Assembly (NCBI GenBank): GCA_024403035.1
Contig: JAKSSP010000003.1
Span: forward strand, 62,001 to 126,000
Reading direction: 5' to 3'
Length of the DNA: 64,000 nt
Source: Mogibacterium sp.
GTDB taxonomy: Bacteria > Bacillota > Clostridia > Peptostreptococcales > Anaerovoracaceae
In this document: in pieces, positions 1 to 64,000 of the stretch
Position numbering within the stretch: position 1 is the stretch's first letter
Layout: the number at the start of each line of letters is the position of its first letter
Notes under the pieces: model-generated
Database searches by the model: none
Told to the model about the DNA's origin: nothing
What the model saw: the letters and a program-made list of their open reading frames with translations, nothing else
Translations under genes and position numbers: made by a program

Positions 1-1
1 G

Positions 2-454
2 GCTCTGAATCTGGTCATCCATGATCCGATCCCGCTGGTACCGGTGTTTGCGCTGATAGGCGTCGCTTTCGTACTTGTCCTGCTGTTCGGAGGAATGTCT
101 CCGGACCTGACATTCGGACAGGGATTGAAGGCAGGGCTGGCAAACGCGTTTACGGACTTCCTTGATACGATAAGCTGTTTCGGAAACGTAATGAGCTACA
201 TAAGACTGTTCGCAGTCGGAATGGCCGGTGTTGCGATCTCACAGAGCTTCAACGGGATCGCGGCAGGCATGCACGGCCCTCTGATAATCCTCGGTGTACT
301 GGTCGTACTTATAGGCCATGCACTCAACATAATAATGTGTTTCCTGTCGGTAGTCGTTCACGGCGTGCGTCTGAACGTACTCGAGTTCTCGGGTCAGGTC
401 GGCCTCGAGTGGACAGGACTGCCATATGAACCATTTAAGGAACTAAATAAATAG
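2..454 (+). CDS. ntpI: V-type ATP synthase subunit I, C-terminal part (truncated by window edge)
   Basis: Reading frame open from the window edge, so the true start lies upstream. About 150 C-terminal residues of the a-type stator subunit of a V/A-type rotary ATPase, which forms the ion half-channels beside the K ring. The motif SCFGNVMSYIRLFAVGMAG contains the arginine-bearing helix typical of subunit I, followed by two further hydrophobic helices and a short polar tail. It sits 16 bp before the K subunit. An I-K order at the operon end is known from E-X-A-B-D-I-K type operons, but the upstream genes are not visible here. Confidence 0.93.
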   Translation, partial: ALNLVIHDPIPLVPVFALIGVAFVLVLLFGGMSPDLTFGQGLKAGLANAFTDFLDTISCFGNVMSYIRLFAVGMAGVAISQSFNGIAAGMHGPLIILGVLVVLIGHALNIIMCFLSVVVHGVRLNVLEFSGQVGLEWTGLPYEPFKELNK

Positions 455-470
455 AAAAGGAGAAATTATT

Positions 471-905
471 ATGAATCTTGCATTTATAGGTATGGCTGCG
501 GCCCTTGGTTTATCTGCTGCCGGTTCGGCGTTCGGTGCCGGTTTTGCCGGAATGTCCTCGGTAGGCGCATGGAAAAAGTGCTACGCAAGCGGCAAACCTG
601 CTCCGTTCATCATGATCGCCTTCACAGGTGCTCCGCTCACACAGACAATTTACGGCTTCCTGCTGATGAACTTCATCAACAGCGCAAACTGCGATGCCGG
701 CATGGCTCTCGGCGTTGGCCTCTTTGGCGGCCTTGCAATCGGAATGTCGGCCCTCTTCCAGGGAAGATGCGCTGCTGCTGCATCTGATGCTCTCGGAGCA
801 ACAGGAAAAGGTACCGCTAACTACTTCATCGTAATCGGTATCGTAGAGACAGTAGCTCTGTTTACGCTGGTATTTGGATTGCTGCTGCTCAACAGTGCCG
901 GCTAA
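471..905 (+). CDS. ntpK: V-type ATP synthase subunit K (proteolipid c-ring subunit)
   Basis: 144 residues with four hydrophobic helices in two hairpins, the duplicated form of the V-type rotor subunit. The second hairpin carries the ion-binding glutamate (E126 in IVETVALF). The first hairpin has T57-Q58 in LTQTIYGF, and Q97 follows in LFQGRCAAA. These positions match the Thr/Gln/Gln/Glu ligands of the Na+-binding K ring of Enterococcus hirae, so Na+ rather than H+ coupling is likely (inference). RBS AGGAGA lies upstream of ATG 471. A terminator follows directly, so this is the last gene of the operon. Confidence 0.95.
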   Translation: MNLAFIGMAAALGLSAAGSAFGAGFAGMSSVGAWKKCYASGKPAPFIMIAFTGAPLTQTIYGFLLMNFINSANCDAGMALGVGLFGGLAIGMSALFQGRCAAAASDALGATGKGTANYFIVIGIVETVALFTLVFGLLLLNSAG

Positions 906-926
906 GCCACACAAATTTTAACTGAA

Positions 927-957
927 AAAGCAGGGGCCTTCGGGTCCCTGCTTTAAC
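927..957 (+). terminator. Rho-independent terminator of the V-ATPase operon
   Basis: Stem 927-935 pairs with 946-954 (AAAGCAGGG / CCCTGCTTT) and is extended inward to a closing UUCG tetraloop at 939-942. The T-run after it is short. Confidence 0.8.
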
Positions 958-973
958 TCGTTAGGAGCGAAAA

Positions 974-2473
974 ATGATAGATTTCAAAAAGCTGCAGAAC
1001 GGAAGTGACATTCGCGGAGTCGCCATAGCTACAGAAGGCGGACCGGAGGTCAATCTCAATAAAGAGGTCGCGGGCCGGATCGCCGGAGCCTTTTGTTACC
1101 TGCTGTCAAAAAAGGTAAATAAGAATCCGGTGATGCTTAAAATATGTGTCGGCCAGGATTCACGTGTTTCCGGAGACGAACTCAAAGAAGGAATCCTTGA
1201 AGCCATAAGCCTCTGGGGGGCCGAGGGATATGACGCGGGGCTGGCTACTACTCCGGCTATGTTCATGTCTACGGTACTTCCGCAATTCGAATTCGACGGA
1301 GCCATCATGATCACGGCCAGTCATCTGCCGTATGAAAGGAACGGGTTCAAATTCTTCTCTGCGGAAGGCGGATTTGAAAAGGAAGATATTACCGAGATCC
1401 TGAGACTGGCCAGCAGGTATAACTTCATTGGCGGAGTATACGATAAAAACGAAGTCGCACTGATGCCTTTCTATGCTGCATACCTGCGCCAGATGATCTC
1501 ACAGGGCCTTAAGGACATTCCGGGCTACCTGAAGGGGATGCACATTGTCGTAGACGCAGGCAACGGAGCCTCCGGATTCTTCGCGACGGAAGTTCTTGAG
1601 AAGATGGGCGCTGACATAAGCGGCAGCCTGTACCTTGAGCCTGACGGAACTTTCCCTAATCATCCTGCCAACCCGGAGAACAAGGACGCCATGGCTGCGA
1701 TCTGCAAGGCCGTAAAGGACAACAATGCCGATCTGGGCATCATATTCGATACGGACGGCGACAGGTCAGCGGCAGTAGGTCCGGGAGGAAGGCCTATAGC
1801 GCGCAATGAGATAGTCGCGCTTGCGGCCGCTCTGGCCGCGGGCGATTATCCGGGCGGAACGGTCGTTACTGACAGCATCACATCCAACGAACTGCATGAG
1901 TTCCTCGAAGACAAACTGGGATTGAAACACCTTAGGTACAAGAGAGGTTACAGAAATGTAATCAACAAGGCCAAAGAGCTGACCGAGGCAGGCGAGCAGG
2001 CATTTCTTGCAATCGAGACATCCGGCCATGCCGCGTACTCGGACAACTATTACCTCGATGACGGAGCCTTCCTTGCCGTACAGATAGTGATCAACGCAGC
2101 AAGGCTCAAGGCTGAGGGCAAGGACATAACAGCCCTGATGGACGGACTGAGATCGCCTGCCGAATCTAAAGAAGTCAGGCTGAAGATAAAGGCGGAGGAC
2201 TTTGCGGCTTACGGCACAGGTGCCCTTGAGGACTTTGGAAAGTGGGCTGAGTACTCCGGAAATCTGGAGGTCGTAGAGCCTAATTACGAGGGTGTCAGGG
2301 TCAATTACGATATTGACGGCGCAAAGGGATGGTTCCTGCTGCGCATGTCTTTGCACGATCCTGTCATGCCGCTCAATGTCGAATCCGATACCGAAGGCGG
2401 TGCTGACAAGGCTATGGCAAAGATCTTCGAGTTCATGAGCAACTATAAGGAAATAGAGATACCGGAAGCATAG
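974..2473 (+). CDS. Phosphomannomutase/phosphoglucomutase (alpha-D-phosphohexomutase)
   Basis: 499 residues, the usual four-domain length. It interconverts hexose 1- and 6-phosphates through a phosphoserine. The catalytic serine loop is TASHLP (S116), the Mg2+ loop is DTDGDR (259-264), and the sugar loop ETSGH lies near residue 350. The phosphate-contact region GVRVNYD is near the C-terminus. RBS TAGGAG lies just upstream of ATG 974. The specificity (mannose or glucose phosphate) cannot be set from sequence. It is followed at 15 bp by a sortase, so a role in envelope sugar precursor supply is plausible but inferred. Confidence 0.9.
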   Translation: MIDFKKLQNGSDIRGVAIATEGGPEVNLNKEVAGRIAGAFCYLLSKKVNKNPVMLKICVGQDSRVSGDELKEGILEAISLWGAEGYDAGLATTPAMFMSTVLPQFEFDGAIMITASHLPYERNGFKFFSAEGGFEKEDITEILRLASRYNFIGGVYDKNEVALMPFYAAYLRQMISQGLKDIPGYLKGMHIVVDAGNGASGFFATEVLEKMGADISGSLYLEPDGTFPNHPANPENKDAMAAICKAVKDNNADLGIIFDTDGDRSAAVGPGGRPIARNEIVALAAALAAGDYPGGTVVTDSITSNELHEFLEDKLGLKHLRYKRGYRNVINKAKELTEAGEQAFLAIETSGHAAYSDNYYLDDGAFLAVQIVINAARLKAEGKDITALMDGLRSPAESKEVRLKIKAEDFAAYGTGALEDFGKWAEYSGNLEVVEPNYEGVRVNYDIDGAKGWFLLRMSLHDPVMPLNVESDTEGGADKAMAKIFEFMSNYKEIEIPEA

Positions 2474-2488
2474 GCTGAACGCACGGGA

Positions 2489-3238
2489 ATGTCGAAAGAA
2501 CAAAAGAAACCCGCATCAATGAATATGAGAGTGAGAAGGGCGGCAATGAACGTCATCATGGTTTGTCTTGCCCTCATCTGCCTGGTGTCCGGTTTCAAGG
2601 TCTTTACTATCCTTAAGAGCTATAGGGCTGACAGGGCGGTATACGACAAGATAGCGGAGGCGGCAGGAGATGCCAGGGTGGGGATCGATTTTGACGCCCT
2701 CAGCGCGATCAATCCGGATGTGATCGGATGGCTGGTCTACGATGATACGGTGATCGACTATCCGGTCGTGCAGGGTGAAAACAACGACATGTACCTCAGC
2801 ATGCTTTTCGACCGCACCTGGGGCGTCTGCGGTACTCTCTTCGCGGATGCCGTTACTGAAGCCCCGTTCAGGCAGTTCAATACCATTATCTACGGCCATC
2901 ACATGAAGGACGGGAGCATGTTTGCGTGCCTCAAGTCACTCAAGGATCCCGGGTGGACTGCCGATCACCCAAAACTGAAGCTGTATACTCCGGACGGGAA
3001 TTATTACCTGGAGATATGGGCGTTTCTCAATCAGCCTTCCGACAGCAACATATATCAGACCAACATGACTGATGAAGATAAGAAAGCTGAATACATCAGG
3101 CTGGTCGAAAACCTGGCAGACTATACGACGGACGTCAAAGTGACGACGGATGACATGCTCGTTCTGCTGTCCACCTGCGCTTATGAGTATCAGGATGCCC
3201 GGTACATAGCGGTATGCAGGATGACGCCGATGAGATAA
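2489..3238 (+). CDS. srtB: Class B sortase
   Basis: 249 residues. One N-terminal membrane anchor (about 20-42) is followed by the sortase barrel. Catalytic residues are visible: H137 in IIYGHHM, C230 in LLSTC, and R238 in QDARYIAVCRM. Sortases cleave a sorting motif on secreted proteins and join them to peptidoglycan or to pilin subunits. The class B assignment rests on the N-terminal region preceding the barrel and on the YGHHM/LSTC context. No sortase substrate with an LPxTG-like tail is seen next to it. Confidence 0.92.
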   Translation: MSKEQKKPASMNMRVRRAAMNVIMVCLALICLVSGFKVFTILKSYRADRAVYDKIAEAAGDARVGIDFDALSAINPDVIGWLVYDDTVIDYPVVQGENNDMYLSMLFDRTWGVCGTLFADAVTEAPFRQFNTIIYGHHMKDGSMFACLKSLKDPGWTADHPKLKLYTPDGNYYLEIWAFLNQPSDSNIYQTNMTDEDKKAEYIRLVENLADYTTDVKVTTDDMLVLLSTCAYEYQDARYIAVCRMTPMR

Positions 3239-3269
3239 TGTTGCCAAACGTATTAAAAAACTGCCCGTG

Positions 3270-3281
3270 TTGTGGTAAAAT
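3270..3281 (+). promoter_or_regulatory. Probable extended -10 promoter for the phosphoribosyltransferase gene
   Basis: TTGTGG followed by TAAAAT, giving an extended -10 (TGn-TAAAAT). No good -35 is visible. The same TTGTGn-TAnnnT pattern recurs five more times in the window. Confidence 0.45.
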
Positions 3282-3318
3282 CCATGTGTGTATTGTGGGT
3301 AACTGAAAGGAAGAGATT

Positions 3319-3867
3319 ATGGACTATAAGATGACTATCGCAGGCCTCGAAAGGCATCTGCCGCTTTGCAAGGTAACAGACGACCTTTACATTGCAGGCT
3401 TCATTATGTTCAATGATGTGGAGATCACCGAAGCCGCAGCCAGAGAGCTTCTGAAACAGGCGCCGGAATTCGACGTTCTCATCACTGCCGAGAGCAAGGG
3501 CATCCCGCTCTGCTATGAGATGGCGCGCCAGTCGGGCAAGCCTTACATCGTAGCCCGCAAGGGAGCAAAGCTCTACATGCAGGATGTCGTCAAGGTCCAG
3601 GTCAATTCGATCACAACTGACCATATGCAGACACTCTGCCTTGGCAGAGATGAAAGAGAACAGATCGAGGGCAAGCGCACCCTGATAGTCGACGACGTCA
3701 TCAGCACGGGCGAATCGCTCGCAGCCATTGAGGCGCTTGTAGATACAGTCGGCGGAAACATCGTCGGCAAGTTCACGGTACTGGCTGAGGGCGAAGCTGC
3801 CGACCGTACTGACATAACTTTCCTCGAGTATCTGCCTCTGTTCAACTCCGACGGAACACCTCAGTAG
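3319..3867 (+). CDS. Phosphoribosyltransferase, adenine/xanthine type
   Basis: 182 residues. The PRPP-binding loop TLIVDDVISTGES (121-133) is intact, and ESKGIPLCYEMARQSGKP (about 58-75) matches the substrate-side region of adenine phosphoribosyltransferase-like proteins. It would transfer a purine base onto PRPP for nucleotide salvage. The length and motifs fit the Apt-like family, but the exact base is not certain. It has its own promoter-like element and RBS (GAAAGGAAGAG), and a terminator follows at 3919. Confidence 0.85.
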   Translation: MDYKMTIAGLERHLPLCKVTDDLYIAGFIMFNDVEITEAAARELLKQAPEFDVLITAESKGIPLCYEMARQSGKPYIVARKGAKLYMQDVVKVQVNSITTDHMQTLCLGRDEREQIEGKRTLIVDDVISTGESLAAIEALVDTVGGNIVGKFTVLAEGEAADRTDITFLEYLPLFNSDGTPQ

Positions 3868-3918
3868 AAGGACAGAGATCTGTATTCAAAGATCCGGACA
3901 TCCGGGGATGCCTCGATC

Positions 3919-3938
3919 AAGGGGCTTCCCCCCTTTTT
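3919..3938 (+). terminator. Rho-independent terminator after the phosphoribosyltransferase
   Basis: Stem AAGGGG (3919-3924) pairs with CCCCTT (3930-3935) and runs into five Ts. The stretch from here to 4036 shows nothing else convincing. Confidence 0.7.
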
Positions 3939-4036
3939 ATGAGAAAAAAGCTGCAGACGTGGCGTAAATCAAAAAATCGCATAAAATGACGCTGCATATG
4001 ATGCTTTCAGCGCCGTTTGCCGATTGTTCTGTTATT

Positions 4037-4135
4037 TGTACACAAAATCGGGCTCAAAATTTGAGTTTTTTCACAAAAAGTGTTGACACAAAATCTTCAC
4101 AATGCTATCATCGCACTGTACACAAAACCTGTACA
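4037..4135 (+). promoter_or_regulatory. liv operon promoter with repeated TGTACA boxes
   Basis: -35 TTGACA (4083-4088), 17-bp spacer, -10 TATCAT (4106-4111) preceded by TGC, giving an expected start near 4118. TGTACA occurs at 4037, 4117 and 4130, and a related TGTTGACACAAAA overlaps the -35. Three of these four copies continue as ACAAAA. The boxes flank and overlap the transcription start, as expected for a repressor site (inference). The factor is unknown. The transcript would carry about 270 nt of leader before livJ. Confidence 0.75.
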
Positions 4136-4152
4136 CTAGAAAGGGAGATCAA

Positions 4153-4239
4153 ATGTACTTTAGTTCAAGCCTTATCGTAATCGGCATTATCAGCGTCCTT
4201 CTGGTCGTAAGACTGGTAGAGGGCGATGTTCTGCTGTAG
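4153..4239 (+). CDS. Leader peptide of the branched-chain amino acid transport operon (28 aa)
   Basis: A 28-codon ORF starting MYFSSSLIVIGIIS, with RBS AAAGGGAG at good spacing. Sixteen of 28 residues are Leu, Ile or Val. It lies between the liv promoter and a terminator-like hairpin, upstream of a branched-chain amino acid transporter. Its last codons and stop (CTG CTG TAG) overlap the 5' arm of a predicted antiterminator. This is the layout of ribosome-mediated attenuation as known for ilv and leu operons. The alternative is a free-standing small membrane protein, since the same residues would form a transmembrane helix. Confidence 0.7.
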   Translation: MYFSSSLIVIGIISVLLVVRLVEGDVLL

Positions 4240-4305
4240 GGCGATAAAGTTCAAGAGGTCAACTTAAACCTTATGCTTGGAAGCCCGCAGCGATGCGGGC
4301 TTATT
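4233..4305 (+). promoter_or_regulatory. Predicted transcription attenuator (antiterminator/terminator switch) before livJ
   Basis: Terminator: AAGCCCGCA (4281-4289) pairs with TGCGGGCTT (4294-4302) around a GCGA tetraloop, followed by ATT. Competing antiterminator: GCTGT-A-GGGC (4233-4242) pairs with GCCCGCAGC (4283-4291), nine pairs including one G-U and one bulged A. The 5' antiterminator arm overlaps the leader stop codon. A ribosome finishing the leader would mask it and allow termination, while one stalled on Leu/Ile/Val codons would free it. The T-run is weak, so termination efficiency is uncertain. Confidence 0.65.
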
Positions 4306-4386
4306 AAATGCCCGGCTAAGAGAACAGGCAACTATCAACTATCACTCAGTCAGATTTCTACATCTAGAGAGAAAGGGAGAATCAAA

Positions 4387-5559
4387 ATGAAAAAGAATTG
4401 GAAAAAAGCCGTAGTTGTAGCAGTCTCCTGCATGATGGTCTTCATGCTTGCAGCCTGCGGTGGCGGTGGCGGAAGCAGCGATGCAGGAGATAACGTTCTG
4501 AAGTTAGGCTGCACAGGCCCTCTCACAGGACCGGCTGCTATCTATGGTAATGCTGTAAAGAACGGCGGCCAGATCGCGGTTGATGAAATCAACGCAGCAA
4601 ACGCTGACGGCGTCCAGGTCGCATGGCAGGTCGAGGACGACGAAGCTGACGGCGAGAAGGCTGTAAACGCTTACAACAAGCTTATGGATGACGGAATGCA
4701 GGTCTTTGTAGGTTCCGTAACATCCGGAGCCTGCGTAGCTGTAGCAGAGAAGACGAATGCTGACAGAGTATTCGAACTCACACCATCCGCTTCACAGGCA
4801 GCTGTAACAGAGGGTAAGGACAATGTATTCCAGCTCTGCTTCAGAGACCCTGATCAGGGTACTATCTCTGCTGACTACATCATGGAAAACTTCCCGGATG
4901 CAAAAGTAGGAGTTATCTACAACAACGCAAGTGACTACTCTGCAGGAATCTTCGACGGATTCAAGAAAGAGTTCGAAGCAAAGGGTAAAGAGATCGTAGC
5001 AGTTGAGGCATTCGCTGATGACGCCAACACTGACTTCCAGGCTCAGCTCAACAGCATGAAGAACGCAGGCGCAGACTTTGTCTTCCTGCCAAACTACTAC
5101 ACACCTGTATCCAACATCCTCGTTCAGGCTGACAAGATGGGATATGCTCCGACATTCTTCGGATGTGACGGCGTTGACGGCATCCTGACACTTGAAGGAT
5201 TCGATACAAGCCTGGCAGAGGGAGTATACCTCCTGACACCGTTCACAGCATCTGCTGAGGATGAGAAGACTCAGAACTTCGTAAAGGCTTACATGGACGC
5301 TTACGGTGAAGAGCCTAACCAGTTCGCAGCTGACGCTTATGACTGCGTATATGCTTGCTACAATGCATTCAAAGAGACAGGCCTTGAGACAAGCGCATCT
5401 GCAGCTGATATCTGCGAGGCTATGGTAGCACAGTTCACAGGCGGATTCTCATACGAAGGACTTACCGCTGCCAATGCGATGAAGTGGCAGGCTACCGGCG
5501 AAGTTGACAAGATGCCGGCAGTATACGTCATCGAGGGCGGAAAGTACGTTGAGAAGTAA
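4387..5559 (+). CDS. livJ: Branched-chain amino acid ABC transporter, substrate-binding lipoprotein
   Basis: 390 residues. Start chosen at ATG 4387 (MKKNWKKAV) because it has RBS AAAGGGAG and begins a lipoprotein signal peptide ending in LAAC. A longer in-frame start at 4273 would run through the terminator hairpin. The mature protein is a type I periplasmic-binding fold of the Leu/Ile/Val family (LKLGCTGPLTGPAAIYGNA at its N-terminus). It captures substrate at the outer membrane face and delivers it to LivH/LivM. First structural gene of the liv operon. Actual ligand specificity cannot be read from sequence. Confidence 0.95.
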   Translation: MKKNWKKAVVVAVSCMMVFMLAACGGGGGSSDAGDNVLKLGCTGPLTGPAAIYGNAVKNGGQIAVDEINAANADGVQVAWQVEDDEADGEKAVNAYNKLMDDGMQVFVGSVTSGACVAVAEKTNADRVFELTPSASQAAVTEGKDNVFQLCFRDPDQGTISADYIMENFPDAKVGVIYNNASDYSAGIFDGFKKEFEAKGKEIVAVEAFADDANTDFQAQLNSMKNAGADFVFLPNYYTPVSNILVQADKMGYAPTFFGCDGVDGILTLEGFDTSLAEGVYLLTPFTASAEDEKTQNFVKAYMDAYGEEPNQFAADAYDCVYACYNAFKETGLETSASAADICEAMVAQFTGGFSYEGLTAANAMKWQATGEVDKMPAVYVIEGGKYVEK

Positions 5560-5595
5560 TACACTGACTGATTTAAGTGTATAGTTGTCGGCTGA

Positions 5596-5623
5596 GGGGT
5601 GCTGTATGAAAATACGGCACCCC
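5596..5623 (+). promoter_or_regulatory. Intercistronic hairpin between livJ and livH
   Basis: Twelve-bp stem (5596-5607 with 5612-5623, one G-U) closed by a GAAA tetraloop, with no T-run after it. In binding-protein operons such hairpins protect the upstream message from 3' decay and give more binding protein than permease. That role is inferred. Confidence 0.6.
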
Positions 5624-5673
5624 AACGCCACGTTATTATGAGTTTTACTTAAGCACTTAAGAGAGAAATAATC

Positions 5674-6558
5674 ATGATTTTTTTGACTAACCTCATCTCA
5701 GGTCTCAGCCTGGGAAGCGTATACGCGATAATAGCGCTTGGATATACCATGGTCTACGGTATTTCCAAGATGCTCAATTTTGCGCACGGCGATGTTATTA
5801 TGATCGGCGGATACATGTCGTTCATCATGACGATGTATATGGGGCTGAATGGATGGCTGGCTCTTCTGGTCGCAATGGTCATATGCACGATCCTCGGTAT
5901 CACTATCGAGAGACTCGCGTACAGACCGCTCAGAGGAACCGGCTCTTTGGCTGTTCTGATTACGGCCATTGGTGTGTCATACTTTCTGCAGAACATCGCT
6001 CTTCTGATTTGGGGCGCAAACCCTAAGATGTTCACGAGCCTGTTCAACGGAATGAAACCGATCCACGCGATGGACGGACAGCTGACCATCACTCCGGAGT
6101 CGATCTTCACGATCCTCGCCAATATCATAATAATGATCCTGCTGACACTTTTTGTCAGCAAAACAAAGGCCGGCAAGGCAATGAGAGCTGTCTCCGAAGA
6201 CAACGGAGCTGCCCAGCTGATGGGTATCAACGTGAACCAGTCCATTTCGCTGACATTTGCCATTGGATCCGGCCTTGCTGCTGTAGCGGGAGTTCTGATG
6301 CTTTCAGCTTATCCGGTACTTATGCCTACCACGGGCGCGATGCCGGGCATAAAGGCATTCACAGCTGCCGTATTCGGCGGCATCGGTTCCATCCCGGGAG
6401 CCATGATAGGCGGACTCATCCTTGGGATCATCGAGATATTCTCAAGAGCATATATCTCAACGGAACTCTCTGACGCCATCGTTTTCGCATGCCTGATCAT
6501 CGTGCTTCTGGTCAAGCCTACGGGCTTGCTGGGCAAGAAGATCAGTGAGAAAGTGTAG
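5674..6558 (+). CDS. livH: Branched-chain amino acid ABC transporter permease LivH
   Basis: 294 residues with about eight hydrophobic helices. The N-terminus SLGSVYAIIALGYTMVYGI and the later GSIPGAMIGGLILGIIE are typical of LivH. It forms the membrane channel with LivM. RBS AAGAGAGAAA lies upstream of ATG 5674. The gene ends 7 bp before livM, so the two are co-translated. Confidence 0.95.
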   Translation: MIFLTNLISGLSLGSVYAIIALGYTMVYGISKMLNFAHGDVIMIGGYMSFIMTMYMGLNGWLALLVAMVICTILGITIERLAYRPLRGTGSLAVLITAIGVSYFLQNIALLIWGANPKMFTSLFNGMKPIHAMDGQLTITPESIFTILANIIIMILLTLFVSKTKAGKAMRAVSEDNGAAQLMGINVNQSISLTFAIGSGLAAVAGVLMLSAYPVLMPTTGAMPGIKAFTAAVFGGIGSIPGAMIGGLILGIIEIFSRAYISTELSDAIVFACLIIVLLVKPTGLLGKKISEKV

Positions 6559-6565
6559 GTGAGCC

Positions 6566-7699
6566 ATGGCGGAGAGAATACTTAAAAATATACGCATCGG
6601 AGGACTTAAAAACGCAGTAAAGGGAAATGACTACCGAAAGGAAGCCACCATTTCTTACTGCATCCTCATAGGCGGATACATACTGCTTCAGATCCTCACG
6701 GCGGCCGGACTGGTCGGTCACAATTTGCAGGGACAGTTCGTACCTATCTGCGTGTATATATCACTGGCGGTATCGCTCAACCTGGTCGTTGGGATCTCGG
6801 GCGAACTGTCACTCGGACATGCAGGATTTATGGCGGTCGGAGCGTTCAGCGGCATACTTATGTCTCGCATACTGCTGCAAAGCATGTCATTCGAACCGGC
6901 CATCCTGATCATATCAATGCTTTTCGGAGCGCTGATGGCGTCGGTCGCAGGATTCATAATCGGGATACCGATCCTTGGCCTGCGCGGAGATTATCTGGCG
7001 ATAGTGACACTCGCATTCGGCGAGATCATCAGAAACTTCATGAACGTCCTGTATTTTGGCTTTGTTGACGGGAAACTCAGATTCGCGTTCAACCACACCA
7101 TAGAGGGCATCGAAGATACTGACCGTATCATTACCGGAGCAATCGGAGCGACAGGAACAAAGACGATGGCTTCATTTACCTGGGGATTGCTGCTGTGCCT
7201 CTTCACGGTATTCATCGTTCTCAATCTTAAAAACTCCAAACAGGGGCGTGCGATCATGTCCATCAGAGACAACCGCATCGCGGGCGAGTCTATCGGACTG
7301 GACGTCAGAAAATATAAACTGATGGCATTTGTCGTAAGCGCCGCTCTCGCGGGAATGGCAGGCTGCCTGTTTGGACTCAACTACAGCACGCTCGTACCGG
7401 TCAAGTTCAACTTCAATACTTCGGTACTCGTTCTGGTCTTTGTCGTGCTTGGCGGAGTAGGCAACATCTGGGGCGGCATCATCGCCGCGACACTGCTGAC
7501 GATACTGCCTGAGACATTCAGACAGTTTGCGGACTACAGAATGCTGACCTATGCCATCGTATTGATCCTTGTTATGATCGGCACTTATAACCCGGCCATC
7601 AAGTCGAGGATGAACGCTTTATTTGCAAAGTTCAAGCCTAAGAAAAAGAAGGACGACGGCAAAGTAAAAAAGAAAAAAAGCGGAAAGGAGGAGGCATAG
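6566..7699 (+). CDS. livM: Branched-chain amino acid ABC transporter permease LivM
   Basis: 377 residues. Multiple membrane helices with the LivM signatures SLAVSLNLVVGISGELSLGH and LRGDYLAIVTLAFGEIIRN. The C-terminus carries an unusually lysine-rich cytoplasmic tail of about 25 residues not needed for the LivM fold. The stop codon abuts the livG start at 7700. Confidence 0.95.
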   Translation: MAERILKNIRIGGLKNAVKGNDYRKEATISYCILIGGYILLQILTAAGLVGHNLQGQFVPICVYISLAVSLNLVVGISGELSLGHAGFMAVGAFSGILMSRILLQSMSFEPAILIISMLFGALMASVAGFIIGIPILGLRGDYLAIVTLAFGEIIRNFMNVLYFGFVDGKLRFAFNHTIEGIEDTDRIITGAIGATGTKTMASFTWGLLLCLFTVFIVLNLKNSKQGRAIMSIRDNRIAGESIGLDVRKYKLMAFVVSAALAGMAGCLFGLNYSTLVPVKFNFNTSVLVLVFVVLGGVGNIWGGIIAATLLTILPETFRQFADYRMLTYAIVLILVMIGTYNPAIKSRMNALFAKFKPKKKKDDGKVKKKKSGKEEA

Positions 7700-8770
7700 A
7701 TGGCAGATAAGAAAGACAAGCGCGAAGAGCTTATGGACATCGATATCTCCGATCCCGGACACGCTTATGAAAACAGGCAGGAGATCTACTACAACGACAA
7801 CGTAGGCGGACGTGCCGTCTTCGTTGACTCAAAAGAGCAGTATGATCCCGATGAGCCATACAATGACCAGGTCTATATCCCTGAGAAGGACAGAGACAAG
7901 GCGCCTATACTCGAGGTAAAGGGTCTGGGCATAGATTTCGGCGGACTGACCGCTGTGGATAATTTCAATCTGACACTCGGCAGAACGGAGATAGGCGGAC
8001 TCATCGGTCCAAACGGCGCCGGCAAGACCACCATCTTCAACATGCTCACAAAGGTGTACGAGCCAACAAGAGGAGAGATCTTCTTCGACGGTAAGAGCAC
8101 CAAGGGCATGAATACCGTAGATATCAACAAGGCCGGAATGGCGCGTACGTTCCAGAACATCAGGCTTTTTGACAAGCTCACCGTAGAGGAGAACATCAAG
8201 GTGGCTCTCCATCACACTACCAACTACGGCCTGATCGACGGAATGCTGCACACACCGAAGTACAGACACGAGGAATTCCGTATCCGCAAGGAAGCGATGA
8301 AATACCTCAAGATCTTCGGCATGACCAAGACCGCCGACTACAGAGCGGGATCGCTCCCGTACGGAGCTCAGAGGAGACTCGAGATCATGAGAGCGCTCGC
8401 CACAAAGCCAAAACTGCTTCTTCTTGATGAGCCTGCGGCCGGAATGAACCCGTCTGAAACGACCGAGCTGATGGACACCATCAGGGAGATCCGCGACAGA
8501 TTCCAGATCGGCATCTTCCTTATCGAGCATGACATGAGTCTTGTAATGGGCATCTGCGAAGGCATCGTGGTGCTCAACTACGGCAGAGTCATCGCAAAGG
8601 GCTGGCCTGAAGACATCCAGAGCAACCCTAAGGTAATCGAGGCTTACCTCGGAAAGAGCCGCGGAAAGATGGAGGAAGAAGAGAAGAAAGAGGATATCGA
8701 AGACGCTCTCAAAAAGGGCAAGCTCGAATCCGCTCCTTCCGGCAAGCCTGACAGAAAGGAGGGTGAATGA
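7700..8770 (+). CDS. livG: Branched-chain amino acid ABC transporter ATP-binding protein LivG, with N- and C-terminal extensions
   Basis: 356 residues against about 255 usual for LivG. The ATPase core starts near residue 70 and has Walker A GPNGAGKTT, signature SLPYGAQRRLEI and Walker B LLLLDEPAAG. The extra length is an acidic, tyrosine-rich N-terminal stretch of about 65 residues and a charged C-terminal tail of about 35. Neither resembles a domain I know. RBS AAAGGAGGAGG overlaps the livM end. The stop overlaps the livF start (ATGA). Confidence 0.93.
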   Translation: MADKKDKREELMDIDISDPGHAYENRQEIYYNDNVGGRAVFVDSKEQYDPDEPYNDQVYIPEKDRDKAPILEVKGLGIDFGGLTAVDNFNLTLGRTEIGGLIGPNGAGKTTIFNMLTKVYEPTRGEIFFDGKSTKGMNTVDINKAGMARTFQNIRLFDKLTVEENIKVALHHTTNYGLIDGMLHTPKYRHEEFRIRKEAMKYLKIFGMTKTADYRAGSLPYGAQRRLEIMRALATKPKLLLLDEPAAGMNPSETTELMDTIREIRDRFQIGIFLIEHDMSLVMGICEGIVVLNYGRVIAKGWPEDIQSNPKVIEAYLGKSRGKMEEEEKKEDIEDALKKGKLESAPSGKPDRKEGE

Positions 8771-9480
8771 TGGGTACAGTACTTACAGTTGACAACATCA
8801 ACGTTTACTACGGAGCCATCCACGCCCTCAAGGGCATATCGCTCGATGTAAACAGAGGCGAGATCGTAACGCTTATCGGAGCCAACGGCGCCGGCAAGTC
8901 GACGACCCTGCACACCATTTCCGGACTGCTCCGCAGCAAGACAGGCGATATCGAGTTTCTTGAGAGCTCAATTGCCCACGTGCCAGCTCATAAGATAGTC
9001 GCAATGGGCATCTCGCACGTTCCTGAAGGCAGGCGTATATTCCAGGGCCTGACCGTGGAAGAGAATCTGCAGATGGGAGCTTTCGTAACAAAGAAGGACC
9101 GTATCGCTCATAACCTTGAGTATGTATATGACCAGTTCCCGAGACTCAAGGAGAGGACCTCGCAGATAGCGGGCACACTCTCCGGCGGAGAGCAGCAGAT
9201 GCTGGCCATGGGAAGAGCGCTGATGTCCGACCCGGAGCTGCTGATGCTGGATGAGCCGTCAATGGGACTTGCTCCTATCCTTGTTGACCAGATCTTTGAT
9301 ATCATCAAGAACCTCAACAAGGCCGGCACTACCATCCTTCTGGTAGAGCAGAACGCGCAGATGGCGCTTTCCGTAGCCGACAGGGCATACGTTATCGAGA
9401 CGGGACGCATTACCCTCTCCGGCACGGGCAAGGAACTTGCTCAATCCGAAGAGGTCAAAAAAGCGTACCTGGGCGGCTAA
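8767..9480 (+). CDS. livF: Branched-chain amino acid ABC transporter ATP-binding protein LivF
   Basis: 237 residues, the normal LivF length. Walker A GANGAGKST, signature LSGGEQQML and Walker B LLMLDEPSMG are intact. It pairs with LivG as the ATPase dimer of the importer. Two adjacent ATG codons (8767 and 8770) follow the RBS AAAGGAGGG. The first overlaps the livG stop by four bases. Last gene of the operon, with a terminator at 9501. Confidence 0.95.
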   Translation: MMGTVLTVDNINVYYGAIHALKGISLDVNRGEIVTLIGANGAGKSTTLHTISGLLRSKTGDIEFLESSIAHVPAHKIVAMGISHVPEGRRIFQGLTVEENLQMGAFVTKKDRIAHNLEYVYDQFPRLKERTSQIAGTLSGGEQQMLAMGRALMSDPELLMLDEPSMGLAPILVDQIFDIIKNLNKAGTTILLVEQNAQMALSVADRAYVIETGRITLSGTGKELAQSEEVKKAYLGG

Positions 9481-9500
9481 ATATTCATTCAATCTTCATC

Positions 9501-9531
9501 AAAGGAGCGGCTCTGCCGCTTCTTTGTTTTT
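9501..9531 (+). terminator. Rho-independent terminator of the liv operon
   Basis: Stem AAAGGAGCGGC (9501-9511) pairs with GCCGCTTCTTT (9515-9525, one G-U), then GTTTTTG. Confidence 0.85.
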
Positions 9532-9586
9532 GTCATTTGTGATATTATTGACGGGTATACAGTTTGAAAAAAGGGGGACATTATTA

Positions 9587-10177
9587 ATGCTTACAAAGAA
9601 AAGATTGCCGCTTTTATCACTGATGCTGATCATCGCAATGATGTTCATGCTGGTTTCGTGTGGCGGAAAAGGCGGCGATTCCGGACAGTCCGCTGAACCC
9701 GCGGATACAGAAGAGAGCGCAGCTCAAAAGGCGGAAGTCATCAAGACTCTTGAGGAAATCGATACAGAGGATATGATGGATCTTCCGCTCCAGATCAAAT
9801 CGATAACTCTCTATGATGACGGAACACTTAAGATAGTCCCGGCAGAGGACCTTCTGAAGAATGCCGAGACCAACAACGAGGTAGTCGACGGAGCGGTCTA
9901 TCCGTTCGCGGACAGCGGCAAAGTGAAGGATTTTTATCTTGTCAGGTTCGGCAATGGAGGATACAGAACGCTCATTTGCCTGATGGACGACGGGACGCTT
10001 TCTGCCCTAAGCGCTACCAAGCTGATCGAAGACCATATCTTTATAGTTATGGACAGGCTCACCGGCAGGGAAAACTATGTAAATATAAAGGAAGTCAAGT
10101 ATGATGACGCGTTCGGAGTAGTTGGCATCACTGAAGACGATGAGGAAATAGAACTCGATTTCAGTCTGGATTTCTAA
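9587..10177 (+). CDS. Predicted lipoprotein of unknown function
   Basis: 196 residues. Start at ATG 9587 with RBS AAAGGGGG, since an upstream in-frame ATG at 9437 lies inside livF. The signal peptide ends in the lipobox MLVSC, followed by an acidic linker and a domain of about 130 residues that I do not recognise. A TTGTGA-TATTAT promoter-like element lies at 9537-9548. It precedes the XpaC-like/TelA genes but has its own promoter, so a functional link is only possible. Confidence 0.75.
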   Translation: MLTKKRLPLLSLMLIIAMMFMLVSCGGKGGDSGQSAEPADTEESAAQKAEVIKTLEEIDTEDMMDLPLQIKSITLYDDGTLKIVPAEDLLKNAETNNEVVDGAVYPFADSGKVKDFYLVRFGNGGYRTLICLMDDGTLSALSATKLIEDHIFIVMDRLTGRENYVNIKEVKYDDAFGVVGITEDDEEIELDFSLDF

Positions 10178-10192
10178 CGTATTCAGGCGTAC

Positions 10193-10204
10193 TTGTGATA
10201 TACT
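10193..10204 (+). promoter_or_regulatory. Extended -10 promoter of the xpaC-like/telA operon
   Basis: TTGTGA followed by TATACT (10199-10204), with TGA giving the extended -10. No clear -35 is present. The start codon is 49 bp downstream. Confidence 0.55.
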
Positions 10205-10252
10205 ATAAACGGGTTGTTTTGGACTGCGCCGCATGGCGCGAAAGGAACATAA

Positions 10253-11860
10253 ATGGCAGTACAAGCATTGGATCAGCACAAAGCGATCACGGACTGGTTT
10301 GAAACTGATTTCAAAGAGGCAGCGAAAGCCACTACAAAGACTTCGAGGCTCGAGGACGGCAGACTGAGCTACAGTTTTTCAGTCGTCAACGGGTCGGGCT
10401 TTGATTTTGACAGATTCTCTTTTAAGATCAAGGTCATCGACAAGACCAATAGCAGGGAGATAGGCACTGCGAAGATCAATGCGGGCAAGTGGGCTGACGG
10501 CGAGAGAAAGAACTTCAAGTCGCGCCTCTCGATCCCGGCTGAAGCAAAGAGCCTGTCTTTCGTGATGTACTCGAATTCTCTCGACTATGAGGCATCTCCT
10601 GCCGGTGCAGTTCAGACGGCAGGCAAAGATATCAGCGATGCGCTCAGAGACATGGGCGACGCGCTGTCGGGCTCTGACGGAAGCGGCGGAGTATTCGGAG
10701 AACTCTTCGGTACAGGCGGCATGCCTCAGGGTACTACCGTGACAAAGACCACCACGACCAAGACCGTAAACGGAAAGACTACAAAAACAACAACTACTAC
10801 AACGACGCGTCCGGCAAGCACATCCACGACACGCACAAGGACCACCAGCCAGACACCGCAGCGTCAGACGGGCGGCAGCTCCAGACCGGCAAGCCAGAGC
10901 GGCACCTTCACACAGCGTCGCACTGAAAAGATGCTCAACAAAAAGAGACTCGGCAAATCCGGATGGACCATGGCCTCACTGATAACGGGACTGCTCTTCC
11001 TGCTGTCTGCTGCGGGATCGTCAGATACTCCTGAGATGAGGCTGGCGTTCGGCCTGGTAGGAGCGATCCTTCTGGTCATTGCCGGTGTAATGAAGCTGGT
11101 CCTCAATACAAGAGCTAAGAGGATCAGGACCTATGAGGCAAAGATCAACAAGAAGGGCAACACTTCGATCGATGATCTCGCTGCTTATGTAGGAAAGCCG
11201 TTCAGCAAGGTCGCTGATGACCTTCAGGCGATGATAGCCGACGGATTCTTCCCTGAGGCGTACGTAGACATAAACAACAGACTTCTTGTCATGACACGTA
11301 ACGGCGAGCCTATCGAATCCGTAGAGAGATCCGCCGCGGAGAACAAGAAGGCAAGACGCAAAGCCGGCCGTGAGGGAATGGCGCCTGAGTCACTCGATGA
11401 TCTTATTGCCATGACAGATGACACAGAGATCAAGGGCAAGCTCAAATCGCTCCGCGCCATCACAAAGAAGATAGACGCGAGAGTCGAGGAAGTGCCGGAC
11501 CTTGAAAAGCAGGTAAAGGACTTCAGAGAGAAATACTATCCGGAAGTCGTCCGACTTACCGATCAGTATAACGAGAAGATCGCGGATATGGGCAAGCTCG
11601 GCACAGAAAAGCCGAAAGAGGAAGTCACAACGGATGCTTCCGGAGCTCCTGTGCTCAACACTAACCCTAACTATCTTGAGGAGCAGGCAGCCGCTATCAA
11701 GACGCAGCTCATAAGCCTCATCGATTCCGTTACCGAGGCTTCAGAGAATCTGCTTGAAAAGCTCCATGAAGACGATATCATGGACATTACCACAGACATA
11801 CAGAGACTGCAGACCACGCTCGCAAGCAAGGGCCTGCTGGATTCCGATTTCGATATCTAA
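10253..11860 (+). CDS. XpaC-like membrane protein with N-terminal beta domain and Thr-rich linker
   Basis: 535 residues. Order: a soluble N-terminal region (1-118) that looks beta-rich, a Thr/Arg-rich low-complexity linker (about 160-225), two membrane helices (about 235-285), a small helical region with winged-helix character (about 297-347), and a long helical or coiled-coil C-terminus. The C-terminal half resembles the 5-bromo-4-chloroindolyl phosphate hydrolysis (XpaC) family, which is normally found next to TelA, as here. XpaC proteins are usually near 200 residues, so the N-terminal half is an addition. Biochemical role unknown. Confidence 0.7.
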   Translation: MAVQALDQHKAITDWFETDFKEAAKATTKTSRLEDGRLSYSFSVVNGSGFDFDRFSFKIKVIDKTNSREIGTAKINAGKWADGERKNFKSRLSIPAEAKSLSFVMYSNSLDYEASPAGAVQTAGKDISDALRDMGDALSGSDGSGGVFGELFGTGGMPQGTTVTKTTTTKTVNGKTTKTTTTTTTRPASTSTTRTRTTSQTPQRQTGGSSRPASQSGTFTQRRTEKMLNKKRLGKSGWTMASLITGLLFLLSAAGSSDTPEMRLAFGLVGAILLVIAGVMKLVLNTRAKRIRTYEAKINKKGNTSIDDLAAYVGKPFSKVADDLQAMIADGFFPEAYVDINNRLLVMTRNGEPIESVERSAAENKKARRKAGREGMAPESLDDLIAMTDDTEIKGKLKSLRAITKKIDARVEEVPDLEKQVKDFREKYYPEVVRLTDQYNEKIADMGKLGTEKPKEEVTTDASGAPVLNTNPNYLEEQAAAIKTQLISLIDSVTEASENLLEKLHEDDIMDITTDIQRLQTTLASKGLLDSDFDI

Positions 11861-11885
11861 TAGTTAGTAAAATAAGGAGGACAAG

Positions 11886-13127
11886 ATGGCAGATTTTGAA
11901 CTTACCCCTGAAGCTGTAGTAGACGCAGCAGAAACACAGGCGGCAGTACTCGAAGCAGAGGTACAGGACGTTGCGGCGCAGGCTGCGGCTATCGACGTAG
12001 CACCGGCGATCGACTTTGCTCCTGAATTCTCACCTGTAGAAGAGAAGAAAGAAGACCCGCTCTCAAAGTTCACACCTGATGAGCAGAGACAGATCAGAGC
12101 GGTTGCCGACAAGATCGATATCAAGGACAGCAACGCAGTCCTTAGCTATGGAGCTACGGCACAGCGCAAGGTCTCCGACTTTGCTGACGGCGCTCTCGAG
12201 AGCGTAAGAGCAAAGGATATGGGAGAGACAGGTCAGGTGCTGACATCCCTGCTGGTAGAGCTCAAGAGCAACAGCGAAGAGAAGAAGAGCTTCCTCGGCA
12301 AGCTGTTTGGCAGCGCTGAGAGGAACTTCGAGAGACTCAAAGCGCAGTACAGCACAACAGAAGCCAACATCGACAGACTCGTCAAACTGCTTGAAGGTCA
12401 TGAAGAGCAGCTCCTTAAGGACATCGCTCAGCTCGATAAGCTTTATGACAAGAACAAACTCTACTTCAAGGAAGTTTCGATGTACATCGAGGCCGGCAAG
12501 CTGGCTCTAGAGAAAGCAAAGACAGTCACGCTCCCTGAGCTCGAAGCAAAGGCTAAAGAGACAGGCGCGATCGAGGACACACAGGCTGCTCAGGATTACG
12601 CAGACATGATCACAAGATTCGAGAAGAAGATATATGACCTCGAACTCTCCAGAACAGTTTGCCTGCAGACAGCTCCTGAGATCAGAATGGTACAGAACTC
12701 TGACACCATCATGTCCGAGAAGATCCGCTCCACCATCGTTAATGTCATCCCTATGTGGAAGACACAGATGGTTCTGGCGCTCAACAATTACCATACACAG
12801 AAGGCCATCGAGGCTCAGCACGCAGTTACAGAGGCTACAAACGAGATGCTCAAGAAGAACGCTGACGCGCTTCACCAGAGTACTGTCGAGACAGCAAAGG
12901 CCAGCGAGAGAGGTATCGTCGACATCGAGACGCTGCAGCACACCAACGAGCAGCTGATCACGGCACTCGACGAGATCAAGCAGATCCAGGAGGACGGCAG
13001 GGTCGCAAGAGCCGAGGCCGAGAAGGAACTCGCAAGGATCGAGCAGGAACTCAAGGACAAGATGCTTGGTATCGCGGCAAACGCGAAGTGGACAGGCGAG
13101 GACATCGCGTCTACAAGAACTGAGTAA
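11886..13127 (+). CDS. telA: Toxic anion resistance protein, TelA/YaaN family
   Basis: 413 residues, mostly helical. DKIDIKDSNAVLSYGATAQR near residues 75-95 and the conserved YIEAGKLALEKA and TVVNVIPMWKTQ-like segments are characteristic of TelA. RBS AAGGAGGAC is 25 bp after the XpaC-like gene, forming the classic xpaC-telA pair. Family members are linked to tellurite or cell-envelope stress tolerance, but the molecular function is not established. Confidence 0.9.
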   Translation: MADFELTPEAVVDAAETQAAVLEAEVQDVAAQAAAIDVAPAIDFAPEFSPVEEKKEDPLSKFTPDEQRQIRAVADKIDIKDSNAVLSYGATAQRKVSDFADGALESVRAKDMGETGQVLTSLLVELKSNSEEKKSFLGKLFGSAERNFERLKAQYSTTEANIDRLVKLLEGHEEQLLKDIAQLDKLYDKNKLYFKEVSMYIEAGKLALEKAKTVTLPELEAKAKETGAIEDTQAAQDYADMITRFEKKIYDLELSRTVCLQTAPEIRMVQNSDTIMSEKIRSTIVNVIPMWKTQMVLALNNYHTQKAIEAQHAVTEATNEMLKKNADALHQSTVETAKASERGIVDIETLQHTNEQLITALDEIKQIQEDGRVARAEAEKELARIEQELKDKMLGIAANAKWTGEDIASTRTE

Positions 13128-13133
13128 CAGGTA

Positions 13134-14195
13134 ATGGCGGAGAAAGACCGTAAAGACAATAAAAAAAAAGAGAAGAGCCGGAGGAGTCCGGCTCTTGCTC
13201 TATTGCTTGTACTGCTGATAGCGGCGGTTTTCTTTATCGTGTCCGATGTGCCGTTCATCAAGAGCGCCAGAGACGCCGTGAAGGAGAAGCTCGGCTATGA
13301 GTCGATAGAGCCTGACGCAGAACCGGAAAACGGAGGAGGCAGTGAGAACGGCAGCAACAGCAGCTTTAACGGTCAGCTTAACGCGTCTTCGCTTCCTGAA
13401 TGGGACGGGAATCACTATGTGCAGGTAAACGGCAACGTGCCGGAATTCCCTGATGATGTATATGAACGCGCCGGACTTATAAAGGACGGCGACGGATGGA
13501 AGACAAAAGGCAACCTGCTTGGGACCATCGATTCAGGCAAACTGACGCCGTACGAGTACTACGGAAGTCTTGATGAACTGGGCAGATGCACGTACGCGTA
13601 CGGCTGCCTGGGAAGAGAGACCATGCCTGAAGAGGGAGTTGAGCGCGGAGACATTTCTTCTGTTCACCCGTCAGGCTGGGCAAAGGCGCAGAACTGGGAA
13701 CGCTGCCACCTTATAGCGTGGGCTCTGTCCGCGGAGAACGCTAACCCGTCCAATCTGGTAACAGGCACACATTATCTGAATTACGACGGAATGAGACCTC
13801 TTGAAGAAGAGGTAGAGCACTATATCTGGAATACTGGCGATCATGTGCTTTACATGGCAAAACCTTGGTTTGCCGGGGATGAGCTCGTTGCCAGAGGAGT
13901 GCAGCTTACGGCTCTTTCTCTTGAGGACGGAGGCAAAGGCATATCGTTCAATGTCTATTGTTTCAACGTGACTCCGAATGCCGAAATAGACTACAAAACA
14001 GGTGTCGTTACGACGGAAGAACAGGCTTCTCAGGAGGCCAGACTCTATGTGATAAACAAGCGCTCAAAGGTGTTCCATTATCCGACTTGCGAGGGTGCGC
14101 AGAGCATGTCTCCATATAACCGCGAAGAGGTGACTGCGACCCGCGTCGAGCTTACTTCGCAGGGATATACGCCTTGTGGATACTGTGAGCCGTAA
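13134..14195 (+). CDS. Membrane-anchored DNA/RNA non-specific endonuclease with C-terminal Cys/His metal-binding tail
   Basis: 353 residues. An N-terminal membrane helix (about 18-37) is followed by an acidic linker and a nuclease domain with the catalytic-type motif ERCHLIAWAL (H192) and downstream N207, as in streptococcal secreted DNases. A second small module at the C-terminus, with HYPTCEGAQ and GYTPCGYCEP, resembles the Ada-like zinc-binding tail found on extracellular nucleases. It starts 6 bp after telA without a strong RBS. A role in degrading extracellular DNA for nutrition or DNA entry is inferred. Confidence 0.85.
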   Translation: MAEKDRKDNKKKEKSRRSPALALLLVLLIAAVFFIVSDVPFIKSARDAVKEKLGYESIEPDAEPENGGGSENGSNSSFNGQLNASSLPEWDGNHYVQVNGNVPEFPDDVYERAGLIKDGDGWKTKGNLLGTIDSGKLTPYEYYGSLDELGRCTYAYGCLGRETMPEEGVERGDISSVHPSGWAKAQNWERCHLIAWALSAENANPSNLVTGTHYLNYDGMRPLEEEVEHYIWNTGDHVLYMAKPWFAGDELVARGVQLTALSLEDGGKGISFNVYCFNVTPNAEIDYKTGVVTTEEQASQEARLYVINKRSKVFHYPTCEGAQSMSPYNREEVTATRVELTSQGYTPCGYCEP

Positions 14196-14196
14196 A

Positions 14197-14997
14197 TCAA
14201 TCGCTTTTGCGTGAAAGAAGCCGGCATGTGACACTGCTGATAACAGATATAGAAAGCGCGTAGACGGCAAGACCCGCGGGTATACCCGCGGTTTTTTGTA
14301 TGCTTCCGACGAGCGGCTGCGGAGAGATATGGTATGGATTCAGATAGAACATAGCTGCCCAGCTGTGAGGAAGTCCCGACGTTGTCTGCATTATCGGCTC
14401 AGCAAACAAATTTATCAGGATGGCGATGATGCAGAGTATCGCGAACAACCCGAATGCGCGCATAAGCCCGCGGGCTGATATATCCGCTGAGCCCGTAAGC
14501 AGCACAGTAAGACTTATAAACAGCAGCAGGCCGTGCCACACGAATCCGTGAACAGTCAGCGCTGTATATGATCTCAGTATGTCTTCCGGGAAGATCAATG
14601 TCGCGACCGCGCTTACAAAAGTATAACCTCCAAGGAAGGTCAGATATGTTCTGCGGGTCCGTTTACCTGCTGACGGCAGCAATATGCAAAGATACATAGG
14701 AACAGAACAGAGCTGAAACGGAAAGTACCACCAGTCATAAGCCCCGTTATTGACGATAAAGAAAAGAAAGAGCTGTTTCCATATCTCGAGCAATAAAAGG
14801 GCCCACCCGATGACTGCAAGTACCCGTACTGTATCAGAGTTCTTTCTTTTGGAAACGACCACCGCCAAAAGCACGGCCGCCGCTACTGCGGCAAGCGAAG
14901 CGGTGATATGGAAGCTGCCGAACAGTTCCGGCGCATCCATTCTCCATGCAGTCATATTCAGGAGCGATATGATCATCTCTTTCATCACAAAAATCAT
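14197..14997 (-). CDS. YwaF/TMEM164-type integral membrane protein
   Basis: Up to 266 residues on the - strand with about seven hydrophobic helices, matching the TIGR02206/YwaF type in layout (FHITASL near the start, WWYFPFQLCSVPMYL, PHSWAAMFYLNPYH). The start is uncertain: ATG at 14997, 14985, 14976 or 14955 are all possible and none has a good RBS. Family length favours the shorter forms. It converges on the nuclease gene with one base between stop codons. No biochemical function is known to me. Confidence 0.75.
   Translation of the reverse strand: MIFVMKEMIISLLNMTAWRMDAPELFGSFHITASLAAVAAAVLLAVVVSKRKNSDTVRVLAVIGWALLLLEIWKQLFLFFIVNNGAYDWWYFPFQLCSVPMYLCILLPSAGKRTRRTYLTFLGGYTFVSAVATLIFPEDILRSYTALTVHGFVWHGLLLFISLTVLLTGSADISARGLMRAFGLFAILCIIAILINLFAEPIMQTTSGLPHSWAAMFYLNPYHISPQPLVGSIQKTAGIPAGLAVYALSISVISSVTCRLLSRKSD
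14274..14297 (+). terminator. Rho-independent terminator for the nuclease gene, embedded in the convergent gene
   Basis: An 18-bp perfect palindrome (14274-14291, CCGCGGG stem with TATA loop) runs into six Ts on the + strand. It lies inside the 3' coding region of the convergent membrane protein, where it encodes part of QKTAGIPAGL. Confidence 0.8.
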
Positions 14998-15044
14998 ACT
15001 ATTATGCAGTCCCAAAAAGCAATTCAACATGGATGCCGATATGC

Positions 15045-15050
15045 TATACT
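15045..15050 (+). promoter_or_regulatory. Promoter -10 of hydF
   Basis: TATACT preceded by TGC (extended -10), 18 bp before the hydF start, giving a very short untranslated leader that just contains the RBS. Confidence 0.5.
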
Positions 15051-15067
15051 GTTGAAGAGGTAATGAT

Positions 15068-16315
15068 ATGGCAGGAATGAATGAAACGCCTAGCGGCGAA
15101 AGAGTGCATATAGGGTTCTTCGGACGAAGAAACGCGGGCAAGTCGAGTGTGGTAAACGCCGTCACCGGCCAGGATCTTGCAGTGGTATCGGAAGTGAAGG
15201 GCACTACGACGGATCCGGTCAGAAAGGCAATGGAGTTACTGCCGCTCGGACCGGTGGTGATCATCGACACGCCGGGCTTCGATGACGAGGGCAGCCTGGG
15301 AGAGCTTCGCGTGCAGAGGACAAAAAAGATACTTGAACAGACAGACATAGCTGTTCTTGTAGTCGATACTACAGAGGGGTTCAGGAAGGTCGATGAAGAA
15401 CTGACTGACTTGTTCAGGGAAAGAGGGATACCTTTCCTGATAGCGCTCAACAAGAGCGATATCCCAGAGGACTCTGAAGATTACAATGTCGATGAAGAGG
15501 CGAGGGGCCTTCTTCAGAAGATCGCCAAGGGATGCAGCGGCATGATACATGTAAGCGCTCTCTCCGGATACGGCATCGATGAACTGAAAAACAGGCTCGC
15601 TATCCTGAAACCAGAGGGAAATGAAGAACAGCTCATCGCTGACAAGATAAAGGCCGGAGACCTGATCGTTCTTGTCGTACCGATAGACAAGGCCGCGCCA
15701 AAAGGCAGACTGATACTCCCTCAGCAGCAGACGATCAGAGACATACTTGATGCCGGAGCGGCAGCGGTCGTCGTGCAGGATACAGAACTTGCGGACACCC
15801 TGGATAAGCTTGGCGCAAAGCCGGCTCTCGTCATAACAGACAGCCAGGTGTTCGGAAAAGTCGATAAGATCGTTCCCCCTGATGTTCCTCTGACATCGTT
15901 CTCCATACTGATGGCCCGTTACAAAGGACTGCTTGAAGACGCTGTCAACGGAATCGCGGCGATAACAAAACTGAAAGACGGTGACAAGGTGCTGATAGCC
16001 GAGGGCTGTACACACCACAGGCAGTGCGGAGACATCGGGACGGTCAAGATACCGAAGTGGCTGACAGGATTCACCGGCAAAGAGCTGATATTCGAAACGG
16101 CGAGCGGAACAGGCTATCCGGACGATCTGACACCGTATGCTCTGGTAGTCCACTGCGGCGGGTGCATGCTAAATGAAAAGGAGGTCAGACACCGTGCGTC
16201 AAAGACGGTGGCCCAGGGCGTCCCGATCACCAATTACGGCACGATGATAGCCTACGTTCACGGCATACTGAAACGAAGCCTGGAGATATTCCCTGAATAT
16301 TCGAAGCTGATTTAA
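15068..16315 (+). CDS. hydF: [FeFe]-hydrogenase H-cluster maturation GTPase HydF
   Basis: 415 residues. The N-terminal GTPase domain has G1 GRRNAGKSS (19-27), G3 DTPG (67-70) and G4 NKSD (128-131). The C-terminal domain shows the HydF iron-sulfur motif CxH-x45-HCxxC: C314, H316, H362, C363, C366. HydF is the scaffold that carries the 2Fe subcluster to apo-hydrogenase, so the organism should make an [FeFe]-hydrogenase. HydE and HydG are not in this window. The terminator overlaps the stop codon. Confidence 0.96.
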   Translation: MAGMNETPSGERVHIGFFGRRNAGKSSVVNAVTGQDLAVVSEVKGTTTDPVRKAMELLPLGPVVIIDTPGFDDEGSLGELRVQRTKKILEQTDIAVLVVDTTEGFRKVDEELTDLFRERGIPFLIALNKSDIPEDSEDYNVDEEARGLLQKIAKGCSGMIHVSALSGYGIDELKNRLAILKPEGNEEQLIADKIKAGDLIVLVVPIDKAAPKGRLILPQQQTIRDILDAGAAAVVVQDTELADTLDKLGAKPALVITDSQVFGKVDKIVPPDVPLTSFSILMARYKGLLEDAVNGIAAITKLKDGDKVLIAEGCTHHRQCGDIGTVKIPKWLTGFTGKELIFETASGTGYPDDLTPYALVVHCGGCMLNEKEVRHRASKTVAQGVPITNYGTMIAYVHGILKRSLEIFPEYSKLI

Positions 16316-16335
16316 GCGCGGGAAACCGCGCTTTT
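16314..16335 (+). terminator. Rho-independent terminator of hydF
   Basis: AAGCGCGG (16314-16321) pairs with CCGCGCTT (16326-16333) around a GAAA loop, then TT. The stem uses the last two bases of the hydF stop codon. Confidence 0.8.
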
Positions 16336-16458
16336 GATTTGGGTTTCATTTTTGCAGAATTGTAGAGAATTGGTTTTGTATTTGTTAGAATTAACGGGTA
16401 GCATGCTTCTGCTTTTGACTGCTACATAGTAGATGTTAGGGACGGAAGAGGAGAATGA

Positions 16459-18120
16459 ATGAGGAAATATAAATGCATATATGACATAGAATTCCAGGAC
16501 CTCAAGGAGATCATGGATTTTGTTGTCGACAAGTACGCGAACAATACGGCGTTCATCTATAAAACTCCTGACAGAAAAAACAAGGTCGAGATCACATACC
16601 GCAAGTTCAGGGATGATATCGACACTATCGGCGCGTATCTGATCAGCAAGGGCCTCAAGGGAAAGAGGATCGTTGTTATCGGACCTAACTCCTACGCGTG
16701 GCTGGCGGCTTATTACGGGATCGTTATCAATGTCGGCGTTGTAGTGCCGCTGGACAAGGGCCTTCCTGAAGAAGAGATCATAAACTCGCTTATAAAGTGC
16801 AAGGCCGATGCCATAGTCTATGACGAAAGCCTTGGCTGGGACTTTGATAAGATCATTGCCCATGAAGGTATAGCGGTCAGGACGCTGATACCTATGTCGG
16901 AGATCTCGCAGGAAGCTCTCGCGGAGCACGCGAAACTTGTCGATCAGTACCGGCCTGAGTTCAAGGTCATCGACAAGCATGCTACGGACATCATCGTGTT
17001 CACATCCGGAACGTCCGCGGACGCGAAGGCGGCTCAGCTCTCGCAGCGCAATATCGCTTCAACGATCGCCGCCATGAGAAAGGTGGAGCCTATATTTGAG
17101 GACGATGTTGAGATGATACTGCTTCCTCTGCACCATGTATTCGGAAACCAGGGAGTCCTGATGTTCATCAGTAACGGCTGCACCAACGTATTCTGCAGCG
17201 GACTGAAGTACATACAGAAGGAGCTCAAGGAATACGGCGTTACCGCATTCTTCTGCGTACCGCTCATCATCGAGTCGATGATAAACAAGGTGCTCAAGAC
17301 CGCAGAAAAGGAAGGCAAGCTGAAAAAGCTGGAAACAGGCCGCAAGATATCCAAAGCCCTGCTCAAGGTCGGCATCGATGTAAGACGCAAGCTGTTCAAG
17401 GACGTCATCGACGGACTTGGCGGAAAGCTGAGATTCCTTATCAGCGGAGCGGCGGGACTCGATCTTAAGATCCTCGAGTATGCTACGGACTTCGGCATCC
17501 TAACGGTGCAGGGCTACGGCCTTACTGAGACCGCTCCTACCATCGCGTCAGAGAGCTACTTCTACAGAAGAGCCGGCTCGGTCGGACACGCAATGCCGGG
17601 AGTCGAGGTCAAGATCAACGATCCTGACGAGGACGGCATCGGAGAGCTCTTCGCGAAGGGCCCTAACATCATGAAGGGCTATCTTGATGATCCGGAAGCG
17701 GATAAGGAAGTCTTTGTGAATGGCTGGTTCAATACAGGCGACCTTGCGCGTATCGACAAGGACGGATACATCTTCCTGACAGGCCGCAAGAAGAACGTCA
17801 TAGTTCTCAAGAACGGCAAGAACATCTATCCTGAAGAAATAGAAGCGCTGATCGACAAGATCCCTTACGTAGTTGAGGACGTCGTGATGGGCGAAGAGGA
17901 GGGAGACGACTACAGGATGGTAGCGCATGTGGTCTACGATCCTGAGGCTGAGGAACTCAAGGGAAAGAGCCTTGAAGAGATCCAGGCGATCGCTGACGCG
18001 GACATAGAGAAGATCAACGATGAGATGCCTAAGTACAAGCGCGTAAAACAGACATACCTGAGGACGGAGCCATTCGAAAAAACCACGACTCAGAAGATCA
18101 AGCGCCGCAAGATCAAATAG
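16459..18120 (+). CDS. AMP-forming acyl-CoA synthetase / acyl ligase
   Basis: 553 residues of the ANL superfamily. The adenylate-forming core shows YGLTETAPTIAS (A5), NTGDLARIDKDGYIFLTGR (A7-A8) and KNGKNIYPEEIE. The usual YTSGTTGxPKG phosphate loop is replaced by FTSGTSADAKAA, lacking the second Gly-x-Pro-Lys-Gly. The C-terminal lysine region reads KTTTQKIKRRK instead of PKTxxGKxxR. It probably activates a fatty or aryl acid, with substrate unknown. It stands alone between terminators and has RBS GAGGAGA. Confidence 0.88.
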   Translation: MRKYKCIYDIEFQDLKEIMDFVVDKYANNTAFIYKTPDRKNKVEITYRKFRDDIDTIGAYLISKGLKGKRIVVIGPNSYAWLAAYYGIVINVGVVVPLDKGLPEEEIINSLIKCKADAIVYDESLGWDFDKIIAHEGIAVRTLIPMSEISQEALAEHAKLVDQYRPEFKVIDKHATDIIVFTSGTSADAKAAQLSQRNIASTIAAMRKVEPIFEDDVEMILLPLHHVFGNQGVLMFISNGCTNVFCSGLKYIQKELKEYGVTAFFCVPLIIESMINKVLKTAEKEGKLKKLETGRKISKALLKVGIDVRRKLFKDVIDGLGGKLRFLISGAAGLDLKILEYATDFGILTVQGYGLTETAPTIASESYFYRRAGSVGHAMPGVEVKINDPDEDGIGELFAKGPNIMKGYLDDPEADKEVFVNGWFNTGDLARIDKDGYIFLTGRKKNVIVLKNGKNIYPEEIEALIDKIPYVVEDVVMGEEEGDDYRMVAHVVYDPEAEELKGKSLEEIQAIADADIEKINDEMPKYKRVKQTYLRTEPFEKTTTQKIKRRKIK

Positions 18121-18150
18121 TCAGCATAGAACAACTCAATACATGACAGG

Positions 18151-18187
18151 AAGCGCCATAGATTTTATCTATTTTATGGCGCTTTTT
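18151..18187 (+). terminator. Rho-independent terminator of the acyl ligase gene
   Basis: AAGCGCCATA (18151-18160) pairs with TATGGCGCTT (18175-18184), then Ts to 18187. Confidence 0.85.
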
Positions 18188-18281
18188 AGTGATAGTAAAA
18201 TTTATACGTAAACAGTCGCCGCAGGCATTTTGCAGCGGCGGCACTTGTATGCGTTTTTATTATGTAAAGGGAGATTATATT

Positions 18282-19550
18282 ATGGCTGACAATCAAAAAA
18301 TGTGGGCAGAACTCGGCATGAACCTTGAGATGCACGACATGCTGTGCGAGGTACTTCCGGGCGCTATCGGTGACGTATTCATGTCGCAGGAGAACAGACC
18401 TGAAGCTATGGACTACTTTGACATGGTCCTCGCTGATGTACACGGACTCAGACCTTCCGAGCTCGTTGAGTTCAGAAAGAACGGCGGCAAGGTATTCGGC
18501 ACATTCTGCGCTTACGTACCTGATGAAGTCATCTTCGCGGCAGGCGGAATCGCTACAGGCCTCTGCGCAGGCTCGCAGTTCTGGGTACCTGGCGGCGAGA
18601 GATATCTGCCGGCTAACACATGCCCGCTCATCAAGGCTATGCTCGGCGCAAGATTCGACAGGACATGCCCGTTCTACAGACTGGCTGATGTCTATATCGG
18701 AGAGACTACATGCGACGGCAAGAAGAAAGCTTATGAGATCCTCGGAACAGACGTGCCTCTGCACGTAATGGATCTGCCTCAGATGAAGAGGGAGAAGGAT
18801 TATCACAAGTGGGCTGACGAGATCAAGGATCTCATCAAGGTAGTTGAAGAGACAACAGGCAACAAGGTAACTCCTGAGGCTCTGGCTGAGAACATCAAGA
18901 AGATCAACGCCAAGAGAGCTGCTCTTCAGAGACTGTACAGCCTCAGATGGAAAGAGAACGTTCCTATCAGCGGAACCGACGTGCTGCTCATCTCACAGAT
19001 CGCGTACTATGACGATCCTGAGAGATTCACGGCAATGGTCAACAAGCTGTGCGACGAGCTCGAGAAGAGAGTTGCTGACGGCGTCAACCTGGCAGCAGGC
19101 AAGAAGAGGATCCTCATCAGCGGAACTCCTATGGCGATTCCTAACTGGAAGCTCCACAACCTCGTTGAGACAAGCGGCGGAATCGTAGTTTGCGAAGAGA
19201 CATGCACAGGCACAAGATACTTCGAGAACTTTGTTGACGAGAGCGGCACAAACCTGAACGAGATGGTACAGAACATCGCCAACAGATATATGAGCATCAA
19301 CTGCGCATGCTTTACTCCTAACACAGCGAGATTTGACGATGTAGTAAGGCTCGCCAAGGCAAGCAAGGCTGACGGAGTCATCGATGTAAGCCTCATGTTC
19401 TGCCAGACATACGATATCGAGGGCAGAAGCCTCGAAGAGAGATGCAAGGCGGAGGGAATCCCGTTCCTCGGCATCGAGACAGACTACACTGACAATGACG
19501 CTCAGCAGCTGAAGACAAGGATCGGCGCGTTCATCGAGATGCTCGGCTAG
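18282..19550 (+). CDS. 2-hydroxyacyl-CoA dehydratase family protein, probable double-cubane-cluster reductase
   Basis: 422 residues from ATG 18282, which has RBS AAAGGGAG. An in-frame ATG at 18189 overlaps the upstream terminator. HgdB/FldC-type fold with cysteines C76, C95, C114, C129 and C144 in FCAYVPDEV, ATGLCAGSQFW, ANTCPLIK, RTCPFYR and ETTCDGKKK. Only one dehydratase-type subunit is present, and an activase follows after a DUF3343 gene. This fits the homodimeric double-cubane-cluster proteins better than a two-subunit dehydratase. The small-molecule substrate is unknown. A strong terminator separates it from the next genes. Confidence 0.82.
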   Translation: MADNQKMWAELGMNLEMHDMLCEVLPGAIGDVFMSQENRPEAMDYFDMVLADVHGLRPSELVEFRKNGGKVFGTFCAYVPDEVIFAAGGIATGLCAGSQFWVPGGERYLPANTCPLIKAMLGARFDRTCPFYRLADVYIGETTCDGKKKAYEILGTDVPLHVMDLPQMKREKDYHKWADEIKDLIKVVEETTGNKVTPEALAENIKKINAKRAALQRLYSLRWKENVPISGTDVLLISQIAYYDDPERFTAMVNKLCDELEKRVADGVNLAAGKKRILISGTPMAIPNWKLHNLVETSGGIVVCEETCTGTRYFENFVDESGTNLNEMVQNIANRYMSINCACFTPNTARFDDVVRLAKASKADGVIDVSLMFCQTYDIEGRSLEERCKAEGIPFLGIETDYTDNDAQQLKTRIGAFIEMLG

Positions 19551-19590
19551 TTGCCGGAATCAGACAAAGAAAGTCATTTTTGAAAGATTT

Positions 19591-19627
19591 GATGGTGGGG
19601 CGGGAACGATTCTCGCCCCATCGTTTT
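19591..19627 (+). terminator. Strong rho-independent terminator after the dehydratase-type gene
   Basis: Core stem 19597-19606 pairs with 19610-19619 (GGGGCGGGAA / TTCTCGCCCC, one G-U) and can extend outward to about 16 bp, then TTTTG. Confidence 0.85.
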
Positions 19628-19665
19628 GCGAGATGGGTTCCGGGAAAACCCAGCGGAAAGAAGCC

Positions 19666-19838
19666 GGGTGTAGATCAAGAAGAAAACATCGCTGAATTAC
19701 ACCCGTTTGCATAAAAATCATTTGTATTAATGGCAAAACAGTTCAAATGGTGTAATAATTAATACAAAAAGTTGGGATCTACACCCAATTCCGGAAAACG
19801 GGTGTAAATTCCACTTCAAAATCGAAATTGTTACACCC
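19666..19838 (+). repeat. Three 39-nt inverted-repeat units (GGGTGTA ... TACACCC)
   Basis: Units at 19666-19704, 19748-19786 and 19800-19838. Each has GGGTGTA (TGGTGTA in unit 2) on the left, TACACCC on the right and exactly 25 nt between them. The internal sequences are unrelated and A/T-rich. Arms of different units can also pair: GGGTGTAGATC (19666-19676) is an 11-bp perfect complement of 19776-19786. The region has no ORF of note. It lies just upstream of the DUF3343 gene and is best read as an operator array or structured leader of unknown type. Confidence 0.7.
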
Positions 19839-19852
19839 ACTGCAAAAAAACA

Positions 19853-20116
19853 ATGCAAGAATACTTACACTACTACATATTATTTCAGAATCATACAGAT
19901 GCGACCGCAATGTACCGCTCTCTCAAGGGAAAGGGCATGTATGCCCAGATAAGCCCGACTCCGAGAGAACTTTCCGTCTGCTGCGGCGTGTCTCTTCTTG
20001 TCCACGGCGGGGACGTGGACAGGATAAAGGAGATAGCGGAGGCCGAGAAGCTGGCGTATCTCTCCATAAGCGGACTGAACAATACTTTCGACAATACCCG
20101 CCATAAATATGGATAA
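19853..20116 (+). CDS. DUF3343 protein (putative Se/S carrier-like)
   Basis: 87 residues, the usual size. It shows the family features: an N-terminal strand YYILFQNHTDA and the motif PRELSVCCGVSLLV with the conserved Cys-Gly. DUF3343 proteins are found with selenium and sulfur genes and with dehydratase activases, but their chemistry is not proven. No Shine-Dalgarno is visible before ATG 19853. A second DUF3343 gene occurs at 51686 in the yedE cluster. Confidence 0.82.
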   Translation: MQEYLHYYILFQNHTDATAMYRSLKGKGMYAQISPTPRELSVCCGVSLLVHGGDVDRIKEIAEAEKLAYLSISGLNNTFDNTRHKYG

Positions 20117-20152
20117 TATACGGATAATTACTGATAATATACGGATCATAAG
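20111..20152 (+). repeat. 21-bp imperfect tandem repeat before the activase gene
   Basis: Two adjacent copies (20111-20131, 20132-20152) share GATAATATACGGAT. The first copy overlaps the DUF3343 stop codon and the second ends just before the activase RBS. Confidence 0.6.
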
Positions 20153-20161
20153 GGAAAAGAA

Positions 20162-20935
20162 GTGGCAGAAAAACATATAGGAATAGATATAGGCTCGACC
20201 GCGTCTAAAGTGTGCGTTCTTGAGGAGGGCAAGGAGCCTGTTTATGACGTGCTCCCTACGGGCTGGAACAGCAAGATCACCGCGGGCATCATCAAGGAAG
20301 ACCTGCTTAAGAAGTACGGAGAAATCGAAGATTCGGACATCGTAGCAACAGGCTACGGGCGTATCAGCGTTGACTATGCCGACAAGGTCATCACCGAGAT
20401 CACATGCCACGGCAGGGGCGGCTATGAGATGATAGGCCGCGACTGCACCATTATCGACATAGGCGGTCAGGATACCAAGTATATAAATGTCAAGGACGGC
20501 AAGCCGATAGATTTTCTGATGAATGATAAATGCGCCGCGGGCACGGGCAAGTTCATCGAGGTAATGGCTAACAGGCTTGGCGTAACGATAGAGGAGCTTT
20601 TTGAACTTGCGGAAATAGGAAATCCTATCTCGATAAGTTCTCTATGTACTGTATTCGCGGAGTCAGAGGTGATAAACTATATGGGAGAGGGCAGGAGCCG
20701 CGAGGATCTGGCTGCCGGTGTCATCGACTCGGTAGCCCTCAAGGTCGCCACTCTCGTACAGAGGAAAGAGCTCCAGGATACGATAATCATTACCGGGGGC
20801 TTCAGCAACAACGAATTCTTCGCTTCGCTGCTGAGCAAAAAGCTGGGCAAGAAGGCGCTCGCGATGCCTGAAGGCAGGTACGCGGGAGCGTACGGCGCAG
20901 CTCTGCTCGCCCGCGAGCGCAGTGAAAAGGCCTGA
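20162..20935 (+). CDS. Acyl-CoA dehydratase activase (ATP-dependent electron-donating component)
   Basis: 257 residues, ASKHA fold. ATP-site motifs GIDIGSTASK (7-16) and IDIGGQDTKYI (98-108) are present. The single [4Fe-4S] cluster bridging the dimer is held by C124 (NDKCAAGTGKF) and C162 (SSLCTVFAESEV). It drives electrons into a dehydratase-type partner by ATP hydrolysis. GTG start at 20162 with RBS AAGGG. The natural partner is the 18282 gene product. Confidence 0.92.
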   Translation: MAEKHIGIDIGSTASKVCVLEEGKEPVYDVLPTGWNSKITAGIIKEDLLKKYGEIEDSDIVATGYGRISVDYADKVITEITCHGRGGYEMIGRDCTIIDIGGQDTKYINVKDGKPIDFLMNDKCAAGTGKFIEVMANRLGVTIEELFELAEIGNPISISSLCTVFAESEVINYMGEGRSREDLAAGVIDSVALKVATLVQRKELQDTIIITGGFSNNEFFASLLSKKLGKKALAMPEGRYAGAYGAALLARERSEKA

Positions 20936-20943
20936 AGAAAACT

Positions 20944-21696
20944 ATGAGAAACAGAAAAAACCGCGCGCTGTTAATAATGATACTCGCCCTCATACTGGCG
21001 GTCTTTTGCGTTGTACTTTTGTTATTCCACATGATCACATCGAGCAATCAGATGAAAGAGGCAAACGAGGCTGCTGAGGAAGCTGCACGCATGCAAGAGG
21101 AAGAAGAAGCGCGCGAACAGGCGAAACTGGACAGGATGGCGGAAGAAAAATCCCAATGGTACCTTCTGCTGGTGAATGAGTGGAACGCGATGCCCGATGA
21201 CTTCGATATCGAGACCGCAGAGGTAGAAGGCGGTTACGAAGTTGACGCGAGAGTGAAGGATGCTCTGAAGGAAATGCTGTCGGACTGCAGGGAGGCCGGC
21301 TATTCCCCGCAGATAATCTCCTCGTTCAGGACACGCTCGACCCAGCAGTGGCTGTACGATCACACAGCAAACAAGTCTGATACCGCCATACCGGGTCACA
21401 GTGAGCATGAATGCGGCCTCGCAGCGGATATAATCGACAGCAGCTCGGCCGGATGGAGCGATCCTCTCATAGACGAGCAAGAAGATCTTCCTGCTCAGAA
21501 ATGGCTCATGGAACATTGCCAGGACTACGGTTTCGTACTGCGTTACCCTAAAGACAAGGAAGATGTCACAGGCATAATTTACGAGCCTTGGCATTACAGG
21601 TACGTTGGAAAAGAACACGCCGCAAATATCATGAGCAACGGTATTTGCCTTGAAGAATACCTCAGAGACATGGGGACTTACTACGACCCGCAGTGA
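20944..21696 (+). CDS. Membrane-anchored D-alanyl-D-alanine carboxypeptidase, VanY/M15B type
   Basis: 250 residues. A transmembrane helix (about 9-30) and a Glu/Ala-rich coiled region precede the peptidase domain. Zinc ligands and catalytic residues fit the M15 pattern: SEHECGLAAD (H155, D162) and EPWHYRYVG (E214, H217). It would trim the terminal D-Ala from peptidoglycan stem peptides outside the membrane. The gene follows the activase by 8 bp, and a new promoter for the next gene lies directly after it. Confidence 0.92.
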   Translation: MRNRKNRALLIMILALILAVFCVVLLLFHMITSSNQMKEANEAAEEAARMQEEEEAREQAKLDRMAEEKSQWYLLLVNEWNAMPDDFDIETAEVEGGYEVDARVKDALKEMLSDCREAGYSPQIISSFRTRSTQQWLYDHTANKSDTAIPGHSEHECGLAADIIDSSSAGWSDPLIDEQEDLPAQKWLMEHCQDYGFVLRYPKDKEDVTGIIYEPWHYRYVGKEHAANIMSNGICLEEYLRDMGTYYDPQ

Positions 21697-21725
21697 TTGA
21701 ATTGAAAGGATGATTATAGTACAAT
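21697..21725 (+). promoter_or_regulatory. murT promoter; transcript predicted to be leaderless
   Basis: -35 TTGAAT (21697-21702), 17-bp spacer, -10 TACAAT (21720-21725). The expected start falls at about 21732, which is the first base of the murT ATG. No RBS precedes that ATG apart from GAAAGGA within the promoter itself. Confidence 0.6.
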
Positions 21726-21731
21726 AGCCGC

Positions 21732-23084
21732 ATGAAATTCAGAAGCGCATTAGTATACGGAAAGTTAATAAACCTTGCGATCAACGTGATCGACAAGAGC
21801 AGGGGCTCAAATAAGGCAGGCGACATGGCCATGGCCAAGTGCCCCGACATGATGAAACACTTTAAAGGGATAGATCCCTCTAAGGTGCTTTTCATTACCG
21901 GAACAAACGGAAAGTCGTCAACCAACAACCTGATCAACCACATACTTAAAAAGCAAGGATACAAGGTTGTGTCGAACCTTGAGGGAGCCAACCTGCTTAC
22001 AGGGATCTGCACGGCTCTTATAAAGGCTTCGGATCTGTCGGGAAACATCGATGCCGACTTCTTTGTGTTTGAGACGGATGAAAGATACCTGCACAAGATC
22101 CGCGAGAATCTGCCGTGCGACAATCTCCTGGTCACCAACATCCAGAAGGATCAGGTACAGCGCAACGGCGACCCGGACTATATCTACCGCAAGATTTCCA
22201 AGGTCGCGGAGGAGTTCGATATGAGACTTTTCCTGAACGCGGATGAGCCAAGGGCCGACTCACTCGGAAGAAAGGCGTCCAGAGCCGTAAGATTCGGAAC
22301 GGCTAGGCACAGCCGCAGCTTCACGAAGGATGACAGCTATGTCACGATGCCTTGCCCGGTCTGCAGGCACAAGATAGAGTTCAGCTATTACAATAACGAC
22401 AATGTCGGCGGGTTCAGATGCGTCCATTGCGGTTTCTCCAATGAGGACGGAGCAGACTACGTAACTGAGAACTCGGATTTCGAAAACAGGACATTCGCGG
22501 TCAGAGGCGTACCGTTCAAAATGCCGTACGACCAGCCGTACATGCTTTACAACTATTCGGCAGCGGTAGCGGCGGTAAAAGAGATAGCAGGCATAGAGCC
22601 TGAGGTAGCGGCTAAGGCATTCGCGGACTTCAGCAATATCTCCGGACGCTATGAGACCATCCGCTACAAGGGCAAGAACATCAAGTACATGAGGTTCAAG
22701 CAGGAGAACCCTGAGACTCTCCAGAACTTCATCAACGTGATCGCCTCAGACCCGGACGAGAAAGTCATAGTAGTGGGATACGGCACGGTAAACGATATCA
22801 TCCCGTCATACATCAACTCCTTCTACGGATTCGACTGTGATTTCTCCAAGATGATCAGATCGAACGTAAAGAAGTTCCTCTGCGTGACGGATACCGTCTG
22901 CTACGACGCGGCAAACAGTTTCATGTACGGCGGAGTCGATCCTTCTATGATAGAGATACTGCCGACCAGCGATGTGAGCGAGATACTCGAGGCTATCGCT
23001 AAGCAGGATACTGACAACGTATATCTCACCATGGAGCTTGCAAAATTCGAAAAGATGCAGGCCGTCGCAGGGAAGGAGGACTAG
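21732..23084 (+). CDS. murT: MurT-like Mur ligase family protein
   Basis: 450 residues. The Mur-ligase ATP loop ITGTNGKSS is intact (K61). The MurT-specific zinc ribbon is present (C208, C211, C230, C233), and the DUF1727 C-terminal domain follows. In known MurT the C-terminal domain carries a conserved Asp-Gly-x-Asp-x-Ser-Trp segment after an Asn-Asp. Here N354-D355 is kept but the following segment reads IIPSYINSFYGFD, so the acidic residues needed with GatD seem lost. It is paired with a GatD-like gene one base downstream. Confidence 0.85.
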   Translation: MKFRSALVYGKLINLAINVIDKSRGSNKAGDMAMAKCPDMMKHFKGIDPSKVLFITGTNGKSSTNNLINHILKKQGYKVVSNLEGANLLTGICTALIKASDLSGNIDADFFVFETDERYLHKIRENLPCDNLLVTNIQKDQVQRNGDPDYIYRKISKVAEEFDMRLFLNADEPRADSLGRKASRAVRFGTARHSRSFTKDDSYVTMPCPVCRHKIEFSYYNNDNVGGFRCVHCGFSNEDGADYVTENSDFENRTFAVRGVPFKMPYDQPYMLYNYSAAVAAVKEIAGIEPEVAAKAFADFSNISGRYETIRYKGKNIKYMRFKQENPETLQNFINVIASDPDEKVIVVGYGTVNDIIPSYINSFYGFDCDFSKMIRSNVKKFLCVTDTVCYDAANSFMYGGVDPSMIEILPTSDVSEILEAIAKQDTDNVYLTMELAKFEKMQAVAGKED

Positions 23085-23085
23085 G

Positions 23086-23844
23086 ATGATCAAAATAGCA
23101 TGGATGTATCCGGACACTCTTTACCTTCACGGTGAGAGAGGCAATGCTCTGGCGCTGAAGCACATCTCGGAAGTGTTGGGCGGAGAGGCAGTGCTTGATA
23201 AAGTGGATTTTGAAACGAAGGATTTTGATCCGATGGACTACGACATACTGTTCTTTGCGCCGGGAGAGGTCTCGTCATTCGAAGTGATAGGCGAGGATAT
23301 GGGACGCTACATGGACAGACTGAAGGAGTTCATCGAGAGCGGTAGGGCCGTCATCGCCACGGGCACCACACTCGGACTGTTCGGAGGAGAGGTCAGCAGG
23401 ACCGACGGCAGCAAGACGCACGGCATAGGTTTTATCCCTGCCACAGCGGTCGAGCGTGAGTATGTGTACGGCGATGATGAGCAGATAAACGCGGATTACC
23501 ACGGCAGAAAGATGGAAGTCGTGGGCAACCAGATCCAGATGATCAACGTCAGTTTTGAAGAGACCGCGGAGTTCAGACGTTTCGGCTCAGTGGTATACGG
23601 CATGGGCAACAACGGCAGGGACGGCATCGAAGGAGTGGTCTATAAGAACTCGGTCTTCACAAACATGCTGGGACCGGTACTGGTCAATAACCCTTGGCTG
23701 ACCGCAGAGATCATAAGAGCCGCGGCTGAGGCTTCCGGCAAGAATGTAAAGGCGGAGGATCCGGATTTTGAGCTTGAAAAGAAGTCGCTTGAATGCAAAA
23801 AGGTGTTCATAGCTGAAAAGAAGCCGGGCAGCATGGGACTGTAG
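23086..23844 (+). CDS. gatD: GatD-like glutamine amidotransferase family protein lacking the catalytic Cys and His
   Basis: 252 residues from ATG 23086 (RBS GGAAGGAGG), immediately after murT. The overall alignment to GatD is clear (VYGMGNNGRDGIEGVVYKN resembles the GatD region before the catalytic His). The nucleophile motif ICGGYQFLG of Staphylococcus aureus GatD is here IATGTTLGLFG, with T92 in place of Cys. The catalytic-His motif TYLHGP is TNMLGP, with L195 in place of His. The only cysteine is near the C-terminus. Glutaminase activity is therefore unlikely, and the pair may have another role. Confidence 0.82.
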   Translation: MIKIAWMYPDTLYLHGERGNALALKHISEVLGGEAVLDKVDFETKDFDPMDYDILFFAPGEVSSFEVIGEDMGRYMDRLKEFIESGRAVIATGTTLGLFGGEVSRTDGSKTHGIGFIPATAVEREYVYGDDEQINADYHGRKMEVVGNQIQMINVSFEETAEFRRFGSVVYGMGNNGRDGIEGVVYKNSVFTNMLGPVLVNNPWLTAEIIRAAAEASGKNVKAEDPDFELEKKSLECKKVFIAEKKPGSMGL

Positions 23845-23865
23845 ACGCGGCAAAAGGACAATAAA

Positions 23866-23893
23866 AAAGAGCTGTGCAGGGGCACAGCTCTTT
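23866..23893. terminator. Bidirectional terminator between gatD-like and CHAP genes
   Basis: Twelve-bp stem AAAGAGCTGTGC (23866-23877) with GCACAGCTCTTT (23882-23893), an A-tract on the left and T-rich right side. It serves both convergent genes. Confidence 0.85.
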
Positions 23894-23896
23894 CTG

Positions 23897-24499
23897 TTAT
23901 TCCGAAATCCTGGCGTATCCCGATATCACAGGGTCTGCCAGAGCGTATCGCTTCTGCCTGCAGCGGTCACTGGAGTTGCCTTCGACCGTAAACAGCTGAT
24001 CATTGACAACTGCGGTGACGATACCGACGTGATCAAGCTCGTTATCCTGATCCCAGTCGAAGAATACGAGATCACCGGCTGCAGGCACTTCTTCTTCACC
24101 AAGCCATTGTTTATGTCTCTGGAACCAGGCGGCTCCGTCGGCAACCATGGCAAACGAAGGCGCCTTGTCATTCTTTATGAATCCGCACTGGTCTTCGCAC
24201 CAGGATACGAAAACAGCACACCATTCAACGTGCGTACCAAAGCCGAACCAGGTCCAGAAAGGCTCGCCGCCCACGTTTCCAAGCTGACCCATGGCAGTGC
24301 TGATCAGCGGTTTATCCTCAACGACAGACGTGAACTGCTTCATCTCTTTGTCGTACTTGTTGTTTCCGATGGTCTTGCCGGTAAACCAGCCGGATGTCGC
24401 GAAGACCGCCACAGTAAGGATAACAGCTATGACCCGCTTTCTAATACGCTGCTTTTTCTTTTTGTTCCTTAATTCCTGTCTTATTTCTTCATCAGTCAT
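23897..24499 (-). CDS. Membrane-anchored CHAP-domain peptidoglycan amidase/endopeptidase
   Basis: 200 residues from ATG 24499 (MTDEEIRQEL). A longer in-frame start at 24589 would overlap the divergent gene. A basic N-terminus and transmembrane helix (about 22-40) precede the CHAP domain. C94 lies in VEWCAVFVSWC, H157 in DHVGIVTAV, and E173/N175 in VEGNSS. It would hydrolyse peptidoglycan cross-bridges or stem peptides. A TATAAT -10 on the - strand lies just upstream. Confidence 0.88.
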   Translation of the reverse strand: MTDEEIRQELRNKKKKQRIRKRVIAVILTVAVFATSGWFTGKTIGNNKYDKEMKQFTSVVEDKPLISTAMGQLGNVGGEPFWTWFGFGTHVEWCAVFVSWCEDQCGFIKNDKAPSFAMVADGAAWFQRHKQWLGEEEVPAAGDLVFFDWDQDNELDHVGIVTAVVNDQLFTVEGNSSDRCRQKRYALADPVISGYARISE

Positions 24500-24570
24500 A
24501 CAAGAATTATACAGTATTAGACAAGCGAGAACAAATGCTATATCATAGAGAGCAAAGAGAGGACTTTGTG

Positions 24571-25140
24571 ATGAGTAAAAAGAGATCAAACAAAATACTT
24601 ATATGCGCGCTTCTGATCCTGGCGCTGATATTTGCCCTGACAGCAATGATCAGCTCAAAGAAGGCCTATAAGGAGAAGAGAGCATCGGAACAGCTGACCG
24701 AACTGGACTTCAATTCCATGCAGGCATTTTCCACAGAGAATGCAGCAGCTGTCATGGATGCCCTGAAGTCAGGTAACAAGGGAAAGCTCGAGGAATTGCT
24801 GATTAGCGACGCAGGCATAGATGAAGTCATGAACTTTGCCAAGTGGAACAAGGCAGACTTCAAAAATGCCGTGTCTCTGGGTGCCGGCAGTCTTACCGCA
24901 GCGCCTGACGGGGCAGGCAAGATGGACATCAGTGAAAGATTCTTTGTGGATATCGGGGATACAGAATATGTGCTCTTCATAGAAACTCTCACATCAAGAT
25001 GGGGCAGGGAAAACAACGGAATCAGCGCCATAGGAGTTACGACTTACGCTCACTTTGATGAGAAAGAGTACGGCTGGAACGGCGAGCCTGATGATCAGAG
25101 CGTGCTTGCCGGAGAACTGTGGTGGAATAAACAAAACTAA
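24571..25140 (+). CDS. Membrane-anchored protein of unknown function
   Basis: 189 residues from ATG 24571 (MSKKRSNKIL), with RBS AGAGAGGA. A single N-terminal helix (about 7-25) is followed by an extracytoplasmic domain of about 160 residues that I cannot assign. It diverges from the CHAP gene across a short shared promoter region with TGC-TATATC at 24538-24546 on the + strand. Confidence 0.75.
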   Translation: MSKKRSNKILICALLILALIFALTAMISSKKAYKEKRASEQLTELDFNSMQAFSTENAAAVMDALKSGNKGKLEELLISDAGIDEVMNFAKWNKADFKNAVSLGAGSLTAAPDGAGKMDISERFFVDIGDTEYVLFIETLTSRWGRENNGISAIGVTTYAHFDEKEYGWNGEPDDQSVLAGELWWNKQN

Positions 25141-25163
25141 ATATTAAAGTTTACATATCATCG

Positions 25164-25192
25164 TTGACGCTTGCATGTCCTTAATGTTAAAT
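25164..25192 (+). promoter_or_regulatory. Promoter of the leader ORF / 3D-domain operon
   Basis: -35 TTGACG (25164-25169), 17-bp spacer, -10 TTAAAT (25187-25192) preceded by TG. The transcription start is expected near 25199. Confidence 0.6.
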
Positions 25193-25253
25193 GGAAATGG
25201 CGCATTATGCGGTTCGCCCGTATAGCGTCAAATCCACTGAACAGAAGGGAGGC

Positions 25254-25330
25254 AACGAACATGAAAGCGATGACGGCAAAGAGTAAAACGAACATCGGCA
25301 GCCATGCTTTTGATGTTCGTTCTTTCTTTT
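25254..25330 (+). promoter_or_regulatory. Alternative hairpins / attenuator overlapping the leader ORF
   Basis: AACGAACATC (25287-25296) pairs with GATGTTCGTT (25312-25321), followed by CTTTCTTTT, a terminator shape. The same 3' arm can pair with a second copy, AACGAACAT (25254-25262), which covers the leader start codon. The two pairings exclude each other. Confidence 0.55.
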
Positions 25331-25332
25331 AA
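25261..25332 (+). CDS. Small leader ORF (23 aa) before the 3D-domain protein
   Basis: ATG 25261 has a strong RBS (AAGGGAGG) and encodes 23 residues beginning MKAMTAKSKTNIG, then two in-frame TAA stops. The second half of the ORF is itself a terminator-like hairpin. The next gene starts 6 bp after the stop, in the same frame, and has almost no RBS of its own. Translation of the leader may therefore both disrupt the hairpin and feed ribosomes to the next gene (inference). Confidence 0.55.
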   Translation: MKAMTAKSKTNIGSHAFDVRSFF

Positions 25333-25338
25333 TAAAGT

Positions 25339-26766
25339 ATGGCGGGAAAGACCGGCAAGACAGCAAGAGAGATATTAAAGGAAACTATACAGCTCGAGCG
25401 TGAGGAGATCAGAGAGAAGATAAAGGAGCTGATCGAGGCGCAGTATTCCAGGCTCGAGGAAGAGGCGGAGAAGATCGCGCCTGATTTCGATTACGAATTC
25501 GAAGGAGAAAAGCTGAAAGCAGAGGAAGCCGCGGAACTCGCAAGAATAGATTTTGAGTGGGCCGATTCAGCTGATGATGCCGCAGAGCCGGAAGAGGAGC
25601 CTGCTGCTGAAGAAGCAGCAGCGGAAGAGGAAGCGGCAAAAGAAGAAAAGAAGAAGGAGTACGGTCCGCTTCCTGAGGCAAAAGTCTCTCATTCAAAGTA
25701 TCCGAAACCCGCGCATGTGCCCGGGACGGCTGCGGGCAGAGTATTGCTGGGAGACAAACACAGAAGAACACTTACCGCGGCAGCGGTAATGCTCGTTCTG
25801 TTTGCCGCATATCAGGCATGGGACTATCTGGTTCCGAAGACCGTGCACATCGACTACCTGACATTTGATGGAATGCAGCACATAGATTACAGTACTACCG
25901 CCAGGACTGCCGGCGAGGTGATGGATGAGCTTGTGGAAGAAGGGGACAGAAACATCTTCAGCCTGAACGGCAATGAATTCAGCTTCAGCGAAGCAGATCT
26001 TCTTGAGACCGGCGAGGACGTGCCTGTAAAGAACGATCTGACGGTAGGCATCAGGCACGCGACAGAGGCATCGGCAAAGATAGGCGGAAAGAAACAGCCG
26101 CTGTGGCTCGTGCCGGGCACTGTTGAAGAAAACCTGAAATTGAACGATATAGCCTATGACGACGATGATGAGATAAAGCCCGCACTCGACAGAAAGGTCA
26201 GCGAGGATACCGGGATCACTGTCAACGAAGTGCACTATGACGTAGAGGAAAAGAAAGAGAAAGTAGAGGCGGTCGACAAGGTGATACTGGATCCTTCGCT
26301 CACATCCGGAGTACAGGAGACCTCCGAAGGAAATGACGGCGAGGGAATCTTTACATATACGACCAAGTATGTGAACGGAAAAGACAAGGGAACCGAACGC
26401 GAAGTCAAGGAATGGATCACAGAACCGCACGACAACGTGCTGAGACTGGGGACCTCCGCGACCGGAAATAAAGGTGAATATGTTGTAGCAAGGACGTTCA
26501 CAGCAAATACGACTGCGTATACGGCACGCCCGGGAGCAGGGGGAGCGCTGGGAATGGGCGTACATCTGGGGACCTGCGCTGTTGACCCGAAATTTGTCGC
26601 CCTGAGGTCCGAACTCTGGATAGAAGGCTACGGGTACGCGTACGCCAACGACACCGGCGGAGCTGTAAAAGGCAATGTCGTGGATCTTTACATGAATTCA
26701 AAGGGGCAATGCATAAGCTGGGGAAGAAGAAACATGACAGCTTATGTGATTGTTCCTGCGGAATAG
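25339..26766 (+). CDS. G5 and 3D domain cell-wall protein (YabE-like, probable lytic transglycosylase-type)
   Basis: 475 residues. A long Glu/Ala-rich cytoplasmic or coiled N-terminus (1-130) precedes a transmembrane helix (about 148-168), a DUF348-like segment, a G5 domain (about 300-375), and a C-terminal 3D domain. The 3D domain has its three aspartates in AVDPKF, ANDTGG and VVDLYM, as in MltA-type enzymes and YabE. It probably acts on peptidoglycan glycan strands outside the membrane. The 130-residue charged N-terminus is unusual for YabE proteins. Confidence 0.88.
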   Translation: MAGKTGKTAREILKETIQLEREEIREKIKELIEAQYSRLEEEAEKIAPDFDYEFEGEKLKAEEAAELARIDFEWADSADDAAEPEEEPAAEEAAAEEEAAKEEKKKEYGPLPEAKVSHSKYPKPAHVPGTAAGRVLLGDKHRRTLTAAAVMLVLFAAYQAWDYLVPKTVHIDYLTFDGMQHIDYSTTARTAGEVMDELVEEGDRNIFSLNGNEFSFSEADLLETGEDVPVKNDLTVGIRHATEASAKIGGKKQPLWLVPGTVEENLKLNDIAYDDDDEIKPALDRKVSEDTGITVNEVHYDVEEKKEKVEAVDKVILDPSLTSGVQETSEGNDGEGIFTYTTKYVNGKDKGTEREVKEWITEPHDNVLRLGTSATGNKGEYVVARTFTANTTAYTARPGAGGALGMGVHLGTCAVDPKFVALRSELWIEGYGYAYANDTGGAVKGNVVDLYMNSKGQCISWGRRNMTAYVIVPAE

Positions 26767-26770
26767 TTCT

Positions 26771-26782
26771 TTGTGATAAAAT
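26771..26782 (+). promoter_or_regulatory. Extended -10 promoter of the AI-2E family gene
   Basis: TTGTGA followed by TAAAAT (26777-26782). Start codon 37 bp downstream. Confidence 0.5.
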
Positions 26783-26818
26783 ATATAGACTGAATGGGAG
26801 AAGCCCGGAGGAAACAGA

Positions 26819-28249
26819 ATGTTCAAGAAATTCAAAGACAGCCCATACGCAAAAGCCGCGTTTCTGATCCTCGTTTGCGGAGCGCTGCTGATCGTATTCC
26901 ACAACTGGATCAGCAGGAACCGCATATCGATAGGATTCGAGAACATAAACAAGACGCTTGCGCCTATATACATAGGTATTATTTTCGCGTTCATCCTTTG
27001 CCCTGTATATAACGCATGTGTCAAATGGTGTTACACACGTATGGTTGCGAGCGCAGGCAAGAAGGGATTCTCCATCGGCACGGTTGTAGCCAGGGAAGAC
27101 GGCAATCTCATTGTCGACAGGCAGGAGAGGACAAGAATGCTAAAAGGCGCCAGAGCCATCGCTTCGCTGGTATGCGTCGTGATCGTGGTAGGTGTCGTAG
27201 GACTCTTCATCTACTTTGTAGTACCGCAGGTGGTAGCAAGCGGCATCAGCCTTGTAAATACCATGCCTCAGAGGCTGCTCATATTCTCAGACTGGTGTAA
27301 TGAGCATCTCGCGCATTTTCCGTTCATAGCTACATGGGCCGATAACCTTGCTCACACAGAGAACACCGAAGTACTTCAGTGGATACAGGAACATATCCTG
27401 AGCGGAAACGCGGCAAGTATCGCTTCCATGATCTCCACCGGAGTCATACAGGCGGTCAAATATGTAGCGAACGCGTTCATTGGTCTTCTGATCATGATAT
27501 ATCTGCTCAACTACAAGGAGAGGCTTTTTGCCATTACACGCAAGATCGTAAACGCGACATGCAGCCAGAAGCGCAAAGCCAGCCTCTATGAATTCGCGGG
27601 GATAGTCAATGAGACTTTCATCGGCTTTATTGTAGGCCGTATCATAGATTCGTTCATCATCGGAGTGCTGACATACATTGTGCTCAAGATAGTTAACATC
27701 CCGTTTGCTCTGATGATAAGCCTTATCGTGGGAGTTACCAATGTGATACCGTTCTTCGGTCCGTTCATCGGTGCGATCCCTTCGGTATTCATTCTCCTGC
27801 TCGAAAACCCGGTAGACGCACTGTACTTCATTATTATAGTAGTGATCATACAGCAGCTGGACGGCAACATCATCGGACCTAAGATCGTGGGCAACGCGAT
27901 AGGTATCAGCAGCTTCTGGGTACTCATCTCAGTGCTGATAGGCGGCGGTCTGTTCGGATTCCCGGGAATGGCTCTGGGGGTGCCGGTCTTTGCCGTGCTA
28001 TACAGATATGTCAACAAGATGACCGTGGCAAGTCTGAAGAAGAAAGAAAAGCACACAAGAACATCCTATTACTACGTCCTGGAGGCGTACGGACTCGAGG
28101 ATGATGAAGTGGAGCTTGAACCTGATAAGAACAAACAGTCATCCTGGCTGACAAGGTTCAGGAAGCCAAAGAAGGATGTATCACAGAATAAATTCACTCA
28201 GGATGACCACGTAGATGTATACGATCCCGAAGAGGAAAGCGGCGAGTGA
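26819..28249 (+). CDS. AI-2E family (PerM/YhhT-type) transporter
   Basis: 476 residues with about eight hydrophobic segments. The conserved block GVTNVIPFFGPFIGAIPS and later GNIIGPKIVGNAIGISSFWV are diagnostic of this family. Members export autoinducer-2, act in Na+/H+ exchange, or have no known substrate. The C-terminal 65 residues are a polar tail. RBS CGGAGGAAA is present. The stop overlaps the murB start, so they are co-translated. Confidence 0.9.
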   Translation: MFKKFKDSPYAKAAFLILVCGALLIVFHNWISRNRISIGFENINKTLAPIYIGIIFAFILCPVYNACVKWCYTRMVASAGKKGFSIGTVVAREDGNLIVDRQERTRMLKGARAIASLVCVVIVVGVVGLFIYFVVPQVVASGISLVNTMPQRLLIFSDWCNEHLAHFPFIATWADNLAHTENTEVLQWIQEHILSGNAASIASMISTGVIQAVKYVANAFIGLLIMIYLLNYKERLFAITRKIVNATCSQKRKASLYEFAGIVNETFIGFIVGRIIDSFIIGVLTYIVLKIVNIPFALMISLIVGVTNVIPFFGPFIGAIPSVFILLLENPVDALYFIIIVVIIQQLDGNIIGPKIVGNAIGISSFWVLISVLIGGGLFGFPGMALGVPVFAVLYRYVNKMTVASLKKKEKHTRTSYYYVLEAYGLEDDEVELEPDKNKQSSWLTRFRKPKKDVSQNKFTQDDHVDVYDPEEESGE

Positions 28250-29184
28250 TGCATAAAAAGACAGCAAAAGCGATAGAAATGATAAGCAGGACGGTGCCTG
28301 AGGAACGTGTGCTCAGAGATGAGCTTATGAGCAGGCATACGTCTTTTCGTATAGGCGGGCCGGCTGAAGCGCTGGTGCTGGCTGCTGATGAAGCAGAACT
28401 GGCGGCCGTACTCAGTGCCGTAACAACGACGGGCGCCGAGCACATGATCATCGGAAACGGTTCAAATCTGCTGATATCCGATGAGGGTTATCCGGGCATC
28501 ATGATAAAGCTTGCCGGAGACTTTGAAAGCATAACACGCAGCGCTGAGGATCCAAACAGGGTCAGGGTCGGTGCCGCGGTTCTGATGTCAAGGACCGCAG
28601 CCTTCCTTACAGAGAACGGACTCAGCGGCTTTGAATTTGCCAGCGGCATACCGGGAAGCATAGGCGGGGCCGTCTTTATGAACGCGGGAGCCTATGGCGG
28701 CGAGATAAAGGATGTCGTGCGATCTGTACGGGCAATGGATCCTGACGGTACCAACGCCCGTGAGATCAGCGGAGAGGACATGGACTTTTCCTACAGGCAC
28801 AGCAGGGCTCAGGATGAGGACATGCTGATACTCTCGGCAGAAATGGAACTCACCGCGGATGATCCGGCAGCGATAGCTGAAAGAGTTGCGGATCTGGCGG
28901 CCAGGAGGAACGCCAAGCAGCCGGTCAGCTTCCCAAGCGCCGGAAGCACGTTCAAGAGGCCCGTCGGAGGCTACGCGGCAGCGCTCATAGAGCAGTCCGG
29001 ACTCAAGGGCTATAAGGTTGGCGGAGCTGAAGTTTCCGAAAAGCACTCCGGTTTTGTGATCAACACCGGCGGAGCAACATGCGAAGACGTGCTGGCAGTG
29101 ATGAGGCACGTGAGAGAAAAGGTATACGCTGATTCCGGCATAATGCTGGAGCCTGAAGTAAGGCTGATAAACTGCAGACTCTGA
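28249..29184 (+). CDS. murB: UDP-N-acetylenolpyruvoylglucosamine reductase MurB
   Basis: 311 residues from ATG 28249 (a GTG at 28246 is also in frame). FAD-binding motifs GNGSNLLISDEGYPG and GIPGSIGGAVFMNAGAYGGE are intact. The catalytic serine region SAGSTFKRP and the final glutamate in LEPEVRLI are present. It reduces the enolpyruvyl ether to UDP-N-acetylmuramate with NADPH in peptidoglycan synthesis. Type II-like in length. Confidence 0.96.
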   Translation: MHKKTAKAIEMISRTVPEERVLRDELMSRHTSFRIGGPAEALVLAADEAELAAVLSAVTTTGAEHMIIGNGSNLLISDEGYPGIMIKLAGDFESITRSAEDPNRVRVGAAVLMSRTAAFLTENGLSGFEFASGIPGSIGGAVFMNAGAYGGEIKDVVRSVRAMDPDGTNAREISGEDMDFSYRHSRAQDEDMLILSAEMELTADDPAAIAERVADLAARRNAKQPVSFPSAGSTFKRPVGGYAAALIEQSGLKGYKVGGAEVSEKHSGFVINTGGATCEDVLAVMRHVREKVYADSGIMLEPEVRLINCRL

Positions 29185-29188
29185 AGAT

Positions 29189-29956
29189 ATGGTACAAAGA
29201 CTGGAAGAACTAAAAAAAGAATATAAGCTGAAATTCGACTACCATACCCACACGATATATTCGAGAGTGGGGCCGTATTTCCATGGCAAGGGAAGGGTCA
29301 TAGACAATGCCCGCGCGGCAGCAAAGAGAGGACTGGCGTCCCTCGCGATAACCGACCACGGGCCGTCGGATTTCTACGGACTCAACCTGAAGAAGATCCC
29401 GCAGATCAGAAGAGAGATCGCGGCAGCCATGCATGCTTTCCCTAAGCTGAAGATCTACCTTGGAGTCGAAGCGGACATAGTGGATACGCCTAACGGCCTT
29501 GATATTTCGCCTGAGGACTTTGCGCTCTTCGATTTCGTGAACGCGGGATATCACTACGTGCCTAAGTGCCACATGCTGCACAACTTTGTGGCCTTCCGCG
29601 CGCCATGGCCAAAGAAGCTCAGGGAGAGACTGAGATTTCAGAATACAGAGCGTATCATAAAGGCTCTGAAAAGCAACGACATAAAGATCCTGACGCATCC
29701 GGGCGACAAGGCGTTCATCGATGAGCACGCAGTCGCAAAGGCCTGCGAAGAGACCGGCACCATGGTCGAGATCAACGCAAGACATAAGCATCCGGATGTG
29801 CGCGATCTGCAGATATACAAGAATTACGATATAGATTTTGTCATAAGCAGCGATGCCCACAGGCCTAAGCATGTGGGGCGTTACGCCGAGAGTCTCGCGC
29901 TCGCGCTCGAGGCGGGCATCGACCCGGCAAGGATAGTCAATATAGAAAAGAGATAG
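29189..29956 (+). CDS. PHP-domain metal-dependent phosphoesterase (YcdX-like)
   Basis: 255 residues. The PHP metal-binding motifs are visible: DYHTHTIYS near residue 19, ITDHGPSDF, LTHPGDKAF, and SSDAHRPKHVG near the end. It most resembles YcdX-type phosphatases. The gene sits 4 bp after murB and 14 bp before rapZ, the usual neighbourhood in Clostridia. Confidence 0.9.
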   Translation: MVQRLEELKKEYKLKFDYHTHTIYSRVGPYFHGKGRVIDNARAAAKRGLASLAITDHGPSDFYGLNLKKIPQIRREIAAAMHAFPKLKIYLGVEADIVDTPNGLDISPEDFALFDFVNAGYHYVPKCHMLHNFVAFRAPWPKKLRERLRFQNTERIIKALKSNDIKILTHPGDKAFIDEHAVAKACEETGTMVEINARHKHPDVRDLQIYKNYDIDFVISSDAHRPKHVGRYAESLALALEAGIDPARIVNIEKR

Positions 29957-29970
29957 CAGGAGCAGCGGAT

Positions 29971-30843
29971 ATGGATGTCGTAATAATCACCGGAATGTCG
30001 GGAGCGGGACGAAGCAGAGCAGCCGACTGGTTCGAGGACCAGGGATATTATTGTGTCGACAACATGCCGCCTGCTCTTACTTACAGTTTCCTTGATATGG
30101 CATCCGCGGCAGAGAACAATATAGAAAAAGTAGCGCTGGTAACAGATCTTCGCGGAAGAAGCTTCTTCGGAGAGTTATCTGACGTCATAGAAGAACTCAG
30201 AGCGCGGGATGACATCGATCTGACCGTACTCTACATGGAGGCGGGAGTATCAGAGATCGTCCGCAGATACAATGAGGTCAGACGCAATCATCCTCTGACC
30301 GGAGGGCAGGCCAGCGCCAGTGTCATAGAGGAAGAGGTCGAGAGACTGAAAGGCATCCGCAGGAAGGCAGACATCATCCTGGATACCAGTAACCTCAAGA
30401 TCCCTGAGATGATCGCCGAGCTCGACCGTGTGTTTTTCGGTGGCTCCGCATCGACAAACTTCGCGGTAAATATAAGCTCATTCGGATTCAAATACGGTAT
30501 CCCGACTGAGACCGATGTAATGTTTGACGTGAGATTCCTGCCTAACCCATACTATGTGGCGAGTCTCAAAAAACTGAGCGGCAACAACCGAAAAGTCAGG
30601 GACTACATTTTCAGAAGCGAGCTGGCGGATCAGTTTGTGAATTCCGCGCACGACCTTCTGAAGTCGATGGTGCAGGGCTACATAAACGAGGGCAAGTACC
30701 ACCTGAATATCGCGTTCGGCTGTACGGGAGGCCATCACAGATCTGTCGCCATTGCCAACGCGGTAGCAGAAGAATTCAAGAAGGACGGCATGAGGGTCAG
30801 GGTATACCACAGAGACCTCGACCTGCAGAATAAAAGGGGATAG
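29971..30843 (+). CDS. rapZ: RapZ-type nucleotide-binding protein (RNase adapter family)
   Basis: 290 residues. N-terminal Walker A GMSGAGRS, then ADWFEDQGYYCVDNMPPAL. The C-terminal half has the conserved HLNIAFGCTGGHHRSVAIA block. RapZ/YvcJ senses nucleotides or sugar phosphates and affects RNA processing or competence depending on the organism. It lies directly before whiA. The yvcK (glmR) gene that commonly separates them is absent. Confidence 0.94.
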   Translation: MDVVIITGMSGAGRSRAADWFEDQGYYCVDNMPPALTYSFLDMASAAENNIEKVALVTDLRGRSFFGELSDVIEELRARDDIDLTVLYMEAGVSEIVRRYNEVRRNHPLTGGQASASVIEEEVERLKGIRRKADIILDTSNLKIPEMIAELDRVFFGGSASTNFAVNISSFGFKYGIPTETDVMFDVRFLPNPYYVASLKKLSGNNRKVRDYIFRSELADQFVNSAHDLLKSMVQGYINEGKYHLNIAFGCTGGHHRSVAIANAVAEEFKKDGMRVRVYHRDLDLQNKRG

Positions 30844-30855
30844 AAGGGGGCACAG

Positions 30856-31884
30856 TTGTCATTCTCTTCGGATGTAAAAGGTGAACTGGCGAGACTGAGT
30901 CCCGCCAAAAAATGCTGCATGCTGGCTGAGATCGCCGGATTCCTGAGAGCATCGGGATCCGTGAGGATCACCGGCGGCAGTTTTGCTATTGTGGCAACTA
31001 CGGAGAGCGCGGCTGTCGCGAGGCACTTTAAGGTGCTGATAGAAACCTATTTCAGAAACAAGGTGGACCTTGCGATAGGCGGATCGCTGAGGCCGGGCAG
31101 CCAGGGCAAGAAGGGACGCAATACCTATTACATCAACATCAGCCCGGATGAGAAGTCCATGCAGATACTCCGCGAGACGGGAATGATGCTTATCCGCGAG
31201 GGCGATGACTACTTCAGCGACGGCATATATCAGCCGATCGTGAAGTCAAAGTGCTGCAAGAGAGCGTACCTCAGAGGAATGTTCCTCAGCTGCGGCACAA
31301 TGTCGGATCCGCGCAAGGGATATCATCTGGAATTCGTGCTCGACAAAGAGCAGACTGCGACAGACCTCAGAAAGCTGATCGGCTCGTTTGACGATCTCTC
31401 TGCATCGGTCGCGAAACGAGGTGAAAACTACATCGTATATGTGAAAAAGGGCGCGTATATAAGCGATATGCTGGGGATAATCGGCGCGGACAGCGCGATG
31501 CTTGAACTCGAGAGCATCAGAGTAAACAAGAGCATGCACGGAGAGATAATGCGCATACTGAACTGCGATAATGCCAACGTGGACAGGACGCTGTCAGCGG
31601 CAGAGGAGCAGAAAAGCTGGCTGGCAGAGATAGCAGCCGCTGAGACAGGCAGATTGCCGGAGACTGATGAACTGAACGACCCGGCTTCGGATTTCTGGGC
31701 TGAAGGGCTCAGAGTATTGCCTCCTGCACTCAAGGAAGTCGCTTACCTGAGGCTGTACAAGCCGGAGGCGAGCCTCACCGAGATAGGCGAGTCGCTATCG
31801 CCGCCGGTAGGAAAAGCGGCGATCAGCAAGCGCTTCGCGAAGCTGCGCGCGCTCGCCGAAGGGGAACAGAATGGAAAAGAATAA
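30856..31884 (+). CDS. whiA: DNA-binding protein WhiA
   Basis: 342 residues, TTG start at 30856 after a GGGGG RBS. The N-terminal half is the degenerate LAGLIDADG-endonuclease fold (GEIAGFLRASGS, later KSKCCKRAYLRGMFLSCG). The C-terminal part is the helix-turn-helix (SLTEIGESLSPPVGKAAISK). WhiA influences cell division and sporulation-like development. Its end overlaps rlmD by 14 bp. Confidence 0.95.
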   Translation: MSFSSDVKGELARLSPAKKCCMLAEIAGFLRASGSVRITGGSFAIVATTESAAVARHFKVLIETYFRNKVDLAIGGSLRPGSQGKKGRNTYYINISPDEKSMQILRETGMMLIREGDDYFSDGIYQPIVKSKCCKRAYLRGMFLSCGTMSDPRKGYHLEFVLDKEQTATDLRKLIGSFDDLSASVAKRGENYIVYVKKGAYISDMLGIIGADSAMLELESIRVNKSMHGEIMRILNCDNANVDRTLSAAEEQKSWLAEIAAAETGRLPETDELNDPASDFWAEGLRVLPPALKEVAYLRLYKPEASLTEIGESLSPPVGKAAISKRFAKLRALAEGEQNGKE

Positions 31885-33301
31885 GACAGTAGAATTAGTG
31901 ATAGATGATATGCTCGATGACGGCAGGGCCTTTGGCAGATGCGAAGGCTGTGCCGTTTTTGTGAACGGAGGAGCCGTCCCCGGCGATAGGGTCAGAGCGA
32001 AAGTGACCAAGGTAAAGAAGTCATCGGCAGAGGCAACGCTCACGGAAGTGACCGTCCCGTCAGCTGACAGGATCGCCGCGGAATGCCCGTACTTTGGTGA
32101 GTGCGGCGGCTGCGCGATGCAGGAGCTTTCTTACGATGCCCAGGAGAAACTCAAAACAGAGCAGGTAAGAGCTAAGCTGAAGAGGTTGGGCGGCTTAGAG
32201 GATCCAAAGGTCAATGACTGCATAGGCGCCGAGACTCTGAAGTATTACCGCAATAAGGCAGTGTTTGCCATAGGGCCGCACGGAGAAGTGGGCTTCATGA
32301 AAGGAAAGAGCCACTTCGTCATAGACATAAACGACTGTATGCTGCAGTCTGACGCTGCCATGGTCTGTGCAGACGCTTTGAGAGCATTTTTGAGGGAAAC
32401 AGGCATCAGATGCATCACGCAGCTGACAGTAAAGACCGCGTTCGGCACAGGTGAAGTGATGGCTATACTCGATTCAGAGAGCAAGGAGATCCCGCAGATA
32501 GATAAACTCGTCAGCATGTTCGATGATGCTGTATACAGCCTGAATGAAGATGAAGAGGGCGGATACAGCCTTGAGTCAGTTGCCGTGATACATAAAGGCA
32601 AGTGCCGTATCATCGCAGGCAAGCCGACTATAACAGAAGAATTCATAACGGACGGAAGCGTATTGAAGTTTGAGATAAGCCCACAGTCTTTCTTCCAGGT
32701 GAATCCTGAACAGATGGTAAAACTGTATGACAAGGCTGCAGATTATGCTGATCTTAAAGGCGGAGAGACTGTGCTTGATCTTTACTGCGGCGCAGGCACC
32801 ATAGGCATATGGCTCCTTGAAAAACTCAGAAACAAAGATATCGAAGTATGCGGGAAAACAAAAGTGATAGGCATCGAATCGGTCAAACCTGCTGTACTTG
32901 ATGCTAATAGAAATTCGGTAATCAACGGCTTCATAAATACCCGCTATTTCTGCGGAAAGGCTGAAGAAGAACTCCCGGGAATGATGGGAAGGGCAAAGCT
33001 GTATAAGTGGAATGAAATCAATGAACGTGTAGAGCGTGAACCGGAAATAAAGATAGAACATGCGGATGTGGTGATTCTTGATCCGCCGCGTGCCGGCTGC
33101 GATGAGGCCCTCCTCGCCGCAGTGGCTGCTGCACAGCCGGATCGCATCGTCTACGTCTCATGCGATCCCGGCACCCTCGCCCGCGATATAAGATACCTGA
33201 CCGCAAACGGCTACGAATTTATCGAAGCAACCCCGGTTGACCAGTTCCCATGGACCACACACATCGAATGCGTCACCCTTATGAAGAAATTCAAGAATTA
33301 A
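31871..33301 (+). CDS. rlmD: 23S rRNA (uracil-1939-C5)-methyltransferase RlmD family
   Basis: 476 residues. N-terminal TRAM domain, then the [4Fe-4S] cysteines in ECPYFGECGGCAMQ. The methyltransferase domain has the SAM site VLDLYCGAGTIGIW, the DPPRAGCD catalytic loop and YVSCDPGTLARDI. These define the RumA/RlmD/TrmA-like family. Which uridine is methylated cannot be fixed from sequence alone. Confidence 0.9.
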   Translation: MEKNKTVELVIDDMLDDGRAFGRCEGCAVFVNGGAVPGDRVRAKVTKVKKSSAEATLTEVTVPSADRIAAECPYFGECGGCAMQELSYDAQEKLKTEQVRAKLKRLGGLEDPKVNDCIGAETLKYYRNKAVFAIGPHGEVGFMKGKSHFVIDINDCMLQSDAAMVCADALRAFLRETGIRCITQLTVKTAFGTGEVMAILDSESKEIPQIDKLVSMFDDAVYSLNEDEEGGYSLESVAVIHKGKCRIIAGKPTITEEFITDGSVLKFEISPQSFFQVNPEQMVKLYDKAADYADLKGGETVLDLYCGAGTIGIWLLEKLRNKDIEVCGKTKVIGIESVKPAVLDANRNSVINGFINTRYFCGKAEEELPGMMGRAKLYKWNEINERVEREPEIKIEHADVVILDPPRAGCDEALLAAVAAAQPDRIVYVSCDPGTLARDIRYLTANGYEFIEATPVDQFPWTTHIECVTLMKKFKN

Positions 33302-33310
33302 ACTCAGATC

Positions 33311-34189
33311 ATGCATTTTGTTGACGCCAAAGGAATACTGACAGGAAACAGCGGTTATTATGGAATGAATATATACCGTGGATGTTCCCATGGATGTATT
33401 TATTGTGACAGCAGAAGCAAGTGCTATCAGTTTACGCATCCCTTCGAAGATATTGAAGTGAAGCGGAATGCGCCTGAACTGTTAGAGAAGGCTCTGAGAT
33501 CCAAGAGGAAAAGGTGCATGATCGGGACCGGAGCGATGTCTGATCCGTATATGCACTGTGAAGAAGAACTGCGTCTTACAAGAAAATGTTTGGAAATCAT
33601 CTGCAAGTATGGATTTGGCGCAGCCATACAGACAAAGTCTGACCGCATCCTTCAGGACATCGACCTCCTTGATGAAATAAACAGATCTGCAAAGTGTGTG
33701 GTACAGATCACTCTGACAACTTACGACGATGATCTGTGCAGCATACTTGAACCTAATGTTTGCAATACAAAACGCAGGATAGAAGTGCTGGAGGAAATGC
33801 AGAAAAGGGGCATCCCTACAGTTGTCTGGCTGACGCCTATCCTGCCATTCATAAATGATACTGTAGAGAACATAACATCCATAATGAACGAATGCGTCAG
33901 AACAGGAGTCAAAGGAATCATAGACTTTGGAATGGGACTGACTCTGCGGGAAGGAGACAGAGAATACTACTACGCTGCACTTGATAAGTATTTCCCCGGT
34001 TTAAAGCAACGTTATATAAGTACATATGTAAATGCATATGAGTTGCCAAGCCCAAACGAAAAAGAACTGACTGCTGTTTATAAAAGGATATGCAGGGAAA
34101 ACAGCATGATGTCTACTCCGGAAGAATGTTTCAGCTTTATGAGGGAGTTGCCTGAGAAGAACTCACAAATCAGCCTATTCGATCTATGA
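33311..34189 (+). CDS. Radical SAM protein, SPL (spore photoproduct lyase)-like family
   Basis: 292 residues. The radical-SAM cluster motif is CSHGCIYC at about residues 25-32. TGAMSDPYMHCEEELRLTRK and the later WLTPILPFINDT are typical of the SplB-like subgroup found widely in anaerobes. It probably reductively cleaves SAM, with substrate unknown. Base composition is somewhat more A/T-rich than its neighbours, which may hint at a different history. Confidence 0.85.
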   Translation: MHFVDAKGILTGNSGYYGMNIYRGCSHGCIYCDSRSKCYQFTHPFEDIEVKRNAPELLEKALRSKRKRCMIGTGAMSDPYMHCEEELRLTRKCLEIICKYGFGAAIQTKSDRILQDIDLLDEINRSAKCVVQITLTTYDDDLCSILEPNVCNTKRRIEVLEEMQKRGIPTVVWLTPILPFINDTVENITSIMNECVRTGVKGIIDFGMGLTLREGDREYYYAALDKYFPGLKQRYISTYVNAYELPSPNEKELTAVYKRICRENSMMSTPEECFSFMRELPEKNSQISLFDL

Positions 34190-34210
34190 GCAATATATAA
34201 GGGGCAGATA

Positions 34211-34425
34211 ATGATAATCAATGAAACATGCAAGGCGTGCCAGCTGAAGAAGAACATAAACTTATATCCTGCAGACACAACGGCAAAGATGAGATCGGTC
34301 CATGGATAACAGATAATGAAAAACTCCCTGAATTCCTTGAGAGACCGCAGGTACGGCTGGTCAGAGAACAGGATTCCGGGCAGATAAGAATGGACTTCGG
34401 GATAGACTCCACGATGCGTAGGTAG
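34211..34425 (+). pseudogene. Possible frameshifted small gene
   Basis: ATG 34211 has a good RBS (AAGGGG) but reads only 32 codons. After about eleven codons (ending CKACQ), another frame continues AEEEHKLISC and stays open to 34425. Joining the two frames would give a protein of about 71 residues, so a one-base shift may have broken a small gene. Family not recognised. The whole may simply be non-coding. Confidence 0.35.
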
Positions 34426-34475
34426 TGCCCCCTGCGGCGCATGTGATAATTTAGTGCCGCAAGGAGGTAATGACC

Positions 34476-35054
34476 ATGGACAGATATGTTACCGGAGCTG
34501 TCATACGAAGGCTCCGTGAAAAGAAAAAGATAACACAGGAAGAGCTGGCGGACATAATACATGTCAGCGGCAAGGCGGTCAGCAAGTGGGAGACGGGACA
34601 GGGTTTTCCGGATATAAGTCTGCTTGAGCCTCTTGCACAGGCGCTTGGCATTTCAGTCATTGAATTGTTGTCCGGAGAGGACATAAGAAACCCGAACCGT
34701 TCTTTCAATATGGCAAAGGGCAAGTTTTATGTCTGCCCGGTCTGCGGGAATGTCATCATCGCGACAGGGGAGACAGTAGTGAGTTGTTGCGGTATAACTC
34801 TTCCACCGCTCGAGGCCGAACCTTCGGATGAGGAGCATGCCATCCGCAAGGAAATCGCTGAAGATGAGTACTTTGTGTCAGTCGATCATCCGATGACGAA
34901 AGAGCATTACATATCATTTCTGGCGGCGGTGTCAGACTTCGGAGTGCAGCTCGTAAAGCTCTATCCGGAAGGAAGCGCAGAGGGAAGGTTCAAGATAGAC
35001 AGAGTCAAAATACTCTACGCTTACTGCAACAGGCACGGATTGTTCCGCATATAA
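34476..35054 (+). CDS. HTH-desulfoferrodoxin fusion (superoxide reductase with XRE DNA-binding domain)
   Basis: 192 residues from ATG 34476. ATG 34470 is too close to the AGGAGG RBS. Domains: XRE helix-turn-helix (1-65), a desulforedoxin Fe(Cys)4 centre with C87, C90, C104, C105 (CPVCG ... SCCG), and a superoxide reductase centre with H121, H138, H144, C184, H187 (DHPMTKEHY and YCNRHGLF). The ligand spacings match 2Fe superoxide reductases. It should reduce superoxide to peroxide and may couple this to DNA binding. A terminator follows. Confidence 0.85.
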   Translation: MDRYVTGAVIRRLREKKKITQEELADIIHVSGKAVSKWETGQGFPDISLLEPLAQALGISVIELLSGEDIRNPNRSFNMAKGKFYVCPVCGNVIIATGETVVSCCGITLPPLEAEPSDEEHAIRKEIAEDEYFVSVDHPMTKEHYISFLAAVSDFGVQLVKLYPEGSAEGRFKIDRVKILYAYCNRHGLFRI

Positions 35055-35071
35055 AAAGACGCTTTTGATTG

Positions 35072-35093
35072 CCCCGGAGAACCGGGGTTTTTT
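35072..35093 (+). terminator. Rho-independent terminator after the HTH-desulfoferrodoxin gene
   Basis: CCCCGG (35072-35077) with CCGGGG (35082-35087), then six Ts. Confidence 0.85.
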
Positions 35094-35139
35094 CATTTTA
35101 TACAATAGAATGAAACAGTGTATAATGGATTCAGAAACA

Positions 35140-35463
35140 ATGAAAATGCGTTTGAACCATCCTTTCGGTCCTTTATATGATGACAACAGCCGGGTGCTTA
35201 TACTCGGCAGCGGCCTGGCGCTCTGGGATTCAATAGCGAGCTGCGAGATCACAGGCTCGTCCGATTCCAGCATCAGAAATGCACGCGCCAATGATATAGG
35301 GGCCATTCTGGACAGCTGCGAAATCGAGAAAATATATTGCAACGGACGCAAGTCCCACGAATTGTACCGCAAGTATATAGAATCGCAGACCGGACGCGAG
35401 GCGGTGTGCCTGCCATCGACCAGTCCGGCAAACGCACAGTGGACACTGGAGAAGCTGATATAA
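35140..35463 (+). pseudogene. Hypoxanthine-DNA glycosylase with internal in-frame deletion
   Basis: 107 residues. Both ends match DNA-deoxyinosine (hypoxanthine) glycosylases: MRLNHPFGPLYDDNSRVLILGS at the start, and ALWDSIASCEITGSSDSS then CLPSTSPANAQWTLEKL at the end. Between S24 and G25 the family normally has about 45-50 residues including the active-site segment with the FPS and YGHPQNRFW motifs, and that segment is missing here. The frame is kept. A TATAAT at 35120-35125 is close upstream, and no RBS is visible. Probably inactive. Confidence 0.7.
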
Positions 35464-35488
35464 GAGTGGTCAGTTATAAGGGGATAAT

Positions 35489-36565
35489 ATGAAGATCATG
35501 GTCAGTGCCTGCCTGCTTGGGCAGAAATGTAAATACGATGGCGGCGATAACTACAGCGACAGGGTGATCGCGTTCACTGACGGCCACGAAGTGATACCTG
35601 TCTGTCCGGAGATGGAAGGAGGACTTCCTGCTCCGCGCATTCCGTGCGAGATCGTGAACGGCATAGTCATGAACAGCGCGGGTGAGAACAAGGACCGTGA
35701 GTTCAGAGAAGGCGCGGAAAAGTGTCTGCAACTGGCAAAAGAAAAGGAGATCGACCTTGCCATCCTGCAGCCCCGCAGTCCGACATGCGGCGTGGGGCAC
35801 ATTTATGACGGGTCTTTCTCGGGGAAGATAGTTGAGGGCAACGGGGTGTTTGCATCTCTTCTGATAGAAAACGGTTATAAAGTCATGAATGCCAATGACC
35901 TGAGATTGTTTGAACTTCAGGATGAGAGGTACAGAGACTTCCAGGCTAAACTTATCCCCAATATAGATCCGGAAACTATGATCGGGATACGCACGCCTGA
36001 GCTCAGGAAACTCGCAAAAGAGATGGCTAAAGAACCGGATACCGGCAAGTTCCTTGCGGCGCTGCCTCACAGGTGGTTCGATGAGAACCAGCTGCACGCG
36101 TTCATTATCTCGCTGACAAAGGACTACGACACATGCATGGCGCAGGTCGAACGCTTTCTGCCGTATATAGATAACTGGGCAACCTGCGACCAGCTGTCGC
36201 CTAAGGTGTTCGGAAAGAATAAAGAAGACCTGCTTCAGCATATAAGGGAGTGGCTGAAGTCGGATAAAACATACACTGTACGTTTTGCTGCCGGCATGCT
36301 GATGCAGCACTATCTGGATGACGACTTCGATCCCGCATATCCGGAGATGGCGGCAGCGATAGAATCTGACGAGTACTATGTCAACATGATGCGCGCATGG
36401 TATTTTGCTACTGCGCTGGCTAAACAGTATGACGCGGTGCTCCCGTATATAGAAGAAAAGTGTCTGGACAAGTGGACCCATAATAAGACTATACAGAAGG
36501 CGGTCGAGAGCTACAGGATAACTCCGGAGCAGAAAGGGTATCTTAGGGGACTAAGGATCAAATAG
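35489..36565 (+). CDS. DUF523 domain fused to AlkD-like DNA alkylation repair domain
   Basis: 358 residues. Residues 1-140 are DUF523 (MVSACLLGQKCKYDG, VIPVCPEMEGGLPAPR, SPTCGVGHIYDG). Residues about 145-358 form an AlkD/HEAT-repeat DNA alkylation repair protein (IGIRTPELRKLAKEMA, HAFIISLTKDY, DNWATCDQLSPK). AlkD-type enzymes excise bulky or cationic alkylated bases. The role of DUF523 is unknown to me. RBS AAGGGGA. Six bases separate it from the next repair gene. Confidence 0.88.
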   Translation: MKIMVSACLLGQKCKYDGGDNYSDRVIAFTDGHEVIPVCPEMEGGLPAPRIPCEIVNGIVMNSAGENKDREFREGAEKCLQLAKEKEIDLAILQPRSPTCGVGHIYDGSFSGKIVEGNGVFASLLIENGYKVMNANDLRLFELQDERYRDFQAKLIPNIDPETMIGIRTPELRKLAKEMAKEPDTGKFLAALPHRWFDENQLHAFIISLTKDYDTCMAQVERFLPYIDNWATCDQLSPKVFGKNKEDLLQHIREWLKSDKTYTVRFAAGMLMQHYLDDDFDPAYPEMAAAIESDEYYVNMMRAWYFATALAKQYDAVLPYIEEKCLDKWTHNKTIQKAVESYRITPEQKGYLRGLRIK

Positions 36566-36570
36566 AACTG

Positions 36571-37554
36571 ATGACTATAGAACAGAAAGTGTTCAGCCAG
36601 AAGCGATTCAATACCAAGCGGCTGGCTGACTATGGGTTCATTAATAAGGACGCGTGCTTTTCACTGTCAAAGGAGTTTGTTGACGGTGATTTTACTGCCG
36701 AGATCAGGGTATATGAGAATGGCACAGTGACAGGCAGGGTAATGGATAACATGATAGGCGAAGAATACACTCCTCTTCGGATGCCGAACTACGCCGGAGC
36801 TTTTGTAGGCTCAGTAAGAGAGGCATATGAAGGACTGCTGCGTGACATCGCGGACCGTTGCTGTACGGATGTCACCTTCGCTTCGGACCAGAGCAACCGT
36901 ATCGCCGCTGCCATACTGGAAAGATACGGAGTGGAACCGGACTTCCCATGGGATGATGAAAAACATGGAGCTTCCGGAGTGTTCAGACACGGCAGCAACA
37001 ATAAATGGTTTGGGCTTATCATGAATATCGGCAAAAGACTTCTGGATAAGGGCGCTGATGAAGAGGCGGTAGATGTGCTGAACCTAAAGGCAGATGAAAA
37101 CAAAACAATTGCTCTGCATAAGATAAGAGGCATATATCCGGCATATCACATGAACCACAGCAAGTGGATCTCAGTCACATTAGACGATACTCTGGAAGAC
37201 AGCGATGTCATGGACCTGATAGATGAGAGCTTTAAGCTTACGTCAGGGGCGGCAAGACCGATGAACGAGAAACTCATGCGCGAGGTATACGCGATAGCGG
37301 ACAGCATACCGCCCGGCAAGGTAATGTCGTACGGGCAGATCGCCGCGGTACTGGGCCGTCCTAAAAACTCGCGTCTCATCGGAAAGATAATGAGCCTGGC
37401 GGATAGGTATGGAGACCACCCGTGCCACAGAGTCGTGAACAGCGCGGGGCGTACCGTGCCGGGCTGGCCCGAGCAGCGCGAGCTCCTCGAGGAAGAAGGC
37501 GTGACCTTCAGGAAGAACGGTAATGTGGACATGTCAAAACACCGTGTAGAGTAA
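36571..37554 (+). CDS. YjbR/MmcQ domain fused to methylated-DNA-cysteine methyltransferase
   Basis: 327 residues. The N-terminal part (to about 215) contains a MmcQ/YjbR-type domain (WFGLIMNIGKRLL, ending in HMNHSKWISVTLD). The C-terminal 90 residues are an MGMT domain with helix-turn-helix YGQIAAVLGRPKNSRLIG and the acceptor motif PCHRVV (C285). It should repair O6-alkylguanine by suicide transfer. Neighbouring repair genes suggest one alkylation-damage unit. Confidence 0.88.
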   Translation: MTIEQKVFSQKRFNTKRLADYGFINKDACFSLSKEFVDGDFTAEIRVYENGTVTGRVMDNMIGEEYTPLRMPNYAGAFVGSVREAYEGLLRDIADRCCTDVTFASDQSNRIAAAILERYGVEPDFPWDDEKHGASGVFRHGSNNKWFGLIMNIGKRLLDKGADEEAVDVLNLKADENKTIALHKIRGIYPAYHMNHSKWISVTLDDTLEDSDVMDLIDESFKLTSGAARPMNEKLMREVYAIADSIPPGKVMSYGQIAAVLGRPKNSRLIGKIMSLADRYGDHPCHRVVNSAGRTVPGWPEQRELLEEEGVTFRKNGNVDMSKHRVE

Positions 37555-37583
37555 AAGGACAGACAACGGAAAAGTACTTAAAA

Positions 37584-37790
37584 ATGATAGCTTCCGTACA
37601 GGCGCTTGACAAAGAAAAGCAGTTTTACGGTACCAGCGTCGTGGTAAAGACAGATGTCTGCGCCAGGGATCTTGTACAGTCAACCATAGAGGCGGGCTTT
37701 GAGCCTCACTTCGCGGTCATATACGGAGATGCAGCTGACGCTCTTGAGGCTCTTGGCCACATGCTGAATACAGAAGTAGTCAGATTTTAA
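37584..37790 (+). CDS. Small protein of unknown function
   Basis: 68 residues, beginning MIASVQALDKEKQFYG and ending in a compact helical region (FAVIYGDAADALEALG). It starts 29 bp after the YjbR-MGMT gene with only a weak RBS, so translation may depend on the upstream gene or the start may lie further upstream. I do not recognise the family. The coherent amino-acid pattern suggests it is real. Confidence 0.5.
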   Translation: MIASVQALDKEKQFYGTSVVVKTDVCARDLVQSTIEAGFEPHFAVIYGDAADALEALGHMLNTEVVRF

Positions 37791-37797
37791 CTGAAAG

Positions 37798-37866
37798 GGC
37801 GGTTTTTCAACACTTTGCAACCGCCGGTTGACAGATTGAAAAGCACAGTTGGTAGTGTGCAACCGC
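37798..37866 (+). promoter_or_regulatory. Promoter region of the XRE regulator with repeated AACCGC boxes
   Basis: TTGACA (37828-37833) is a likely -35, while the -10 is weak (TAGTGT at 37853). TGCAACCGC occurs directly repeated at 37816 and 37858. An inverted copy (GGCGGTT, 37798-37804) can pair with AACCGCC (37819-37825). This may be an autoregulatory operator. Confidence 0.4.
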
Positions 37867-37942
37867 GCGAAAGAGTACTTTTGCATCAGAAAGCAAAAGC
37901 AAAACAGCGCGGAAAGGCGCATCAGCAACAGGAGGCATACAA

Positions 37943-38935
37943 ATGATATTGGCAGACAAGATCATAGAGAACAGAAAGAAAAACGGATGGTCGCAGGAAG
38001 AACTCGCGGACAGGCTGGGAGTATCGAGGCAATCGGTATCCAAGTGGGAAGGCGCGCAGGCAGTACCTGACATGAAGAAGATAATACAGATGTCTGAAGT
38101 CTTCGGAGTCAGCACGGACTATCTGCTGAGAGATGACATAGAGACAGCAGCGGCGCCGGATATCCCGCCGGTCGACAACGGTCTCGAAGATGAAGTCAGA
38201 TCCGTCAGCATGGAGGAGGCAAGCGCTTTCCTAGCGCATAATATGAAAGCATCATCGACAGTATCCACCGGAGTCATGATCTGCATCCTTTCCCCTATAG
38301 TACTGCTGATACTCGTAGGTCTTTCAAACAGCGGCATCCTGTCCGCGAGTGATGAGGTCACAGGCATGGCCGGAGTGGTCGTTCTTCTGATGATGGTAGC
38401 CGCCGCAGTAGTGATGTTTGTTGTTACAGGTCTGCGCGGCAAGGAGTACGAATACCTCGAAAATATAAACATCGACACGGAATACGGAGTCAGCGGCATG
38501 GCAAAGGAGCGCCGCGACGCTTACGCACAGGCACACAGCCGCCGCCTTGTTCTCGGTATCATGCTCTGTGTCATGGCGGCAGTTCCGCTGCTGATCCTTC
38601 TGATGATGGGCTACAGCAACAATTCCGACCTGCTCCCGTCTATAGGGGTATCGGCATTGCTGGCAATGGTTGCTGCCGGCGTCAAACTTATAGTCATGAC
38701 ATGCATCAGACAGGCAGGCTACGACAAACTTCTTGAAGAGGGCGACTATACAAGGCTGGGCAAGAAAGCCGGTAAGTACGACGGCATCTACTGGGCGATC
38801 GCACTGGTGGTTTACCTCGGCTGGAGCTTTTCCAACATGCAGTGGCAGACGACCTGGATCGTATGGCCGATAGCGGGAGTCCTCTACGCGGCATACCACG
38901 AGATCATGAAGGCAATCTTCCGCTCACGTGTTTAA
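37943..38935 (+). CDS. XRE-family regulator with C-terminal membrane domain
   Basis: 330 residues. The helix-turn-helix (WSQEELADRLGVSRQSVSKWEGA) covers residues 14-36, followed by a linker and four hydrophobic helices (about 110-165 and 198-245), with two more near the end. This architecture is common in Firmicutes and suggests a membrane-linked signal. Strong RBS CAGGAGG. Target genes not identifiable; autoregulation possible. Confidence 0.85.
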   Translation: MILADKIIENRKKNGWSQEELADRLGVSRQSVSKWEGAQAVPDMKKIIQMSEVFGVSTDYLLRDDIETAAAPDIPPVDNGLEDEVRSVSMEEASAFLAHNMKASSTVSTGVMICILSPIVLLILVGLSNSGILSASDEVTGMAGVVVLLMMVAAAVVMFVVTGLRGKEYEYLENINIDTEYGVSGMAKERRDAYAQAHSRRLVLGIMLCVMAAVPLLILLMMGYSNNSDLLPSIGVSALLAMVAAGVKLIVMTCIRQAGYDKLLEEGDYTRLGKKAGKYDGIYWAIALVVYLGWSFSNMQWQTTWIVWPIAGVLYAAYHEIMKAIFRSRV

Positions 38936-38940
38936 TGGAG

Positions 38941-38969
38941 TATAATTGAACCGGCAGGCAGCAGCCTGC
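38941..38969 (+). promoter_or_regulatory. pfkA promoter -10 and 5' hairpin
   Basis: TATAAT (38941-38946) is followed, at the expected transcription start, by a stem GCAGGC (38954-38959) with GCCTGC (38964-38969). The hairpin at the 5' end could stabilise the message. Confidence 0.5.
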
Positions 38970-39006
38970 GGGAGCGGTTTAAAAAGGTTAAGACAGGGAG
39001 ACTGAC

Positions 39007-39972
39007 ATGAAGAAGATAGGAGTTCTTACAAGCGGCGGAGACTCACCGGGAATGAACGCGGCCATCAGAGCTGTCGTCAGATATGCCATCTACTACGATA
39101 TGGAAGTCTACGGCATCAAAAAAGGCTATGAAGGACTCATCGAGGGAGAAGTGGAGAGACTCTACAGACGTTCGGTAGGGGACATACTTCAGCGTGGCGG
39201 CACCATCCTCAAAACAGCCAGAAGCAAAGAGTTCGAGACAGAAGAAGGAATGGCAAAGGCTTACGAGACGCTGAAGAAATATAAGATAGAAGATCTGGTC
39301 GTTATTGGCGGCAACGGATCTCTCACAGGAGCGAAAGTGCTCTCTGAAAAATTCAGGGTCAACGTGTACGGGCTTCCGGGCACTATCGATAACGACCTGT
39401 CATATACCGATAACACGATAGGCTTCGACACCGCGATCAATACGGTCCTGGATGCTATCACACGTATAAGGGACACCAGTTCTTCGCATGAAAGGACATG
39501 CATCATAGAGGTGATGGGACGCCACTGCGGAGACATCGCTCTGTACTCTGGCGTTACCGGAGGAGCTGAGATCGTGATGATGCCGGAGATAGACTGCGAC
39601 CTCGATGAGATCTGCAAAAAGGTCAATGAAGGCATCAAGTCCGGCAAACTCCATAACACCATCATCAGAGCTGAAGGCGTTTCAGTGAAAACCGATGAGC
39701 TGGTAGCGAAACTCAAGGAGAACACAAGCAGAGACGTAAAAGTCATAGTCCTCTCGTATCTGCAGCGCGGCGGTTCGCCGACATTCCGCGACAGGATGCT
39801 CGCCACACAATGCGGTATGCGTGCCATAGAGCTTATACGCGCCGGCATCAAGAACAGAGCGATAGGCGAAAGAGACGGGCACATCGTAGACTTCGACATC
39901 GCGGAAGCTCTTGAAATGCCAAGAGGCACCGACTATGATCTTTACAAGGGAATAGATGTGCTGAGCATGTAG
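39007..39972 (+). CDS. pfkA: 6-phosphofructokinase
   Basis: 321 residues, the normal length for the bacterial type. LTSGGDSPGMNAAIRA at the N-terminus, TIDNDLSYTDNTIGFDTA with the catalytic Asp, and EVMGRHCGDIAL for substrate contact are intact. The nucleotide loop usually reads GGDGS but is GGNGS here, so the Asp is Asn. This bears on Mg2+/phosphoryl-donor use. It phosphorylates fructose 6-phosphate in glycolysis. Followed by a terminator. Confidence 0.94.
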   Translation: MKKIGVLTSGGDSPGMNAAIRAVVRYAIYYDMEVYGIKKGYEGLIEGEVERLYRRSVGDILQRGGTILKTARSKEFETEEGMAKAYETLKKYKIEDLVVIGGNGSLTGAKVLSEKFRVNVYGLPGTIDNDLSYTDNTIGFDTAINTVLDAITRIRDTSSSHERTCIIEVMGRHCGDIALYSGVTGGAEIVMMPEIDCDLDEICKKVNEGIKSGKLHNTIIRAEGVSVKTDELVAKLKENTSRDVKVIVLSYLQRGGSPTFRDRMLATQCGMRAIELIRAGIKNRAIGERDGHIVDFDIAEALEMPRGTDYDLYKGIDVLSM

Positions 39973-39987
39973 CAAAGGACATGTTCC

Positions 39988-40014
39988 GGCCTGCGAAAGC
40001 AGGCCGCTTTTTAT
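39988..40014 (+). terminator. Rho-independent terminator of pfkA
   Basis: GGCCTGC (39988-39994) with GCAGGCC (39999-40005) around a GAAA loop, then GCTTTTTA. Confidence 0.9.
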
Positions 40015-40048
40015 TTTGCAAAAATCCTATTGATATGGTGGGAAAAAC

Positions 40049-40112
40049 TTGACAAGCTCATATGAATTAGATATAACTAACACAGTTAGAATACACGTGG
40101 ATATAGCTAACT
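40049..40112 (+). promoter_or_regulatory. feoAB promoter with palindromic metalloregulator-like operator
   Basis: -35 TTGACA (40049-40054), 17-bp spacer, -10 TATAAC (40072-40077). The palindrome CTAAC-aca-GTTAG (40077-40089) covers the transcription start, and a further inverted AGTTAG/CTAACT pair spans 40084-40112. TTAG/CTAA dyads are typical of DtxR/IdeR-type iron repressors, so iron-dependent repression is likely (inference). Confidence 0.65.
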
Positions 40113-40125
40113 GAATATTAACGAT

Positions 40126-42474
40126 ATGAAACTAAGCGATCTAAAACAGGAACAATCAGCGATAATAGAATCGGTCGGAGGCGAGGGCGCCCTCCGCCAG
40201 CATCTGCTGGACATGGGAGTCATACCGGGAGCGCAGGTAAAGCTCATAAAGTTTGCTCCCATGGGAGATCCGATCGAGGTGCGCATACACGGGTACGAAC
40301 TGACCCTTCGTATTTCGGATGCAAAACAGATAGAGATAACACCGGTCCATGAAGGCCCGGGTGTGAAGAGTGATCTGGCTGACCGCAAAGGCGAGGCGGA
40401 GCATCCGGGTCTCGGTGAAGAAGGAAGATACCACGAGAAAGAAGGAGAGGATCCTCTCCCTGACGGAACAAAGCTCACCTTCGCGCTGGTAGGCAACCAG
40501 AACAGCGGCAAGACGACGCTTTTCAATCAGTTGACGGGATCGAATCAGCACGTAGGCAACTTCCCGGGAGTCACGGTCGACCGCAAGGACGGCGTGATAA
40601 AAGGATATCCTAACACCCTTATCACAGACCTTCCGGGCATATACTCTATGTCACCGTATTCGGGCGAGGAGATAGTATCAAGGGACTTTGTCCTGAAAGA
40701 GAAACCTAAGGCGATAATCAATATACTCGATGTCACCAGCATAGACAGAAGTCTGTACCTGACAATGCAGCTTCTCGAAATGGGACTGCCGATGGTAGTG
40801 GCTCTCAACATGATGGACGAGATGACGGGAAATGGAGGCTCTGTAGATATCAACCGCATGGAGCAGATGCTGGGCGTACCGGTAGTACCTATCTCGGCGG
40901 CACAGAACCAGGGTGTTGATGAGCTTGTAAGCCACGCGGTACACGTTGCAAAGTACCAGGAGGGCCCGCTAAGGCAGGACTTCTGCGACAGCACCGACAA
41001 TGGAGGAGCCGTGCACCGCTGCATTCATGCAGTCATCCATCTCATTGAGGACCATGCGCAAAGAGCCGGCATACCTCTTCGATTTGCAGCGGCAAAGCTG
41101 ATCGAAGGCGATGAGCTAATACTTGAGCAACTGGGTCTCGATCAGAACGAGAAGGAGATGCTGGAGCACATCGTTCTTCAGATGGAAAACGAACGCGGAC
41201 TCGACAGAAGCGCGGCGATGGCTGACATGCGCTATTCTTTCATATATAAAGTCTGCGACGGATGCATCACAAGACCTAAAGAGAGTAAGGAGCATATAAG
41301 AAGCAGTAACGCCGACAATATACTGACTGGCAAATATACGGCAATACCGGTATTCATAGCGGTTATGGCAGCCGTATTCTTCCTGACATTCGCTGTGATA
41401 GGGCCGTTCCTGCAGGGACTGCTCGAGAGCGGTATAGATGCCCTTGGCTCAGGTGTCGAGAGAGCAATGACCGCAGCCAATGTGAACCCGGCTATCAGCA
41501 GCCTTGTGATGGATGGCATCTTTGAAGGAGTCGGAAGCGTGCTCAGCTTCCTGCCGATAATCGTGACGATGTTCTTCTTCCTGTCGCTTCTAGAAGACAG
41601 CGGCTACATCGCCAGAGTAGCATTCGTGATGGACAAGCCTCTGCGAAAGATAGGACTTTCAGGTCGAAGCATAGTGCCTATGCTGATCGGCTTCGGCTGC
41701 ACAGTGCCTGCCGTCATGGCGACACGCACCCTGCCTAGCTCGAGAGACAGGCGCATGACCATACTGCTGACGCCATTCATGACATGCACGGCGAAGCTTC
41801 CGATCTACGGCTTCTTCGTTAACGCATTTTTCCCGGGCAGAGGCTGGTGGATAATAACAGCTCTCTATCTGCTGGGCATCGTATCCGGCATACTCTCGGC
41901 CCTATTCCTCAAGAACACTCTGTTCAAAGGTGAGGCCGTACCGCTGGTCATGGAGCTTCCTAATTACAGGCTGCCTTCTGCAAAGAATGTCGGACATTTG
42001 ATATGGGACAAATCCAAGGACTTCCTCCAGAGAGCATTTTCGGTGATCCTCATCGCGACAATAGTCGTGTGGTTCCTGCAAAGCTTCAGTTTCAGCTTCA
42101 ATATGGTGGCTGACGCGCAGGATTCGATGCTGGCAGCCATAGCGGGCGTTCTGGCGCCTGTATTCAAGCCTGTGGGCCTCGGAGACTGGCGCATAGTTAC
42201 AGCCCTCATAAGCGGATTTATGGCCAAGGAGAGCGTTGTAGCGACCATGAACGTGCTCTTTGCCGGCGGAGTGGCTTCCGCGCTTACATCTCTTACAGCG
42301 GCTTCCATGCTGGTATTCAGCCTGCTGTACACGCCATGTGTTGCGGCAGTGGCTGCTATCAGGAGAGAGCTCGGAGGCGGATGGGCTCTCTATGTAGTGC
42401 TTTGCCAGTGCGGTATTGCCTGGGTCGCCGCGCTCATCATGCGCCTTATTGGGATAGCCATTGGGATGAGCTAA
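40126..42474 (+). CDS. feoB: Ferrous iron transporter FeoB with fused N-terminal FeoA domain
   Basis: 782 residues. Residues 1-72 are a FeoA (SH3-like) domain, and 75-113 a charged linker. The FeoB G domain has G1 GNQNSGKTT (123-131), FPGVTVDRK and DLPG. About eight membrane helices follow, with Gate-type segments containing GFGCTVPAVMATRTL and the later CTAKLPIYGFF. It imports Fe2+ under anaerobic conditions. In most bacteria FeoA is a separate gene. Confidence 0.95.
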   Translation: MKLSDLKQEQSAIIESVGGEGALRQHLLDMGVIPGAQVKLIKFAPMGDPIEVRIHGYELTLRISDAKQIEITPVHEGPGVKSDLADRKGEAEHPGLGEEGRYHEKEGEDPLPDGTKLTFALVGNQNSGKTTLFNQLTGSNQHVGNFPGVTVDRKDGVIKGYPNTLITDLPGIYSMSPYSGEEIVSRDFVLKEKPKAIINILDVTSIDRSLYLTMQLLEMGLPMVVALNMMDEMTGNGGSVDINRMEQMLGVPVVPISAAQNQGVDELVSHAVHVAKYQEGPLRQDFCDSTDNGGAVHRCIHAVIHLIEDHAQRAGIPLRFAAAKLIEGDELILEQLGLDQNEKEMLEHIVLQMENERGLDRSAAMADMRYSFIYKVCDGCITRPKESKEHIRSSNADNILTGKYTAIPVFIAVMAAVFFLTFAVIGPFLQGLLESGIDALGSGVERAMTAANVNPAISSLVMDGIFEGVGSVLSFLPIIVTMFFFLSLLEDSGYIARVAFVMDKPLRKIGLSGRSIVPMLIGFGCTVPAVMATRTLPSSRDRRMTILLTPFMTCTAKLPIYGFFVNAFFPGRGWWIITALYLLGIVSGILSALFLKNTLFKGEAVPLVMELPNYRLPSAKNVGHLIWDKSKDFLQRAFSVILIATIVVWFLQSFSFSFNMVADAQDSMLAAIAGVLAPVFKPVGLGDWRIVTALISGFMAKESVVATMNVLFAGGVASALTSLTAASMLVFSLLYTPCVAAVAAIRRELGGGWALYVVLCQCGIAWVAALIMRLIGIAIGMS

Positions 42475-42502
42475 CAGGGCAAAGCCGAAGATGAACATAA
42501 TA

Positions 42503-42545
42503 AAAGGCCCCTGCCTCCGGAATGACCGGCGGCGGGGGCTTGTTG
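42503..42545. terminator. Terminator between feoB and the convergent LysR gene
   Basis: A long GC-rich imperfect stem (left arm from 42503, right arm CGGCGGGGGCTT to 42541) with TGTTG after it. Probably serves both strands. Confidence 0.65.
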
Positions 42546-42554
42546 TTTCCTTTA

Positions 42555-43439
42555 TTATTCTTCCGGTACTGCGGCGCCAAGCTGATCTGCCGCGAATAGA
42601 ACGAATTCCCTGACAGCAGGCGCAGCGTCCTCAAGCGATGGCAGGCAAATGCCGAGTTCTATGCTGCTCGGGGGATCTACAGGAATGATGACCGTTCCCG
42701 TCTTCCAGTGCTTGGTGATACCTTCATTCATAATGCCGATACCGAGGCCCTTTTCTACCATGTTTATGGCCGTATAGTTTTCAAGAGTTGTAAGACGCAC
42801 ATTAGGGAATATCCCGTGACGCTTGAAGAGTTCCCTTACATCTGCGTCATCTCCCTCACTCGGCATTATGAGGTTTTCTTTTTTACATCTGTCGATAGGG
42901 TATGCCTTTAAGCCGGCATCCCAGTGATCTCTCGGAAGAACGGCTACCATGCGGTCCTCGGCAAAAGGTATCCAGACAAACGATTTGTTTGAGAGCCGTG
43001 AAGAGAACGAAAGATCAGCCTTGCCGGAGGTGACCATCCTGTCGATCTTATTCTTGGTAGCCTCTTCTATCTGAATATTGATGGAAGGGTGCAGATCGCT
43101 GAAATCCTTAATGATTTGAGGAAGCACCTGCGCAGCGATGCTGGAATAGGCAGCGATCATTACGTTGCCCTTGTACATTCCCGAGAGCTCGGTGGCTGCC
43201 TTGTATACAGCAGCTTCTTTTTCGATGTACTCCATGACAATGGGATATATGTATTCGCCCTCGCGTGTCAGGACTACTCCGTTGCTCTTTCGCATCAGCA
43301 GCGAAAAGCCGAACTCTTTTTCCATGGCAGCTACGAGCTGGCTGATACCGGAAGGCGTATAGCCCATTATTTTTCCTGCCGCGGTAAAACTGCCTTCATC
43401 TGCGGCAGTTATAAATGCTTTGCATTTCAGAATATCCAT
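42555..43439 (-). CDS. LysR-family transcriptional regulator
   Basis: 294 residues on the - strand. N-terminal winged helix-turn-helix (KAFITAADEGSFTAAGKIMGYTPSGIS), then the type 2 periplasmic-binding-like effector domain. A TauE/SafE permease gene lies about 900 bp further on the same strand. Their promoters share the same TTGACTTGG start and 16-bp spacing, but regulation by this protein is unproven. The effector is unknown. Confidence 0.9.
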   Translation of the reverse strand: MDILKCKAFITAADEGSFTAAGKIMGYTPSGISQLVAAMEKEFGFSLLMRKSNGVVLTREGEYIYPIVMEYIEKEAAVYKAATELSGMYKGNVMIAAYSSIAAQVLPQIIKDFSDLHPSINIQIEEATKNKIDRMVTSGKADLSFSSRLSNKSFVWIPFAEDRMVAVLPRDHWDAGLKAYPIDRCKKENLIMPSEGDDADVRELFKRHGIFPNVRLTTLENYTAINMVEKGLGIGIMNEGITKHWKTGTVIIPVDPPSSIELGICLPSLEDAAPAVREFVLFAADQLGAAVPEE

Positions 43440-43487
43440 GAATAAAAACTCGCTTCGATAAATTGATAAAAGAATTTCTTAATACAG

Positions 43488-43515
43488 ATTATACCATTTA
43501 TTAAAACCAAGTCAA
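43488..43515 (-). promoter_or_regulatory. Promoter of the LysR gene
   Basis: On the - strand: TTGACT (43515-43510), 16-bp spacer, TATAAT (43493-43488) preceded by TGG. Confidence 0.75.
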
Positions 43516-43641
43516 CACAGTGCAGTTGACAATAGTCAAAAACTATAATGCCGCAGAGCTGCTGTGAAAGGGGTGAAAATTTACTTTTAAGTGAAGATAA
43601 TGTACAATGTGTAGGTAATTTATCAGAGAGGAGAAAATCAA

Positions 43642-44256
43642 ATGAGACTGGATCCCAACAATGACAAATATCCGGGAGATCTGAATCTGCTCAACAAAAG
43701 AAAGCATCAATGGAGCAGGGGAGAGGAGAAAGGCACCAGATACCGATATGGTTCGATCGCGGTACTCCTGGTCGGATTTGCCGCCATACTGTTCGTCTCA
43801 GTAAAGACACACAGCGGCTCTGCAGACGCAAATCAGCTGCCGGTGCACCTGACGATCTGGACCACCGCGCTCCTTACCTACCTTGTAGCTCACCGGGGCA
43901 GAGTGATATCCCAGATACCGTTCGACGGATTCCACAGCGCAAGGTTCGAAGTCAGCGATGACACGGTCTACTATGTATTCCAGCAGGGAATGAAGCTCAA
44001 GACATATTACATCCGCGACGCCGCTATAAAGAAGATCAGACGCGATGATGAAGCCGGAGTCCTCTGCATAGAAGGCAAGGCGACCGTCAATATACAGACA
44101 AGAAACGATGAAACGGAAGAAGAACTGGATGAGTTCTACGCGCTTGTGCCATTCGATAAATACGAACTCGATGACCTGCTCGCTCCATATAAAAGGAAGA
44201 TAGTCAAGGCAGACGGGAAGCTGAGAGAGAAATACCGCGAAGAGCACAGTTCGTAA
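43642..44256 (+). CDS. Two-helix membrane protein of unknown function
   Basis: 204 residues. Two hydrophobic helices (about 38-55 and 66-82) are followed by a soluble domain that looks like a PH/YcxB-type beta domain (RFEVSDDTVYYVFQQGMKLKTYYI). RBS GAGAGGAGA lies before ATG 43642. No assignment beyond that. A bidirectional terminator follows. Confidence 0.75.
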   Translation: MRLDPNNDKYPGDLNLLNKRKHQWSRGEEKGTRYRYGSIAVLLVGFAAILFVSVKTHSGSADANQLPVHLTIWTTALLTYLVAHRGRVISQIPFDGFHSARFEVSDDTVYYVFQQGMKLKTYYIRDAAIKKIRRDDEAGVLCIEGKATVNIQTRNDETEEELDEFYALVPFDKYELDDLLAPYKRKIVKADGKLREKYREEHSS

Positions 44257-44275
44257 AACTGTAAAAAAGCATAAG

Positions 44276-44306
44276 AAAAGAGCCGGTCGATGTGACCGGC
44301 TCTTTT
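44276..44306. terminator. Bidirectional terminator
   Basis: Thirteen-bp stem AAAAGAGCCGGTC (44276-44288) with GACCGGCTCTTTT (44294-44306), between convergent genes. Confidence 0.9.
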
Positions 44307-44332
44307 GATGTCGTTCAGACAGTGATAGTAAA

Positions 44333-45259
44333 CTATGCTGCTGATCCCTTCTTGATACCGTCTCTCAGGTAGAGGAGAGATGTGATGAAGCAGACGATAA
44401 CTACCATCAGTGTGAGTGTACGTATGTTCATGGAACCTACGATCCAAGCAGCGATAGGAACACCGATCAGTCCGCCGCCGAGAGCCATAGCCCAGCAAGC
44501 GTTCATGTCATAACGTCCCTCCTTGATGAACTTAGGACCATTGCCGTAAGCCATCAGGAATGCGCAGGATCCCATCATAGCAGGGAATGCGCAGCTTGCA
44601 TCGAGTCCGAGGATGACGCAGAGAGCCATGCATGGAGCATAGAGACCTACGCCGATGGACATCAGTCCGCCGAGGATGAAGTTGACAGCGATAGCAACGA
44701 TCAGCTTAATTCCTCTGAGACCCATTTCTGTTCCTTCAAGCTTGAACGGACCCCATCCCATCCATCTAGCAAACATGATGACGGAGAGCAGGAACAGTCC
44801 TACGAACAGAGCATAACGTACGTGCTTACGGTCGAACTTGGATACGACACCGGCCATGAGGTACGAACCGAGAACGGATGCAACGATCATGGTTACGAGT
44901 GTGAGAAGATCCATGTCAACGATTCCGAAGAATGCCGCAGCCTCTACGCATACAGGAACTGTATCGCCTACGTTGAGTGTACCAGGAACAAGAACGTCGT
45001 CGCAGGACTTAGCTACCTTGAACATGGTCGATGTAGGAGCGAAAGATCCGATACCGAGAGTGTCGAAGAAGTTAGCGATGATTCCAGGCCCTACGAAGTT
45101 GAACCAGAAATGCTTCTTCTGAGACTGCCAGAGTTCCTCGCCGCTTACTCCGAATTCTGTTTCCGGAAGCGCACGGATCTCTTTCATCTTTCTCCACATC
45201 AGGATCACGTTGTAGACGACTCCGAGGAGAGCGATACCAATAAGAATCCACTTAGACAT
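44333..45259 (-). CDS. TauE/SafE family permease (sulfite/sulfonate exporter type)
   Basis: 308 residues with about eight hydrophobic helices in two halves, each with a small-residue block (FVGPGIIANFFDTLGIGSFAP and GLMSIGVGLYAPCMAL). That is the TauE/SafE (DUF81) pattern. Substrates in the family are small organic anions of sulfur or carbon. RBS AGGAGG is strong. Adjacent genes do not identify the substrate. Confidence 0.88.
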   Translation of the reverse strand: MSKWILIGIALLGVVYNVILMWRKMKEIRALPETEFGVSGEELWQSQKKHFWFNFVGPGIIANFFDTLGIGSFAPTSTMFKVAKSCDDVLVPGTLNVGDTVPVCVEAAAFFGIVDMDLLTLVTMIVASVLGSYLMAGVVSKFDRKHVRYALFVGLFLLSVIMFARWMGWGPFKLEGTEMGLRGIKLIVAIAVNFILGGLMSIGVGLYAPCMALCVILGLDASCAFPAMMGSCAFLMAYGNGPKFIKEGRYDMNACWAMALGGGLIGVPIAAWIVGSMNIRTLTLMVVIVCFITSLLYLRDGIKKGSAA

Positions 45260-45278
45260 AAAAAAACCTCCTATAATA

Positions 45279-45361
45279 ATAATAATCCTTTATAAGAATT
45301 GTTTATAAGTGATTATACACTTCTTTAAGTCTGATTATAGCATCTCTTAAGTCCAAGTCAA
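45279..45361 (-). promoter_or_regulatory. Promoter of the TauE/SafE gene with direct repeats
   Basis: On the - strand: TTGACT (45361-45356), 16-bp spacer, TATAAT (45339-45334) preceded by TGC. GACTTAA is directly repeated on both sides of the -10 and CTTATAAA is repeated downstream of the start. These are candidate regulator sites. Confidence 0.65.
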
Positions 45362-45451
45362 TACTAATGTGAAGATAATGTGAATGTTTGATGCTTAAAT
45401 TTCTTACAGATCTCCATCGCGCAATGGGCCCTGGACGCAGCCGTTCGAGGT

Positions 45452-45481
45452 TTGATTTGGGTGCTGCTTATATAGTATTAT
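45452..45481 (+). promoter_or_regulatory. Promoter of the flavodoxin-domain gene
   Basis: TTGATT (45452-45457), 18-bp spacer, TATTAT (45476-45481). The region 45362-45451 between the two divergent promoters shows nothing else I can name. Confidence 0.5.
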
Positions 45482-45538
45482 TTTATAGCACAGATCCAGG
45501 CGTTTTAAGCCAAAGAATGAGATGAAAGGAAGAGACAG

Positions 45539-46129
45539 ATGAAGAATCCAAACAGGACGGCAAGAGAGAACCGGAGAGCAGAGACCGGAGATTCTTCAGA
45601 TACGATAGTCGTATGCTCAGGAAAGTACGGTACGGCCCTTCAGTACGCCAAGTGGCTGATGGAGATGCTTGGCTGCGACGGCATGGAGTATGACAAGAAA
45701 AACCTCGGATATGTCAGCATGTATAAAAATGTCGTGTATATCGGCGCTGTGAGGAACGGAGATATCCACATGCTCAATATGCTGTGGCAGAACTATAATA
45801 ACTTCGGACTTGACGGAAGGAACCTGTATATATGCGGGGTAGGGCTTGGAGATCCGGAAAGCAGATCTTATGTCGATCTGCTAAGGCGCAGGAATGGTTG
45901 CGAAGGGCAGGACAATATCGATTTCTTCATACTGCCGGGAAGGGTAAAAAAAGAGAGACTGAAACTGCTTGACAGATCGCTGTTCAAAGACTTCATCACA
46001 GGAGGAGCTTACGGCATGTATGAAAAGGACGACGCGGACCTTATCATGCAAAGGGCAGAGAATAATTATGACGGGATGAGCAAAGAAGCTCTTGATCCCG
46101 TCATCAGGAGAATAATGGAGCTGAACTGA
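45539..46129 (+). CDS. Flavodoxin-domain protein
   Basis: 196 residues. The FMN phosphate loop reads SGKYGTALQYAKWL (about 27-40), as in Flavodoxin_5/protoporphyrinogen-oxidase-like proteins, and YIGAVRNGDIHML follows as the second loop. It is probably a small electron carrier or FMN reductase. RBS GGAAGAG. The transcription terminator uses the end of its coding sequence. Confidence 0.85.
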   Translation: MKNPNRTARENRRAETGDSSDTIVVCSGKYGTALQYAKWLMEMLGCDGMEYDKKNLGYVSMYKNVVYIGAVRNGDIHMLNMLWQNYNNFGLDGRNLYICGVGLGDPESRSYVDLLRRRNGCEGQDNIDFFILPGRVKKERLKLLDRSLFKDFITGGAYGMYEKDDADLIMQRAENNYDGMSKEALDPVIRRIMELN

Positions 46130-46151
46130 AAGAGGTTCAGCTCTTCTTTTT
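46118..46151. terminator. Terminator overlapping the ends of two convergent genes
   Basis: GAGCTGAAC (46118-46126) pairs with GTTCAGCTC (46135-46143), then TTCTTTTTTT. The left arm encodes the last residues (MELN) of the flavodoxin gene and the right arm contains the stop region of the - strand gene. Confidence 0.8.
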
Positions 46152-46868
46152 TTCCATCTGGTCTCTCACGATGGCGCGCTGCGACCGCATCTTCCTGAGC
46201 TTGTTGCTGAACTTGGCAGGGATCCAGCGGCATACTTTTTTGCATTTCTTGTACATGAAATCGCCAAAAGTTGACGGATCCCCGATCGTAAACCTGTCCA
46301 TAGGAATAACAAAGAATTCTCTGCTGGTAAGACTGAGATAGTAATAATCCTCATCATAGAATATGGCATCGATGTCTTTGTATCTGCTGCTGTATACAGA
46401 TAGCTCTCCATCACGGAAGAATGAGGCGTCATTCTGCGTGAACTCATATACGAATTCCGTTCCGTTGCGGTAATCTTCATCCGATTTTTTTGTAAGCGCA
46501 AGAGATATATACTGACGGAACAGCCCGAGAAGTACTACCAGTCCGCCTAATACCCATAGAACGACCTTAAGAGCCTGGGCTTTAACAAAAAAGCCGGGTA
46601 CGAATATCAAAAGTCCGTAGAGTACCATTCTCGCCGTGACCTTAGGATGGAACACGCGATAGGTAAAAGTGATATATGCTTTCAAAACGCCTGAATCGCG
46701 CTGGGTCCTGATCTGATAAAGCACTTCCTTTGGCTTTTCAGGAGCTTTATCGGTGCCTTTGCTTCCGCCGTTCTGCATTTTGTTATTCTGCGATTTGTTG
46801 CTCTGTGATTTCTTCTGCTGTCCTGACTGAACGGCAGAACTGCTGCTTCTTGATTTGTTCTTTGCCAT
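46137..46868 (-). CDS. YcxB-family membrane protein
   Basis: 243 residues. A Ser/Gln/Lys-rich N-terminal tail (1-45) is followed by a soluble segment, two hydrophobic helices (about 80-115) and a YcxB-like C-terminal domain with SSRYKDIDAIFYDEDYYYL and FFVIPMDRFT. The family has no known activity. It resembles the C-terminal part of the 43642 product in layout. A TATACT -10 on the - strand lies near 46935. Confidence 0.8.
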   Translation of the reverse strand: MAKNKSRSSSSAVQSGQQKKSQSNKSQNNKMQNGGSKGTDKAPEKPKEVLYQIRTQRDSGVLKAYITFTYRVFHPKVTARMVLYGLLIFVPGFFVKAQALKVVLWVLGGLVVLLGLFRQYISLALTKKSDEDYRNGTEFVYEFTQNDASFFRDGELSVYSSRYKDIDAIFYDEDYYYLSLTSREFFVIPMDRFTIGDPSTFGDFMYKKCKKVCRWIPAKFSNKLRKMRSQRAIVRDQMEKKKS

Positions 46869-47032
46869 GTAAATGATCTCCGCTTATGATTATCAGCTGA
46901 TTCAATGATCGTTTATGCCTGATTACAGACAAAGTATAATCGGAAGGCTGCTGCTTGTAAACCGCCATGCCTGTGAAAACTCTGTCTCGCATTTTGGTTT
47001 CCGAAATGCTTCTATAATATATATCTTAGGTG

Positions 47033-47080
47033 TATAATGATGCCGTAAATACTACGGTTTTAAACAGCGGTCGACCGCTG
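47033..47080 (+). promoter_or_regulatory. Promoter and palindromic leader of the EFR1-type ferredoxin gene
   Basis: -10 TATAAT (47033-47038). Downstream are an inverted repeat CCGTA/TACGG (47043-47057) and a 16-bp perfect palindrome CAGCGGTCGACCGCTG (47065-47080), both before the RBS. The palindrome may be an operator or an RNA hairpin. Confidence 0.55.
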
Positions 47081-47100
47081 ATGTAAGAAGGAGATTCCAT

Positions 47101-47880
47101 ATGAAAGAGAATGTTATTTTCTGCTATTCAGGTACGGGCAATTGCCTTGACATGGCAAAGAACATAGCTAAGAGTCTGGGTAATACCGACATCATCATGA
47201 TGCGCAAGTACCCGGCTGTCACTGACGTCAGGGGAGCCAAGAGGGTAGGCTTCATCTTCCCTTGCTACGGCGGAGGACTCCCTGGACATGTTGAAAGATA
47301 TCTGCATGATATCAAAGTCGATCCGGATGCTTACACGTTCGCGATCAACCAGAGCGCGGCTTACAAGGGCGAGGGACTCAGGAAACTCAATGAGATCATT
47401 CCGCTCGACTACTGGGCTGCAGTCACACATCAGTGCACATGCATATGGCTCTTCCCGCATGACCTCATGATTCCTAAGATGGGCGCTGTAGAGGCTCAGG
47501 CGAGATCAGAACATTTTGCGGAAAAATTTGCAAACGACATTAAAAATAATGTTAAGACCAAGAGGAACGTTCCGAAGGCTTACCTGAATTCCGCAGAGCA
47601 TGCTGCCTGGCCGAAGATAGCAAGATCAAAGGGCGCGGATCTCAAAGCTAACGATAAATGCGTAATTTGCGGAACATGCGCAAAGGTCTGCCCGATGGAC
47701 AATATCAGATACGCCGGTAAGGCTGTCGTATTCGGAGACAAGTGCATATCCTGCTGCGCGTGCGTCCAGTACTGCCCGCAGGAGGCTATCAACTTCGGAA
47801 AGGTCACAGAGAAGAGGGAACGTTATCACAATGTTAATATCTCAGTGGACGATCTGAATGAGGAGATCATTTCGTTCTAA
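47101..47880 (+). CDS. EFR1-family flavodoxin/ferredoxin protein
   Basis: 259 residues. N-terminal flavodoxin-like domain with YSGTGNCLDMAKNIA as FMN loop. The C-terminal part has two [4Fe-4S] clusters (CVICGTCAKVCPMDN and CISCCACVQYCPQEA). Such proteins carry electrons between FMN and low-potential clusters in anaerobes. Strong RBS AGAAGGAGA. It stands alone, with a palindromic leader and its own terminator. Confidence 0.9.
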   Translation: MKENVIFCYSGTGNCLDMAKNIAKSLGNTDIIMMRKYPAVTDVRGAKRVGFIFPCYGGGLPGHVERYLHDIKVDPDAYTFAINQSAAYKGEGLRKLNEIIPLDYWAAVTHQCTCIWLFPHDLMIPKMGAVEAQARSEHFAEKFANDIKNNVKTKRNVPKAYLNSAEHAAWPKIARSKGADLKANDKCVICGTCAKVCPMDNIRYAGKAVVFGDKCISCCACVQYCPQEAINFGKVTEKRERYHNVNISVDDLNEEIISF

Positions 47881-47913
47881 TCGCTTCTGCCCAGATCAAT
47901 AATAAAGGAATCA

Positions 47914-47943
47914 AAAAAGCGCCGGCTCTGAGCCGGCACTTTT
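47914..47943. terminator. Bidirectional terminator
   Basis: GCCGGCT (47921-47927) pairs with AGCCGGC (47931-47937), extended by AAAAG/CTTTT with one mismatch. Confidence 0.85.
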
Positions 47944-47949
47944 GCTTGA

Positions 47950-48411
47950 TCATTTATTTTTCTCAGGGTTGGTGTCGATCTCGTCGTGAGAGGTCTTGCT
48001 TTCACCGTCGACAGCGTTGGCGTCATAAAGATCCCTCTTGATCTGGCTGCTGCTGACTTCAGGCGTACGAGGCAGATATACCACTTCGACACCTTCTTCT
48101 CTGAGGAAGTCAAACTTTCCTTTCCAGTCATCGCCGATCACGAAAGTATCGATGTGATACTCGTGCATGTCGCGCTTCTTTTGTTCCCAGCTCTCTTCAG
48201 GGATGACAAGGTCCACGTATCTGACAGCCTCTACCAGAGCCTTGCGCTGCTCATATGTGAAATAGCATTTCTTCTGTTTCGAGTTCCAGTTGAACTCATC
48301 GGTCGAGATGGCAACGATGAGATAGTCGCCCAGAGCCTTAGCTCTCTTGAGCAGATTGATATGACCATAGTGCAGAAGGTCATATGTGCCGTATGTTATT
48401 ACTCTTTTCAT
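47950..48411 (-). CDS. tagD: Glycerol-3-phosphate cytidylyltransferase (TagD-like)
   Basis: 153 residues from ATG 48411 (MKRVITYGTYD), with GGAG upstream. A start five codons earlier at 48426 is less likely. The nucleotidyltransferase motif HYGH (14-17) and the C-terminal RTPEVSSSQIK are present. SKQKKCYFTYEQR and VIGDDWKGKFD match TagD/TarD. It forms CDP-glycerol for teichoic-acid-type polymers. About 25 polar residues extend beyond the usual C-terminus. Confidence 0.92.
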   Translation of the reverse strand: MKRVITYGTYDLLHYGHINLLKRAKALGDYLIVAISTDEFNWNSKQKKCYFTYEQRKALVEAVRYVDLVIPEESWEQKKRDMHEYHIDTFVIGDDWKGKFDFLREEGVEVVYLPRTPEVSSSQIKRDLYDANAVDGESKTSHDEIDTNPEKNK

Positions 48412-48560
48412 ATTTATATACTCCATTCGGGTCTGTTTCGTTTTTACGAAGGTATTGTACCATTGAACCTGAGGAATGGCAATTGAAAGGCGTCTGACTC
48501 AATGGACACGAGGCGCGCCCCGTGTTAAGATTGGTAGGGAAAAAGAAAGGGGCATAGATA

Positions 48561-49379
48561 ATGGACATCAATATTAGCAACTGGGAAAAACTGCTGGGCA
48601 AGATCAGCGATGGCGCGATAGATATAGGCCTGAAGCTGCTGCTGGCGATAGTTGTCTATCTGGTCGGAAGCTTTCTGATCAAAAGGCTCATCAAAGCGCT
48701 CGGAAAACTCCGCTCGTTCAAGTCGATAGATCCGACTGCTGAAAGCTACATCATCACCTTCATCAAGGCGGCCCTGTATGTGGTCCTCCTTGTGTCGATA
48801 GTAGCTCTTCTGGGAGTGCCGATGTCATCGGTGATCGCCGCGATCGCGTCAGTAGGAGTGGCGATAGGCCTGGCTCTGCAGGGCGCGCTCAGCAACATTG
48901 CGGGCGGCATCATGCTTCTCATCTTCCGTCCGTTCAGCGTAGGCGACTACATTGTTGCAGGCGGTGAACAGGGTACAGTCAGAAGCATCTCGCTCGTATA
49001 TACGGTCCTGACCACCATAGACAACCGCAGAGTATCGGTCCCTAATGGAACTCTGATGAATTCGACCATTTCAAATGCAAGCGTCGAACCTTTGAGAAGG
49101 GTAGACATCAACTTCGATATCGCGGGCTCAGAGGATGCTGACAAGGTCGAGAAGATTCTTTATGATGTTATCGCGAAGTCCGGAAAAGCTCTCAAGGAGC
49201 CTGCTTCACAGGCGCTGATCACGGGAGCTGTCCCTGGCGGACTGACCTATACAGTAAGGGTATGGGTAAAGACTGATGACTACTGGGATGAGTACGGTTA
49301 TCTGATGAAGGAGATCCCATCGGCGCTCAACACGGCTGAGATCGCCAGACCGTCGACACCGATAAGTGTAAATAAATAA
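48561..49379 (+). CDS. Small-conductance mechanosensitive channel (MscS family)
   Basis: 272 residues with three membrane helices. The pore helix ASVGVAIGLALQGALSNIAG and the following beta domain (RPFSVGDYI, VSVPNGTLMNSTISN) are diagnostic. It releases solutes upon hypo-osmotic shock. RBS AAAGGGG. Followed 24 bp later by the PAP2 gene. Confidence 0.95.
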   Translation: MDINISNWEKLLGKISDGAIDIGLKLLLAIVVYLVGSFLIKRLIKALGKLRSFKSIDPTAESYIITFIKAALYVVLLVSIVALLGVPMSSVIAAIASVGVAIGLALQGALSNIAGGIMLLIFRPFSVGDYIVAGGEQGTVRSISLVYTVLTTIDNRRVSVPNGTLMNSTISNASVEPLRRVDINFDIAGSEDADKVEKILYDVIAKSGKALKEPASQALITGAVPGGLTYTVRVWVKTDDYWDEYGYLMKEIPSALNTAEIARPSTPISVNK

Positions 49380-49403
49380 GAAGAAAATAGGAGATGCATT
49401 CTG

Positions 49404-50141
49404 ATGAAAAAAGTAATTGGAGCGTTCATTACCGGAGTACTGTTTGCGGCTCTGATCGTACTGCTGAAAATCTACGACGTAGCAGCGATAGGGCCTATGG
49501 GCACCGAAATAGGATTCTCGCATTTCAATCAATTCATTCATGAACTTACAGGCGTCAACATGCTGTGGTACGACATCACCGATTACATAGGCTATGCAGC
49601 TATAGGTGTCTGCGTACTGTTCGCTTGTGTGGGATTCGTGCAGATGGTAAAACGCAGAAGCCTGATCAAGGTCGACAAGGAGATACTGGCGCTCGGAGGT
49701 CTCTTCGTGGTAGTGATAGGCTGCTATGTTTTCTTTAAGAAATACATCATCAACTACAGACCTATAATCATGCCGGGTGAGGACATGCCTGAAGCATCGT
49801 TCCCTTCATCGCACACAATGCTCATCATGACAGTGTTCATCGCTGTTATGATCATCTCGGACAGATATGTGAACAAGGGGCTGGGTGCTCTGGTAAGGCT
49901 GGCATGCTTCCTGATCGTTCTGGTCACGATAGGCGGCAGGCTGTACTGCGGGGTTCACTGGTGCACGGATATAATAGGCGGTATACTCCTGACCGCGACA
50001 CTGCTGATGCTGTTCTCGGCTGTTGTGTCTTCCGGAAGCAAAAAGCTTCGCAAGGCAGATCTGGCATTTGAAGCCGAAGGCAGGACGGAACGTCCTAAAA
50101 AGACGGGCGGATCCATGAGCGGCTATAAACCGAAACACTGA
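49404..50141 (+). CDS. PAP2-family phosphatase (undecaprenyl pyrophosphatase/lipid phosphatase type)
   Basis: 245 residues, several membrane helices. The three phosphatase motifs are present as KKYIINYRP (first), FPSSHTML (second, His) and GRLYCGVHWCTDI (third, His and Asp). It would hydrolyse lipid phosphates or undecaprenyl pyrophosphate. The substrate is not determinable from sequence. A polar tail of about 35 residues follows the last helix. Confidence 0.88.
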   Translation: MKKVIGAFITGVLFAALIVLLKIYDVAAIGPMGTEIGFSHFNQFIHELTGVNMLWYDITDYIGYAAIGVCVLFACVGFVQMVKRRSLIKVDKEILALGGLFVVVIGCYVFFKKYIINYRPIIMPGEDMPEASFPSSHTMLIMTVFIAVMIISDRYVNKGLGALVRLACFLIVLVTIGGRLYCGVHWCTDIIGGILLTATLLMLFSAVVSSGSKKLRKADLAFEAEGRTERPKKTGGSMSGYKPKH

Positions 50142-50250
50142 GATAAAGTATTTGCGAAATGAAAGAAACCGGACGGGTATTATAGGCTTTATCTATAGTC
50201 GGCGATTATACAATCACTTTACTCAATTAGTTTAAACAATAGGATGAGTA

Positions 50251-50294
50251 TATAATCTTATGAGGCGTAGTAACGCCTCATTCGTTATTTTTTG
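50251..50294 (+). terminator. Terminator after the PAP2 gene, overlapping a -10-like element
   Basis: TGAGGCGT (50261-50268) pairs with ACGCCTCA (50273-50280), then TTCGTTATTTTTT. A TATAAT (50251-50256) just before the stem could be the yedE promoter, in which case the hairpin would form the 5' end of the yedE message. Both uses are possible. Confidence 0.65.
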
Positions 50295-50328
50295 AGACTA
50301 TTCAATATGGATTATATGGAGGATCAAT

Positions 50329-51408
50329 ATGGAAAAGAAAAATGATAAGCTGTTTATCATCATCGCCGGTCTCATTATCGGTATCATCGCCGCAGGCCTT
50401 GCGTTCCTCGGAAACCCAAAGAACATGGGATTCTGCATCGCGTGCTTCCTGCGTGACACTGCAGGCGCTCTTGGACTTCACAAGGCACCTCCGGTACAGT
50501 ATATCAGACCTGAGATCATCGGAATCGTTATCGGAGCTTTCGTAGCTGCATTCGCTAAGAAGGAGTTCGGCTCCAAGGGCGGAAGCGCTCCTATGACAAG
50601 ATTCGTACTTGGATTCTTCGCGATGGTAGGCTGCCTTATGTTCCTCGGCTGTCCGTTCAGAATGATCCTGAGACTGGCCGGCGGAGACCTGAACGCAGTT
50701 CTCGGGCTCGTCGGATTCGTTATCGGTATCTTCTGCGGAATCTTCTTTCTCAAGAACGGATACTCGCTCAAGAGAACTTACAGCCTGACAGCCGGTGAAG
50801 GTTACTGGATGCCTATCCTCGAGGTAGTTATATTCGTACTTCTCATCGCAAGACCTGCATTCATCGCTTTCTCGGAAGAAGGCCCTGGATCGATGCACGC
50901 TGCAGTTATCCTGTCCCTCGCTGCCGGACTCATCGTTGGTGTTCTGGCTCAGAGAACAAGACTGTGCATGGTTGGCGGAATGAGAGACCTCGTTCTCTTC
51001 AAAGAGACAAGACTCCTTTGGGGATTCATCGCTATCCTTGTTGCCGCACTGGTTACTAACCTTGTGCTCGGCGGATTCAAGCTTGGATTCACAGAGCAGC
51101 CGATCGCACACACCGACGGACTCTGGAACTGCCTCGGCATGCTCCTCGTCGGATTCGCATGCGTACTGCTCGGCGGATGCCCGCTCAGACAGCTCGTCAT
51201 GTCCGGCGAAGGCAATGCTGACAGCGCAGTAACAGTACTCGGCCTCATGGTAGGCGCGGCATTCTGCCACAACTTCGGACTCGCTTCGAGCGGCGAAGGC
51301 CCTACACCTGCAGGCAAGATCGCTGTTATCATCGGCATCGTTGTTGTCGCTCTCATCGGCGTAGTCAATACTTACGTCAAGGCGAGCGCAGCTGAAGAAG
51401 CCGCGTAG
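50329..51408 (+). CDS. yedE: YedE-family putative selenium transporter
   Basis: 359 residues with about ten hydrophobic helices in two repeats. Each repeat has a Cys-containing segment (MGFCIACFLRDTAGALGL and RLCMVGGMRDLVLF) and a GCPxR block (FLGCPFRMILRLAGG and LGGCPLRQLVMSGEG). This is the YeeE/YedE fold. The selenium assignment rests on the neighbours, a TusA/YedF-like protein and DUF3343. RBS TGGAGGA. Confidence 0.9.
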   Translation: MEKKNDKLFIIIAGLIIGIIAAGLAFLGNPKNMGFCIACFLRDTAGALGLHKAPPVQYIRPEIIGIVIGAFVAAFAKKEFGSKGGSAPMTRFVLGFFAMVGCLMFLGCPFRMILRLAGGDLNAVLGLVGFVIGIFCGIFFLKNGYSLKRTYSLTAGEGYWMPILEVVIFVLLIARPAFIAFSEEGPGSMHAAVILSLAAGLIVGVLAQRTRLCMVGGMRDLVLFKETRLLWGFIAILVAALVTNLVLGGFKLGFTEQPIAHTDGLWNCLGMLLVGFACVLLGGCPLRQLVMSGEGNADSAVTVLGLMVGAAFCHNFGLASSGEGPTPAGKIAVIIGIVVVALIGVVNTYVKASAAEEAA

Positions 51409-51426
51409 TATATCCGGAGGTGCAAT

Positions 51427-51627
51427 ATGGTAGATGCAAGAGGACTGTCCTGCCCTATGCCTGTGATCATGACTCAGAAGGCAATGAAGAGCAAAGAGGA
51501 CTACTATGAAGTAATGGTAGACGCAAAGGCTCCTCTCGAAAACGTCACTCGTTATGCCGAGAGCCAGGGTTACAAAGTTGAGGTAGAGGAGAAAGGCGGA
51601 GAGTATCTGCTGAAGATCTCCAGATAG
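51427..51627 (+). CDS. TusA/SirA-like sulfurtransferase or Se carrier (YedF-like)
   Basis: 66 residues. The CPxP motif in VDARGLSCPMPVIMTQKAM is the persulfide/perselenide-carrying site of TusA-family proteins. RBS GGAGG lies 18 bp after yedE. Full YedF has a second domain that is missing here, so this is the N-terminal TusA-like domain alone. Confidence 0.9.
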   Translation: MVDARGLSCPMPVIMTQKAMKSKEDYYEVMVDAKAPLENVTRYAESQGYKVEVEEKGGEYLLKISR

Positions 51628-51642
51628 CGCAAGCACAGCTTA

Positions 51643-51679
51643 AAAGCGGGGGGAGCATTCCCCCGCTTTGTGTTATAAT
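51643..51679 (+). promoter_or_regulatory. Terminator of yedE-tusA and promoter of the second DUF3343 gene
   Basis: AAAGCGGGGG (51643-51652) pairs with CCCCCGCTTT (51660-51669). The last bases overlap TTGTGT-TATAAT (51668-51679), an extended -10 whose start would fall at about the DUF3343 ATG. Confidence 0.7.
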
Positions 51680-51685
51680 GTCGAC

Positions 51686-51934
51686 ATGAATACTTACATC
51701 GCTACATTTTTTATGCATTTCGGATCGATCAGGTTTGAGCGCCTGTGTAAGTCAAAGGGACTCGAGGCGCGGACCATGCCCGTACCAAGGAGCCTCAGCA
51801 GCAGTTGCGGTACCTGCGTGAAGTACAGGGCAGAGGAACCGCTGTTTGACCCTGCCCACGATGAGATGGAGCAGATGGTCATCTGCAACGACGACGGATC
51901 GTATACCCAGATATACAAAGCGAAAAACCTGTAA
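51686..51934 (+). CDS. DUF3343 protein (putative Se/S carrier-like), second copy
   Basis: 82 residues from ATG 51686 (MNTYIATFFMH). An in-frame ATG at 51668 lies inside the terminator/promoter. The family motif VPRSLSSSCGTCV is present with an extra Cys. No RBS is visible, and the predicted transcription start coincides with the ATG, so the message may be leaderless. It belongs to the selenium module by position. Confidence 0.82.
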   Translation: MNTYIATFFMHFGSIRFERLCKSKGLEARTMPVPRSLSSSCGTCVKYRAEEPLFDPAHDEMEQMVICNDDGSYTQIYKAKNL

Positions 51935-51941
51935 AACAAAA

Positions 51942-51965
51942 CAGGGGCAACGCCTCTGGTTTTTA
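51942..51965 (+). terminator. Terminator after the selenium module
   Basis: CAGGGGC (51942-51948) with GCCTCTG (51952-51958, one G-U), then GTTTTTA. Confidence 0.75.
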
Positions 51966-51974
51966 TTGCCTTAT

Positions 51975-54875
51975 TTATAGTGATACTATTTCCAGATCTT
52001 CACAGGCTTCGAGTGCCGATCTCGGGCCGGCCACACAAACTGTACCTTTCTCAGCCAGGTCTTTCAGCACCGCGCTCATGCCGGCAAAGTCGGACGCCTT
52101 TGTCTCAAGCATTTCGCGTCGTATCCTTATCCTGTCCTCATCGGTGAATCCCGAGAAGAAGAAGTCGTCAGCCATCCTGCCCTTTGAGGAAGGAGACATA
52201 AGTGGCTCTGCGTTTGCTATTGTGGATATGATGAACCCATCGAGCCCTGCGTCTTCCGATGACGCAAATCCGTCGAGGAACTCCTGAAGCGACTTGAAGA
52301 TACCGAGTGAACGCGCAGGGGTAGGATCTCTGAACGAGAGAGCGTGGACACTGCCCGTGCGGCCCGCATTCATGGATGTCCCGTAAGCACCGCCCTGTAC
52401 TCTGACTGTGTTCCAGAGGTACGACAGGGAGATGATGTTGGAAGCGACCTGCATGCTGCCGTTCATCCTGTGCCCGTCTTCGTTCATGTCATACGCGGTG
52501 ACAGCAAACGAGACTGCGGCAGGGAGGTCGATGCCCATCCTGCGCGGAAGCGTAGATTCATAATGAGCCTTTTCAGGCATCTTCTCACCCTCAGGCAGCA
52601 TCTCTGCAAAACGCGAGACATCGGCGTATTCCGTGGCCGTTACGCTTATGATCGCATTCTGCCTGTTGATACTCTTTTTGATCACATCCTTCGCGAAAGA
52701 GGTGAAGGCTTCAAGATCTTCATCCGACGCGCAGCTCATGGCGTGCATGTACTGCATGAAGCTGCATCCGTTCACTGCCTCTGCGGCAGCGTCTCTTGCC
52801 GACCAGTGAGATCTGGCCTCGGCCATGGCAAGCTTGTGGCCCTGCCCGACGGCGGATCTCTTGGAATCTTCATCTATCTGAGTGATGAGTTCGCGCATCA
52901 TGGCCTTGTCATCAAACTTTGTGCTGGTCAGTATCTCGATCATAAGATCTTCCGCATACGGGAGCTTATCCTCAAGCACTGAAGCCCTTACTCTTATGCA
53001 AGGAGTGCATGATTCTCTGTCGTCATCCTTCGCGAGTATATCGAGCCCGAATGACATCGCTCCTACATACATTCGTATCTCATTCTGAAGGGCGAGCACG
53101 CTGAAGTTTTCAGTCGGCAGATCCTTATAGAATTCCGTGATCAGCGCGGCGGCAGGCAGATCTTTCTGAGGCAGCTGCGTGATAGGGAAGTATGCATTTA
53201 TATATACGATCCCATTAGAAGCAACAGGGTGGAAGATCACCTTTGTGCCGCCTGCGTCCTTTATCTCGGTCGTGATCAGATTAGGCAAAGGATCGATGTC
53301 CGCGAGATCGAGCTGCGGGATGGTTGCCAAAGCCACTTCGCTGTCCTCACTCTGCTGCCACTCGATCAGTCCGCTGTTGAGCTCCTCGAGTTTTTTTCTT
53401 TCCGTTTTGCTCATCGCTTCCACAGAAGCCCTGACCCTGGCAGCTTCCTCAGCTGCTTCTTTCGCGCCGTATTCACTGCTTGGAACAAGAATGAGCTTAG
53501 ACAGCCCGGAGGTATCTCCAAGGACTTCCATGGCCAGAGATTCCATCCTGTCTTCATCTATCATGGAGCGCACGTTGGCGATCGCTTCATCTGTAGTCAG
53601 GTATAATGCCGGGTCGCCGTCGTAGAGCCATGAAGAGAACAAAGCCATTGCTCTGTAGAGCGCCTGAGGCTCCGGGTACTGTCTGAATCTGAAATCTGTC
53701 TGGTTTACAGATGCTTCAAGATCTCTCTTTGAAAAGCCATCGTCAGTGATCTTCTTTATGGTTTCTTCAACTATGGCGAGCAGCTTGTCCGCTATGCTGT
53801 CAAGCAAGGCTTTGTCCGGCTTGCTGCCGTCCTCCGCGGTGATGCCGCGGAAGATCATCACAAGGTAAGGCTGTGCTATGCCGTCGGAAACATAGATCTC
53901 CATGTCTTCAGCAAGACCGGATGAAAGGACAGCGCGTTTCAAAGGAGACTCGTTGGAGTCTGCCATCTGTTCGAGTATCACGCTGAGAGCCAGCATCTTG
54001 TCTCTGTCTTCCCAGCTGCCGATTATCTTGCCGAAGCATATCATAGGCTTGTCATCTTCGCTGCTCACAGCATAGTCAATGGTGCGTTCTGACTTGACAG
54101 GGACCTGCGGAACAAACTCAGGGAGGTCTTCGCGCCTGCCGTAGCCGGCGAGATAGCTCTCGATCATTTCAAGCGTCTTATCGATAGGTACGTCACCGTC
54201 CAGATAGAAGTATGAATTGGATGGATGATAAAACCTTTTATATCTCTCTATGAACGAATCATAGCTAAGCTCAGGGATCTCATCAGGATCGCCGCCTGAA
54301 TTGTATCCATAGCAATAGTCAGGGAAGAGCAGCTTGCTTATGTGGCGATCCGCGATCGAATCCACTTCGGACATGGCGCCCTTCATCTCATTGAAAACAA
54401 CGCCCTTGAATACGGGTTCGCCCTCAGCCGTATCGATATGCCATCCTTCCTGGTAGAAAATGTTGGGATCATGCAGGATATTCGGTTTGAACACAGCATC
54501 AAGATAGACTCCCGTCAGATTGAGATAGTCCTGCTCTATGCGGCTGGATACCGGGTAAAGCGTTTTGTCCGAAAAGGTCATGGCGTTCAGGAATGTGTTC
54601 ATCGAGGTCTTCAGGAGCTCGACAAAAGGTTCCTTTACCGGATAGTTCTCGGAACCGCAAAGGACGGAGTGCTCAAGGATGTGGAACACGCCCGTGCTGT
54701 CCTCCGGAATGGTCCTGAAGCCAACAGAGAAAAGCTTGTTTTCATCTCCGTTGTCGGTCCATGCGAGCTTTGCGCCGGTCACATCATGTTCCATTTCGAC
54801 CAGTCTGCCGCCGATCTCTTTTATTTCACGAATATTGGTCACGGTGAAGCCGTGAAGTTTGTCGTTTATGTTCAT
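51975..54875 (-). CDS. M16C insulinase-family zinc peptidase (presequence-protease-like)
   Basis: 966 residues from ATG 54875 (MNINDKLHGF), preceded by AAAGG. A start 20 codons upstream is less likely. The inverted zinc motif HILEH (65-69) is intact, in FHILEHSVLCGSENYP. Four M16 repeats with the M16C-associated linker follow, and the length matches PreP/falcilysin-type proteases. It degrades peptides inside a closed chamber. Monocistronic, convergent with the selenium module. Confidence 0.94.
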   Translation of the reverse strand: MNINDKLHGFTVTNIREIKEIGGRLVEMEHDVTGAKLAWTDNGDENKLFSVGFRTIPEDSTGVFHILEHSVLCGSENYPVKEPFVELLKTSMNTFLNAMTFSDKTLYPVSSRIEQDYLNLTGVYLDAVFKPNILHDPNIFYQEGWHIDTAEGEPVFKGVVFNEMKGAMSEVDSIADRHISKLLFPDYCYGYNSGGDPDEIPELSYDSFIERYKRFYHPSNSYFYLDGDVPIDKTLEMIESYLAGYGRREDLPEFVPQVPVKSERTIDYAVSSEDDKPMICFGKIIGSWEDRDKMLALSVILEQMADSNESPLKRAVLSSGLAEDMEIYVSDGIAQPYLVMIFRGITAEDGSKPDKALLDSIADKLLAIVEETIKKITDDGFSKRDLEASVNQTDFRFRQYPEPQALYRAMALFSSWLYDGDPALYLTTDEAIANVRSMIDEDRMESLAMEVLGDTSGLSKLILVPSSEYGAKEAAEEAARVRASVEAMSKTERKKLEELNSGLIEWQQSEDSEVALATIPQLDLADIDPLPNLITTEIKDAGGTKVIFHPVASNGIVYINAYFPITQLPQKDLPAAALITEFYKDLPTENFSVLALQNEIRMYVGAMSFGLDILAKDDDRESCTPCIRVRASVLEDKLPYAEDLMIEILTSTKFDDKAMMRELITQIDEDSKRSAVGQGHKLAMAEARSHWSARDAAAEAVNGCSFMQYMHAMSCASDEDLEAFTSFAKDVIKKSINRQNAIISVTATEYADVSRFAEMLPEGEKMPEKAHYESTLPRRMGIDLPAAVSFAVTAYDMNEDGHRMNGSMQVASNIISLSYLWNTVRVQGGAYGTSMNAGRTGSVHALSFRDPTPARSLGIFKSLQEFLDGFASSEDAGLDGFIISTIANAEPLMSPSSKGRMADDFFFSGFTDEDRIRIRREMLETKASDFAGMSAVLKDLAEKGTVCVAGPRSALEACEDLEIVSL

Positions 54876-54959
54876 GTAATTGCCTTTCTGTGTACAGAGT
54901 TTGACCACACAATAATATAACAATGCTTCAAACAATGAAAGACTGAAAGGTTGTGCATA

Positions 54960-54968
54960 TGGTATACT
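54960..54968 (+). promoter_or_regulatory. Extended -10 promoter of the HerA-like ATPase gene
   Basis: TGG-TATACT with TATACT at 54963-54968, 59 bp before the start codon. No convincing -35. Confidence 0.45.
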
Positions 54969-55026
54969 TTACGGGTAAAAAGAATATGGGATGAAGCCTT
55001 AATTTAAGAGACAAGGAGATATACAA

Positions 55027-56712
55027 ATGGTAGATAACGGAATGATCTATTTTGCCAGAAAGGGCGACGGAGAAAGCCTGAGCGACAAGATATGCATGCG
55101 TCCTGACAAGGCCAACAGACACGGCTTTATTTGCGGCGCTACGGGCACGGGCAAGTCGGTGACTCTCAAGGTGCTGGCGGAAAGCTTTTCGCAGATAGGA
55201 GTACCTGTATTCATGTCCGATGTAAAGGGCGACATGGCGGGCATAGCAGTGCCCGGAGAAGACAACGAAGGCATGCAGAAGAGGCTGGACCGCTTTGAGA
55301 TCCGGGACAGCTTCGAGTTCCGCGGATTTCCTGTCTCGATATTCGACATCTACTCGGATAAGGGCACACCGCTCCGCACGACCGTGTCGGAGATGGGGCC
55401 GCTGCTCTTCAGTCAGGTGCTCGACCTCAACGATACTCAGACAGAACTGATGCAGGTCATCTTCAAGATAGCGGACGACCTCGGTCTTGTCCTGACCGAC
55501 ACCAAGGACATGAAGGCTACGCTGCAGTACTGCGCGGATCATTCAGATGAATTCAAGATGGATTACGGCCTGATCCCACAGCAGTCGACATCGGCCATCA
55601 TAAGGGCCATCGTAGCGCTTGAATCAGAAGGGGCGGACAAATTCTTTGGCGAGCCGGCGATAGATATCAGGGATTTCTTCCTGACTGCTCCTGACGGAAG
55701 GGGCATCATCAACATACTCGACGCTGAGACGCTGATCAATAAGCCTAGGCTGTATTCTGCTTTCATGCTCTACCTGCTGTCAGAGCTTTTCGAGGTGCTG
55801 CCTGAGGTGGGCGACCCTGAGAAGCCAAAGATGGTGTTCTTCTTCGATGAAGCGCATCTGCTGTTCAAGAACGCGTCAAAGAGCTTGCTTGAGAAGATAG
55901 AACAGGTAGTGAAACTTATAAGATCAAAAGGCGTCTCGATATTCTTCGTGACGCAAAGCCCGGGCGATATTCCGGGAGCTGTGATGTCCCAGCTCGGCAA
56001 CAAGATAGAGCACGGACTGCATGCTTATACCCCTGCGGAGCAGAAGGCTCTTCAGGCTGCCTCGGATGCTTTCAGGGAAAACCCGGCCTTTAACACCAAA
56101 GAACTGATGCAGAATCTGGGCACGGGTGAAGCCGTGGTATCGACGCTTGATGAGAACGGCGCGCCTACCATGGCGGAGTACGCGTTTATCCTTCCGCCTG
56201 AGAGCCGCATGGGCGCTCTGACAGACGAGGAGAGAAGGAACGCCGTAGATTATTCGCCGCTCAATAATAAGTATCTCAATATGGTGGACAACGTTTCAGC
56301 CTATGAAGTCATCACGGGTCGGGTACCGGGAGCTGCCGTCGCGGCAGAGTCCACCGTTACCGCGCCGGACGGCCAGGTATACGGCAACACTTCCGGTATC
56401 CCTGAATCGGAACCGGCAGTACAGCCGGAGATCAGCTATGATGTGGAAACACAGCCGGCAGTACAGCCTAAGGTGAAACCTGCGGCCAAAGCTGAGGATG
56501 ACGGAAAATCGACCATAGGAGAGATCGCAGACAACTATCTGGGCAAGTCCGGTACAAAGCAGGTCATAAGATCGACCGGCAGCACCATCGGCAGAGAGAT
56601 AGGAAAGACCATTGGCGAGGCAGTGCTTGGTAAGAAGGGCAGGACGATAGGAGGCAATATAGGATCGGCCATCGGACGCAACCTGCTGGGCACTCTTTCA
56701 AGCAAAAAGTAA
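55027..56712 (+). CDS. HerA-like helicase/ATPase (DUF853)
   Basis: 561 residues. Walker A GATGTGKSV (37-45) and Walker B KMVFFFDEAHLLF are present, followed by the FVTQSPGDIPGAVMSQLGNKI segment typical of DUF853. The last 45 residues form a glycine-rich repetitive stretch (TIGREIGKTIGEAVLG) that may be an amphipathic or oligomerising tail. Cellular role unknown. RBS CAAGGAGA. Confidence 0.9.
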   Translation: MVDNGMIYFARKGDGESLSDKICMRPDKANRHGFICGATGTGKSVTLKVLAESFSQIGVPVFMSDVKGDMAGIAVPGEDNEGMQKRLDRFEIRDSFEFRGFPVSIFDIYSDKGTPLRTTVSEMGPLLFSQVLDLNDTQTELMQVIFKIADDLGLVLTDTKDMKATLQYCADHSDEFKMDYGLIPQQSTSAIIRAIVALESEGADKFFGEPAIDIRDFFLTAPDGRGIINILDAETLINKPRLYSAFMLYLLSELFEVLPEVGDPEKPKMVFFFDEAHLLFKNASKSLLEKIEQVVKLIRSKGVSIFFVTQSPGDIPGAVMSQLGNKIEHGLHAYTPAEQKALQAASDAFRENPAFNTKELMQNLGTGEAVVSTLDENGAPTMAEYAFILPPESRMGALTDEERRNAVDYSPLNNKYLNMVDNVSAYEVITGRVPGAAVAAESTVTAPDGQVYGNTSGIPESEPAVQPEISYDVETQPAVQPKVKPAAKAEDDGKSTIGEIADNYLGKSGTKQVIRSTGSTIGREIGKTIGEAVLGKKGRTIGGNIGSAIGRNLLGTLSSKK

Positions 56713-56764
56713 AGTCTTTACGGAGGCGGACCGTTTAGGAAAGCGGCAAAAGAAAGGGTATGAT

Positions 56765-57253
56765 ATGACACTTACAAAAGAGGAAGTCCTGAAGTTTCTT
56801 GATGACAGTAAGATCAAATACGAAATAGCGGAACACAAACCTGTATATACAATAGATGAGATGCTTGAGTGCGGACTGCCTCATCCGGAGCAGATCGCCA
56901 AGAACCTCTTTGTGCGTGATGACAAGAAGCGCAAGTACTATCTTATCACATGTCTTGAAGACAAGAAGGTGAACCTTAAGGAATTCCGCAAGGAACATGA
57001 AACGCGTCCGCTGACATTCGCGTCGGAAGAAGATCTTCTGGACAAGATGGGGCTCACACGCGGAGCAGTCACTCCGCTCGGCATACTCGCCAACGAGGAC
57101 AGGGGCGTCGTGGTCTACATCGACAAGGATTTCGAAAACAAGCTGATGGGCATACATCCATGTGACAACACTGCTACGGTGTACATAAACACGCGTGATG
57201 TGGCAAAGTTGATCAAGAAGCACGGAAACGAGCTCCACTTCGTTAAGATGTAA
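56765..57253 (+). CDS. YbaK/ProX-type aminoacyl-tRNA deacylase
   Basis: 162 residues. TEEEVLKFLDD-like start, EMLECGLPHPEQIAKNLFVRDDKKRKYYL, and the LTRGAVTPLGILANED loop with GxxxP are typical of the ProX/YbaK editing family. It removes misattached amino acids such as Ala or Cys from tRNA. RBS AAAGGGTATG-like. The next gene starts two bases after its stop. Confidence 0.9.
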   Translation: MTLTKEEVLKFLDDSKIKYEIAEHKPVYTIDEMLECGLPHPEQIAKNLFVRDDKKRKYYLITCLEDKKVNLKEFRKEHETRPLTFASEEDLLDKMGLTRGAVTPLGILANEDRGVVVYIDKDFENKLMGIHPCDNTATVYINTRDVAKLIKKHGNELHFVKM

Positions 57254-57254
57254 G

Positions 57255-57581
57255 ATGATTACACTGAACGACGCCGCAATCGAATACATGCGCCGTATGG
57301 GATACAGGGACATCGTTCTTCTTGTGGATAACGACAAGACGTGATGTACCGGCTCCAGACCGGGGGTGTCGGTGAGTTTCACTGACGGAGACAGATCGGA
57401 ATACGCCGGCGGCTATCTGCGCGAGGAGTCGCAGATAGGAGCGGTATACGTACCGGTTCATGGCGTGCTGCTTGAAGAAGGCGCTGCGATCAGGTATGAG
57501 AGGCGTCCGTGGATAGAAGGGTTTGAACTGGATGGAATAAAACCTGCGCCTGTATGCTGCATACTGTCGCCTTTCGACTGA
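57255..57581 (+). CDS. CC/Se-motif selenoprotein with in-frame UGA (selenocysteine)
   Basis: 108 residues if the TGA at 57342-57344 is read as selenocysteine (residue 30). The frame begins MITLNDAAIEYMRRMGYRD and runs through LVDNDKT-U-CTGSRPGVSV to PVCCILSPFD and TGA 57579-57581. Codon use and amino-acid pattern continue smoothly across the TGA, and the start resembles IscA/HesB-like proteins. Residue 31 is Cys, giving a Sec-Cys pair; relatives are known with Cys or Sec. A hairpin suited to a bacterial SECIS follows the UGA. TGA is an ordinary stop elsewhere in the window. The gene is coupled to ybaK. Confidence 0.85.
57345..57373 (+). promoter_or_regulatory. Candidate bacterial SECIS hairpin
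   Basis: ACCGGC (57348-57353) pairs with GTCGGT (57368-57373). An inner TCC/GGG stem (57354-57356 with 57364-57366), one bulged T (57367) and an apical loop AGACCGG follow. It begins 4 nt after the UGA, as bacterial SECIS elements do. Confidence 0.6.
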
Positions 57582-57613
57582 TTGTATACAGTTATACAAA
57601 ATCGTTCAAAATT

Positions 57614-57694
57614 GTGGACAACTCTTCGGGCATTTGGTAAAATACACCCATCAAGTATGCCGGACTGCCGGTAAAACGGCAGCCTGTTTTATTT
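57614..57694 (+). promoter_or_regulatory. AGCS gene promoter and leader hairpin
   Basis: TGGACA (57614-57619) and TGG-TAAAAT (TAAAAT 57638-57643) form a promoter with start near 57650. In the leader, CTGCCG (57665-57670) pairs with CGGCAG (57677-57682), followed by CCTGTTTTATTT, a weak terminator shape that may attenuate the symporter. Confidence 0.5.
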
Positions 57695-57739
57695 AGTAAT
57701 TGTCTAAGGTAAAAAGGGAATAATCAAAAGGAGATTCAA

Positions 57740-59167
57740 ATGAGTGGTTTTGTTAGTTTCATGAACGACATTCTCTACAGACCATACATCGTTCCTCTGT
57801 TCCTGATCGCTGTAGGCATCTACTTCACGATCAGAACAAAGGGCGTTCAGGTCCGTATGTTCGGAGAAATGTTCAGAGTAGTAAGCGAGAAGCCTGCTGA
57901 TGAAAAGGGCATCTCGTCATTCGGAGCCCTGATGGTATCCACGGCTTCCAGAGTAGGAACAGGAAACATCATCGGTGTTTGTACAGCTATCATCCTCGGA
58001 GGCCCGGGAGCCATCTTCTGGATGTGGATCACAGCTATCTTCGGTGGAGCAAACGCTTTCATCGAGTCCACACTGGCTCAGATCTATAAGAAAAAAGCAG
58101 ACGACGGCACATATTACGGCGGACCTTCGTACTACATGCAGAACGCTCTCGGTCAGAGATGGCTCGGAGTTCTGTTCTCGGTACTGATCATCTTCACATA
58201 TGCTGTAGGATACAACATGCTCGCGGCATTCAACCTGCAGTCGACATTCGCGACATTCTCGTTCTATAACGAGAAGTCGACACCGATGGTGATCGGAGTC
58301 ATCCTGGCGGTATTCTTCGGCGCTACCATCCTCGGCGGCGCAAAGAAGCTGACAGACGTAACAGGATTCCTCGTTCCTGTAATGGGAGTCATCTACGTAG
58401 CGATGTCCCTCGTTGTTCTCGTTCTCAACGCAAGAAACTTCGGAGCAATGTTCGGACTGATCTTCAGCACAGCATTCGACTTCCAGGCGATCTTCGGAGG
58501 ATTCACCGGATCGGTAATCATGTGGGGACTCAAGAGAGGTCTTTACTCCAACGAAGCAGGTATGGGTTCTGCTCCTAACGCCGCCGCAAAGGCTGACGTA
58601 GCTCACCCGGTAAAGCAGGGCCTCGTTCAGACTCTGTCCGTATTCATCGATACACTGCTGATCTGCTCGGCCACAGCTTTCATGTGCCTGTCCACAATGT
58701 CGGTCAGCCCTGCTGATTACGTTCTTGAGGACGGCGGAGCCAACGCGGCAGGTTATGTACAGACATGCCTGCACACATCGCTCGGCAGCTTCGGACCGGT
58801 ATTCATCGCCATCTCGATGACGCTGTTCGCGTTCACAACGCTGATCGGTAACTATTCATACTGCGAAGGATGCTTCGCGTTCATCCTGAAGAGAGACATG
58901 ACAAAAACAGAGGTCATGATCTTCAGAGCCGTAGCGATCGTTCTGGTATTCCTCGGAGCCATCTCGAGTGCTGGACTCGTATGGGATACAGCTGACATGT
59001 TCCAGGGACTCATGGTAGTCTGCAACATCCCGACTATCGCGATCCTCGGCGGAGTTGCCGTCAAGGCTCTTGATGATTACGCAAAGCAGAAGAAAGAAGG
59101 CAAAGCGCCTCACTTCAAAGCTGCTGACATCGGTCTTTCGGATGACAAGGTAGACTGCTGGAAGTAA
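57740..59167 (+). CDS. Alanine/glycine:cation symporter (AGCS family)
   Basis: 475 residues with about ten membrane helices. The AGCS signatures are clear: FGALMVSTASRVGTGNIIGV near residue 60, GGPGAIFWMWITAIFGGANAF, and WGLKRGLYSNEAGMGSAPNA. It imports alanine or glycine with Na+ (rarely H+). RBS AAAAGGAGA. Monocistronic with its own promoter and terminator. Confidence 0.95.
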   Translation: MSGFVSFMNDILYRPYIVPLFLIAVGIYFTIRTKGVQVRMFGEMFRVVSEKPADEKGISSFGALMVSTASRVGTGNIIGVCTAIILGGPGAIFWMWITAIFGGANAFIESTLAQIYKKKADDGTYYGGPSYYMQNALGQRWLGVLFSVLIIFTYAVGYNMLAAFNLQSTFATFSFYNEKSTPMVIGVILAVFFGATILGGAKKLTDVTGFLVPVMGVIYVAMSLVVLVLNARNFGAMFGLIFSTAFDFQAIFGGFTGSVIMWGLKRGLYSNEAGMGSAPNAAAKADVAHPVKQGLVQTLSVFIDTLLICSATAFMCLSTMSVSPADYVLEDGGANAAGYVQTCLHTSLGSFGPVFIAISMTLFAFTTLIGNYSYCEGCFAFILKRDMTKTEVMIFRAVAIVLVFLGAISSAGLVWDTADMFQGLMVVCNIPTIAILGGVAVKALDDYAKQKKEGKAPHFKAADIGLSDDKVDCWK

Positions 59168-59194
59168 AGCGGAAAAACAATTTATAAACAACAT

Positions 59195-59225
59195 AAAGAG
59201 GCTGCCCATGCGGGCGGCCTCTTTT
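59195..59225 (+). terminator. Rho-independent terminator of the symporter gene
   Basis: AAAGAGGCTGCCC (59195-59207) with GGGCGGCCTCTTT (59212-59224, one G-U), then T-rich. Confidence 0.9.
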
Positions 59226-59329
59226 ATATTGTCAACATATATCGGTCAGGTTTTTTGTGGTAATATTATTATGTATGACTATAACCATTTAGGTTCGAAA
59301 AAAGGGCAAATGGACAGAAGGGAGACAAA

Positions 59330-59546
59330 ATGACATATTCCATCATCGGGATCCTGGCAGCTATCATCCTGCTTATCATAAACAGGGATGTTCTGTGGGG
59401 CTCTGACTGCAAATGCATTTGAAGAGGATGTGCAGCGCAGCATGCAGGCGGGACTCGATGCCCATCTGTCAAAGCCGGTAGAACCGGAAACACTGTTCAG
59501 AACGCTTGAGGATCTCATAGCGAAACGTCAGGATCCGGAGACATAA
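59330..59546 (+). pseudogene. Remnant of a hybrid sensor histidine kinase (large internal deletion)
   Basis: ATG 59330 has a good RBS (GAAGGGAGA) and a TTGTGG-TAATAT promoter (59255-59266). It encodes a transmembrane segment MTYSIIGILAAIILLIINR and soon stops. In another frame from 59400 the sequence reads ALTANAFEEDVQRSMQAGLD, then HLSKPVEPETLFRTLEDL, to TAA 59546. That is the C-terminal end of a response-regulator receiver domain with its conserved Lys-Pro. The two ends of a hybrid kinase are joined out of frame, with everything between lost. Confidence 0.75.
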
Positions 59547-59551
59547 AGACT

Positions 59552-60103
59552 ATGACCAAAATGATCTATATAGACGGGCTTGAGGTGGAGCTTACCAGAA
59601 AGCGCGTCAAAAAAATGAATATGCGGGTCAAGGCGCCGGATGGCAGGATAGTCATCAGCTGTCCGTATATCGTGCCCGACAAAGCGGTGATAGCTTTTGT
59701 CAGGAGCAAGCGGGACTGGATAGATAAAGCCGTTTACCGGACGCGCGCAAAGGCGGCTGCTCATCCGGAACCTGTCGACAAAAGAGAAAAGGAAGCAAGG
59801 AGGCGTGAACTCAAACGCCGCATAGAAGAAAGGCTGCCTGTTATTGAAGAGGCGACCGGACTTTACTGCAACGGATGGACTGTACGTGACATGCACAGCC
59901 GCTGGGGCAGCTGCAACACGCAGACACATCACATCAACCTAAGCCTCATGCTCGCGACCAGATCGGACGCAGAACTTGATTACGTCATACTCCACGAACT
60001 GGTACACACCGTGGTGCCGAATCACGGGCTGGATTTCTATGCATTGATGGACAGGTTCATGCCGGGCTGGAAAAGGATACGTAAAGCACTCAATTACGGT
60101 TAA
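59552..60103 (+). CDS. YgjP-like M48-type metallopeptidase domain protein (DUF45)
   Basis: 183 residues. The zinc motif HELVHTVVPNHG (HExxH plus distal His) and SRWGSCNTQTHHINLSLML are the hallmarks of the YgjP family. The N-terminal part is basic and strand-rich. It starts 5 bp after the kinase remnant, so it may once have been the downstream gene of that transcript. Substrate unknown. Confidence 0.9.
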   Translation: MTKMIYIDGLEVELTRKRVKKMNMRVKAPDGRIVISCPYIVPDKAVIAFVRSKRDWIDKAVYRTRAKAAAHPEPVDKREKEARRRELKRRIEERLPVIEEATGLYCNGWTVRDMHSRWGSCNTQTHHINLSLMLATRSDAELDYVILHELVHTVVPNHGLDFYALMDRFMPGWKRIRKALNYG

Positions 60104-60116
60104 TCGAAAGGAATAA

Positions 60117-62444
60117 ATGGAAGTTCCTCAGCTTATAGTCGATCTTGCAATAATGCTGACTACTGCAGCAGCAGTCACGATAGTTTTCAAAAGACTCAGG
60201 ATCCCTACGATACTGGGATATATTGTCGCGGGCTTTCTTATCGGTCCTAATTTCCCGCTCTTTATGAATATTGAGAGCGCAGCATCTGTAGAGACCTGGA
60301 GTGAGATCGGTGTCATCATAATACTGTTTCATATAGGCCTTGAATTTGACTTCCACAAGCTGTCCGAAATAGGAAGCACAGCAATAGTATCTGCTGCGGT
60401 AAAGATGGGCGGAGTCATGCTTGTGGGATATGGATTCGGCATTCTCGCCGGTATGAGCACCATGAACTCCGTGTTCCTCGGAGCCATGCTTTCAATCAGT
60501 TCTACGGTCGTCATTCAGAAGTGCTTCAGCGAGATGGGACTTGAAGGTGAAAAGTATACAGGTCTGGTAATGGGATCACTCGTTATGGAAGACGTAATCG
60601 CCGTGTTCATGATGGTAGTGCTGACAACGATATCCGCGAGCCAGGCTTCAGACGGAAGCAGCATGGCGCTACGCATGTTCCTGATGATAACATACCTGGT
60701 GCTCTGGCTGATTCTGGGCATTTTCTTTCTGCCAACCATCCTCGACAGAACGATGGGCTTGATGAGTGATGAGACGCTCACTCTTTTAAGCCTCGGTTTC
60801 TGTTTCCTAATGGGGATGCTGGCGCACTGGCTGGGATTTTCCATGGAACTCGGAGCATTCATAGCGGGTTCACTGTTTGCCGGTACCCGGCATGTACATA
60901 AAGTTGAAAGGGTGACAGCCGGCATCAAGGATATGTTTGGAGCCATATTCTTCCTGTCTGTAGGAATGATGGTAGACCCGGGAATCATCGCTGCCCGCTG
61001 GACTTCCATAGTCCCTATAGCGATACTTGCCGTGGTGGCCAAGCTTATATTCGCTACCATTGGAATGATACTCTCAGGCCAGGAACCGGAGACTGCTTTG
61101 AGAGGCGGCATTTCACTTGCGCCTATAGGTGAATTTTCATTTATCATCGCAAATCTCGGCATCTCACTTGGAGTCATGGACAGCTATCTGTATCCCGTTA
61201 TAGTTGCTGCATCCATATTGACTATCATCGCTACTCCTGTACTGATACGGAATCAGGATAAGATAATAAGAGTGATATCCGGGCTGATTCCTGCGAAGGT
61301 CAAAGAACTGATCCGCAATTACACTTCTGAAAACCGGAGCGATGAAGAACACGTTTCTGAGTGGAAGATAGTGCTCAGGGACTACTTCATTAAAGTGGCT
61401 GTCTACGGAAGCATCATGCTGGTCCTGACCCTCGTGTGCTGCAAAGCGCTGTATCCGGCTATCGCGGCTTTTACGGGTGATAATGCTGCCAAGATAGTGA
61501 CCATCATTTTGAACTATCTGGCATTAGCGGTCTTTGCGGTGCCTTTCATGGGGAATCGCAGCGTCGCATTTACGCAGCTTTGGATGGACAGGCTGGCAAA
61601 CAGGCCTCCGCTTGCTGTGATGATACTTATCAAAATAGTCATTCTGGAGCTCATTGCACTTATCCCGGTGGAGACGCTCCTCAACATAAACAATCTTATA
61701 ATAGTACTTCTTATTCCGTTGAGCGTATTCCTGATAGCAAGGTCGGAATTCATAGCTACTTATTATCTGCAGCTGGAGACAAGGTTTTTCGCAAACCTGA
61801 ATCAGAAGACGATGGAGGAGCGCGGAGGGGCCAGGCAAAGACAGCACTGGCTCAACGAAGATTACAGCATATTCAGCTGGGACGTTCCGGCAGGAGCGTC
61901 ATATGAAGGGAAGACGATACAGGAGCTTGATTGGGGCAGAAAAGATGCCGTTTATGTGGTCAAGGTAAGGCATGGAGATAAGAAAATGCCTATGCCTCCG
62001 GCAAGGACAGTCCTGCATGCGGGAGATCATGTTCATGTGATTGGCGACAAATCGTCGCTTGAGACATTCTATAAAACACTCGGAATAGATCAGGATGTAC
62101 ATATGCGCACGCTCAAGGAGTTTCTGGATGAAGATTATACCGGAGGCAATGCGTTGTCGTGCGCGGCCATCCAGGTCAGAGGAACGGAACCGTATGTAGG
62201 TAAACCGATCAAAAAAAGCCGTATAACTGCACGAAATCACTGCATGATACTAGGCCTTGAGCGCGATGGATATGCGACAACAATGCCGGATTCAAATATG
62301 CTCATAGAAAAAGGAGACATACTTTGGATCATCGGTACAGGAACAAACCTGAGCAGTATAGCTTCGCATTCGGTCGGGGATACCGGAGTGCACTCATCTT
62401 CCCGGACTGATACTGAACTTTCTGAGAGAGGTGAACTCAAATGA
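60117..62444 (+). CDS. CPA2-family cation:proton antiporter with C-terminal TrkA-C domains
   Basis: 775 residues. The N-terminal Na+/H+ exchanger domain (about 1-385) includes GYIVAGFLIGPNFP, ISSTVVIQKCFSE and LAPIGEFSFIIANLG. After a second set of membrane helices (about 420-560), the C-terminus carries two TrkA-C-like ligand-binding modules (about 600-680 and 690-760). KefB-like overall, with a Trk-type regulatory part. It would exchange K+ or Na+ for H+. RBS AAAGGAA. The stop overlaps the next start (ATGA). Confidence 0.9.
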   Translation: MEVPQLIVDLAIMLTTAAAVTIVFKRLRIPTILGYIVAGFLIGPNFPLFMNIESAASVETWSEIGVIIILFHIGLEFDFHKLSEIGSTAIVSAAVKMGGVMLVGYGFGILAGMSTMNSVFLGAMLSISSTVVIQKCFSEMGLEGEKYTGLVMGSLVMEDVIAVFMMVVLTTISASQASDGSSMALRMFLMITYLVLWLILGIFFLPTILDRTMGLMSDETLTLLSLGFCFLMGMLAHWLGFSMELGAFIAGSLFAGTRHVHKVERVTAGIKDMFGAIFFLSVGMMVDPGIIAARWTSIVPIAILAVVAKLIFATIGMILSGQEPETALRGGISLAPIGEFSFIIANLGISLGVMDSYLYPVIVAASILTIIATPVLIRNQDKIIRVISGLIPAKVKELIRNYTSENRSDEEHVSEWKIVLRDYFIKVAVYGSIMLVLTLVCCKALYPAIAAFTGDNAAKIVTIILNYLALAVFAVPFMGNRSVAFTQLWMDRLANRPPLAVMILIKIVILELIALIPVETLLNINNLIIVLLIPLSVFLIARSEFIATYYLQLETRFFANLNQKTMEERGGARQRQHWLNEDYSIFSWDVPAGASYEGKTIQELDWGRKDAVYVVKVRHGDKKMPMPPARTVLHAGDHVHVIGDKSSLETFYKTLGIDQDVHMRTLKEFLDEDYTGGNALSCAAIQVRGTEPYVGKPIKKSRITARNHCMILGLERDGYATTMPDSNMLIEKGDILWIIGTGTNLSSIASHSVGDTGVHSSSRTDTELSERGELK

Positions 62445-63337
62445 GCTGGGACATAATATCTGCATATATTCTTTCCCCGCTGGTCGGAGCGGTAATAGGA
62501 TATTTTACGAATCTTATCGCGGTCAAGATGCTGTTCTATCCGCATAAGGCTGTTTACGTGTTCGGACACAGGCTGCCGTTTACACCGGGAGCTATACCTA
62601 AGGGCAAGGCGAGACTCGCCAAGTCCGCGGGAAAAATCGTCCAGAACGAGCTTTTTACCCGGGAGGATATCTCCGGCAGGCTGCTGACGGAAGAGGTGGA
62701 GAGGCCGCTCATCGACAAAGTGATGAGCATACTCGATGAAAACATCAAGGATACCGGCGCTGTAATGACAGGCAGCGAAGAGAAGTTTGACAGGATCGAA
62801 GAAAACTTCATTGAGCTGCTTTCATTCAAGATTACGGACGCCATAAAAAGAATGGATATACCTGGGACTGTAAAGCAGGAGGGCAAGTCCATGCTGCTGG
62901 ATCACGTACTGGATTCCAGAGTCCTGGCCCTGCTGGTCTCGGATAAGATGATCGACAAGGTGATGAACACGGTCGGCGAGAAGATGGAAGAATATATAGA
63001 CGCGAGAGGCCCGGAGATGGTACGCGAGATCACAAACTCCAGGATACATGACCTGGGGGAGAGGACACCGCTCTATGTGCTTGAACTTGCAGGATACGAT
63101 CCTGATTACGTGAGAAAGAAGATCACGGAAGCATACCGGGAGTCCGTGGTGAACGCGGTCAACTCCGCGCTTCGCCGGATAGACGTCGCGAAGGTAGTTG
63201 AAGACAAGATAAACTCGATGTCGGTAGAGGAACTCGAGAAAGGCGTGCTGACTGTCATGAAGACGGAACTCAATATGATAGTAAGTCTCGGCGCTCTCAT
63301 CGGACTCGTCATCGGTAGCATAAACATATTCATTTGA
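62441..63337 (+). CDS. DUF445 (YheB-like) membrane protein
   Basis: 298 residues. An N-terminal helix with PLVGAVIGYFTNLIAVKMLFYP is diagnostic of DUF445, along with FTPGAIPKGKARLAKSAGK. A long helical soluble domain and one C-terminal membrane helix (VSLGALIGLVIGSINIFI) follow. Function not established. Co-translated with the antiporter through the ATGA overlap. Confidence 0.9.
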   Translation: MSWDIISAYILSPLVGAVIGYFTNLIAVKMLFYPHKAVYVFGHRLPFTPGAIPKGKARLAKSAGKIVQNELFTREDISGRLLTEEVERPLIDKVMSILDENIKDTGAVMTGSEEKFDRIEENFIELLSFKITDAIKRMDIPGTVKQEGKSMLLDHVLDSRVLALLVSDKMIDKVMNTVGEKMEEYIDARGPEMVREITNSRIHDLGERTPLYVLELAGYDPDYVRKKITEAYRESVVNAVNSALRRIDVAKVVEDKINSMSVEELEKGVLTVMKTELNMIVSLGALIGLVIGSINIFI

Positions 63338-63349
63338 CGGAGAATAGGA

Positions 63350-64000
63350 ATGTACGAAACTAACGATCCTGAGCTTAAAGAAAAATACAAGGCGCTGAAA
63401 GAAGCGGGACTGCTGGATAATATCCTGGAAAAAGCTGATGTCCCTGAGGAGAAGGAAGCGGCTGCGGCCGATCCTGATGACTATGTGGTATTCGAACACG
63501 TCCGTAAAGTCTATCATGTTGGCGAAGTCGACATAGAGGCGCTTGCCGACGCGACATTCAGCGTATCGAAGGGCGAACTTGCCATTGTAGTAGGTGAATC
63601 AGGCGCGGGCAAGACGACCCTCCTGAACATACTGGGAGGCATGGATACCCTGACAAGCGGCAGGGTGCTTCTGGATGGCCGTGAGATAAGCAGCCTCAAT
63701 ACGCGTGAACTGACAAAGTACCGCAGATACGACATCGGCTTCGTTTTCCAGTTCTACAATCTGGTGCAGAATCTTACCGCGCTTGAGAACGTATCACTCG
63801 CGACACAGATCTGCAGCGATCCGCTTGATCCGGCAGAGACTCTGAAGGCTGTCGGACTGGGTGACAGGATGTACAACTTTCCGGGGCAGCTGTCAGGCGG
63901 CGAGCAGCAGAGAGTGGCTATAGCCAGGGCACTCGCTAAGAATCCCAAATTGCTGCTCTGCGATGAACCTACAGGAGCCCTTGACTACAACACTGGAAAG
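63350..64000 (+). CDS. ABC transporter ATP-binding protein, MacB/LolD type (truncated by window edge)
   Basis: Open from ATG 63350 to the window end (217 residues so far). An acidic N-terminal extension of about 44 residues precedes the ATPase. Walker [10 protein letters not shown] (82-90), Q-loop [17 protein letters not shown], signature LSGGEQQR and Walker [13 protein letters not shown] are present. This is the type that pairs with a large FtsX/MacB-like permease, which should lie just downstream. RBS GGAGAATAGGA. Confidence 0.93.

Follow-up and report, generated by a model that had tools for sequence, protein, structure and literature searches.

The window, by which we mean the whole 64,000-nucleotide stretch of Mogibacterium sp. 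DNA that we analyzed, belongs to a genome assembly of 1.46 Mb that is 77% complete. Downstream of an adenine-phosphoribosyltransferase-like gene, it carries a promoter, a short leader open reading frame (ORF), a GC-rich hairpin (4281 to 4302), and then livJ, livH, livM, livG, and livF, in that order. The features used in the analysis are as follows.

4083 to 4111, plus strand: sigma-70-type promoter, TTGACA-17-TATCAT with TG ahead of the -10 element (11/12 consensus matches)
4142 to 4147, plus strand: leader Shine-Dalgarno sequence AGGGAG (from the sequence)
4153 to 4239, plus strand: leader ORF of 28 codons, from ATG at 4153 to the stop codon TAG, ending at 4239 (from the sequence; kept in the genus)
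4154 to 4160, plus strand: tentative outer protector helix, UGUACUU at the start codon with 4247 to 4253 (RNAalifold)
4174 to 4185, plus strand: segment 1 (codons 8 to 11), protector helix with 4233 to 4245 (swap test, 0/5000; halves with 83% and 96% of cells paired)
4194 to 4225, plus strand: pause-type hairpin GUCCUUCUGGUC-GUAA-GACUGGUAGAGGGC within the ORF (94% of cells paired)
4233 to 4245, plus strand: segment 2, antiterminator 5' arm GCTGTAGGGC (4233 to 4242), overlapping the stop codon
4281 to 4302, plus strand: terminator-like hairpin AAGCCCGCA-GCGA-TGCGGGCTT, 9 bp, with a weak U-run after it (97.3% of cells paired)
4283 to 4291, plus strand: segment 3, antiterminator 3' arm and terminator 5' arm in one, GCCCGCAGC (97.9% of cells paired)
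4334 to 4353, plus strand: conserved 20-mer ATCAACTATCACTCAGTCAG, between the hairpin and the livJ ribosome-binding site (at most 2 mismatches in 24/39 genus leaders)
4387 to 5559, plus strand: livJ, branched-chain amino acid binding protein, ATG at 4387 (PF13458; Leu/Ile/Val-binding structures)
5674 to 6558, plus strand: livH, permease (best NCBIfam model LivH, below cut-off)
6566 to 7699, plus strand: livM, permease (best NCBIfam model LivM, below cut-off)
7700 to 8770, plus strand: livG, ATPase (best NCBIfam model LivG, below cut-off)
8767 to 9480, plus strand: livF, ATPase (best NCBIfam model LivF, below cut-off)

An earlier note on this DNA had called the promoter strong, which its consensus matches and its TG ahead of the -10 element bear out, and the promoter is retained in most rows of the relatives' alignment. 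A recount of the leader peptide (MYFSSSLIVIGIISVLLVVRLVEGDVLL, 28 amino acids) gave the same 16 Leu, Ile, or Val residues that had been reported (6 Leu, 4 Ile, and 6 Val), 13 of which lie in codons 7 to 22; most relatives have an AGGAG-like Shine-Dalgarno sequence ahead of the ORF. Read from the sequence, this is a Shine-Dalgarno-led short ORF after a promoter, rich in codons for the presumptive amino acids of the operon, as in ribosome-mediated amino acid attenuators. When 113 gene-upstream regions from the window and loci L032 to L060 were scanned for such a leader, 11 matched and 102 did not, and all 11 precede livJ genes of the same genus. The stretch from 4083 to 4400 had a folding z score of -2.57. 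Among solved Leu/Ile/Val-binding proteins, the best match of LivJ was 4gnr (E, 1.6e-42), and its closest relatives in named records are from Mogibacterium and from Clostridiales metagenome-assembled genomes, several of them from goat or sheep gut. All NCBIfam liv models scored below their curated cut-offs on the liv genes of the window.

The leader is widespread in the genus. Positions 4150 to 4320, used as a DNA query, matched 37/47 genus genomes, the window's own genome counted, with G034 matching just by the 3' third of the leader at a contig end. Diverged leaders precede livJ in G013, G028, and G062. Among the genomes without a leader match, we saw no close livJ in G005, G011, G032, or G060; the livJ contig of G035 ends 135 bases upstream of the gene, and G061 and G066 also belong to this group. 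An automatic filter found the leader at 28/32 same-genus livJ loci, the four misses being three contig ends and a subthreshold leader in L022. We aligned 39 genus leaders (37 distinct rows), each of which directly precedes livJ in the same sense (29 loci were fetched through livJ and 10 were checked separately). Outside this alignment were L004, L013, L031, and L077, where contigs end inside or before the leader; the second copies L123 and L124; contig-end fragments on G018 C120 and G014 C69; L032 to L041 and L044, which are the same genomes under named records; and G062 (L114 and L121), found later. The leader peptides of the genus are 24 to 35 residues long. In codons 7 to 22, 12 of the 13 Leu/Ile/Val positions stay Leu, Ile, or Val in at least 33 of the 39 peptides, and position 19 does so in 21; of 507 alignment cells with a Leu/Ile/Val consensus, 54 change within this class and 34 outside it. 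The earlier note had said that a lack of conservation of the ORF or hairpins in relatives would refute it; both are conserved, in 37/47 genomes at the DNA level. One genome, G006, has a leader of the main-clade type (L016, on C47) with a livJ 68% identical to that of the window and a second leader (L124) on C84, a combination that may reflect either recombination or contamination.

The leader RNA can form helices that exclude one another. The antiterminator, GCTGTAGGGC:GCCCGCAGC, has nine pairs with one bulged A and a predicted energy of -16.7 kcal/mol, close to the -16.0 of the hairpin at 4281 to 4302. Since segment 3 (4283 to 4291) belongs to both, the antiterminator and the terminator-like hairpin are mutually exclusive, and the competition with a GC-rich, GCGA-loop hairpin described in the earlier note is confirmed. 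The antiterminator 5' arm at 4233 to 4242 overlaps the stop codon TAG, also as described. The covariation check that had been proposed, run on the relatives, showed that pairing is preserved in all four helices, some of the changes being compensatory. With kinship among the sequences ignored, the protector, pause, and terminator helices together had 93.0% of cells paired and two-sided changes at 8/32 pairs (shuffles, 2.1; standard deviation, 1.2), and the antiterminator had 97.9% of cells paired and such changes at 2/9 pairs (shuffles, 0.2; standard deviation, 0.5). Slid-register controls also gave 4 to 8 two-sided pairs, but with just 35 to 55% of cells paired. Swapping partners between species weakened every helix on average, and of 5,000 permutations, 0 matched the native pairing of the protector, 4 that of the pause hairpin, 4 that of the terminator, and 30 that of the antiterminator, kinship again being ignored. 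RNAalifold, unaided, recovered the terminator, most of the pause hairpin, the inner protector, and a helix joining the start codon region to the GAGUACA that follows the stop codon; it did not pick the outer protector part AUCGUC:GGCGAU. The partner of the outer protector helix at 4247 to 4253 reads GAGUACA in many relatives, and 87% of its cells are paired, yet its covariation was not above that of shuffles, so we keep this helix as tentative.

Individual relatives illustrate how the pairing is kept. In L025, GCUGUAGGGC:GCCCGCAGC is rewritten to AUGCAGG:CCUGCAU, with the terminator changed to match. In L090, Val18 and Leu21 have become Leu and Val, and the pause stem GUC:GAC has become CUC:GAG, so that both the codon class and the pairing survive. 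The ORFs of L089 and L090 end earlier, and the GCTGTAGGGC arm persists as RNA past the stop codon. The ORF, the helices, their conservation, and their competition are all properties that these computations establish.

We folded RNAs ending after segment 3 under a ribosome-sized mask. For the window RNA, the probability of the antiterminator was 0.95 to 0.99 with the A site at codons 3 to 22 and 0.00 at codons 26 to 29. Under this constraint the position of the ribosome decides the fold, and the geometry gives the logic that the earlier note had stated, for RNA folded to segment 3. In 31/39 genus leaders, the mean antiterminator probability was over 0.3 higher with the ribosome stalled than with it at the stop, and only 24/39 passed both thresholds (above 0.5 when stalled and below 0.2 at the stop). 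The antiterminator probability remained 0.43 to 0.50 with a ribosome at the stop in L025, L026, L028, and L030, and the stalled value was below 0.30 in L005, L018, L019, and L074. Without translation, it was below 0.2 in 34/39 genus leaders; in the untranslated window sequence, the antiterminator was not suppressed (0.80 or 0.38, with different RNA starts and averaging). In the complete window leader at equilibrium, the terminator had a probability of 0.77 to 0.98 in every ribosome state. Since the terminator wins on the complete RNA whatever the ribosome does, the switch must be kinetic and depend on folding order: the antiterminator would have to form first and persist while the polymerase passes, as is assumed for attenuators generally.

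The leader is very probably a ribosome-mediated attenuator of the livJHMGF branched-chain amino acid importer operon. This reading, put forward in the earlier note, is supported by the conserved elements, by covariation, and by leaders of the same design in seven other genera. Translation, stalling, folding order, termination, and the starvation response would combine as follows. RNA polymerase would start a few bases after the -10 element, at about 4118, and a ribosome would begin the leader ORF. With Leu-, Ile-, or Val-tRNA in short supply, the ribosome would stall at one of the 13 codons within codons 7 to 22, where it would cover segment 1 or the pause hairpin and leave segment 2 free. Free segment 2 (4233 to 4242) would then pair with segment 3 (4283 to 4291) once the latter is made, the terminator-like hairpin would come too late, and the importer would be transcribed. 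With amino acids plentiful, a ribosome at the stop codon would cover segment 2, the hairpin at 4281 to 4302 would form, and transcription would end. With no ribosome, segment 1 would pair with segment 2, which in most relatives would prevent the antiterminator from forming.

The hairpin itself departs from a canonical intrinsic terminator. In the window it is stable and GC rich; directly after it stands CTTATTAAATG, which is not a proper U-run, and a terminator scan made no call at 4281 to 4302. The earlier note had placed a terminator just before livJ: the hairpin is there, but it ends 84 bases before livJ and has no canonical U-run. Hairpins of the genus are typically followed by UUAUUAAA or a similar sequence, and that of L088 is followed by GAATTTAA. 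Leader-peptide sensing might be the same as in the attenuator reading, with a hairpin that needs a factor (NusG/NusA or Rho) or that acts on RNA processing or stability. We consider this somewhat unlikely, and since it is a variant of the attenuator reading, our confidence in the one overlaps with that in the other. The weak, interrupted U-run, the A-U pairs at the hairpin base, and the G-poor conserved 20-mer downstream speak for this variant. According to PMC8060035, NusG-dependent terminators of Bacillus subtilis combine A-U or G-U pairing at the base of the hairpin with an interrupted U-tract, TTNTTT being the motif that NusG contacts; the first two of these features are also seen in the leader hairpin. 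However, strong U-runs occur at the same place in several outgroup leaders (L130, TTTTTTT; L136, TTTTCTTTTT; L138, TTTTTT) and in the diverged genus members L023 and L025, which makes intrinsic termination look ancestral. We sought a role for the 20-mer and found none; even with as many as 3 mismatches allowed, the window's genome has just one copy of it. Between the terminator-like hairpin and livJ, L010, L016, L021, and L015 carry extra insertions, some of them hairpin-like.

Candidate attenuators before livJ extend past the genus. We searched 393 genomes of the order with a covariance model of the leader and obtained matches in 31, 25 of them in the genus and 6 outside it; among the latter, we judged G386 and three g66 genomes to be real. 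Two were rejected: the match in G307 (L120) lacks both a Leu/Ile/Val-rich ORF and livJ, and that in G195 (L125) is an ordinary terminator after another gene. A LivJ search of 247 family genomes gave 46 at an E value of at most 1e-50, 39 of them from other genera, from which we took 38 livJ upstream regions in 14 genera (G436, whose livJ begins at contig base 9, was left out). A filter for Shine-Dalgarno-led ORFs of 15 to 70 codons that have 9 or more Leu/Ile/Val in 14 was positive for 21/38 of these genes in 7 genera, against 4/1900 dinucleotide shuffles of the same regions: 7/7 in g66, 7/7 in g51, 2/2 in g40, 2/3 in g35, 1/1 in g83, 1/1 in g171, and 1/2 in g167, where the miss had just 151 upstream bases to search. 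The other 17/38 regions gave no leader by this filter, including those of g48 (5), g58 (4), g33 (2), and g62, g169, g176, and g38 (1 each), nor did any of 14 outgroup livJ loci.

We tested 23 leaders from outside the alignment (the 21 filter-positive ones plus L114 and L115, with L130 to L132 and L143 to L144 being near-duplicates). In 13/23, the complementarity between stop region and terminator arm was reached by at most 14/300 shuffles; in 10/23 it was not significant. The rewritten antiterminators include GUUGUGAG:CUCGCAAC in L136 (g83), GAUUGGGUA:UACUCAAUC in L142, and GAGCAGA:UCUGCUC in L140; the pairing AGUAGGGC:GCCCUGCU in L138 was not significant (48/300 shuffles). Strong U-runs follow many hairpins of these 23 leaders. 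In the folding test, the stalled value exceeded the stop value by more than 0.3 in 13/23, only 7/23 passed both thresholds, and L143, L144, L151, and L152 showed no discrimination.

These relatives also bear on whether the ORF might instead encode a working small membrane peptide, such as a partner of the importer, with the RNA pairing incidental. The peptide is strongly conserved within the genus, and a hydrophobic stretch of 28 residues could cross a membrane. However, peptides of the other genera have composition in common and little sequence, L089 and L090 lose the 3' end of the ORF while the RNA arm persists, and the codon changes of L090 preserve the RNA pairing, so we regard a membrane peptide as very improbable. 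T-boxes regulate many amino acid genes in Firmicutes, but there is next to no chance that the leader is a T-box or another known riboswitch: the window has no Rfam 15 match at gathering score, the surroundings of the leader gave one chance-level match at an E value of at most 10, on the opposite strand, and an RF00230 search of its own, incomplete genome found no T-box. These results speak against every riboswitch family in Rfam 15 and leave only an undescribed aptamer as a candidate. Rfam over the loci of 39 relatives gave a single T-box, which lies on the opposite strand of L134.

The attenuator reading is set in a particular amino acid context. T-boxes numbered 0 to 3 per genome in 36 genus genomes versus 7 to 26 in 24 genomes of the order's other families, a comparison made with stricter search filters and with genus genomes that are generally less complete; counts were 0 to 11 across 89 family genomes. 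Above its cut-off, ilvC was present in 31/47 genus genomes; it was found neither in the window's genome (77% complete) nor in G024 (97% complete), which suggests branched-chain amino acid auxotrophy, and import may there be the sole source of these amino acids. We inspected three ilv operons of the genus: G003 and G021 yielded no leader, and the ilvB-ilvC-ilvD-leu operon of G069 has its own, different Leu/Ile/Val-rich leader, MLISTFTELILSANIIILGLLILIGREDSAECCARD (L170, 5868 to 5978). In G386, a class III aminotransferase gene is preceded by a second branched-chain leader (L115, 326 to 503), which has an antiterminator UGCGGAU:AUCCGCA and a T-rich terminator.

Regulation of the liv genes of Escherichia coli has been the subject of older papers. 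The enterobacterial ilv and leu attenuators work by the same segment 1 to 4 logic as that proposed for the liv leader, and their terminators have a long U-run, unlike the hairpin of the window. The earlier note had placed branched-chain leader attenuation in enterobacterial biosynthetic operons, which is correct; it is also known from Firmicutes ilv-leu operons, so that what looks new is just the target, a liv importer. The leader thus joins a well-known attenuator class with what looks like a new kind of target. In the open full-text literature, we found no description of a branched-chain leader before a liv importer, although the 205 attenuator candidates before ABC-transporter genes of Naville and Gautheret (PMC2965389) could include one.

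Branched-chain leader attenuators precede biosynthetic genes in Lactococcus lactis, Corynebacterium glutamicum, and Streptococcus (PMC6123439). The enterobacterial ilvGMEDA, ilvBN, and leu operons also have multivalent branched-chain leaders (that of ilvGMEDA has 32 amino acids, 15 of them such residues) but are biosynthetic (PMC6123439). The ilvD leader of Staphylococcus aureus (PMC5794164) and Rli60 of Listeria monocytogenes (PMC5864092) likewise combine a branched-chain-rich ORF with an antiterminator/terminator pair that opens the operon on starvation; they control biosynthesis, whereas the leader described here belongs to a different Firmicute lineage and precedes an ABC importer, and the Rli60 peptide has 13 residues versus 28 here (PMC5864092). 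Candidates before ilvB operons of Actinobacteria and leuS of Streptomyces similarly have short ORFs with Ile/Val/Leu runs before terminator hairpins, but they belong to biosynthesis or tRNA-synthetase genes of another phylum (PMC1262725). Histidine leaders stand, like the liv leader, where T-boxes are usual, before hisZ and hisS in bacilli (PMC2965389) and, in Peptostreptococcaceae and other groups, before his operons (PMC9413887), with histidine as the amino acid instead. The attenuator table rows of PMC9413887 name his operons, and its discussion names a T-box, an attenuator, or both as controlling the his operon, the hisZYX transporter, or both, a wording under which an attenuator of a His importer is possible. 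Ribosome-mediated attenuation before an ABC transporter also occurs at bmrCD of B. subtilis, which, unlike the liv operon, encodes a multidrug transporter answering antibiotics and not amino acid starvation (PMC4191407).

More broadly, we tentatively raise the possibility that a whole T-box-poor family uses leader-peptide attenuators to govern its import of branched-chain amino acids, keeping the design as the sequences of leader and arms change from genus to genus, and that the terminator of this genus, its U-run lost, needs an accessory factor to work, perhaps together with the conserved 20-mer. If the attenuator reading is true, leader-peptide attenuation would reach beyond amino acid synthesis to the high-affinity importers of gut Clostridia, the leader codons may serve as a sequence mark for the substrate in a transporter family with varied substrates, and this would be a lineage that combines such leaders with a scarcity of T-boxes.
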